NCBI GenBank assembly: GCA_030706145.1
Contig: JAUZPB010000040.1
Coordinates: forward strand, 1 to 34,949
DNA length: 34,949 nucleotides
Direction: 5' to 3'
Source: Bacteroidota bacterium
GTDB lineage: Bacteria > Bacteroidota > Ignavibacteria > Ignavibacteriales > SURF-24
Positions 1 to 34,949 of this stretch are shown piece by piece. Within the stretch, counting starts at the first letter, position 1; the number at the start of each line of letters is the position of its first letter. The position numbers and the translations under genes are program-made. Below the pieces are notes generated by a model. The model saw only the letters and a program-made list of their open reading frames with translations. It had not been told where the DNA came from and did no database searches.

Positions 1-369
1 ATCATAAAACAATACGACAAGGATATCAGTGTCAAACTAGATAGAAAGGAATTCTACCAGTGCTGCACACATATAGTCCGCAATGCCTGTGACGCTATGG
101 GTGAAGGAGGAAAGCTACTTATAACGACAAAGAACAGAAAGAACTTTGTTGATATTTCCTTTAAGGATAATGGCCCCGGAATTCCTGAGAGCATAAAAGA
201 TAAGATCTTTGATCCATTTATGTCACACGGAAAGACGGAAGGTACAGGTTTAGGACTATCTATAACAAAGAAGATAGTAGAAAACCACGGAGGAACAATT
301 AGTGTTGAAAGTGACCTTGGTGAAGGAGCAAACTTCATAATCACACTTCCTGCGGCACCTCTAGGTTAA
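1..369 (+). CDS. Histidine kinase, C-terminal ATPase domain (partial, 5' end outside window)
   Basis: The reading frame is open from base 1 to the stop and encodes 122 residues of a HATPase_c domain. The N-box helix is visible as HIVRNACDAM (residues about 24-33), the G1 box as DNGPGIP, and the G2 box as GTGLGLSI, followed by the typical end of the fold (NHGGTISVES...GANFIITLP). This is the ATP-binding half of a two-component sensor kinase, which phosphorylates its own histidine and then a response regulator. The sensor and dimerisation domains lie upstream of the window, so the signal cannot be judged. A strong terminator follows at 411-449, so the kinase is the last gene of its transcript. 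It could also be the kinase half of a hybrid protein, but nothing follows the ATPase domain. Confidence 0.9.
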   Translation: MIKQYDKDISVKLDRKEFYQCCTHIVRNACDAMGEGGKLLITTKNRKNFVDISFKDNGPGIPESIKDKIFDPFMSHGKTEGTGLGLSITKKIVENHGGTISVESDLGEGANFIITLPAAPLG

Positions 370-410
370 AGAAAAGCTTTCTTAAAAAAGAATTATCTTA
401 AATTTTAGAA

Positions 411-449
411 AAATGCCATTCTGCTTTTTGCAATGGCATTTCTTTTTTA
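411..449 (+). terminator. Rho-independent terminator after the histidine kinase
   Basis: A perfect 10-bp stem, AAATGCCATT (411-420) with AATGGCATTT (432-441), has an 11-nt loop and is followed by a T-rich tract (cttttttat). It ends the kinase transcript ahead of miaA. Confidence 0.85.
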
Positions 450-493
450 TCTTGATGCCTGTATTTTATGAATTTTTGAAAACTATACGTTAA

Positions 494-1399
494 ATGCAAT
501 ATAATTTAATTACAATACTTGGCCCTACGGCTGTAGGTAAGACATCACTTGCAGCACAACTTGCCTTTGAATTTCGGGGCGAAATAATCTCAGCTGATTC
601 AAGGCAGGTATATAAAGGGATGGATATTGGGACTGGCAAAGACCTGAAGGATTACTTCGTAGATGGAAAAGAAATACCATATCATATCATAGATATAATT
701 AGCCCCCAGGAAGAATTCAACCTTTTCTTATTTCTGAAGCATTTTTATAATTCTTTCAGAATAATAAAAGAAGACAATAAGGTCCCATTTTTAGTTGGCG
801 GCACCGGCTTATATCTTGATGCCGTGCTGCACAGCTACTCTCTTAAGGAGGTTCAGGACTTAAAGAGTTTTTCCTGGCTTAATGAGCTTTCTCTTGAGGA
901 GCTAAAAGAAAGGCTCTTAAAGCTTAATCCAAAGCTTCATAACACAACCGATATTCTAGATAAAGAAAGGATCATAAGTGCCATAATGATAGCCGAGGCT
1001 AAAGATGCCAACCTTTCCATAAAAAAAGAAAAGATCTCTTCTCTTGTTATAGGCATAAATGCCGACAGAAAGCTAGTAAAGGAAAGGATCACCAAAAGGT
1101 TAAAAGACAGGCTTAATGGCGGAATGATCGATGAGGTAAAGATGCTTATTGAAAGCGGTGTAAGCCATGAGAAACTAAGCTTCTTTGGCCTGGAATATAA
1201 GTTTGTCTCTCTTTACCTTCAAGGCCAGCTCAATTACAATGACATGTACCAGAAGCTAAATAGTTCAATTCACGATTTTGCTAAAAGGCAGATGACCTGG
1301 TTCAGAAAAATGGAGCGTGAAGGAATAAAGATCCACTGGATAGATGGACCTGATATTGAAAAGGCCAAAGAAATAATAATGAAATATTTTTCTATATAA
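494..1399 (+). CDS. miaA: tRNA dimethylallyltransferase MiaA
   Basis: MiaA transfers a dimethylallyl group from DMAPP to N6 of adenosine 37 in tRNAs that read UNN codons. The 301-residue length is normal for the family. Visible are the P-loop GPTAVGKT (residues 10-17), the SADSRQVYKGMDIGTGK segment that binds substrate and is diagnostic of MiaA, the GGTGLYLDA motif, and the C-terminal RQMTWFRK segment. The ATG at 494 has no obvious Shine-Dalgarno, as is common in Bacteroidota-like genomes. It follows the kinase terminator and runs 21 bp ahead of a glycosyltransferase, so the two may be co-transcribed. The family assignment is firm. Confidence 0.96.
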   Translation: MQYNLITILGPTAVGKTSLAAQLAFEFRGEIISADSRQVYKGMDIGTGKDLKDYFVDGKEIPYHIIDIISPQEEFNLFLFLKHFYNSFRIIKEDNKVPFLVGGTGLYLDAVLHSYSLKEVQDLKSFSWLNELSLEELKERLLKLNPKLHNTTDILDKERIISAIMIAEAKDANLSIKKEKISSLVIGINADRKLVKERITKRLKDRLNGGMIDEVKMLIESGVSHEKLSFFGLEYKFVSLYLQGQLNYNDMYQKLNSSIHDFAKRQMTWFRKMEREGIKIHWIDGPDIEKAKEIIMKYFSI

Positions 1400-1420
1400 A
1401 ACTAATCACACATAAAGTTA

Positions 1421-2857
1421 ATGACTGATTCTAAAATGAGCGCCGGCTTGTCTGCTGAGAACAATACTACAAACAATACCCCCCTGCCGCAAGAAGTAAC
1501 AAAGTATTTAAGAAAATATTCTCTTGAAAAGTGGCAGCTTGAAACAAGTGATACTTTTTCAGCTAAATCCCCTTTTGTTCACATGGCTGTTGTAATTCCT
1601 GCCATAATGGAATTTGAAAACATAAAAAGTCTTCTTCTTTCTTTAGCATCAAACGATCGCGAATGTTTCAGCAAAACAATCATAATTTTTGTTGTAAATA
1701 ACACCAGATCAGCTTCTGACGAAATAAAGACAAACAATTTGCATACGCTGGAATTTTTAAGGGAAATTATCTTTAACGCAAGCGCCACCAAAGATGGAAA
1801 ACCATGCTTTAATGATAATGCAGCTCTTACAGATATTCAAAAGGAAATTATCTCTTCAGGACTTCAGATAGGTCTTATTGATGCAAGCAGCAATCAGCTG
1901 GAACTACCGGAAAAAGATGGCGGTGTTGGACTTGCACGCAAACTTGGAATGGACATGGCATTAAGAATTTTTGATTATAATTTTTCGGGTAAAAAAATTC
2001 TTGTCTGTCTTGATGCCGACTGCACAGTTAGTAGAAATTATCTAAGTGAAATATATTCAGCTTTTCAAAAAAGAAAGCTTCAGGCTGCAGCCGTTAACTT
2101 CAGTCATGCTATAGATAAAATTGAAGGTGAGCATGCAGAGGCAATTATTTGCTACGAGATATTTTTAAGGTACTATGTTCTTGGCCTAACTTATGCACAC
2201 TCGCACTATGGATTTCATACAATTGGTTCAACCATGGCCTGTGACCATGAAAGTTACATAAAGGTTGAAGGAATGAACAAACGCAAAGCAGCAGAAGACT
2301 TCTACTTTATGGAAAAGTTAGCCAAAGTAGTACCAATTTCAAAAATAAATTCGACCTTTGTCTACCCTTCTCCAAGAGGTTCATGGCGTGTACCTTTTGG
2401 CACAGGGCAAAGAGTAAACAGGCATCTTTCGCACGTGCAAAATGAATATCTTCTTTATTCCCCAAAGTCATTCCATACCCTGAAACTTTGGCTTTCTGCA
2501 TACAACCTTCCAGAGGCGCAAAGTGCGAAGTTTTATTTAGAGGAAGCAAAAAAGATAAACAGCGCACTTTATGACTTCCTCATACATCAGAATTTTGAAA
2601 GAGATTATAGCCGGATAATTCAGAATGCAAAAAAACCTGAGCAGCTTCTTCGCCAGAAATCCTCATGGTTTGATGGATTCAGAACATTAAAGCTGATTCA
2701 CTATTTGCGGGATCATTCATTTGCAGATGAACCAATGTTTGATGCTTTAGGTGAAATATTCAGTCTGTGCGGAATTAAATTTCAATCTGGATCAAAAGGC
2801 ATAATTCCCCCATTAGAGATCCAGAAAAAATATCTAAAAGAAATGCTAAATGTTTAA
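1421..2857 (+). CDS. Glycosyltransferase family 2-like protein (GT-A fold)
   Basis: A 478-residue soluble protein. After about 45 leader residues it has a GT-A-like start (MAVVIPAIMEFENIKSLL) and, near residue 200, the strand LVCLDADC, whose D-A-D matches the metal and nucleotide-sugar binding DxD of family 2 transferases. Further on there is AAEDFYFMEKLAKV, resembling the ED-containing acceptor motif of these enzymes. No membrane segments were seen, so it probably works in the cytoplasm or at the membrane surface. Donor and acceptor cannot be told from the sequence. It starts 21 bp after miaA, with a weak ribosome site; an alternative start is Met6. The roughly 150-residue C-terminal region is helical and not recognised. 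It ends facing the VUT gene. Confidence 0.75.
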   Translation: MTDSKMSAGLSAENNTTNNTPLPQEVTKYLRKYSLEKWQLETSDTFSAKSPFVHMAVVIPAIMEFENIKSLLLSLASNDRECFSKTIIIFVVNNTRSASDEIKTNNLHTLEFLREIIFNASATKDGKPCFNDNAALTDIQKEIISSGLQIGLIDASSNQLELPEKDGGVGLARKLGMDMALRIFDYNFSGKKILVCLDADCTVSRNYLSEIYSAFQKRKLQAAAVNFSHAIDKIEGEHAEAIICYEIFLRYYVLGLTYAHSHYGFHTIGSTMACDHESYIKVEGMNKRKAAEDFYFMEKLAKVVPISKINSTFVYPSPRGSWRVPFGTGQRVNRHLSHVQNEYLLYSPKSFHTLKLWLSAYNLPEAQSAKFYLEEAKKINSALYDFLIHQNFERDYSRIIQNAKKPEQLLRQKSSWFDGFRTLKLIHYLRDHSFADEPMFDALGEIFSLCGIKFQSGSKGIIPPLEIQKKYLKEMLNV

Positions 2858-2884
2858 TTTAAGCCCAATCTTTGATGCAAAGTC

Positions 2885-2920
2885 AAAAAGCTACTACTGA
2901 GTTAAAAAGCTACTACTGAG
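2885..2920. repeat. Two-copy tandem duplication, 17-bp identical units at 19-bp spacing
   Basis: AAAAAGCTACTACTGAG occurs at 2885-2901 and again at 2904-2920. The second copy contains the end and stop codon of the VUT gene (minus strand), so the duplication adds an untranslated copy of the gene's tail after the stop. Confidence 0.9.
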
Positions 2921-3410
2921 CAAGTTCTTTTTTCTGTAATTTGTTCAGTAAAAGCGACCAGAGGAATCCACCAGATATCTTTGCAACAAATTGTCCGAGT
3001 ATAACCCAAGGCATTAGAGTGCCAAATGCTATCGTCGGAAACAATATTGAGTCGGCAAGTGAACTTGCAAGGTTTGAACCGTTAGAACGGATCATAAAGG
3101 ATCTTTTATGAAGCATAGAATAAGAGACGGCATCGACTAATGCAGCAAGAGCAAAAGAGATTACACTGGCAAGAGCAATGTTTCCTGCATTCCTGTTTAT
3201 CACGAATGTAATTGCTGAACCTGCTGCAATAAGCATGAACATCTTAAGCCACAGCTTATCATCCATCCACCTGTCATGAAGTTTGTCACGAAGTGTAAGA
3301 TCAAGTCCTATTAAAAAGAAAGCGTTGATCGGCGTAGAAATTGGGCCAAACCAGTAGACTGTCATGTTTGCAAGAACAACAGCAATCAAATAAGCAATTA
3401 CAGAAAACAT
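2913..3410 (-). CDS. VUT family membrane protein (YhhQ/DUF165-like, putative queuosine-precursor transporter)
   Basis: A 165-residue integral membrane protein with about five hydrophobic segments. The early motif INAFFLIGLDLTLRDKLHD, the charged middle and the late S-N-x-A-S-S-x-A-D-S segment are typical of the VUT family. The best-known member, YhhQ, takes up the queuosine precursors preQ0 and preQ1, but this protein is shorter than YhhQ (about 220 residues) and its substrate is unproven. Start ATG is preceded by AGGA. It lies downstream of the CDF transporter on the same strand with a gap of about 125 bp. The gene ends in two consecutive TAG codons inside a short tandem duplication. Confidence 0.72.
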   Translation of the reverse strand: MFSVIAYLIAVVLANMTVYWFGPISTPINAFFLIGLDLTLRDKLHDRWMDDKLWLKMFMLIAAGSAITFVINRNAGNIALASVISFALAALVDAVSYSMLHKRSFMIRSNGSNLASSLADSILFPTIAFGTLMPWVILGQFVAKISGGFLWSLLLNKLQKKELAQ

Positions 3411-3536
3411 TTTATCCTAAGAAAATTTAATAAGAGGTTGAAAATAAGGAATTAATATTAAAATAGAAAGACAGCTTTAAATGTCTATTTCAAAAATGAT
3501 GAATTCATAAAAGATGCCTTTCTAATGCTTCCTCTT

Positions 3537-4415
3537 TCAGGCTGGTTCTGCGTGAACAACAACTCTGCTGTTGTTTATCACGGTTTGAATTTTACCCTCA
3601 ACTTTATGCGAAACCTCATGAGCTTCATTTATAGTCATTGCAGGGTCGACGTGAATATTCATTTCTATGAGAACATCGGCACCTGAATTTCTGATCTTTA
3701 TATCATGAACAGCTGCAACCTCTGGTATGCCGGCTACAAGGTTTTCAATTTTCTCTTTTATACCTTTTGGTGCTTTATCCATAAGCACGTCAATTGTTCT
3801 TCTTCCAAGCATAACACTAATAAAGATAACTATCACAGCAACAATAAGAGCAGCAACAGAATCGGCATAGTGGAATCCATAAAGATATCCGCCCAGACCT
3901 ATCAGTACTACAAGAGAGCTGAAGATATCAGATGAGAAATGAAGCGCATCGGCTTCAAGGGCCTGACTATTATATTTTTTTGCAACTTTTTTTAGCGCTA
4001 TTGACCTTGAAATATCAATTACAATTGAAGTAAGGACGACAATAAAGCTCCATGTATTTACATCAACAGAGATACTCTTTACAGTAAAGCGTTCATAGAC
4101 TTCAAATATTATCCAAACGCACGTTATAAGAAGGAGGACTGTTTCAAAGAGAGCCGAAAGGTTCTCTGTTTTCCCATGTCCAAAATGGTGGTCCTCATCT
4201 GCAGGTTTTGCAGCATACCTGACTGCAAAAAAAGTAACTAGTGCTGCAATAAGATCCAGCGCCGAATGAGCAGCTTCTGATAAAATACCAAGACTGTTTG
4301 TAGAGACGCCTACTATTAGTTTAAAGAGTGTAAGGACAACTGCGGCAATAACTGATGTGAGTGCGACTCTGTTTTTTTCTTTTTCTGCTTTAGATCTAAA
4401 ATTTTCATTATTCAT
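3537..4415 (-). CDS. Cation diffusion facilitator family metal transporter
   Basis: This 292-residue protein has six predicted membrane segments and a C-terminal cytoplasmic ferredoxin-like domain, the usual CDF build for proton-driven metal export from the cytoplasm. The metal site is visible as H50-x3-D54 (HSALD) in the second membrane helix and a second HxxxD (HFSSD) in the fifth. The HD-HD set is the pattern known for zinc, cobalt and cadmium transporters rather than the DD-DD set of iron or manganese ones. The loop after helix 2 has HHFGHGK, another family hallmark. GGAG lies 12 nt before the ATG. It sits downstream of the clpB terminator, so it probably has its own promoter. Confidence 0.9.
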   Translation of the reverse strand: MNNENFRSKAEKEKNRVALTSVIAAVVLTLFKLIVGVSTNSLGILSEAAHSALDLIAALVTFFAVRYAAKPADEDHHFGHGKTENLSALFETVLLLITCVWIIFEVYERFTVKSISVDVNTWSFIVVLTSIVIDISRSIALKKVAKKYNSQALEADALHFSSDIFSSLVVLIGLGGYLYGFHYADSVAALIVAVIVIFISVMLGRRTIDVLMDKAPKGIKEKIENLVAGIPEVAAVHDIKIRNSGADVLIEMNIHVDPAMTINEAHEVSHKVEGKIQTVINNSRVVVHAEPA

Positions 4416-4536
4416 TTATTATTCAACTCCGGGGATAATTAGACAACCGGAACAGCAAGTTTAACTGTTTTTATTCTCAAATGCTATATGCTTATTTAAT
4501 TTTAAGTCAATTTTAAGAATTGGAATTTGCAGGAAT

Positions 4537-4583
4537 TTTTTTAATAAATAAAGGCAAAAGCCTTGTTGCGCTTTTGCCTTTTT
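4537..4583 (-). terminator. Rho-independent terminator after clpB
   Basis: An 11-bp perfect stem, AAAGGCAAAAG (4550-4560) with CTTTTGCCTTT (4571-4581), has a 10-nt loop. On the minus strand it is followed by an interrupted T/A tract. It separates clpB from the CDF gene. Confidence 0.8.
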
Positions 4584-4609
4584 ACATGCGGCGATTCTAT
4601 GATGGAATT

Positions 4610-7228
4610 TTATTGTTTTGTAAATTCAAGCCGGCCTCTGTTGCCTAAGGTCACCTTTATATGCTCTCCCGGAGCTATACCATCTACAAGCATCATCTGC
4701 GAAAGAGGATTTACAAGATAATTCTGAATTGTACGCTTTAGTGGTCTTGCTCCATAGGTAACATCATAGCCCAGCTGTGAAAGCCAGTCTTTTGATTCAT
4801 CATCTACTTCTAAGATGAGGTCCTTATCAAGAAGCATCTTTCTAACCTTCTCTAGCTGAATATCGACAATCTTTCTAAGTTCTGATTTCATCAGCGGCTT
4901 AAAGAGAACAATTTCATCGATCCTGTTCAAAAATTCAGGCCTTATCTGTTTCCTCAGCATTTCAACAAGTTTAATTCTAAGGTCATCAAGTATATAAGGA
5001 ATTTTATCCTCGGAGGCATTTTCCAGCTTTTCCTGGATCAGGTGTGAGCCGAGGTTTGATGTCATAATAATAATTGTATTTTTGAAGTTAACCGTTCTTC
5101 CCTGATTATCGGTAAGACGTCCTTCATCTAAGACCTGCAGAAGAATATTAAATACATCTGGATGTGCCTTTTCGATCTCATCTAGCAAGATAACAGAATA
5201 TGGCCTCCTGCGAACAGCTTCAGTAAGCTGCCCTCCCTCTTCATAGCCAACGTATCCCGGAGGTGCGCCAATAAGTCTTGAGGTTGAGAACTTCTCCATA
5301 TACTCCGACATATCGATCCTAACCATTGCGTGCTCATCGTCAAAAAGGAATTCAGCCAAAGCTCTTGCAAGTTCTGTCTTACCTACACCTGTAGTGCCCA
5401 AGAAGATGAATGATCCTATCGGCCTATTAACATCCTGCAGTCCAGTACGCGAGCGCCTTATGGCGTTTGCAACTGCGCTTACTGCATCATCCTGCCCAAC
5501 TATCCTTCTGTGGAGTTCATCTTCCATACGAATAAGTTTACTTCTTTCGCTCTCAAGCATTCTGCTTACAGGAATACCTGTCCATTTTGCAACTACTTCT
5601 GCAATATCTTCAGCATCGACCTCTTCTTTAAGCATCCTGTGCTGCTTCTGTATCTCGGCCAAAGATTCCGATTCCTGTTTTAAGCGTTTTTCAAGAGAAG
5701 CTATTGTACCATAGCGGAGCTCTGCAACTTTTCCCAAATCACTTTCACGTTCATAGTGCTCGGCCTGTGTCCTTGCATTTTCAATATCACTTTTCATTTT
5801 TTGTATCTGCTGGATCTTATCTTTTTCAAGTTTCCAGTGACTCTTCAGAACAGTACGTTCCTCATTAAGTTCTCGTATTTCCCTGCCCAAATCCTCAAGC
5901 CTTCTTGAAGATTCAGGGTCACGTTCACGCTCTAAGGCAACTCTTTCTATTTCAAGCTGCTTAATCTTTCTTTCAACCGTATCTAATTCCTCAGGCATAG
6001 AATCAATTTCTATTCTAAGTTTAGATGCAGCTTCATCAATTAAGTCGATTGCCTTATCAGGCAGGAACCTGTCTGCTATATATCTGTTTGAAAGCTGCAC
6101 GGCAGCAACAATAGCAGCATCTGTGATTCTAACGCCGTGGTGAACCTCGTAGCGCTCCTTAAGGCCCCTTAGGATTGATATTGCATCTTCCTCGTTAGGT
6201 TCGCCAACGAGTACAGGCTGGAAACGTCTTTCGAGTGCAGCATCTTTTTCTATATGCTTCTTATATTCATCTAGTGTAGTAGCACCAATTGCATGGAGTT
6301 CACCTCTAGCTAATGCTGGCTTAAGAATATTTGCAGCATCCATAGAGCCCTGAACGGCTCCGGCACCAACAAGCGTGTGAAGCTCATCAATGAACAAGAT
6401 TATCTCGCCATTTGAATCCTGCACTTCCTTAATTACTGCCTTTAGCCTTTCCTCGAACTGTCCTCTGAACTGTGTACCAGCAACCAGGGCGCCAAGGTCA
6501 AGAGCAACGATCTTTTTTGTCTTAAGATTTTCAGGAACATCTCCGCTTACAATTCTATGTGCAATTCCCTCGGCGATTGCAGTTTTTCCAACACCTGGAT
6601 CGCCAATTAAAACCGGGTTGTTTTTCGTTCGGCGTGAAAGTACCTGTAGTACTCTTCTTATTTCTTCATCACGGCCAATTACAGGATCAAGCTTTCCTGA
6701 ACGCGCTAGTTCATTTAAGTCACGCCCATATTTTTTTAGTGACTGATATGTATCCTCTGGGTTTTGAGATGTAACTCTCTGATTTCCGCGTATATCCTTT
6801 AGAGCAGCAAGTATAGTCTCCCTGTTTACTCCATTGTCTCTTATTAGTTGTCCTGCTCTGCCCTCTGAGGAGACCATAGCGATCAAAAGGTGCTCGGTCG
6901 ATACATATTCATCTTTGAGCTGTTTTGCTTCCTCAGAGGCCTCGTCGAGCATTCTGGCGGTAGTCTGTGAGAGCTGTTGGTTACCAACGGCTGCGCCAGA
7001 GACTTTGGGAAGCTTCTGGAGCATTTCATTTATTTTAAGTTTTATATGATTAATATTAACTTCAGCTTTTTTCAGGAAAGAAACAGCAATGCTGTTGTCA
7101 TCCTGAACCATTGCAGCAAGAAGGTGTTCTGGCTCAATGATCTGATTATTGTAGCTCTGAGCGATCTCCATTGAATTTTGGATAACCTCCTGAGCTTTTA
7201 CGGTAAGTTTGTTAAAATTAAAAGCCAT
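4610..7228 (-). CDS. clpB: ATP-dependent chaperone ClpB
   Basis: ClpB is a hexameric AAA+ disaggregase that pulls proteins out of aggregates together with DnaK. The 872 residues show the Clp N domain (about 1-145), the first AAA+ module with Walker A GDPGVGKT (about 209-216) and Walker [11 protein letters not shown], the long coiled-coil M domain (about 410-530, rich in Glu/Arg), and the second module with GTTGVGKT (about 610-617) and [14 protein letters not shown]. The M domain distinguishes ClpB from ClpA and ClpC. The gene is monocistronic. GGGGG lies 13 nt before the ATG. No CIRCE element was found upstream; a TATAATTG element at 7261-7268 on the minus strand is a weak -7 candidate. Confidence 0.97.
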
Positions 7229-7374
7229 TATATTTTTAGTACCCCCTAATTTTATATCGACAATTATACCATTTTAAACTTAAATGAGTTTCAAATCCTT
7301 TTGCGCCATATAGCTTTCCATTTGTGACGCCCATAAAATATTTAGCATACTATAATATTTACAAAGTTTATATG

Positions 7375-7390
7375 TGTTTCACGTGAAACA
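7375..7390. other. parS centromere site (ParB/Spo0J binding), copy 1
   Basis: TGTTTCACGTGAAACA, a perfect 16-bp palindrome that matches the conserved bacterial parS sequence. ParB loads here, spreads and, with ParA and SMC, segregates the chromosome origin. Confidence 0.93.
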
Positions 7391-7479
7391 TATATTTATG
7401 TTAAACATTAAACCCAAGCTAAACAATCCACATTCTTCGTACAAAAACAGAAGTATAAGTGACTAGGCTCAATACTCCT

Positions 7480-7519
7480 GGGAGGCAGAAAAATGTTGAA
7501 GGTCCGGATTTTGGTTTAG
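7480..7519 (+). other. Strong Shine-Dalgarno with an 8-codon ORF between two parS sites
   Basis: GGGAGG (7480-7485) lies 7 nt before an ATG (7493) that opens MLKVRILV and stops at 7519. Spacing is ideal and the signal is stronger than that of most genes nearby. It could be a leader peptide or simply chance; no downstream gene lies close enough to be an obvious target. Confidence 0.3.
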
Positions 7520-7639
7520 TGAAATTCATGTTTGTACATTTGGCCGATAATCTTTTGTAGTAAAGGTCCTTAAGTTAGTAGTTTAATTTGCACAAATTTC
7601 CAGAAGATGGCAATATTGCCTTTCAGATCTAAGTGCCTC

Positions 7640-7655
7640 TGTTTCACGTGAAACA
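7640..7655. other. parS centromere site, copy 2
   Basis: A second perfect copy of the 16-bp palindrome TGTTTCACGTGAAACA, 265 bp from copy 1 and about 150 bp ahead of mnmE. Confidence 0.93.
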
Positions 7656-7770
7656 TATTAGAGCTACTACCTTTTTTATAGAGGAATCTTTTTTAATGTG
7701 ATCAGTATGGCATTCCTGTTTACATGTTAGAAAACATGGGCTTATATGAGACTACGGGAACGGCTTTAAC

Positions 7771-7802
7771 ATTGAGTTTATAGAATTATATAACTAATTT
7801 TG
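7771..7802 (+). promoter_or_regulatory. Predicted Bacteroidota-type promoter of mnmE
   Basis: ATTG (7771-7774, three of four bases of the -33 TTTG box), a 20-bp spacer, then TAATTTTG (7795-7802), a full match to TAnnTTTG. Transcription would begin about 6-8 nt later, at or next to the ATG at 7809, which predicts a leaderless mRNA. Confidence 0.45.
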
Positions 7803-7808
7803 CATTCT

Positions 7809-9170
7809 ATGAAAAAATATGACAATGAGGATGTAATTGTTGCCCAGGCAACGCCAAATGGTGTAGGAGCAATCTCGGTTGTAAGGGTAAGCGGCCCTAA
7901 ATCTATAGAGATAGTCGACAGTGTTTTTTCGGGTAAAAAGAAGCTGATAGACTCACCGACACACACAATCCACTATGGGAATATCACAGGAGAAAATGGC
8001 CTTCTGATAGACGACGTGCTCGTTTCTGTCTTCAGGTCTCCTAACTCTTATACAGGAGAAGACAGCCTTGAGATCAGCACTCACGGCAACCCGCTTATCG
8101 TAGAAAAGCTGATAGGAAATCTACTCCGCAAAGGCATTAGACTGGCTGAGCCGGGTGAATTTACAAAGCGAGCCTTCCTTAACAACAGGCTCGATCTTAT
8201 CCAGGCAGAGGCCGTAGCGGACCTAATTAATGCCAGGACAGAAGCATCTATGCGTGGAGCCAGAAATCAGTTAGATGGACTTCTTTCCTCTAAAGTTGAC
8301 TCTCTTAGAAACAGACTCCTTAACTCTTCCTCTCTTATTGAACTGGAACTTGACTTTGCCGAGGAAGAGCTAGAGTTTATAGAAAACAGTGAACTTAGGA
8401 AAGCCATAGAAGAAATTAAGTCAGAGATAACTCTGCTTCTTAGATCCTTCTCCTTTGGTAGGGTCATCCGTGATGGAGTCAATGTTGCTCTTGTTGGGAA
8501 ACCTAACGTCGGGAAATCCTCGCTCCTTAACTACCTGCTTAAAGAGTCGAGGGCAATTGTAAGTGAGATACCAGGAACTACAAGGGATGTAATTCGTGAG
8601 GACCTGAACATAGATGGATTTCTTTTCCGCCTTTTTGATACAGCTGGACTTAGGCTTACTGAAGACAAAATTGAAAAAGAAGGTGTGCAAAGAAGCCGCC
8701 TTGCTGTAAAAGATGCCGACCTTGTGGTTTTAATTTCCGATGTGGAAACGGGCTTTTCAAAAGAATTGTTCTCTGAACTATGCACACTTACAGATGAAAA
8801 AAGAATAATAAAACTTGTTAACAAGATAGATATAAAGCACGATCCTGACCTAAAGGCAGACAGCTATGTTTCTGCAAGAACCGGAGAAGGAATAGACAAA
8901 CTCCTTGAGACACTAAAAAGTAGAGCCATGGGTGATTCCGGTTATAATGAAAAGACTGCAATTGTTACAAACATTCGCCACTACTATGCTCTTAAAAAGG
9001 CAGTAGAGTTTTTAGAGAACGCTATAATTTCTGTTTCACAGAGGTTAAGCGGCGAGTTTATTGCGGTCGACCTTAGAAATGCCATTGATAGTTTATCTGA
9101 GATAATCGGGCAGTTAACCTCGGAAGATGTGCTAAATAATATATTCTCCAGGTTCTGTATCGGGAAATAA
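7809..9170 (+). CDS. mnmE: tRNA uridine-5-carboxymethylaminomethyl modification GTPase MnmE
   Basis: With MnmG, MnmE installs the cmnm5 group on wobble U34 of certain tRNAs, using a folate-bound one-carbon unit, GTP hydrolysis and potassium. The 453 residues contain the N-terminal tetrahydrofolate-binding domain (DVIVAQATPNGVGAISVVRVSG), the helical domain, an inserted Ras-like G domain with GKPNVGKS (about 229-236), DTAG and NKID, and the C-terminal FCIGK, whose cysteine is invariant. I chose the ATG at 7809; the in-frame TTG at 7800 adds three residues but overlaps the predicted -7 element. No Shine-Dalgarno is present, in line with a leaderless start. parS sites flank it on both sides, and mnmG follows after 109 bp. 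Confidence 0.96.
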   Translation: MKKYDNEDVIVAQATPNGVGAISVVRVSGPKSIEIVDSVFSGKKKLIDSPTHTIHYGNITGENGLLIDDVLVSVFRSPNSYTGEDSLEISTHGNPLIVEKLIGNLLRKGIRLAEPGEFTKRAFLNNRLDLIQAEAVADLINARTEASMRGARNQLDGLLSSKVDSLRNRLLNSSSLIELELDFAEEELEFIENSELRKAIEEIKSEITLLLRSFSFGRVIRDGVNVALVGKPNVGKSSLLNYLLKESRAIVSEIPGTTRDVIREDLNIDGFLFRLFDTAGLRLTEDKIEKEGVQRSRLAVKDADLVVLISDVETGFSKELFSELCTLTDEKRIIKLVNKIDIKHDPDLKADSYVSARTGEGIDKLLETLKSRAMGDSGYNEKTAIVTNIRHYYALKKAVEFLENAIISVSQRLSGEFIAVDLRNAIDSLSEIIGQLTSEDVLNNIFSRFCIGK

Positions 9171-9179
9171 GATAATTGA

Positions 9180-9226
9180 CCTCCCTGCTTAAACCTAAAA
9201 GACCAGGTTTCTTTCTTTGGGGGAGG
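9180..9226 (+). promoter_or_regulatory. Nested inverted repeat that could mask a ribosome site between mnmE and mnmG
   Basis: An outer pair, CCTCCC (9180-9185) with GGGAGG (9221-9226), encloses an inner pair, AAACCT (9191-9196) with AGGTTT (9205-9210). The outer right arm is part of the strong Shine-Dalgarno GGGGGAGG (9219-9226) of an 8-codon ORF (9231-9257). It lacks a T tract, so it does not look like a simple terminator. A regulatory role is inference. Confidence 0.4.
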
Positions 9227-9230
9227 CTTA

Positions 9231-9257
9231 ATGAAAAAAGAATACTGTTTCACGTGA
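9231..9257 (+). other. 8-codon ORF (MKKEYCFT) ending inside parS copy 3, upstream of mnmG
   Basis: The ATG lies 4 nt after GGGGGAGG. The last three codons and the stop lie within the parS palindrome. It precedes the mnmG ATG (9280) by 22 nt after its own stop. It may act as a leader ORF, or be a chance product of the G-rich stem. Confidence 0.3.
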
Positions 9258-9261
9258 AACA
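9246..9261. other. parS centromere site, copy 3
   Basis: A third perfect TGTTTCACGTGAAACA, in the mnmE-mnmG gap, 18 bp before the mnmG start. A ParB complex here would sit inside an operon, so it could affect mnmG transcription. Confidence 0.93.
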
Positions 9262-9279
9262 TTTTTTAAAAAGGTAAAA

Positions 9280-11157
9280 ATGAAGAAATTCGATATAGTT
9301 GTAATAGGCGGAGGTCATGCTGGTGTAGAGGCCGCAGTGGCCGGAGCCAACATGGGACTCGAAGTTGCAATAGTTACAATGGAAGGCCATGCCATGGGAA
9401 GAATGTCCTGCAACCCCGCAATTGGCGGAAGTGCTAAAGGACACCTGGTTCATGAGATTGACGCCTTAGGCGGCGTTATGGGATTAATTGCCGATAGAAC
9501 AGGTATACAGTTCAGGACGCTAAATAAGTCAAAGGGACCTGCCGTATGGGCTCACCGCTGCCAGTCAGACAGAAAGCTTTACTCTGAAGAGGCTTACCGC
9601 GTGGTTTCATCTACACCAGGACTAAGCATTGTAGAAGATTCTGTTACGGAAATATTCGCAGAAAAGGGCGTCATCACTGGTGTAGGCATGCTCTCAGGTG
9701 ATCACATCGAGTGCAAGGCTGTAGTTATCTGCTCAGGTACATTCCTTAATGGTCTAATGCACACAGGATTGACATCTACAAAAGGCGGAAGATTTGGCGA
9801 AAAACCTGCAACGGGACTTACTGAATCACTTGTTAAACTAGGCTTCCATTCCGGTAGACTTAAGACGGGTACACCTCCAAGGCTCGCAAAGTCTTCAATT
9901 GACTGGGATATTCTGGAGATTCAGCCAGGAGATGACACGCCACAACCTTTTTCCTTAAGAACCGAAAAAGCTCTGTTCCCTTTTCTTCCCCAGGTACCAT
10001 GCCATATGACATATACACATATTGGTACTCACAAGATACTTGAGAAGGGCTTTTCCCGTTCACCACTTTTTACAGGTGTTATACGCGGCGTAGGACCAAG
10101 ATACTGCCCTTCCATTGAGGATAAGATCGTAAGGTTCTCAGACAAAGATCGACATCAGCTATTTCTTGAACCTGAGGGATTAGATAGTGACCTTATATAT
10201 GTAAATGGATTTTCAACTTCACTTCCAGCCGAAATACAGCTAGAAGCAATCCATTCTATAAAAGGATTGGAAAAAGCTGAGATGGTCCGCCCAGGCTACG
10301 CAGTTGAATATGACTTCTTCCCTCCTTACCAGGTGGATCTGACACTAGAGACAAAGATCGTAAAAGGACTCTATTTTGCCGGGCAGATAAACGGTACCTC
10401 GGGCTATGAGGAAGCTGCTGCTCAGGGGCTTATTGCTGGAATAAATGCTGCACTAAAGATAAAAAAAGAGGCTGAATTTGTACTGAAAAGAAGCGAGGCT
10501 TATATAGGAGTCTTAATAGACGACCTTGTAACTAAATCGACCGAAGAGCCCTACAGAATGTTTACTTCAAGAGCCGAACACAGACTTCTTCTTAGACAAG
10601 ACAACGCAGACAGGCGCCTTTTTGAATATGGCCACCGCTTTGGACTTATTTCAGATGAAATGTATAAAGAACTAAAGACCCGGGAAAAACTAATCCAGTA
10701 CAACATTGATACATTAAGAGAAAAGAAGCTGCATGCAAGGCAGGTTAATCCCCTTCTTGAGAGTTTTAACATCTCACCTATAGATTCTACAGAGACAATT
10801 GCAAAGCTGTGTAAACGTCCTGAACTTCAGCTTACAACTTTGCTTCATCTGATCCCTGAGGAGGAAAGAAACGGCATTGGAGAGCTAATGGAAAACCCAG
10901 TAGCATTAGAACAGGTTGAGATAGAACTAAAGTACGAAGGCTACATCAAGCGCCAGCAGGAACTGATTGAAAAGCTTGAAAAATATGAAGACGTTCAGAT
11001 ACCTCTTAACTTTAACTACACAGAGGCAAAATCGCTTTCCTCTGAATCAAGGGAAAAATTAAATAAGTTTAAGCCAAGGTCAATTGGTCAGGCTTCCAGA
11101 ATTTCAGGAGTTACCCCTTCGGATATTTCAATTTTATTAGTATATTTGAAGTCCTGA
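9280..11157 (+). CDS. mnmG: tRNA uridine-5-carboxymethylaminomethyl modification enzyme MnmG (GidA)
   Basis: MnmG is the FAD- and NADH-using partner of MnmE in U34 modification. The 625-residue length is standard. The FAD-binding [10 protein letters not shown] is at residues 10-19, followed by the GidA signatures [20 protein letters not shown] and [21 protein letters not shown], and the C-terminal helical domain that contacts MnmE and tRNA (ending [19 protein letters not shown]). AAGG lies 7 nt before the ATG, a weak ribosome site compared with the one upstream at 9219. It is followed after 22 bp by rsmG, the usual gene order. Identification is secure. Confidence 0.97.
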
Positions 11158-11179
11158 TTTTTTTAAACTTGGGAGTCCC

Positions 11180-11860
11180 GTGGATAAGCAAGACCAGTAT
11201 CTTCAAGAATTAACCGACTTCTTCCGGGAAAACGGCTGTAGCCCGGATGAATATCAGCTCGAACGACTGGCTAATTATGCAGCATTGGTTGTTGAGAAGA
11301 ATCAAATTGTAAATCTCGTCTCAAGAAAAGATGTAGATGCAGTTGTAGAGAATCATGTATTCATATCAGCCTTCATATCACGGTTCATTCAGGAAAAATA
11401 TCAGAAATTTATTGACATAGGCACTGGCGGTGGATTCCCAGGAATTCCATTTGCCATATTAAGACCCTTCATGAAAGGAGTGCTTGTAGATTCAACTCAG
11501 AAGAAAATAAATGCAGTAAATGAATTCATAAACAAACTAAAGCTTAGCAACATAAAAGCAGAAAGCCAAAGGGTTGAAGATCCAGGATTCATAGAAAAGT
11601 ATCGCTCAGAGTTTGACCTTGTTCTAAGCCGTGCTACCGTCCCACTTGTTATGCTTCTAAGATATGCCCTGCCACTAATAAAAGACAGGTCATGCATTGC
11701 TACTATAAAAGGCGGGGACCTGCAAGAGGAAATAAAACAAGCAGAACTCAAATACAGGCATTATATTAAAAAACTGACAGTCTTTGAATTAAACTACAAG
11801 CCAACGAATACAAGGAATGAAAAGGAAAAAAAACTAATAATACTGGAAATACTTAAATGA
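11180..11860 (+). CDS. rsmG: 16S rRNA (guanine527-N7)-methyltransferase RsmG
   Basis: RsmG (GidB) methylates N7 of G527 in 16S rRNA using SAM; its loss gives low-level streptomycin resistance in many bacteria. The 226 residues have the SAM-binding motif FIDIGTGGGFPGIPFAI near residue 75 and the family segment FDLVLSRATVPL. The start is GTG, supported by GGGAG at proper spacing (11171-11175). It overlaps murQ by 4 bp (ATGA), so the two are probably translationally coupled. In many genomes rsmG is followed by parA-parB; here it is not, although parS sites lie nearby. Confidence 0.95.
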   Translation: MDKQDQYLQELTDFFRENGCSPDEYQLERLANYAALVVEKNQIVNLVSRKDVDAVVENHVFISAFISRFIQEKYQKFIDIGTGGGFPGIPFAILRPFMKGVLVDSTQKKINAVNEFINKLKLSNIKAESQRVEDPGFIEKYRSEFDLVLSRATVPLVMLLRYALPLIKDRSCIATIKGGDLQEEIKQAELKYRHYIKKLTVFELNYKPTNTRNEKEKKLIILEILK

Positions 11861-12789
11861 GTCAAACTGATACTAAAAAGCTTTTCGCTGAAATCGCTAA
11901 TTTAACTACAGAACAGAGAAACCCTAATTCTATGGATATAGATGCCAGAAATACGGCTGAGATCCTTCAGATAATTAATAACGAAGATAAGAAAGTCCCT
12001 TTAGCTGTTGAAAAAGAACTCCCATACATTGAGCAGGCAGTCGAAGTAATAGTAAAGGCACTAAAAGAAGGAGGAAGACTCCTTTATTTCGGAGCCGGTA
12101 CTAGCGGCAGGCTCGGTGTAGTAGATGCTTCTGAATGCCCTCCTACTTTCGGAACTCCATTTGGCATGATCGATGGATTTATTGCCGGAGGACGCGAGGC
12201 TATGTTCCGCGCTCAGGAAGGAGCCGAGGACTATGAAGAAAATGGCGCTAATGATGTACTAAAGGCTAACGTAACTGAAAAAGACGTCGTATGCGGTATT
12301 GCTGCCAGCAGACGTACTCCTTATGTTGTAGGTGCTGTAAAAAAAGCAAAAGAACTTGGAGCAAAGACTCTCTATGTTACTTGTAATCCAAGAGAGAACT
12401 TCGACATAAAAGAGGTAGATATTGCTATGTGCCCTTATGTTGGACCTGAAGTAATTATGGGTTCAACAAGAATGAAAAGCGGTACAGCACAGAAACTCGT
12501 TCTTAATATGCTTACTACTGCCTCAATGATAAAAATGGGCAAGGTCTACGAAAATATGATGATAGACCTGCAGATGACTAACAAGAAACTCGTTGAACGC
12601 TCAAAGAAAATCGTTATGACAATTACAGGCATTTCTTACGACGAGGCAGCTCAGTATCTTGAAAAAGCAGGCGGTCATGTTAAGACAGCTCTTGTGATGA
12701 TAAAGGCAAATGTCAGCACGGAAGATGCTAAAATAAGACTTGAAAAAGCAGATGGCTTTGTAAGACGGGCAATTGAAGGGAAGTTCTGA
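11857..12789 (+). CDS. murQ: N-acetylmuramic acid 6-phosphate etherase MurQ
   Basis: MurQ cleaves the lactyl ether of MurNAc-6-phosphate to give GlcNAc-6-phosphate and D-lactate during recycling of peptidoglycan. The 310-residue protein has the SIS sugar-phosphate domain with GAGTSGRLGVVDASECPPTFG (residues about 78-98) and, later, GSTRMKSGTAQKLVLNM, both diagnostic of the family, plus the C-terminal UBA-like helical region (GGHVKTALVM). The start overlaps the rsmG stop. No MurNAc transporter or AnmK kinase is adjacent, so its substrate supply must come from genes elsewhere. A terminator follows at about 12841. Confidence 0.95.
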   Translation: MSQTDTKKLFAEIANLTTEQRNPNSMDIDARNTAEILQIINNEDKKVPLAVEKELPYIEQAVEVIVKALKEGGRLLYFGAGTSGRLGVVDASECPPTFGTPFGMIDGFIAGGREAMFRAQEGAEDYEENGANDVLKANVTEKDVVCGIAASRRTPYVVGAVKKAKELGAKTLYVTCNPRENFDIKEVDIAMCPYVGPEVIMGSTRMKSGTAQKLVLNMLTTASMIKMGKVYENMMIDLQMTNKKLVERSKKIVMTITGISYDEAAQYLEKAGGHVKTALVMIKANVSTEDAKIRLEKADGFVRRAIEGKF

Positions 12790-12840
12790 TTGTCAAAAAA
12801 AACTTACAAAACGAACCTCATAAAAAGTAATTGAAAAATT

Positions 12841-12870
12841 AAGGGCGAATGTATATTCGCCTTCTTTATT
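12841..12870 (+). terminator. Rho-independent terminator after murQ
   Basis: GGCGAAT (12844-12850), a 4-nt loop, ATTCGCC (12855-12861), then a T-rich tract (ttctttatt). It closes the mnmE-mnmG-rsmG-murQ transcript. Confidence 0.75.
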
Positions 12871-12935
12871 GCCAAGTCTTTGTTTATTTTTAACAACATT
12901 TTATTTTTATATACATTTTAAACCCAAAGATCCCA

Positions 12936-13640
12936 ATGCATCGAATTTATCTACCCGGAACATCAGAGCAGTTAAGACTCTTACTTGAAAATCTGGACCT
13001 TAATGAAAAATCTATACTCGTCATAGGAGCAAATTCAGAGCTTCTGGCAAAACGCCTCTATGAGCAAAGCAAGACTAAAATTGAACTGATCGTCGAAGAC
13101 TATGAGTCACTCATAAATGCAGAACTTTTAATTGAACGCTCCGAAGGAACAGTGGCAGCAAAAATGATGGCCTTTGAAAACACAGACTACCTGGACTCAA
13201 CATTTGACCTCGTCTATGCACAAGCATCAGTCTCAAGCAAGATGAGAAATAAAATAGTAAAAGAGATAAAAAGGGTGTTAAAGCCAGATGGATATTTCTG
13301 CGTAGGAGAAATTGTTCAGCTTACAGATAACACACCAACGTTTGTAAAAAATATCTGGGAAGATTCAGCCCTATCCCCCCTTCATACAGATAAGATAAAG
13401 AGCTACTATGAGGAAAGAAATTTTGACGTCATCTATGAAGAAGATCTAAGTAAAACACTAAACTCATTTTACTCAATGACAGCAGGGCTTTTGAAAGATC
13501 AGATAAATAAACTTTCTGAAGAAGAAAAAAGTTTTAACAAAAAATTATTAAACAGGATCAGTCACGAATCAAATGTATACCTTAAGCAAGGTGGCAATAA
13601 ATACATTGGATTCAAAACACTTTTGCTGAAGAAAAAATAA
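12936..13640 (+). CDS. Class I SAM-dependent methyltransferase, unknown substrate
   Basis: This 234-residue soluble protein has a Rossmann methyltransferase layout: SILVIGANSELLAKRL (motif I, with GAN replacing the usual GxGxG), a YAQASVSS strand, and EIKRVLKPDGYFCVGEI, the common motif VI region of methyltransferase family 11. The degenerate glycine loop means SAM binding should be checked before calling it active. There is no visible Shine-Dalgarno before the ATG. It runs 37 bp ahead of the rRNA methyltransferase gene, suggesting a small two-gene transcript, but the substrate (protein, lipid or small molecule) is not evident. Confidence 0.7.
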   Translation: MHRIYLPGTSEQLRLLLENLDLNEKSILVIGANSELLAKRLYEQSKTKIELIVEDYESLINAELLIERSEGTVAAKMMAFENTDYLDSTFDLVYAQASVSSKMRNKIVKEIKRVLKPDGYFCVGEIVQLTDNTPTFVKNIWEDSALSPLHTDKIKSYYEERNFDVIYEEDLSKTLNSFYSMTAGLLKDQINKLSEEEKSFNKKLLNRISHESNVYLKQGGNKYIGFKTLLLKKK

Positions 13641-13677
13641 GAACAAAAAAAAATAAATACCACCGGAGAAAATAAAT

Positions 13678-15150
13678 TTGAAAAAAGGTGAAATCATAGA
13701 ATTAGAAATAACCAAGTACGCTTTTGAGGGGAAAGGCATTTCAAAAATTCCAAGGGAAATATTAAACAATATCCCAGCAGGTGCAAATAGCACTTCAGAA
13801 GACGAATTGCCGCAGGAAGGCGCAGGCAAAAGTTTTGTAATTTTTGTCAACGGATCTTATCCTGGCGACAAAGTCAAAGCTATGATAACAAAGGTTAAAA
13901 AGTCTTATGCCGAAGCAAAGACAGTTGAGGTATTAAGGCCATCTGAAGAAAGAACAAAAGCTGAGTGCAAGTATTTCGGACTTTGCGGAGGATGCAAACA
14001 GCAGGATCTTAATTACCAGTCACAGCTCAAATACAAACAGGAACAGGTAATCGATATCTTTGAAAGGCTCGGTGGCTTTAAGGATTTCGAATATTTTCCA
14101 ATAGCTCCATCTGAAAAAACATTCTACTACAGAAATAAAATGGAGTACTCTTTTACAGAAAAAAGATGGCTAAAAAAAGAAGAGCTAGATACAGATGTAG
14201 ACCGCAACTTTGCACTCGGACTTCATCTTCCTAACATTTATGACAAGGTACTCGACATAGAAGAATGCTTTCTTCAATCAAAGGAAAGCAACTCTGTGTT
14301 AAATTTCACACGCAGCTTCTTCAAAGCAAAAGGTGAAACAATTTATTCAACAAAGACTCACCTTGGATATTTAAGAAATTTAATAATAAAAAAGACGCAC
14401 CATACAGATGACCTAATGGTAAATCTTGTTACATCCGAGGAAAACGATGCTTTGATGAAAGAGTATACAGAAGGACTCATAAAGCAGGTACCGGAAGTAA
14501 CAACTGTAATAAACAATATAAATACTAAGCTTGCACAGGTTGCCCTTGGCGACTATGAAAAGATCTATTACGGAAGCGGATATATTCATGATACAATTGG
14601 AGAGTTCAAATTCCGAATCAGCGCTAATTCTTTTTTCCAGACAAACACTCTTCAGGCTGAAAAACTTTACTCAACTGCACTGGACTTTGGCGGAATAGGA
14701 AAAGATGATGTTGTATATGACCTTTATAGCGGAGCAGGAACTATCTCTATTTTTGTTTCAAAGAAAGCAAAAAGCGTTTACGCATTTGAAAGCGTTGAGC
14801 CAGCAGTAAAAGATGCAGAGGAAAACCGCAAGTTCAATGCAATCGACAATGTTCACTTTTTCATTGCAGATCTTAACCGGTCTTTCCTTTCGCTTGTTTA
14901 TCAAAAGAAACTCCCCTCACCCGATGTTGTAATTCTAGATCCGCCAAGAAGCGGTATGAATCCTGTAACGGTAAAGGATGTAGTAAAGCTGGACCCCGAG
15001 AGAATTGTTTACGTAAGCTGCAACCCTGCAACACAGGTAAGAGATATAAAAATGTTCAACGAGGAAGGCTACAGACTTGTAAAGATAAAACCCGTAGATA
15101 TGTTTCCACATACCTACCATATTGAAAATGTTGCCCTGTTAGAAAAGTAA
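13678..15150 (+). CDS. rlmD: 23S rRNA (uracil-5-)-methyltransferase, RlmD/RumA family
   Basis: The enzyme makes 5-methyluridine in RNA using SAM; in E. coli RlmD modifies U1939 of 23S rRNA. The 490 residues show an N-terminal TRAM domain (split by an insert of about 25 residues), the [4Fe-4S] cysteines Cys97, Cys103, Cys106 and Cys197, the SAM motif YDLYSGAGTISIF, DPPRSGM, and the catalytic Cys448 in YVSCNPATQ. The start is TTG, chosen because GGAG lies 8 nt upstream and the TRAM sequence begins right after it. TrmA and RlmC are relatives; the Fe-S cysteines and TRAM domain favour the RlmD/RumA group, but the exact uridine is inferred. Confidence 0.85.
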   Translation: MKKGEIIELEITKYAFEGKGISKIPREILNNIPAGANSTSEDELPQEGAGKSFVIFVNGSYPGDKVKAMITKVKKSYAEAKTVEVLRPSEERTKAECKYFGLCGGCKQQDLNYQSQLKYKQEQVIDIFERLGGFKDFEYFPIAPSEKTFYYRNKMEYSFTEKRWLKKEELDTDVDRNFALGLHLPNIYDKVLDIEECFLQSKESNSVLNFTRSFFKAKGETIYSTKTHLGYLRNLIIKKTHHTDDLMVNLVTSEENDALMKEYTEGLIKQVPEVTTVINNINTKLAQVALGDYEKIYYGSGYIHDTIGEFKFRISANSFFQTNTLQAEKLYSTALDFGGIGKDDVVYDLYSGAGTISIFVSKKAKSVYAFESVEPAVKDAEENRKFNAIDNVHFFIADLNRSFLSLVYQKKLPSPDVVILDPPRSGMNPVTVKDVVKLDPERIVYVSCNPATQVRDIKMFNEEGYRLVKIKPVDMFPHTYHIENVALLEK

Positions 15151-15169
15151 ACTTTTTTATTTTTGAGTA

Positions 15170-15214
15170 TATAGTGTGCTGAGACTTTTTGTTTTAAGCT
15201 CTCGGCACACTATA
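15170..15214. terminator. Terminator-like hairpin between convergent genes
   Basis: A 15-bp stem, TATAGTGTGCTGAGA (15170-15184) with TCTCGGCACACTATA (15200-15214), has one G-T pair and a 15-nt loop. It sits midway between two converging genes. The T tract is weak, so termination may be inefficient. Confidence 0.6.
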
Positions 15215-15229
15215 GATTTTCAGCATTAC

Positions 15230-16462
15230 TTAAATCCCGAATTCTTCTTTATAAACTTTGTTAACATACTGATCTAGCCATTTGTACTGTTTAAGAGCAT
15301 CTTCTTTTTTAAACCCATTTTTTCTCCACTGTGAAATAAGCTCTGCTGTCTTTTCAACAATTTCATTTTCCTTAGGAAGAAGTTTCTGCAGAACACCTGT
15401 TCCCTTCTTGTTCTTAACAGCTGCGATGTTAAGATAATCACGCCCATTATCTATCAGGGCCGGAAAGCATTTTTTCTTTAGCGCAAGAGACTTTTTATTT
15501 ATTGGTGCTGTCTTTCCAGCTTCGGCACAAGTAACAGATGGAAGTGTCTCTCCTGCTGCAACCCAGACCGGGGTGACTATAGTTGTAAGAGGAAATCCAA
15601 GAACTGTCCACATTGTTGTAAGGCCTGGATCTTCATCTGGCTTTACTCCCTGAACTATCATTGAAGAAACAGTAGAATTTCTTACTATGTAATCACGAAA
15701 AGGAATAAATGTAACCGTAGTATCTTCGGGCATTGGATAAGTATTCAGGTCGCTTTTTGTAAGCGAGTTCTGAAGGTTACGGTCTGCCTGTTTAAGTACA
15801 AAATCCAAAGTTATGTTACTGTCTTTGTAATACTCATTAAATAGTTTTATTGCAGTAGCAAAACGAATATAGCCCATTCCATGTTCACCATCGCCGGTAA
15901 AGGAGAAATTTGTGCGAATAAGATATCCATTTGGAGCAACTCTTGGATCATTGACATCAAATTTCATATAGCTGTAATATCCGGTTTCATAATAAGCTGC
16001 ACCACCTTTTGCATCAATGCATCCGAAATTAGCGGCTATTCCCCATTTGCCTTTCCCCTCATCAAGAAATTTTTCAAAGTCCTCTAAGTTAGCACACCTT
16101 TCCAAAGCAGCCCTCATAAAGAGTCCTTCCTGGTCGTTTGGCACATCACACTTCTGACCAATGTTCAGGTTATAGGACATTGTATTCATAATACTAAAGC
16201 CAGCGCTGTTTGTACCCATCCAGATCTCTTTGCCTGTAGAGTCACTCGAATTAATTACGCCTATGAAGTTGAACTTTTCTCCTGAAAAATACATAAGTTT
16301 ATTTTCCTGGCTGTCGCTGTCTCTGTGCTTCCATAGCAACGGCCTGCCATCTGCTGTAGCCTTGCCGGAAATAACGGCCGATGTGCATGGATAATAAGCG
16401 CTCTGAGCAAGAAGGATCATAACTGCTAAAAGTAAAGACTTTTTTAGTAAAGACTTTTTCAA
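15230..16462 (-). CDS. Secreted Ntn-hydrolase, C45/linear amide C-N hydrolase-like
   Basis: The 410-residue protein starts with a signal peptide (KKSLLKKSLLLAVMILLAQSA) closely followed by Cys26 in PCTSAVISGKATADGRPLLWKHRD. This Cys-Thr-Ser start and the later Asp/Arg-rich turn are the mark of N-terminal-nucleophile hydrolases of the acyltransferase/penicillin acylase/dipeptidase group. In these enzymes the cysteine becomes residue 1 after cleavage and attacks an amide bond. YPC is not a lipobox, so it is probably not a lipoprotein. The start is TTG, supported by AGGAG 9 nt upstream; an internal ATG (Met15) would cut the signal peptide short. A 15-bp tandem duplication encodes the KKSLL-KKSLL repeat. 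The natural substrate is unknown. Confidence 0.78.
   Translation of the reverse strand: MKKSLLKKSLLLAVMILLAQSAYYPCTSAVISGKATADGRPLLWKHRDSDSQENKLMYFSGEKFNFIGVINSSDSTGKEIWMGTNSAGFSIMNTMSYNLNIGQKCDVPNDQEGLFMRAALERCANLEDFEKFLDEGKGKWGIAANFGCIDAKGGAAYYETGYYSYMKFDVNDPRVAPNGYLIRTNFSFTGDGEHGMGYIRFATAIKLFNEYYKDSNITLDFVLKQADRNLQNSLTKSDLNTYPMPEDTTVTFIPFRDYIVRNSTVSSMIVQGVKPDEDPGLTTMWTVLGFPLTTIVTPVWVAAGETLPSVTCAEAGKTAPINKKSLALKKKCFPALIDNGRDYLNIAAVKNKKGTGVLQKLLPKENEIVEKTAELISQWRKNGFKKEDALKQYKWLDQYVNKVYKEEFGI
16431..16459. repeat. 15-bp tandem duplication inside a signal-peptide coding region
   Basis: AGTAAAGACTTTTTT-type units at 16431-16445 and 16446-16459 are adjacent. They encode the repeated KKSLL at the N terminus of the Ntn-hydrolase and keep the frame. 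Confidence 0.88.
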
Positions 16463-16576
16463 TTTGAAAGACTCCTAAATAAAATGTAAAAAAGAAAAAG
16501 CATCAACAATTACAGTGTGAAATCTATTACTATTTGGCTATTATAATCAAGCAATTTAGAATGAAGAAATTGCCGG

Positions 16577-16607
16577 TTTGAAATTATATTTGCTTTTCAT
16601 AATTTTG
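16577..16607 (+). promoter_or_regulatory. Predicted Bacteroidota-type promoter of the asparaginase gene
   Basis: TTTG (16577-16580), a 19-bp spacer and TAATTTTG (16600-16607) match both boxes of the Bacteroidota consensus (TTTG / TAnnTTTG) exactly. It gives a leader of about 30 nt. A TTGACA at 16605 lacks a properly spaced -10 box. Confidence 0.55.
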
Positions 16608-16643
16608 ACACAGCGCTTTGCATAATAAACTACCAGAGAACAA

Positions 16644-17636
16644 ATGAAAAATTTACTTATTGTCTTCACCGGTGGCACATTTTCGATGAAGATAGATGAA
16701 AATACAGGCGGGGCCGTGCCTCATTTTTCAGGCAATGACCTAATAGACATGATGCCAGAGGTACGGGGACTTGCAAACATTTCCATTCATGACTTCGGGA
16801 AATACCCGGGTCCTCATATGACGCCCGAGCTGATGTTGACGCTCTCGAAAAAGATACAAGAATTTATTGACAAAGATCACCCAGATGGTATAGTTGTAAC
16901 ACATGGAACAGATACTTTGGAGGAGACAGCATATCTGCTCGATCTGACAATTAACACTCCTATCCCGATTGTTGTGATCGGTTCAATGAAGAATAGCTCT
17001 GAACCTGACTGGGATGGCCCAAGAAATCTAAAAGATGCCATCTGTATATGCCTTAATGAGAACAGCCGCGACTTAGGTGTACTTGTATGCCTAAATGGCG
17101 AAATAAATGCCGCCAGCGAAGTCACAAAGACGCATACGGACAATGTAGAGACATTCCACAGCCTCGATTTCGGCGCTCTTGGATTTGTTGACCGCGGGAG
17201 GGTCTTTTTTAACCGGCTGCCAAGAAAACTTGAGAAACTTCCGGCTAAAGTAATAGATCCAAAAGTTGACCTACTGAAGGTCTATGCGGGAATGAACGAT
17301 AAGTTCTTTCGCTTCTCAGCCGAAAGCGGAATAGACGGACTTGTTGTAGAAGCAATGGGTGTAGGCAATGTTCCCCCGGAAGCATTTGAGGGAATTAAAT
17401 ATGCAGTTGAAAAAGGCATACCCGTTGTACTTGTCTCACGCTGCCCTGCAGGCGAGACGCTCGATATTTATGGCTATCCAGGAGCAGGTAAATGGCTCCA
17501 CTCGATAGGTGTTATTTTTGCAGATTACTTAAATGGTCAGAAAGCCAGGATAAAACTAATGTTAGCCTTAGGCGTTACAAAAAATATCGATCAGTTAAGA
17601 AAAATGTTTGAAGAAAAGACTCTCGTTGTAAAATAA
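16644..17636 (+). CDS. L-asparaginase (cytoplasmic, type I-like)
   Basis: It hydrolyses asparagine to aspartate and ammonia. The 330 residues carry the two threonine motifs of the family, FTGGTFS near the N terminus and VVTHGTDTLEETAYLL around residue 90, plus the later TKTHTDNVETFHSLDFG segment with the conserved lysine. There is no signal peptide, so it acts in the cytoplasm, as type I enzymes do. Usual length for the family is about 325-350. Glutaminase side activity or use in tRNA-dependent pathways cannot be ruled out. An aspartase gene 5.7 kb away could take its product on to fumarate. It has its own promoter and terminator. Confidence 0.9.
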   Translation: MKNLLIVFTGGTFSMKIDENTGGAVPHFSGNDLIDMMPEVRGLANISIHDFGKYPGPHMTPELMLTLSKKIQEFIDKDHPDGIVVTHGTDTLEETAYLLDLTINTPIPIVVIGSMKNSSEPDWDGPRNLKDAICICLNENSRDLGVLVCLNGEINAASEVTKTHTDNVETFHSLDFGALGFVDRGRVFFNRLPRKLEKLPAKVIDPKVDLLKVYAGMNDKFFRFSAESGIDGLVVEAMGVGNVPPEAFEGIKYAVEKGIPVVLVSRCPAGETLDIYGYPGAGKWLHSIGVIFADYLNGQKARIKLMLALGVTKNIDQLRKMFEEKTLVVK

Positions 17637-17673
17637 AAAAAAGGGGCTGCCAAAAAGCACAGCCCCTTTTTTT
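17637..17673. terminator. Bidirectional rho-independent terminator
   Basis: GGGGCTG (17643-17649) pairs with CAGCCCC (17660-17666), extended by an A run on the left and a T run on the right. It works in both directions between the converging asparaginase and FKBP genes. Confidence 0.9.
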
Positions 17674-17694
17674 CAATCTCGATCTATACAATCT

Positions 17695-18399
17695 TTATTT
17701 TTCAATTCCAAGTAATTCAACTTCAAAGATAAGTGTTGCATTTGGTGGAATTGTCTGTCCTGCACCCTGCTCACCATAAGCAAGATCTGAAGGAATAAAG
17801 AGCTGCCACTTGTCGCCAACCTTCATCATCTGAAGAGCTTCTGTCCAGCCTTTTATGACTCCTTTTACAGGAAATACGATAGGTTCGCCTCTTTTATATG
17901 AATTATCGAATTCAGTACCGTTAAGGAGAGTTCCACGGTAATTGCATTTTACTTTATCTTCAGGCTTTGGAGTAACACCGTTTCCAGCTGTGATAACTTT
18001 ATACTGAAGTCCGCTTGCTGTAGTCTTTACACCTGATTTTGTTTTATTCTGAGCAAGGAAAGCTTCGCCTTCTTTCTTATTCTTATCGCCTTCTTCTTTC
18101 ATCTTTGCTGTCTGTTTTGCCATCATATCTTTCTGCCAGTTGGTCATTACTTCCTGAATTTCAGCATCTGTCAGAAGGTATAAACTGTCTTTAGCAAGAG
18201 CATCTTTAATTCCCTGCAGAAGAGCTTTTGGCTCTACTTCAATAGACTGCCTTTTCATGGTCTTGCCTATATCCAAACCTATACTATAGCTGACCTTGTC
18301 TTTTTGTGTCTTAAGATCTGCTTTCTTAATATCACCCTGCTGGCAAGCAGCAACGCTGAAACTAAGAAGAGCAAAAACCACAATTTTCTGAATGTTCAT
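17695..18399 (-). CDS. FKBP-type peptidyl-prolyl cis-trans isomerase, lipoprotein (Mip/FkpA-like)
   Basis: A 234-residue envelope folding factor. The signal peptide MNIQKIVVFALLSFSVAAC ends in a lipobox (VAAC), so the mature protein is lipid-anchored at Cys. Residues about 30-125 form the helical dimerisation domain (VSYSIGLDIGKTMKRQ...), and 130-234 the FKBP fold with GTEFDNSYKRGEP, VIKGWTEALQMMKVGDKWQLFIP and LAYGEQG. I chose the ATG at 18399 because AAGGAG lies just upstream and the lipoprotein signal begins there; a longer frame would add 23 residues without a signal. It catalyses proline isomerisation during folding of outer-membrane and secreted proteins. A possible promoter lies at 18466-18497. 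Confidence 0.93.
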   Translation of the reverse strand: MNIQKIVVFALLSFSVAACQQGDIKKADLKTQKDKVSYSIGLDIGKTMKRQSIEVEPKALLQGIKDALAKDSLYLLTDAEIQEVMTNWQKDMMAKQTAKMKEEGDKNKKEGEAFLAQNKTKSGVKTTASGLQYKVITAGNGVTPKPEDKVKCNYRGTLLNGTEFDNSYKRGEPIVFPVKGVIKGWTEALQMMKVGDKWQLFIPSDLAYGEQGAGQTIPPNATLIFEVELLGIEK

Positions 18400-18465
18400 T
18401 AATTCTCCTTTTTGTCCTTTTATTAGATTAAAACAATTTTTGCCATATTTTTTAAAAATTGAACT

Positions 18466-18497
18466 CAAAGTTACTGCTTATAAATAACTTTAGCAAT
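18466..18497 (-). promoter_or_regulatory. Predicted Bacteroidota-type promoter of the FKBP gene
   Basis: On the minus strand ATTG (18497-18494), a 20-bp spacer and TAACTTTG (18473-18466), the latter a full match to TAnnTTTG. The leader would be about 60 nt. Confidence 0.4.
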
Positions 18498-18563
18498 CTA
18501 TTATTCCAAGGGGAAAAAAATCTTCCTAAATGGAAAAAAAGGCCTTTTGAAGAGAAATTCTTC

Positions 18564-20474
18564 TTATTTCAGGTATAACATTTTGTGAGTCTGGCTTTGA
18601 CCTGCAGCCTTTATTGTGTAGAAATATATTCCGCTAGACAAAGAAACCTCAGACCCTGTCTTTGGAAAAGTTACTTCATGCATACCCTGGGACTGCTCCT
18701 CATCAACAAGAGATGCGACTTCCTTTCCAAGAGGGTCGTATACTTTTAACGAGACAAAGCACGCAGCCGGAATATTATATTTTATAACAGTGGCAGGATT
18801 AAAAGGATTTGGATAGTTCTGAAAAAGTTCAAATTTATCAGCTCTGGATATTTTTTCATCTACACCAACGTAATGAATATTACCATATGTGGTACCACCT
18901 ACCGAGCAGCCCTCGAGTGTATAAATGGCACTTCCGGAAACCTTTATATTTTCTATATGGGATACACCTATTCCCTGGAGCAAATCATATTTCCATGAAA
19001 CTAGAGAGTCACTTTCAAAATGCTTTCTTGCATATGAAGCATCCCAGTATTTAATCATATCGTCATTTTTAAGTACCGTTTTAAGTGGGCCACTATAATT
19101 AAACCTGTAAGACAAAACTGTATCCCCCATGTCAGCAAAAAGGTCATCTACTAAATATTCACCACTCTTATCACTAATGTACCTGAATATCTTTGCTTCA
19201 ATTGAATCAATTCTTTCATAAAACATGGTATATGTCTTTGCAGGATAAGGCCCGGTTTCTCTTATGACAAAATATTTCTTCCCATTTTGCATTGTAGTAT
19301 CGCCGCTAACCTCTCTTATCATCGTAGAATTAAATGCTGGCTGATTTGCTGTGGAATCCTTAAAGGAATAGATCCATTTATTGCCAATAGCTAAAGGATA
19401 ATAGCTTGTTAGCCCTTCCGGGGCATAAAGAATTTTCAAGGTTTTTACAGAAGAAGAAGGAGTAACTTCAAAAATGCCATTTCTTGTGGCAGCATAAACT
19501 ATATCTTTTCCTGGCTTTGCATATATCCCTATTATATCTTTATCCAGGCTTCCGAATGGCTTGAAACTACAGCCAAAGTCTTCAGAAAACAAAATGTCAG
19601 ATCCATCTGCAAGATATATTCTGCCTGACCTTTTTGTATCTACACTCTCTTTTAGATTAGCCTTTCCTGTGAAGACCTTTACAAAACTGCCGGGCTTCCC
19701 AGAGCAGGGAGAAACATACAGGCAATTACGTACAGTCCAGTATATGTGAGAGGAATCTTTATCAAAAAAGAAATTCAAGAGGTTATAATATGAGGAATAA
19801 CCATCATTGTGTACTGAATCTGCTATATCAGTAGTCTTTCCACCATCAGATGATCTTAAAAGATAACCTCTATTTGATAAGCCAAAAATAAGAGAGTCGT
19901 TAAAAGGACTTAAAGAGAGAAGACGAAAATTATTTGAAGTTATTGACCAGTTATCTCCCCCGTCAGTACTTTTAAAAAGATAACTATTTGTGGAATAAAA
20001 CAGCAAGCTGTCATTTTGCTTTGATATTTCAACATTCATAACACCACCCAAACCTCTTGCCAGCAGAGGTCTGTCATAGCGTTCAAGAAGTGGACTCGGA
20101 TCCATTCCTGAAGATGTCCCACAGAAAATATACTTTGAAGGATCGTTATTCCAGAACTCAAAGTCTTGTATTGAGCGCCCTGTACAATAAAAAGGATATG
20201 CATCGCAGCTATAGCCGGCATATAAAAACGGAGTAACTATATTTTTTGAAATATCATAATTAAATATAGTTACAATTGAATTATCATCAGGATATTTGGG
20301 GTTCTTATAGGCCTCATATAGCGTATAAAACAGGTGTGTATTCTGATCTTTGTCCTCCATACCCCTAAGATCTGAATAGCGCGAAACATATGGAGACTGC
20401 GCATAGACTAAAGAAATTGAAAAAATTTCTCCAAAGAGAATAAGTAAACCAAATAGTACAACTACTCTTCTCAT
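18564..20474 (-). CDS. Secreted protein with BNR/YCF48-like motifs and a T9SS type A sorting domain
   Basis: This 636-residue protein has a Sec signal peptide (MRRVVVLFGLLILFGEIFSISLVYAQS) and a C-terminal sorting domain of about 80 residues: YPNPFNPATVIKYNIP, then KVYDPLGKEVASLV, SGIYFYTI and a final KMLYLK. The body contains Asp-box-like turns (STDGGDNWSIT, SSDGGKT) seen in beta-propellers with BNR or YCF48-type repeats, consistent with a beta-propeller. The T9SS would carry it across the outer membrane and anchor or release it. No enzymatic site was recognised. AAGG precedes the ATG. It lies downstream of another T9SS protein on the same strand, 93 bp away. Confidence 0.82.
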   Translation of the reverse strand: MRRVVVLFGLLILFGEIFSISLVYAQSPYVSRYSDLRGMEDKDQNTHLFYTLYEAYKNPKYPDDNSIVTIFNYDISKNIVTPFLYAGYSCDAYPFYCTGRSIQDFEFWNNDPSKYIFCGTSSGMDPSPLLERYDRPLLARGLGGVMNVEISKQNDSLLFYSTNSYLFKSTDGGDNWSITSNNFRLLSLSPFNDSLIFGLSNRGYLLRSSDGGKTTDIADSVHNDGYSSYYNLLNFFFDKDSSHIYWTVRNCLYVSPCSGKPGSFVKVFTGKANLKESVDTKRSGRIYLADGSDILFSEDFGCSFKPFGSLDKDIIGIYAKPGKDIVYAATRNGIFEVTPSSSVKTLKILYAPEGLTSYYPLAIGNKWIYSFKDSTANQPAFNSTMIREVSGDTTMQNGKKYFVIRETGPYPAKTYTMFYERIDSIEAKIFRYISDKSGEYLVDDLFADMGDTVLSYRFNYSGPLKTVLKNDDMIKYWDASYARKHFESDSLVSWKYDLLQGIGVSHIENIKVSGSAIYTLEGCSVGGTTYGNIHYVGVDEKISRADKFELFQNYPNPFNPATVIKYNIPAACFVSLKVYDPLGKEVASLVDEEQSQGMHEVTFPKTGSEVSLSSGIYFYTIKAAGQSQTHKMLYLK

Positions 20475-20567
20475 TTTTATCCTTTAAGAAAAGAACTATT
20501 TACAAAAAACTTTCCGTGTAATTTATTTTGACCTGTTTCATACAAAAACCTTTAGGCAGGTCTCCCC

Positions 20568-23156
20568 TTATTTTATCAGGCTCATTTTACCCGAAATGCT
20601 TTTAGCTCCAAGCCTTAAATTGTAGAAATATACTCCGCTTGGCACAACGCTGCCAGAGGCATTCATACCATCCCATCTTGTAAGATAAGTACCGGAAGCC
20701 AGATTTTCATCCAGTAGTTCTCTTATTACCTCACCCTGTATGTTATAAATGGTTAATTTTGCCCTCTGGAATGAAAGGTCATATGGAACTGTGAACTTTA
20801 TGACAGTCGAGGCGTTAAAAGGATTTGGATAATTGCCCCAAAGCATCATAGATTCAGGCAAAGAAGGTTTATTCTTCCCCTTATCATCTTCTATAGAAGT
20901 AATAAGCATAGCTCCCTGGCCTTTAAGGGCCCCCTTATTGTCTGCAAGATAAGAATTAGTAAAGTTTGGCCGAATATATGTTTCGGCATTAGTCCAAAAT
21001 GCACTTGACCATTCCTGATCGGTCAACCTTTTGAAATTTGTTGTAACATTCTCATAGTAGCTCATTACAGGTCCAACGCAGGCTAATGTCTTGTTGTTAT
21101 CTCCTGTAGGGACAAGAAATACTCCAAGGTTAACCGGACCTGTTCCCACATGCATTACCCAGCCGACCGTATTACCTGATGCATCTGTTGGTGACGTATG
21201 CACATCAGCAATAACATAATCCATTTCTGTCGAAAGCGTTGTGGAAGTATAGATCAGTTTTAAATACCATCCATTATATTTAGGCTCCCCACAACCTACA
21301 CTATAATATGAAAGGACACTTTTTATAAATGTCTTTTCTTTTTCACTTAATGCTGCCCCTTCAAGCTCTTTTTGAGAAATAGATGCAAGTGTATCACTGA
21401 CAGAAGAAAGGTAGGCGAAATAATTAGCTACTGAAGATGCTTTATCATAGGAACTGCTGGCTGCAAACTTTGCAAAATATTCTTTTGCCCTTAAGGCAAA
21501 GGAGCTTATTTGTTTATAAAAATCGGTAAAAGGCTCTACATAGCCACTAGGATAAGAGCATGTAACTGTACCCGAATATGACTGTTTTGCATATAGAAGG
21601 TTATCATGCCTTAGCTGTGCCCATGAAGCTAGCTGCGTATTCATCTTCTCCTGCCAGAAAGATGCTGTCTGCATAAATAAAGGCAGCTTTGTCCTGTCTT
21701 CAGGAGGGTTTAATTTTCTTATTGAATTAAGCCACATGTTATAGATCGTAAGATTCCAGAACTCATCTCCATATGAATCGACCAGATATCTTAGGGCTGC
21801 AAGATTGCTTCCATAATGATATTCATCGAGCTCTTTTTTTAATATCTGAGCCGAAGCATTATTGCCAAGGGCAAAAAGTACATCCTGACCAGATGGGAGC
21901 ATCCTTTTTATGTTTAGTCCATTATATCTTATCTTGTCAAAGACAACCTGGCCTGTTACGTAGGAATCAATAATGAACCTCTGCCCGAAAAGCATAAATG
22001 CAGAGGCTGGAATAATGCTGTCAGGTGAGTTAAAGCCCGTCTCAATTATCTGAGAGAGTATCCTCTGAAAAGCATAGGACTTTGTTAAAAGTGTATTTCT
22101 GAAATTCTTAAACGCCGCAGTATCGAGCAATTGACTGGCTTGTGTAATATTAAGCTCTGAGGTCAAAGACTTCATGTTTTCCAAAGTAACATTATCTGAT
22201 TCACCGACAAAGAACTGCAAAATGCCATTTATATCCTTGTAGAGCTGCATGGAGTTCGATTTTTGGATGGCCTCTAAGACCAAAGAAGCCAGAATTGTCT
22301 GTCGCTGAATATCATTTTCTGTAGGTCTTGGCATAAGTGCTCTTGGAGCAGAAAGATATATTTCAGTTCTTCCAAACCACATCATAGCCTTAAAATACTT
22401 TGCAAGCATTGGCTGAAGCTCATCTGCATAATGGCCGCGCACGGTAAACTGACTGAAATCCATAGCTCTAAGGGTTTCTGAAAATAGAGCTACACTTTGC
22501 GGAGAAGCACTATTTATATAGCTTATAATATCTGAAACAGTAGCTGCATTTGAGCTATAATAGGGCGTGCTAGTTTCATCTAAAAGTTTTCTTGCAACTG
22601 TAATATAAAGGTCAAGGTCCTTAAGTTTTAATTCCATATTAGTGTCTGACTTATATTCCAAGGCAAGAAGAGGCACCTGCGACTGCATTTTTTGAAGCAG
22701 TTCTGTAAGTTTTGGTATTAAGACACCAAGTTCAATATCCTTTAGTATCTTATCATATGAGCGGTGAACGGCATCAAGTATTGCATCTGTTGAAATAAAA
22801 ACAGGAAGGTCATTATAATAGACATTTGAAAAGGCCAACTTAACATTACTAAACTTCAGCCTTTCAGTGACCATAAAGCCATTGTTTTCAAGAAGCGATA
22901 TTTCATCATTAGTCAATTTAAGCTTTATTCTGACAGAATCATTGTAATCGGCTAAGGAGAATTTTGAGTTGATGTTTCCCTTAAAAATTCCTGAAGAGTG
23001 GAGTGAATACAACTGCTCAGTGGTCAAATTCGCATTCGATGAGAGGAAATTCTTATAGGTCTGAAGGTCAAAGTTGTCATTCTGTGCCAGGGTAACTCTA
23101 CCCGTAATAAAAAGCAACAAGATGAAAGACAGCCAGAGTTTAGAAAAATTCTGCAT
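20568..23156 (-). CDS. Secreted DUF3160 family protein with a T9SS sorting domain
   Basis: The 862-residue product has a Sec signal (MQNFSKLWLSFILLLFITGRVTLAQ), a DUF3160-like body (NGFMVTERLKFSNV...DLPVFISTDAILDAVHRSYDKIL, then a long helical region and QTASFWQEKMNTQLASWAQLRHDNLLY) and a C-terminal T9SS domain beginning YPNPFNASTVIKFTVP and ending GKMSLIK. DUF3160 has no established function. I chose the ATG at 23156 since it begins the signal peptide and GAGG lies upstream; the longer frame adds 23 residues of unlikely sequence. The protein should reach the cell surface. A weak GACCTG/CAGGTC inverted repeat (20530-20562) follows the stop. It lies next to another T9SS cargo gene and downstream of the aspartase. 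Confidence 0.8.
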   Translation of the reverse strand: MQNFSKLWLSFILLLFITGRVTLAQNDNFDLQTYKNFLSSNANLTTEQLYSLHSSGIFKGNINSKFSLADYNDSVRIKLKLTNDEISLLENNGFMVTERLKFSNVKLAFSNVYYNDLPVFISTDAILDAVHRSYDKILKDIELGVLIPKLTELLQKMQSQVPLLALEYKSDTNMELKLKDLDLYITVARKLLDETSTPYYSSNAATVSDIISYINSASPQSVALFSETLRAMDFSQFTVRGHYADELQPMLAKYFKAMMWFGRTEIYLSAPRALMPRPTENDIQRQTILASLVLEAIQKSNSMQLYKDINGILQFFVGESDNVTLENMKSLTSELNITQASQLLDTAAFKNFRNTLLTKSYAFQRILSQIIETGFNSPDSIIPASAFMLFGQRFIIDSYVTGQVVFDKIRYNGLNIKRMLPSGQDVLFALGNNASAQILKKELDEYHYGSNLAALRYLVDSYGDEFWNLTIYNMWLNSIRKLNPPEDRTKLPLFMQTASFWQEKMNTQLASWAQLRHDNLLYAKQSYSGTVTCSYPSGYVEPFTDFYKQISSFALRAKEYFAKFAASSSYDKASSVANYFAYLSSVSDTLASISQKELEGAALSEKEKTFIKSVLSYYSVGCGEPKYNGWYLKLIYTSTTLSTEMDYVIADVHTSPTDASGNTVGWVMHVGTGPVNLGVFLVPTGDNNKTLACVGPVMSYYENVTTNFKRLTDQEWSSAFWTNAETYIRPNFTNSYLADNKGALKGQGAMLITSIEDDKGKNKPSLPESMMLWGNYPNPFNASTVIKFTVPYDLSFQRAKLTIYNIQGEVIRELLDENLASGTYLTRWDGMNASGSVVPSGVYFYNLRLGAKSISGKMSLIK

Positions 23157-23223
23157 TCCATACCTCGCACATTTAATATAATGCAAAGTAGAAATTTTGT
23201 CTTTTATTATCAAGGGAAAGTAC

Positions 23224-23276
23224 AATATTCATTACCCCGGCCTTTTATAATAAATTGGCCGGGAATAATGAATATT
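23224..23276 (-). terminator. Long hairpin after the aspartase gene
   Basis: AATATTCATTA (23224-23234) pairs with TAATGAATATT (23266-23276), and the inner CCCGGCC (23236-23242) with GGCCGGG (23257-23263): 18 paired bases and a 14-nt loop. No T tract follows on the minus strand, so it may instead be an mRNA 3'-end stabiliser. Confidence 0.55.
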
Positions 23277-23285
23277 TAAGAAAGG

Positions 23286-25154
23286 TTATTTTATTTTGTG
23301 AGGTTTTATCATGTTCTCTGGAGCAAGCAGCTGGTCTAACTGCTCTTTTGAAAGCAGATTCTTCTCTAAGACAAGCTCATAGACACCCCTGTTAGTCTCT
23401 AAGGCTTCCTTTGCAAGCTGCGTGCAGCATTCATATCCCAAGACAGGATTTAAGGCTGTAACAAGGCCTATACTGTGTTCTACAAGGTATCGGCAGTGCT
23501 CTTCGTTAGCTGTAATACCTTCTATGCAGCGGTGAGCCAGAGTTTCCATACCGTTTTTGAGCATTTCGATGGATTCAAAAATACTTTGTGTAATAACAGG
23601 TTCCATTACATTTAATTCAAGCTGTCCGGCCTCTGCTGCAAGAGTAACAGTAAGGTCATTTCCAATTACCTTAAAGGCTATCTGATTAACGACCTCTGGA
23701 ATAACTGGATTTACTTTTCCAGGCATAATAGATGAGCCCGGCTGCATTGGCGGCAGGTTAATTTCACTTAAGCCTGCCCTTGGACCCGATGATAAAAGCC
23801 TGAGATCATTTGATATTTTTGAAAGCTTTACAGCAAGGCGCTTTAAGGCCGAAGAATACATGACAAAAGCACCTGTATCCTGAGTTGCTTCAACCAGATT
23901 TGGTGAAAGAACAACATCAAGGTTTGTGATCTCACGAAGTTCAGCAATTACCTTATCACTATAATCAGGATCTGCATTTATTCCTGTTCCTATTGCAGTG
24001 CCGCCCATGTTAAGTTCCAGAAACAGTTTTGCATTCTGTTCAAGGCGCTCAATTTCCTCTCCAAGTGTTACGGCATAGGCCTCAAAAGATTGCCCTAGCG
24101 TCATAGGTACTGCATCCTGAAGCTGTGTACGTCCCATTTTTATAATATGTGCAAATTCCTTTGCCTTTGTCATGAAAGACTCAATAAGCAGGCTTAAGAC
24201 CTCAACAAGTTTTTTATTGCTGTTAATAACGGCTATTTTAACTGCCGTAGGATAAGCATCATTTGTTGACTGTGATAAGTTAACATGATTATTAGGGTGG
24301 CAGTATTTGTATTCTCCCTTATCATAGCCTAAGATCTCAAGGGCCCTGTTGGCTATTACTTCGTTTGCATTCATATTTGTAGAAGTACCTGCCCCACCCT
24401 GAATCATATCGACTACAAACTGGTCATGGAATTTTCCATTTAATATCTCATTGCAGGCCTGAACAATAGAGTCCGTGATCGGCTTTGAAAGCAGTCCAAG
24501 TGTATTGTTTGCCTTTGCTGCAGCCATTTTTACCATAGCAAGAGCCTCAATTAGAGCCGGAAACTGCGAGATAGGAATTCCGCTTATATTAAAATTCTCA
24601 AGTGCCCTTAAGGTCTGCACGCCATAATAACTTTCATTTGGCACTTCGCGCTCTCCTAAAAGGTCATGCTCAAGGCGCGTCCTGCCTGACTTAAATTCAG
24701 CCAAAGCATTTACTATTCTGCTATTTGACTGTTTCATACGCCTGTAGACAACCTTAGCAATACGTGAGAGCATCTTAATTCCAAGATCAGGATATTGCTT
24801 GTAGATATCCATCAGTTTATCGCGGCTGATGGCAAAAAGAGTTGAATCCAGTAGAGCACGGGCAGATGTTGAATGGGGCGAATCATCCATAAGTGTACCT
24901 TCGCCCATAAAATCAAATTTTGTAAAGAAAGAAAGCCTTTTCTCTTCCCCAAAGCGAGTCTTCTTAAAAAGCTCTATTTCCCCTTCATAGATAACATAAA
25001 GATTTTTTCTAGGACTGTTCTCCATAAAAACAATCGAACCGGCAGAAAATTCTTTAACTTCGACCTGTTTAGCAATAAGCTTAATTTCATCTTCATTTAG
25101 CCCTTTGAACAGTTCGATCTCTTTCAAGAACTCATTAATAAGTTTAACTTCCAT
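23286..25154 (-). CDS. aspA: Aspartate ammonia-lyase fused to an N-terminal cyclic-nucleotide-binding-like domain
   Basis: A 622-residue fusion. Residues about 8-140 form a CNB-type beta-barrel (LFKGLNEDEIKLIAKQVEV, then MGEGTLMDDSPHSTSARA, then the C helix). Residues about 155-622 are a complete class II aspartase, which splits aspartate into fumarate and ammonia: RLEHDLLGEREVP, GAGTSTNMNANEVIANRA, and the signature loop GSSIMPGKVNP (about 472-482). Typical aspartases have about 470 residues and no such domain. In the phosphate-binding cassette the position of CRP Arg82 is His, so the ligand may not be cAMP. The ATG at 25154 has GGAAAG just upstream; a longer frame of 18 residues is less likely. 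No DNA-binding helix-turn-helix is present. Fumarase is the main alternative for such a lyase, but TSTNMNANEV and overall similarity favour aspartase. Confidence 0.9.
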   Translation of the reverse strand: MEVKLINEFLKEIELFKGLNEDEIKLIAKQVEVKEFSAGSIVFMENSPRKNLYVIYEGEIELFKKTRFGEEKRLSFFTKFDFMGEGTLMDDSPHSTSARALLDSTLFAISRDKLMDIYKQYPDLGIKMLSRIAKVVYRRMKQSNSRIVNALAEFKSGRTRLEHDLLGEREVPNESYYGVQTLRALENFNISGIPISQFPALIEALAMVKMAAAKANNTLGLLSKPITDSIVQACNEILNGKFHDQFVVDMIQGGAGTSTNMNANEVIANRALEILGYDKGEYKYCHPNNHVNLSQSTNDAYPTAVKIAVINSNKKLVEVLSLLIESFMTKAKEFAHIIKMGRTQLQDAVPMTLGQSFEAYAVTLGEEIERLEQNAKLFLELNMGGTAIGTGINADPDYSDKVIAELREITNLDVVLSPNLVEATQDTGAFVMYSSALKRLAVKLSKISNDLRLLSSGPRAGLSEINLPPMQPGSSIMPGKVNPVIPEVVNQIAFKVIGNDLTVTLAAEAGQLELNVMEPVITQSIFESIEMLKNGMETLAHRCIEGITANEEHCRYLVEHSIGLVTALNPVLGYECCTQLAKEALETNRGVYELVLEKNLLSKEQLDQLLAPENMIKPHKIK

Positions 25155-25195
25155 TACTCTTTCCACAATTTTTTTCAAATTCAAAAAATTAATAA

Positions 25196-25203
25196 CAAAG
25201 ATA
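25196..25203 (-). promoter_or_regulatory. Candidate -7 promoter box of the aspartase gene
   Basis: TATCTTTG on the minus strand is a full match to TAnnTTTG, 41 nt before the ATG. The nearest upstream TTTG is only 15 bp away, shorter than the usual 19-20, so only the -7 box is supported. Confidence 0.35.
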
Positions 25204-25218
25204 CACAAATACTAAAAA

Positions 25219-25253
25219 CAAAAAATGGCTGCAGAAAATATCCTAACAGCCAT
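25219..25253 (-). terminator. Rho-independent terminator after the DUF1761 gene
   Basis: Read on the minus strand, ATGGCTG (25253-25247) pairs with CAGCCAT (25231-25225) and is followed directly by a run of T. It separates DUF1761 from the aspartase. Confidence 0.75.
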
Positions 25254-25279
25254 ATAAAAAGATTTTATTTCAATTATTC

Positions 25280-25693
25280 TCATCTCCACATTGAAAGTAT
25301 GATTCCCATCACCATAAAGCCTGTCAGATGAAAACCTGCATCATTCATATATAGTTTTACTTTACGGTCTTCAAATAAAAACGAGACACCCACTGTAGTC
25401 GACATTACGCCTAAGGCCGAAAGTATACCGATCGACATACCTGCAATGGCCGTACTTGCATTCGATAGACAAATAAAATAATCTATTACAAGAGCACATG
25501 TAATGCTTGAAAGAAAAGCCACCAGTGCAACTTTTGTTGGATCTTTCCGCCCCTCAGGACGAATATAATTAAGCTGAAGCATTTTCTTTGCGAATACTTT
25601 AGGAGAATACCAGAGGCTACCAAGGACAAAATAAGAGATTGCGGCAAAAAGAACCGTAAAATAATTTAGCTGTAAAAAGACTGTCGTTTTCAT
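25280..25693 (-). CDS. DUF1761 family small membrane protein
   Basis: A 137-residue protein with four predicted membrane helices. The N-terminal helix with LNYFTVLFAAISYFVLGSLWYSPKVFAKKM is typical of DUF1761, where the GxxWYSPxxF motif is conserved. Its function is unknown. AGGA lies just before the ATG. It is a single-gene unit: a terminator follows it, and a gap of about 400 bp without genes precedes it. Confidence 0.82.
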   Translation of the reverse strand: MKTTVFLQLNYFTVLFAAISYFVLGSLWYSPKVFAKKMLQLNYIRPEGRKDPTKVALVAFLSSITCALVIDYFICLSNASTAIAGMSIGILSALGVMSTTVGVSFLFEDRKVKLYMNDAGFHLTGFMVMGIILSMWR

Positions 25694-26100
25694 AGATCCT
25701 ATATCGGGTTATTAAACATTCCTCTTAATCTGAAAGTGAATACAATAGATCCAAAACTCACGCTATAAAATATTTGCCTTATTATCGGCACTAAAGAGGA
25801 AATCTTTACGGGAAAAAAAACTGTACCCCGAAAGGAAGCACTAATATGTTTGCCCGCCAAAAAATAATTTCTACAAATAAAATATTGTTATAACAGAACA
25901 TTTTCTAAAAAATATGTGCCAAATATAAAGAGAAACTCATCCAAAATAAATTCAAAGGAGGGCAAAACTCCCCCCCGGCAGGAAATTTTGCCCCTTAAAA
26001 AAAAATACCCTCTTTCCCCAAAAGAATGATCTTTTTTGGAAAAGAGGGTGTCAAAAAAAGCGAAAAACTAAAGCGTAAAAACTATTGTTTTTCTTTTTTA
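25694..26100. other. Gene-free AT-rich intergenic stretch with two hairpins
   Basis: About 400 bp with no credible coding frame on either strand. It contains the hexosaminidase terminator at 25997-26049 and a second inverted repeat, GGGCAAAA (25960-25967) with TTTTGCCC (25986-25993), around a C-rich loop. The second hairpin has no T tract; its role is unknown. I see no riboswitch I can name. Confidence 0.6.
25997..26049 (-). terminator. Rho-independent terminator after the GH20 gene
   Basis: Read on the minus strand, ACCCTCTTT (26049-26041) pairs with AAAGAGGGT (26015-26007), with a further CC/GG pair next to a bulge, followed by nine T residues (26005-25997). Confidence 0.85.
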
Positions 26101-28143
26101 TCACGCTCCTGGAATAGATTTAACGAGCTTTTCTATGGCAGAAGTAACCATAATTTCTGTTTGCCCGCGTGGCTGTTTTGCTTTTTCTATTAACTGTGTC
26201 TGTTTATCAAGCCACGACTTATCTGCTTTTTTCTGTGAGTGGATCATTTCAAGAGCCTGAAGCCCGCCTTCACTCATTAGTGAAAGGTCTTCTGAAAGAC
26301 TTTCAATTTCCTTAAGTACAGGAGAAAGTTTTATGGTTTTAAGCAGCTCCTGATGGTTACTCTTCCAGAGTGTAAGCCAGGTTTTAATTTCATTATAGGA
26401 AATTTCATCCTTTTTGCTTAAGTATTTGTCGACTAGCTTTCTGAAATCCCTTGCAGTCTTTACATCAGGAACAGCAGCATCAACGACGCGAGTATAAGGA
26501 GAATAAGATGTATATTTTACCCCCTGATTGTGGCGTGAGTAAAGCTTAACAGGTTCAATTACGTCTACAAAGTTCTTTAGGGCCGATATATCATTGTCGT
26601 TTGTAAGGCGCCTTAACATTGTTTCCTGATTCCTTCTGTGCGTAGAGCCAGCATCTTCAAGATAGAAACTTACTCTGTCCATTCTGCGGTACATGTCATC
26701 TACATCTCTTACTGTAACAGGTGACCAAAGCCTTTCAGCAATTACAGCAGTACGCGGCCAAAGTCTTGAATCTACATTCTCTGGCGTAACCAGCTCTGCC
26801 CACATTGTAGCCTCACCACCTAAGACAAATTTCCTTTCTTCATCACTAAGCTTTGAGTTTGGTCCAATTGGATCATTCAGGTAATGAAATTCAGCCGGCT
26901 GAATAAGATCCACATAGTAGCCATTTGAAAGAATTACATGAAATCCGTTCTTTGCTGCTTCAGCAAGGCCCTTTTCTCCTCTCCATGACTGAATAACAAT
27001 GTCTTTTGGAAGTTCTGGATGCTGAATTTCATCCCAGCCGATCATTATCTTTCCATATTTTGCCAAAATCTTTTGAATACGTCTTGTAAAAACGCTCTGC
27101 AGTGTATGATTATTCGGAATATTGTGCTCTTTCATATAGGCTTGTATCTGCGGATTTGAATTCCACTGCTTTCCGCTGTTCTCATCGCCGCCAATATGCA
27201 TGTATTCATCGGGAAAAAGAGAAGATATCTCCTTAAAGAACTTGTCAAAAAACTCATAGGTAGCTTCTATCGTAGGATTGAACGTAGGATCAAATACTCC
27301 CCAATTGCGTTCTATTGTAAAAGGTCCCGGAAGGCTGGCAAGTTCAGGATATGCTGTAAGCCAGCTCGTAGAATGACCCGGAATATCAAATTCAGGAATT
27401 ACCCTTATTCCCCTGTCCTGCGCATATTTAATAACATCCTTTATCTGATCCTGAGTATAGTACATTCCATCTGAGGAAAGTTCATTTAGTTTAGGCAGAC
27501 TCTTTGTCTCAACACGCATTCCCTGGTCATCACTTAAGTGCCAGTGAAAAACATTGAACTTAACTGATGCCATAAGGTCAAGATTTCTTTTTATTACATC
27601 TACCGGCATAAAATGCCTTGATACATCCATCATTATGCCTCTCCAGGCAAAGCGCGGACTATCTTCAATTTTAACTACAGGCATATAATAACCATCTTCA
27701 TCACTGCTAAGAAGCTGATTAAATGTCTCAAGACCTCTCATTATTCCAAGGTCATTTTTAGCCCTAAGCTCGACTCTATCTGGTGTAATGTTCAGACTAT
27801 AGGACTCATCTTCACCAAGTTTTACATTAGCCTTCTGATCACAATAAATATAGAAACTTACTGTATCGGAATTGCTCTTGTTTGTAACATAATCCTGTGG
27901 AAAGAACAATCCTGTCCTGCCAGATAGCCTGTGAAGTATGCGGCTTGCATAACTATAAAGCCTGTCCGGGCAATCACCTTTTACAGACATTGCAAAATTT
28001 GATTTAACTCTAAACTTACCTTCCCCTGCAGTAAGTTTTGATGGCACAGGCATAAGATTAACTTCATTATACTGCGCGTAGATGGCAGACAAAGAAATAG
28101 AAATGAATAACAAGAATAAAAGTAATAAGGAATTTCTTTTCAT
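26101..28143 (-). CDS. Secreted beta-N-acetylhexosaminidase (glycoside hydrolase family 20)
   Basis: This enzyme removes terminal GlcNAc or GalNAc from glycans such as chitin oligomers, using substrate-assisted catalysis. The 680 residues include a signal peptide (MKRNSLLLLFLLFISISLSAIYAQ), the GH20b domain (PVPSKLTAGEGKFRV...), and the TIM barrel with FAWRGIMMDVSRHFMP, FHWHLSDDQGMRVE, VIPEFDIPGHSTSW and the catalytic Asp-Glu pair in HIGGDEN (about residue 320). The C-terminal 150 residues are helical, unlike classical members. The ATG at 28143 is preceded by AAGGAG and starts the signal peptide; a longer frame of 36 residues is rejected. There is no T9SS domain, so it is probably periplasmic. 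Confidence 0.94.
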   Translation of the reverse strand: MKRNSLLLLFLLFISISLSAIYAQYNEVNLMPVPSKLTAGEGKFRVKSNFAMSVKGDCPDRLYSYASRILHRLSGRTGLFFPQDYVTNKSNSDTVSFYIYCDQKANVKLGEDESYSLNITPDRVELRAKNDLGIMRGLETFNQLLSSDEDGYYMPVVKIEDSPRFAWRGIMMDVSRHFMPVDVIKRNLDLMASVKFNVFHWHLSDDQGMRVETKSLPKLNELSSDGMYYTQDQIKDVIKYAQDRGIRVIPEFDIPGHSTSWLTAYPELASLPGPFTIERNWGVFDPTFNPTIEATYEFFDKFFKEISSLFPDEYMHIGGDENSGKQWNSNPQIQAYMKEHNIPNNHTLQSVFTRRIQKILAKYGKIMIGWDEIQHPELPKDIVIQSWRGEKGLAEAAKNGFHVILSNGYYVDLIQPAEFHYLNDPIGPNSKLSDEERKFVLGGEATMWAELVTPENVDSRLWPRTAVIAERLWSPVTVRDVDDMYRRMDRVSFYLEDAGSTHRRNQETMLRRLTNDNDISALKNFVDVIEPVKLYSRHNQGVKYTSYSPYTRVVDAAVPDVKTARDFRKLVDKYLSKKDEISYNEIKTWLTLWKSNHQELLKTIKLSPVLKEIESLSEDLSLMSEGGLQALEMIHSQKKADKSWLDKQTQLIEKAKQPRGQTEIMVTSAIEKLVKSIPGA

Positions 28144-28486
28144 AACTCTCCTTAAAAAAAATGATTTCACTTTAAATGGCCGCTGTAAATTATGGAATTT
28201 TGCCGATATTTGCCTAATATTGATTTGTTCATTTTGTTTATTTCTTTTCATCCGGAATTTTGAAATAATCCAATTTTTCCTGGTAGAATATCTTCCTAAA
28301 ATACTTACCTGAAGAAAATGAGTGCTATGATGTTTTTTAAGTTTTCAGGTTAATAAGGATTTTTATATATTCAATTAATTCTGAAGAAAAAGACAAACCT
28401 TTTTATGACAAAATCCTATGGCTTTTACAAGGGTAGCCAAAAAGATAGTGAAATAAGTTTTCATGGACTGGAAAAACTGAATACTG
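28144..28486. other. Intergenic region between divergent GH20 and hypothetical genes
   Basis: About 340 bp. It must hold both promoters but I see no convincing TTTG/TAnnTTTG pair on either strand. It contains an inverted repeat ACCTGAA (28308-28314) and TTCAGGT (28345-28351), 30 bp apart, that could be an operator or a weak hairpin. No conserved small RNA was recognised. Confidence 0.5.
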
Positions 28487-29029
28487 ATGTCATTTAATAT
28501 CAAACAACATATCGAGAAAAAATTCAGGGAAGCCACTTCCTCGGGTGAACTCTTCGACACATTCCAGCAGGCACTAAAGTTAAAATTAAAAGACATTGAT
28601 CTATATAAGATACTCCTTGGAAATATGGCTCTTAATGCAGATGAAATAAAGATGTTCACAGAAAAACTTTGCCGTGAATTTGAGGATCTAAAATATGACC
28701 TTTATATGTGGTCAGCAAATATACTTGAGAATACCTTATCAGAGGAAAACCTTGAAGCCGCATTTGCCTATTATTTAAAGGCAAGTGAACTAGACAGAAC
28801 AAACCACCTTCCTTTCATGTCAATACTAAAGATGTATAATGTGGATTTTGATCTTCCACCCAAAGAAAAAATAATTAGTATCATAGAAAATGCAATAAAT
28901 GAAGTAAAAATAAAGAGCCATTTATTTAGGGAAATGGCAGACTTTTACGGATATATTGGCGATGAAATAAAGAAGAGAAAATGCCTTACTCTTGCAGCTC
29001 AGTATAAAAGGCGCGAAAACATGTCTTAA
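28487..29029 (+). CDS. Helical protein of unknown function (possible TPR-like fold)
   Basis: A 180-residue soluble, charged, all-helical protein that I do not recognise. Segments such as LYMWSANILENTLSEENLEAAFAYYLKASELD and HLFREMADFYGYIGDEIKKRKCLTLAAQY have the spacing of paired helices with small residues, as in tetratricopeptide-like repeats, so a protein-binding role is possible. It has no signal peptide. There is no clear ribosome site before the ATG. It stands alone on the plus strand between minus-strand genes. It is intact and reads as a real gene, but nothing in the sequence links it to a pathway. Confidence 0.6.
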   Translation: MSFNIKQHIEKKFREATSSGELFDTFQQALKLKLKDIDLYKILLGNMALNADEIKMFTEKLCREFEDLKYDLYMWSANILENTLSEENLEAAFAYYLKASELDRTNHLPFMSILKMYNVDFDLPPKEKIISIIENAINEVKIKSHLFREMADFYGYIGDEIKKRKCLTLAAQYKRRENMS

Positions 29030-29039
29030 TATTATTCTG

Positions 29040-29071
29040 CTTAGATATAATCTTACTTAAATATAATCTTG
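29040..29071. repeat. 16-bp imperfect tandem duplication
   Basis: CTTAGATATAATCTTA (29040-29055) is followed directly by CTTAAATATAATCTTG (29056-29071), 14 of 16 bases equal, in the gap between converging genes. Confidence 0.8.
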
Positions 29072-29113
29072 CTAAAAATCATATACTTCTTACATTAAAT
29101 ATGGATATTTACT

Positions 29114-31822
29114 TTAGTAGTAAAATCCAATTGTAAAATAGAAGAAGACTGGTCCATACTTAACGCTGTTTCCCGGAGTATTTTTACCTAAAAGAAAGCT
29201 TCTTCCTACAGAAAAATCAGCTGGCCCAAGAGGTGTATCTAAAGATAAGGTAGCACCTGCACCATGACGCAAATCAGAGAATCTAATAAGATCTCTATTT
29301 TCCCAGGTTGAGCCAATGTCATATCTGAGCTTAAAATAGCTGTCAAAGAAAAGCCTTACAGGAAGCTTTAACCTGTATTCAAGAGAGGATAAAAGTATCT
29401 GTCTTCCTCTGAACTCATTATCCCTTAGACCAAAAAATGAATTTTGCCCGCCTAAGGAAAACTGCTGACTTAATGGAAGTGTTTGGTCAGCAAAACCAAC
29501 AGCCACCCTTGGAGTAAAGCAGTGCACTTCGTTTGATGTGCTTATGTGGCTTATATAATCGATATAAAATTTCGTATAACTTACATCTGCAAAAAACTTC
29601 TGTGCGGTTTCATAGGAAGTCTTGATAAGAAAGCCTTTATTGGGAAAAGGATATTTATCCTGAGAATCTATTGTAGAAAGAAGGCCCAAAGTTGCAATGT
29701 TCATACTGTATGTGTCTTTGAAGTTATTAATGCTCCTTATTTCACTTCTTTCATACTTTGCCTCACCAATCAGATTACCGAATCTTGCTACCTGCATACC
29801 TAAACCAAGCGAAAATCCCTGGTTTATCTGACGGTACTCGGCATCTGAAATACGGTTAAACTCATCGTTTCTTGAAGCAGGAACATCTTTATAGGAATAA
29901 ATGTCGTTGAACTCATAGAATCCCCTTACCTTGTATGTAAGGTAAGTCTGGAAGATCCTGTTAGCCTTATGTTCTATTATATATGAGCGGTTTCTCATTC
30001 CAATAGATAATATTAACCCCAGTTCTGTTGCACTTCCGGCTATGTTCTCATCTCTAATATCAACACTAAGCTGTGTACGATTCTCGTTATCTATTCTTAA
30101 ACCAAAACGCATAAGACTTGATGGTTTTTCTGTAACCTTGAGATATATAATATTCTGAAGTCCTGATGTACTTGCCATAAGAGATATATCACTAAAAAGA
30201 TTTGTACCTCTCAGGTTTGCAAGTCCTTTTTCAACTTTCTTATATTCAAAGAAATCCCCCTCTTCAATGGGAAATTCTCTTCTTATTATATCCTCACGCG
30301 TCTTTTGATTTCCCTCAACAATTATCTTTGCAATAATTCCTTCTGTAAATTTGATATGCAGTATACCCTTGGTTTTGTCAAATGATGTTTCCTCAAGTTC
30401 AGCAAGCGAGTAACCAAGGTTCCTATATAGCTTTAATATCTGAAGCAGTTTTGAATAGACCCGCCTAGTATTATATGGCTTACCTTTAAGATCTGAAAAA
30501 ATGGAATCGATCTTTACTGGGCTAAAGACTGAAATGCCGGAAATTTCAACGTGTTTTATTGTGGGATTTAATTTGCCCACAAATTTTATAAATGTTTTGA
30601 CTGAATCCCCTGTTATCTTTGCATAAAGACTATCATAGTCTCCACTGCAGTAGAGATCATTAAGGTCATTTAGAATTTCATAACTGCTTAAAGAATCCTT
30701 ATGTGAATACTTATGTATATAGTAGCTTTCAAAAGGTTCTGCTCTTTCGCTGAATTCAATATTCTTTAAGAAAAATTCCTTTTGTTTTAATTTTGATTTA
30801 GCCGCAAGCTTTATCTTATCTTCTATCCCATCTAGAAAAGGAATTGTTGATTTATAGCCTATATCAATTAGAGAATCTATGTTTGAAAAATCTGTATTTT
30901 TTTTGTTGCCAAGTTCAGGCGTAATTACAATATCGGCTAGTTTCAGCTGCTGCTCTGACAAAAGACGCATTGGAATACTGATGATCTGATCTGCAATATT
31001 CCATGGATATGCAAGCTCAGCCTCCGTGTTAAGAGGACTTGTTGTGTTAAAAGCTATAATAAAGTCATTTCCACTTTCCTTTGCCAGCTGCACTGGAATA
31101 TTGGCAACAAGTCCGCCATCTACGAGTAAAAGCGAATCCTGTTTTACTGGAGAAATAAAAAGAGAAACACTTGCACTTGCACGCATTGCCTGGCTTAAAG
31201 ATCCCTTGCTAAGTGAAACAGCATTACCTGTGATCAGATCTGTACAAACAGCTTTATAATCATAACGAAGCTCATCAAAATTTGACTTAACGTGTATTGG
31301 AGCATTAAGCGTAAGAAGGTTAAGAAGACTAGAAAATCTCTGTCCATTATTAATAGATGTAGGAAGAACAACATGAAGCCCTTCAAGCCTGAATGTGATA
31401 AGAGCCTTGTCTTCGGTTATCTTCTGATCTACAAACATATCATTTCTGTTTGCTTCATCTGTAGAAGTAAGGAATTGGTTCCATGGAATTATACGTGCAA
31501 TTGAATCAAGATCCTGAATACTATAACCTGCCGAATAAAGTCCCCCCAGAATACTCCCCATACTTGTACCAATTATTGAAGTAATTGGGATATTCTTCTC
31601 CTGAAAAGCCTTCAGCACGCCAATCTGTGCTAATCCTCTTGAGCCGCCGCCGCTTAAGACAAGAGCAACAGAAGGTTCTGTTGAGGATACTTTTTCTGTA
31701 AGACCGAATGGAAGTTTCTTTATTTTGTATTCAAGGTCAATTCTGCGGCTATAATTCTGTGGATAAATAGAAGAGAATAGTATAGAAAGTAAAAATGGAG
31801 CAAACTTTAAAAGCTTAAACAT
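29114..31822 (-). CDS. Patatin-like phospholipase with POTRA and BamA-type outer-membrane barrel (type Vd-like)
   Basis: The 902-residue protein begins with a signal peptide, then a patatin domain: oxyanion-hole SGGGSRG (residues 57-63), nucleophile Ser87 in GTSMG (85-89) and the catalytic Asp in DGGLVANIP (about 235). A POTRA-like region follows (KIIVEGNQKTREDIIRREFPIEEGDFF, about 490-530), then a 16-strand-type Omp85 barrel ending ...FYFTIGFYY with an aromatic last residue. This layout matches PlpD-type proteins, in which the barrel brings an attached lipase to the cell surface; many Bacteroidota homologues keep the lipase inward. The likely activity is phospholipase A. It lies downstream of yidC on the same strand, after a hairpin. 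The ATG has AAGG upstream. Confidence 0.9.
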   Translation of the reverse strand: MFKLLKFAPFLLSILFSSIYPQNYSRRIDLEYKIKKLPFGLTEKVSSTEPSVALVLSGGGSRGLAQIGVLKAFQEKNIPITSIIGTSMGSILGGLYSAGYSIQDLDSIARIIPWNQFLTSTDEANRNDMFVDQKITEDKALITFRLEGLHVVLPTSINNGQRFSSLLNLLTLNAPIHVKSNFDELRYDYKAVCTDLITGNAVSLSKGSLSQAMRASASVSLFISPVKQDSLLLVDGGLVANIPVQLAKESGNDFIIAFNTTSPLNTEAELAYPWNIADQIISIPMRLLSEQQLKLADIVITPELGNKKNTDFSNIDSLIDIGYKSTIPFLDGIEDKIKLAAKSKLKQKEFFLKNIEFSERAEPFESYYIHKYSHKDSLSSYEILNDLNDLYCSGDYDSLYAKITGDSVKTFIKFVGKLNPTIKHVEISGISVFSPVKIDSIFSDLKGKPYNTRRVYSKLLQILKLYRNLGYSLAELEETSFDKTKGILHIKFTEGIIAKIIVEGNQKTREDIIRREFPIEEGDFFEYKKVEKGLANLRGTNLFSDISLMASTSGLQNIIYLKVTEKPSSLMRFGLRIDNENRTQLSVDIRDENIAGSATELGLILSIGMRNRSYIIEHKANRIFQTYLTYKVRGFYEFNDIYSYKDVPASRNDEFNRISDAEYRQINQGFSLGLGMQVARFGNLIGEAKYERSEIRSINNFKDTYSMNIATLGLLSTIDSQDKYPFPNKGFLIKTSYETAQKFFADVSYTKFYIDYISHISTSNEVHCFTPRVAVGFADQTLPLSQQFSLGGQNSFFGLRDNEFRGRQILLSSLEYRLKLPVRLFFDSYFKLRYDIGSTWENRDLIRFSDLRHGAGATLSLDTPLGPADFSVGRSFLLGKNTPGNSVKYGPVFFYFTIGFYY

Positions 31823-31842
31823 ATTTATACTCTTAGCCTTTG

Positions 31843-31866
31843 AAAGTATAGTCTAAAGTATAGTCT
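31843..31866. repeat. 12-bp perfect tandem duplication
   Basis: AAAGTATAGTCT occurs twice in direct succession (31843-31854, 31855-31866), 20 bp upstream of the patatin gene start, so it may touch its promoter or leader. Confidence 0.9.
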
Positions 31867-31902
31867 TTCGTAATTTGCCACAATTTTCTCTGAGTCCTTT
31901 GC

Positions 31903-31938
31903 CTTTCGTCTGTGTTTTAAGTGGCACACAGACGAAAG
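31903..31938 (-). terminator. Terminator-like hairpin after yidC
   Basis: A perfect 13-bp stem, CTTTCGTCTGTGT (31903-31915) with ACACAGACGAAAG (31926-31938), has a 10-nt loop. No T tract follows on the minus strand, so part of the yidC transcript may continue into the patatin gene. Confidence 0.55.
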
Positions 31939-31956
31939 ACAATTAAAATATTAGAA

Positions 31957-33858
31957 TTACCTTTTTTTACTGTTCTTTGCTGCTGTAGCTTTCTGCTGCT
32001 GGGCACTTTTTTCTGCTGCATCCATCATCCTTTGCATAAAACCGCCTGATTTCTTTGGATTTGCAACAGGAACAAGCTCAACATCGCTTTTCGAATGATT
32101 TACATAGTATTGCTGAATAATGGAGAACAAGTTAAACATAAAGTAATAAAGATTCAGCCCTGAAGGGAATCCCATGAACATAAGCGTAAACATGACCGGC
32201 ATTAAATATATAAGTGCCTGCTGACTTGGATCCTTAACGCTCATCTTTTGCTGAATGAACATTGTAATACCAAGCAAAAGAGCCAAGCCCGAGAGCTGCC
32301 TGATGCCAAAAATAGGAATTGAGAAAGGCAAGGTTAATATTACATCCGGAGATGAAAGGTTTGTTATCCAAAAAGCAAATGGCTGCTGACGCAGTTCAAC
32401 TGCAACATTAAACAATCCCCATAAAGCAACCAGTATTGGCATCTGCAGAAGCATTGGCAAACAGCCTCCGGCAGGATTAATACCATAGGTTGAATAGAGT
32501 TTCATTGTCTCTTTGTTCAGTTTCTGCGGATCATCCTTAAACTTCTCTTTAAGTTCTGCTATCTTAGGCTGAAGAAGCTGCATCTTCCTCATTGACTTAA
32601 AGCTGCTCTTTGTAAGCGGATAGAGAGCAAACTTAATAATGAGTGAAAAGACTATGATAACAATACCATAGTTTGGAATAAAGTTATGAAGTATCTTAAA
32701 CAATGGCAGAAGTACATATTCAGAAATTGGTCTGATAATAAATTTCAGTCCGAAAAGACTACCAAAATCAACAATCTTCTCGAAATTTCTGTTATATGCC
32801 TTAAGTACACTATAGTCTACAGGTCCAAGATAAAGAAGGAATGAGTTTTTCTGGAAGTTTCCATTATTAAATGGAACTTTAAGACTTGCGTTATAATACT
32901 TTCTGAGGCCTGATTGATTGCCTACGGCTTTTTCGGTCCCTTCTATATATGCTCCACCATCGCTGCTACTGTTAAGCGGAGAGATAATAACTGCAAAATA
33001 CTTATTTCTTATCCCAAGCCAGTCAACTTTTCCGTTAATCTCTTTTTTATTTGTCTCATTTGTCTTTACATTAACAATGACCTGTTCACCGCCTGAATAA
33101 GCGCTGGCATTTGAATAATTTGCCTCATCGACAGAATTCTTTTCGACAAAGTTAATTCCATTTGCCCATACCACATCGTATCTATAATTGCTTATGATAT
33201 TACCCATATTCTTCATCTGAATATCACAGCGTGCGGCATAATCATTTCCCTTAAGGACGTATGTCTTTACGATTGAACTGTTATTGTTTAAGTTCAGTGT
33301 ATAGTTAATAATAAGTGAATCACTATCCTTAACTAGGTAATAAGCATTTTTAGCATCGGAATTGAACGATGCATCAGCAGTATTTAAGAGCTTTCCATCT
33401 TTTGAAACAAAGACAATATTAAAGTCACCTTCATCAGAATTAACCAAATCAATATGCTTTGAATAAAAATCATTTGCCTTTGCAGAAGAGTTTGCATACC
33501 ATGTATTATATTTTTTAAGGAACCATCTTTTTATTCTTGCACCGTCACTTGTAAGTTCAAGCTTAACAAGACTGTTCTCAATTGTAATGATCTGTTCTTT
33601 CTGCTGATCTTTTGTGAAAGCTTTTCCTAAAGCGGATGTATCGGACTGAACCTTTGGAGCAGTTGCCTGCTGCTGCTGATCTGTAGGATTCTGAGCAGAC
33701 TTATTTGCTGCCTGGTTAGAAGAATTGTCTTTATTGACTAGAGTTGTATCGCCTGATCTTTTTATTGCCTGCTTTTGAGGTTCCGGAGAACTAAAATAGA
33801 GCCAAATGATGAGAATTGCTCCTATCAATACAAAAGCAAGTGTTGTTTGTTTATCCAT
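31957..33858 (-). CDS. yidC: Membrane protein insertase YidC
   Basis: YidC inserts proteins into the inner membrane, alone or with SecYEG. The 633-residue product is of the long Gram-negative type: an N-terminal membrane anchor (about 6-23), a Gln/Ser/Asn-rich linker, the periplasmic P1 domain, and the conserved five-helix insertase domain from about residue 370 (GIVIIVFSLIIKFALYPLT, KSMRKMQLLQPKIAELKEKF, GGCLPMLLQMPILVALW). The tail is lysine-rich (SGGFMQRMMDAAEKSAQQQK...), which often contacts ribosomes. AGGA lies upstream of the ATG. It ends the operon rpmH-rnpA-yidD-yidC; jag/khg and mnmE, common next genes elsewhere, do not follow. Confidence 0.97.
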   Translation of the reverse strand: MDKQTTLAFVLIGAILIIWLYFSSPEPQKQAIKRSGDTTLVNKDNSSNQAANKSAQNPTDQQQQATAPKVQSDTSALGKAFTKDQQKEQIITIENSLVKLELTSDGARIKRWFLKKYNTWYANSSAKANDFYSKHIDLVNSDEGDFNIVFVSKDGKLLNTADASFNSDAKNAYYLVKDSDSLIINYTLNLNNNSSIVKTYVLKGNDYAARCDIQMKNMGNIISNYRYDVVWANGINFVEKNSVDEANYSNASAYSGGEQVIVNVKTNETNKKEINGKVDWLGIRNKYFAVIISPLNSSSDGGAYIEGTEKAVGNQSGLRKYYNASLKVPFNNGNFQKNSFLLYLGPVDYSVLKAYNRNFEKIVDFGSLFGLKFIIRPISEYVLLPLFKILHNFIPNYGIVIIVFSLIIKFALYPLTKSSFKSMRKMQLLQPKIAELKEKFKDDPQKLNKETMKLYSTYGINPAGGCLPMLLQMPILVALWGLFNVAVELRQQPFAFWITNLSSPDVILTLPFSIPIFGIRQLSGLALLLGITMFIQQKMSVKDPSQQALIYLMPVMFTLMFMGFPSGLNLYYFMFNLFSIIQQYYVNHSKSDVELVPVANPKKSGGFMQRMMDAAEKSAQQQKATAAKNSKKR

Positions 33859-33887
33859 CTACTTTCCTGAAATTATTCTTTGCTGAG

Positions 33888-34097
33888 TTATTCTAATGGG
33901 TCGTATCCGCCCTTATTGAAAGGGTTACATCTTAATATCCGCCAGATCGATTTTAATCCTCCTTTAACAACACCATACTTTTTAAAAGCCTGAAGACTAT
34001 ATTCTGAACAGGATGGATAAAATCGGCATGAAGGCGGAAAAAGTGGTGATATCAGTTTTTGATATAGTCTTATTAAAAAAATAAATAAATGCCGCAT
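33888..34097 (-). CDS. yidD: Membrane protein insertion efficiency factor YidD
   Basis: A 69-residue membrane-associated helper of YidC. The family block is complete: [27 protein letters not shown], then [22 protein letters not shown], including the conserved cysteines. Its start overlaps the rnpA stop by one base (TAATG), so translation is probably coupled, and yidC begins 29 bp further on. Confidence 0.95.
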
Positions 34098-34498
34098 TAC
34101 AGACTGCCATCTATCTTTCTTAAAATATCAATAAGACCGGGCATAATATCAATGAGCTTAATTATCTTATTCTTTTTCTGACTCAAATTGCAGGGAGAGA
34201 AAACAACTTTCAAAGTCAGATTTCTCTCTTCACAACTTTTTAAAACAAAATCTTTGTTTAAACGGAAGGATTCCCTCAAAAGACGTTTAACCCTGTTTCT
34301 CCAAACAGCATTACCAATTCTTTTAGAGACTGCCGCGGCAAACTTTACGCCACTATTTTGCCCGGCATTATTCTCAATAACATAAGTAGCTTTAATTTTC
34401 TGATTATCAGAGTAAAGCGTCTTTCCAACCGAGTAAATTAATCTAAAGTCTTTCTCGCTTTTGATCCTCTCATCTTTGGAAAGGCCAAATCTTCTCAA
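34097..34498 (-). CDS. rnpA: Ribonuclease P protein component RnpA
   Basis: RnpA is the protein subunit that helps RNase P RNA remove 5' leaders from tRNA precursors. The 133 residues include [21 protein letters not shown] at the N terminus and the RNR motif [18 protein letters not shown] that contacts the RNA. The start is TTG, five bases after the rpmH stop; no other start is available before the conserved part. The C-terminal half is shorter and more diverged than in E. coli, which is normal for this group. The RNase P RNA gene (rnpB) is not in the window. Confidence 0.93.
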
Positions 34499-34503
34499 GA
34501 CTA

Positions 34504-34650
34504 TTACTTCTCATCGCTGACTGTTAATTTCTTTCTGCCTCTAGCACGTCTGCGGGCAATAACTTTACGCCCGTCTTTGGTTTTCATTCTTTCTCTGAAA
34601 CCATGTTTATTTATTCTTTTTCTTTTGCTTGGCTGAAATGTTCTCTTCAT
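34504..34650 (-). CDS. rpmH: 50S ribosomal protein L34
   Basis: A 48-residue basic protein, [22 protein letters not shown]..., of the large ribosomal subunit. The whole chain matches L34, ending in a short acidic tail (TVSDEK). It is the first gene of the rpmH-rnpA-yidD-yidC operon. AAGGAG lies 11 nt upstream of the ATG. Confidence 0.97.
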
Positions 34651-34681
34651 TGTGTTTATAACTCCTTAAATATAAAGAATT

Positions 34682-34713
34682 CAAAGTTAATGAAATGCCT
34701 GAATATTTACAAG
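34682..34713 (-). promoter_or_regulatory. Predicted Bacteroidota-type promoter of the rpmH operon
   Basis: On the minus strand CTTG (34713-34710, three of four bases of TTTG), a 20-bp spacer and TAACTTTG (34689-34682), a full TAnnTTTG. The leader would be about 25 nt. Confidence 0.45.
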
Positions 34714-34844
34714 ATTTAAAGATCAGAAGACTCAAAAAGTCGCTTATTTTTCAACAAGTTACCAAAGAAAGCTTAAGGTAAATTTTTAGGTAAAACAAAT
34801 TACAACCTAATTTATGCTAAATCCTTAGCCATTACTCATCTATT

Positions 34845-34949
34845 TTATTTGCTAAAGTGCTCTACAAAATAGGCTATTGTCTGCTTTAGACCTGTAATAA
34901 GATCAAAAGATGGATGAAAATCCAGCTTTTTAATTGTATCTTCAATCGA
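34845..34949 (-). CDS. NAD-dependent epimerase/dehydratase, C-terminal end (partial)
   Basis: Only the last 34 residues are inside the window: ...LDFHPSFDLITGLKQTIAYFVEHFSK. The pattern of a Pro followed by a short helix-rich stretch G-L-x-x-T-I-x-Y-F is the usual end of extended-SDR sugar epimerases, where the helix binds the sugar-nucleotide side. The rest of the gene lies beyond the right edge. It is transcribed toward rpmH, with a 194-bp gap. Substrate cannot be told. Confidence 0.5.
   Translation of the reverse strand, partial: SIEDTIKKLDFHPSFDLITGLKQTIAYFVEHFSK

Follow-up and report, generated by a model that had tools for sequence, protein, structure and literature searches.

Three identical palindromes around mnmE in a draft Ignavibacteriales genome very probably constitute a chromosomal parS cluster that is loaded by ParB encoded elsewhere, with parAB having left an ancestral cluster and now being located on the terminus side of the chromosome. 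The sites were found in a contig of 34,949 nucleotides, analyzed over its whole length and here called the window. The palindrome, TGTTTCACGTGAAACA, is the standard bacterial parS 16-mer, and the initial annotation had reported three perfect copies of it and no other in the window, which a re-scan allowing up to three mismatches confirmed at the positions given in Table 1. Copies 1 and 2 both lie inside the 571-bp intergenic region between the divergent clpB and mnmE genes, with copy 2 probably occupying the slot of the upstream site found in family members G001–G004, while copy 3 holds a spacer position that is kept as a parS slot across the order, and its earlier placement 18 bp before mnmG agreed with the ATG of that gene. 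In 100 dinucleotide shuffles of the window the mean number of parS matches was 0.29, and three were never reached. The copies are clustered within 1.9 kb rather than scattered over the genome, as a scan of the complete draft assembly (5,335,520 bases, or 5.34 Mb, in 345 contigs) with up to two mismatches gave no match outside the three, so that the scattering raised as a concern in the initial annotation was not seen.

Table 1. Positions of the parS copies and neighboring genes in the window.
Feature	Coordinates	Strand	Basis and remarks
clpB	4610..7228	-	Pfam; divergent neighbor; adjoins in G001, G003 and G004 (synteny)
parS copy 1	7375..7390	.	Perfect 16-bp palindrome; in the intergenic region between clpB and mnmE, 146 bp upstream of clpB
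parS copy 2	7640..7655	.	Perfect palindrome; probable mnmE ATG (7809) about 150 bp downstream
mnmE (tRNA-modification GTPase)	7800..9170	+	Pfam MnmE_helical, TrmE_N; ATG probably at 7809
parS copy 3	9246..9261	.	Perfect palindrome; mnmE-mnmG spacer; ends 18 bp before the mnmG ATG (9280)
mnmG (gidA; tRNA modification)	9280..11157	+	Pfam GIDA, E=1e-157
rsmG (gidB)	11180..11860	+	Pfam GidB
murQ-like SIS-domain protein	11857..12789	+	Pfam SIS/GKRP; occupies the place where parA often comes after rsmG; relatives share this order

The earlier observation that murQ follows rsmG in place of parA-parB was upheld by the Pfam matches, and neither parA nor parB is among the open reading frames identified there. 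A search of the window for Rfam families and tRNAs likewise found none. Further along, a DUF3160 protein (20568-23225, minus strand) carries a C-terminal domain resembling FlgD_ig and secretion-sorting domains, and its neighbor (18564-20474, minus strand) has a similar C-terminal domain.

An intact parA-parB operon, encoding a ParA of 264 aa and a ParB of 323 aa and followed by a DUF5683 gene, was instead found on contig C124 (L005), which thus supplies the ParB homologue that the initial annotation had proposed to look for. This ParB has the ParB_N, HTH_ParB and ParB_C domains, the last being the dimerisation domain, together with the motifs LGRGLEALI at the N-terminus and GERR. In a phmmer alignment with Noc (7nfu), GKDRTTITNSIRLLKLP...ISAGHARA of the query was matched to GKGQSTIANKLRLLKLP...ITERHARA of Noc, the C124 protein having R and G at the residues aligned with the Noc specificity positions 173 and 201, which are Q and R in Noc. 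At these positions R/G defines the parS type and Q/R the NBS type (PMC7383237), and the C124 ParB should therefore, judged by its sequence, recognise parS rather than NBS. The parS reading of the palindromes is accordingly supported by the canonical 16-mer, by the lack of scattered copies and by the presence of a ParB with parS-type residues in the same genome. The genome also holds a second, divergent parA-parB pair on contig C28 (L092:6683-8318), with genes for a histidine kinase and a sigma-54 response regulator as neighbors. Its ParB is about 42% identical to that of C124, with no ParB_C domain detected, and this second pair could conceivably either compete with the C124 ParAB or use a separate site of its own.

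To compare the layout across the order we used 28 relatives (Ignavibacteriales-like) having a full mnmE, counting sequences with at most three mismatches as parS-like. At least one such site lay within 1.5 kb of mnmE in 27 of the 28, and 26 had two or more. The density near mnmE was 55 sites in 119 kb, as compared with 16 sites in 2.09 Mb of background sequence from that group, every one of these 16 having at least two mismatches. T4, C6, A7, G11 and A13 were present in all 55 sites near mnmE, with the end bases being variable. In the family of the window genome (G000–G004), one site precedes mnmE and another lies in the spacer, the window genome having an extra upstream copy, and in most genomes of families f2 and f3 both sites lie within the mnmE-mnmG spacer at varying distances. 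The exception is G026, with two sites beside mnmG and mnmE 24 kb away. In a search with MnmE, the closest named relatives were MAGs of Ignavibacteria and Bacteroidetes. A third perfect parS was also seen in G003, on a separate contig (C36 of G003, L099:9848) between two small open reading frames of 144 and 132 aa; two open reading frames near this site gave no Pfam match.

The gene order rsmG-murQ is common to other Ignavibacteria MAGs and to a KSB1 MAG, and the change is therefore old. That KSB1 MAG (L119) has the order mnmE-parS-mnmG-parS-rsmG-murQ, while a deltaproteobacterial MAG (L184) keeps mnmE-parS-mnmG-parS-parA-parB, and many Firmicutes loci from the same search still have parAB after rsmG with parS beside. 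All 38 chromosomal parB loci examined had parA adjacent to parB, and they gave a single weak parS-like match. The two genes were adjacent at this locus in each of the 30 order genomes of the first search, where no parS-like site was found within about 1.5 kb of it. On the simplest reading, the parS slot is old, and parAB departed early while parS remained. Of the layout described as unusual in the initial annotation, the absence of parAB after rsmG stands, but it is no local oddity, since the parS-mnmE-mnmG layout is found throughout the order and rsmG-murQ also in other Ignavibacteria and KSB1. The suggestion that either parAB had moved or the sites had been kept during a rearrangement likewise agrees with parAB being encoded elsewhere in the genome, the change being both old and order-wide.

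With regard to the chromosomal position of parAB, parS and parB were separated in six complete genomes of the order by 0.414, 0.464, 0.465, 0.466, 0.493 and 0.499 of the chromosome, measured around the circle. Under uniform and independent positions, six values of 0.414 or more would arise with a probability of 2.6e-5, a figure that overstates the case because the genomes are related. In 13 other complete Bacteroidota in which parS was found, the distance ranged from 0.11 to 0.47, with some chromosome lengths rounded to 0.1 Mb, and was not different from uniform, whereby we rejected a terminus position of parAB as a phylum-wide trait. The two groups differed with Mann-Whitney p = 0.0014, again overstated by the kinship of the genomes. 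Separation of parS from parAB is thus general in the phylum sample, and the far-side location of parAB is a feature of the order. As the two are apart at varied distances in other Bacteroidota too, it was probably parS that stayed near the origin and parAB that moved. That the order actively keeps parAB at the terminus opposite parS, so that the partition proteins would be encoded by the part of the chromosome that is replicated last, the position mattering for ParA/ParB dosage or cell-cycle timing and not reflecting drift, is a tentative idea that we consider rather unlikely. A single old parAB position, inherited and kept by origin-symmetric inversions, would also give the same far-side pattern. 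The parABS system itself is already known, and no description of far-side parAB in this order was found in the literature searched, which did not extend to the parS survey of Livny et al. (2007).

The initial annotation had placed parS on the origin side of the chromosome, and this was borne out in relatives, as dnaA and mnmE are about 13-24 kb apart in G003, G004, G016, G018, G020 and G021. In G003 and G004, where the distance is about 13 kb, dnaA has DnaA-box clusters on both sides. The same weak parS-like site, TTTTTAACGTGAAACC (three mismatches), precedes dnaA by about 280 bp in both these genomes (L096:4074 and L098:7405). In the window genome dnaA is located on contig C36, again flanked by DnaA-box clusters, and in this draft assembly the window contig is joined neither to that contig nor to C124 with parAB. 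A search of the window for a DnaA-box cluster found none, and an origin at the parS locus itself was rejected in view of this result and of the clusters flanking dnaA on C36 and in G003 and G004. Since the DnaA boxes cluster by dnaA with none in the window, oriC is probably found next to dnaA on another contig, near the parS sites but not at them, and by analogy with the relatives the window contig would lie near the origin also in this draft genome.

GC skew within the window largely tracks gene strand and is uninformative for the origin. The initial annotation had suggested computing skew; among the relatives sampled only G026 gave a clear signal, its minimum falling at parS, while for G006, G020 and G024 the sampled values were too noisy for placing origin or terminus. 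Up to about 635 kb the sampled skew of G026 was mostly negative, from there to about 2.73 Mb mostly positive, and beyond that negative, with a minimum at about 640 kb. In the best two-switch fit to the sampled windows, one switch fell at the window with parS (642.8-642.9 kb) and the other at that with parB (2.745 Mb), the distance from parS to parAB being 2.1 Mb. In this genome dnaA, at 1.199 Mb, is 557 kb away from both parS and the skew minimum, and it is therefore a poor origin marker there.

We considered whether the palindromes could mainly be operators, at which ParB or another palindrome-binding regulator controls transcription of mnmE, mnmG and clpB, with segregation being secondary. 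In favor of this, the copies occupy promoter or spacer positions, with copy 3 shortly before the start of mnmG, and ParB at intergenic parS represses nearby genes in P. aeruginosa, according to a review (PMC7022226). However, what is repeated here is the canonical parS 16-mer, for which the genome encodes a cognate ParB, and no constant distance to start codons is kept, considering the varying distances of most f2 and f3 sites in the mnmE-mnmG spacer, the site upstream of mnmE in f1 and the sites that accompany mnmG in G026 despite the distant mnmE. Promoter-like matches in the region were moreover near chance level, for which reason an operator-only reading was judged weak, and we regard control of these genes as an improbable main role of the sites.

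It could also be argued, from the distance to parAB and from the second ParAB set in the genome, that segregation is now performed by another system and that parS persists only by descent. Relics would, however, decay evenly, whereas the core of the 55 sites in relatives is invariant while the end bases drift. Three perfect copies in the window, intact parAB in every order genome searched first and the parS-type residues of the window genome's own ParB also speak against such persistence, which we hold to be very unlikely. An origin of the sites in chance or in misassembly, for which one might point to the 345 contigs of the draft, has a negligible probability, as no shuffle gave three copies, none were found elsewhere in the genome and the same layout recurs in independent assemblies including complete chromosomes; the comparative data had in effect already refuted it.

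A parS cluster served by distant parAB resembles the Bacillus/Clostridium-type ParABS (soj-spo0J beside rsmG) in having the same 16-bp parS, canonical ParA and ParB domains and origin-side sites near mnmE-mnmG-rsmG. In that type, however, parAB comes after rsmG, with parS found within or next to it, whereas parAB of the window genome is on another contig and that of complete relatives on the far side of the chromosome. An excerpt of a study of gut bacteria (PMC10197239) describes parS clusters as marking the origin and dnaA as not always doing so; the gut Bacteroidetes clusters, as given there, coincide with the skew-defined origin but not necessarily with dnaA, matching what was seen in G026. 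The excerpt takes up neither the location of parAB nor a parS slot between mnmE and mnmG. With the Noc/NBS system there is a shared protein family, and Noc gave the best PDB matches of the C124 ParB by E-value, but the sites in the window are parS and not NBS, they are clustered rather than genome-wide and residues 173/201 are R/G and not Q/R.

Taken as a parS cluster with parAB at a distance, the system would function as follows. ParB from the distant parA-parB operon would load onto the three parS sites as a CTP-dependent clamp and spread across the clpB-mnmE-mnmG region, whereupon ParA would move the origin-proximal ParB-parS complexes apart after replication. With parS bound to stay in cis near the origin and parAB acting in trans, the latter would be free to move. 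An ancestral mnmE-parS-mnmG-rsmG-parAB cluster probably lost parAB early, with murQ now coming after rsmG, parS unmoved and parAB ending up on the terminus side in this order. We infer ParB binding, the segregation function and this order of evolutionary events from the comparisons made here.

The findings separate two usually joined things, a cis-acting centromere near the origin beside mnmE-mnmG and a trans-acting parAB that is able to sit elsewhere. In draft Ignavibacteriales genomes the origin region can be recognized by its parS sites, which in G026 at least mark it better than dnaA does. The far-side parAB in all six complete genomes of the order makes a testable case for an effect of gene position on ParABS.
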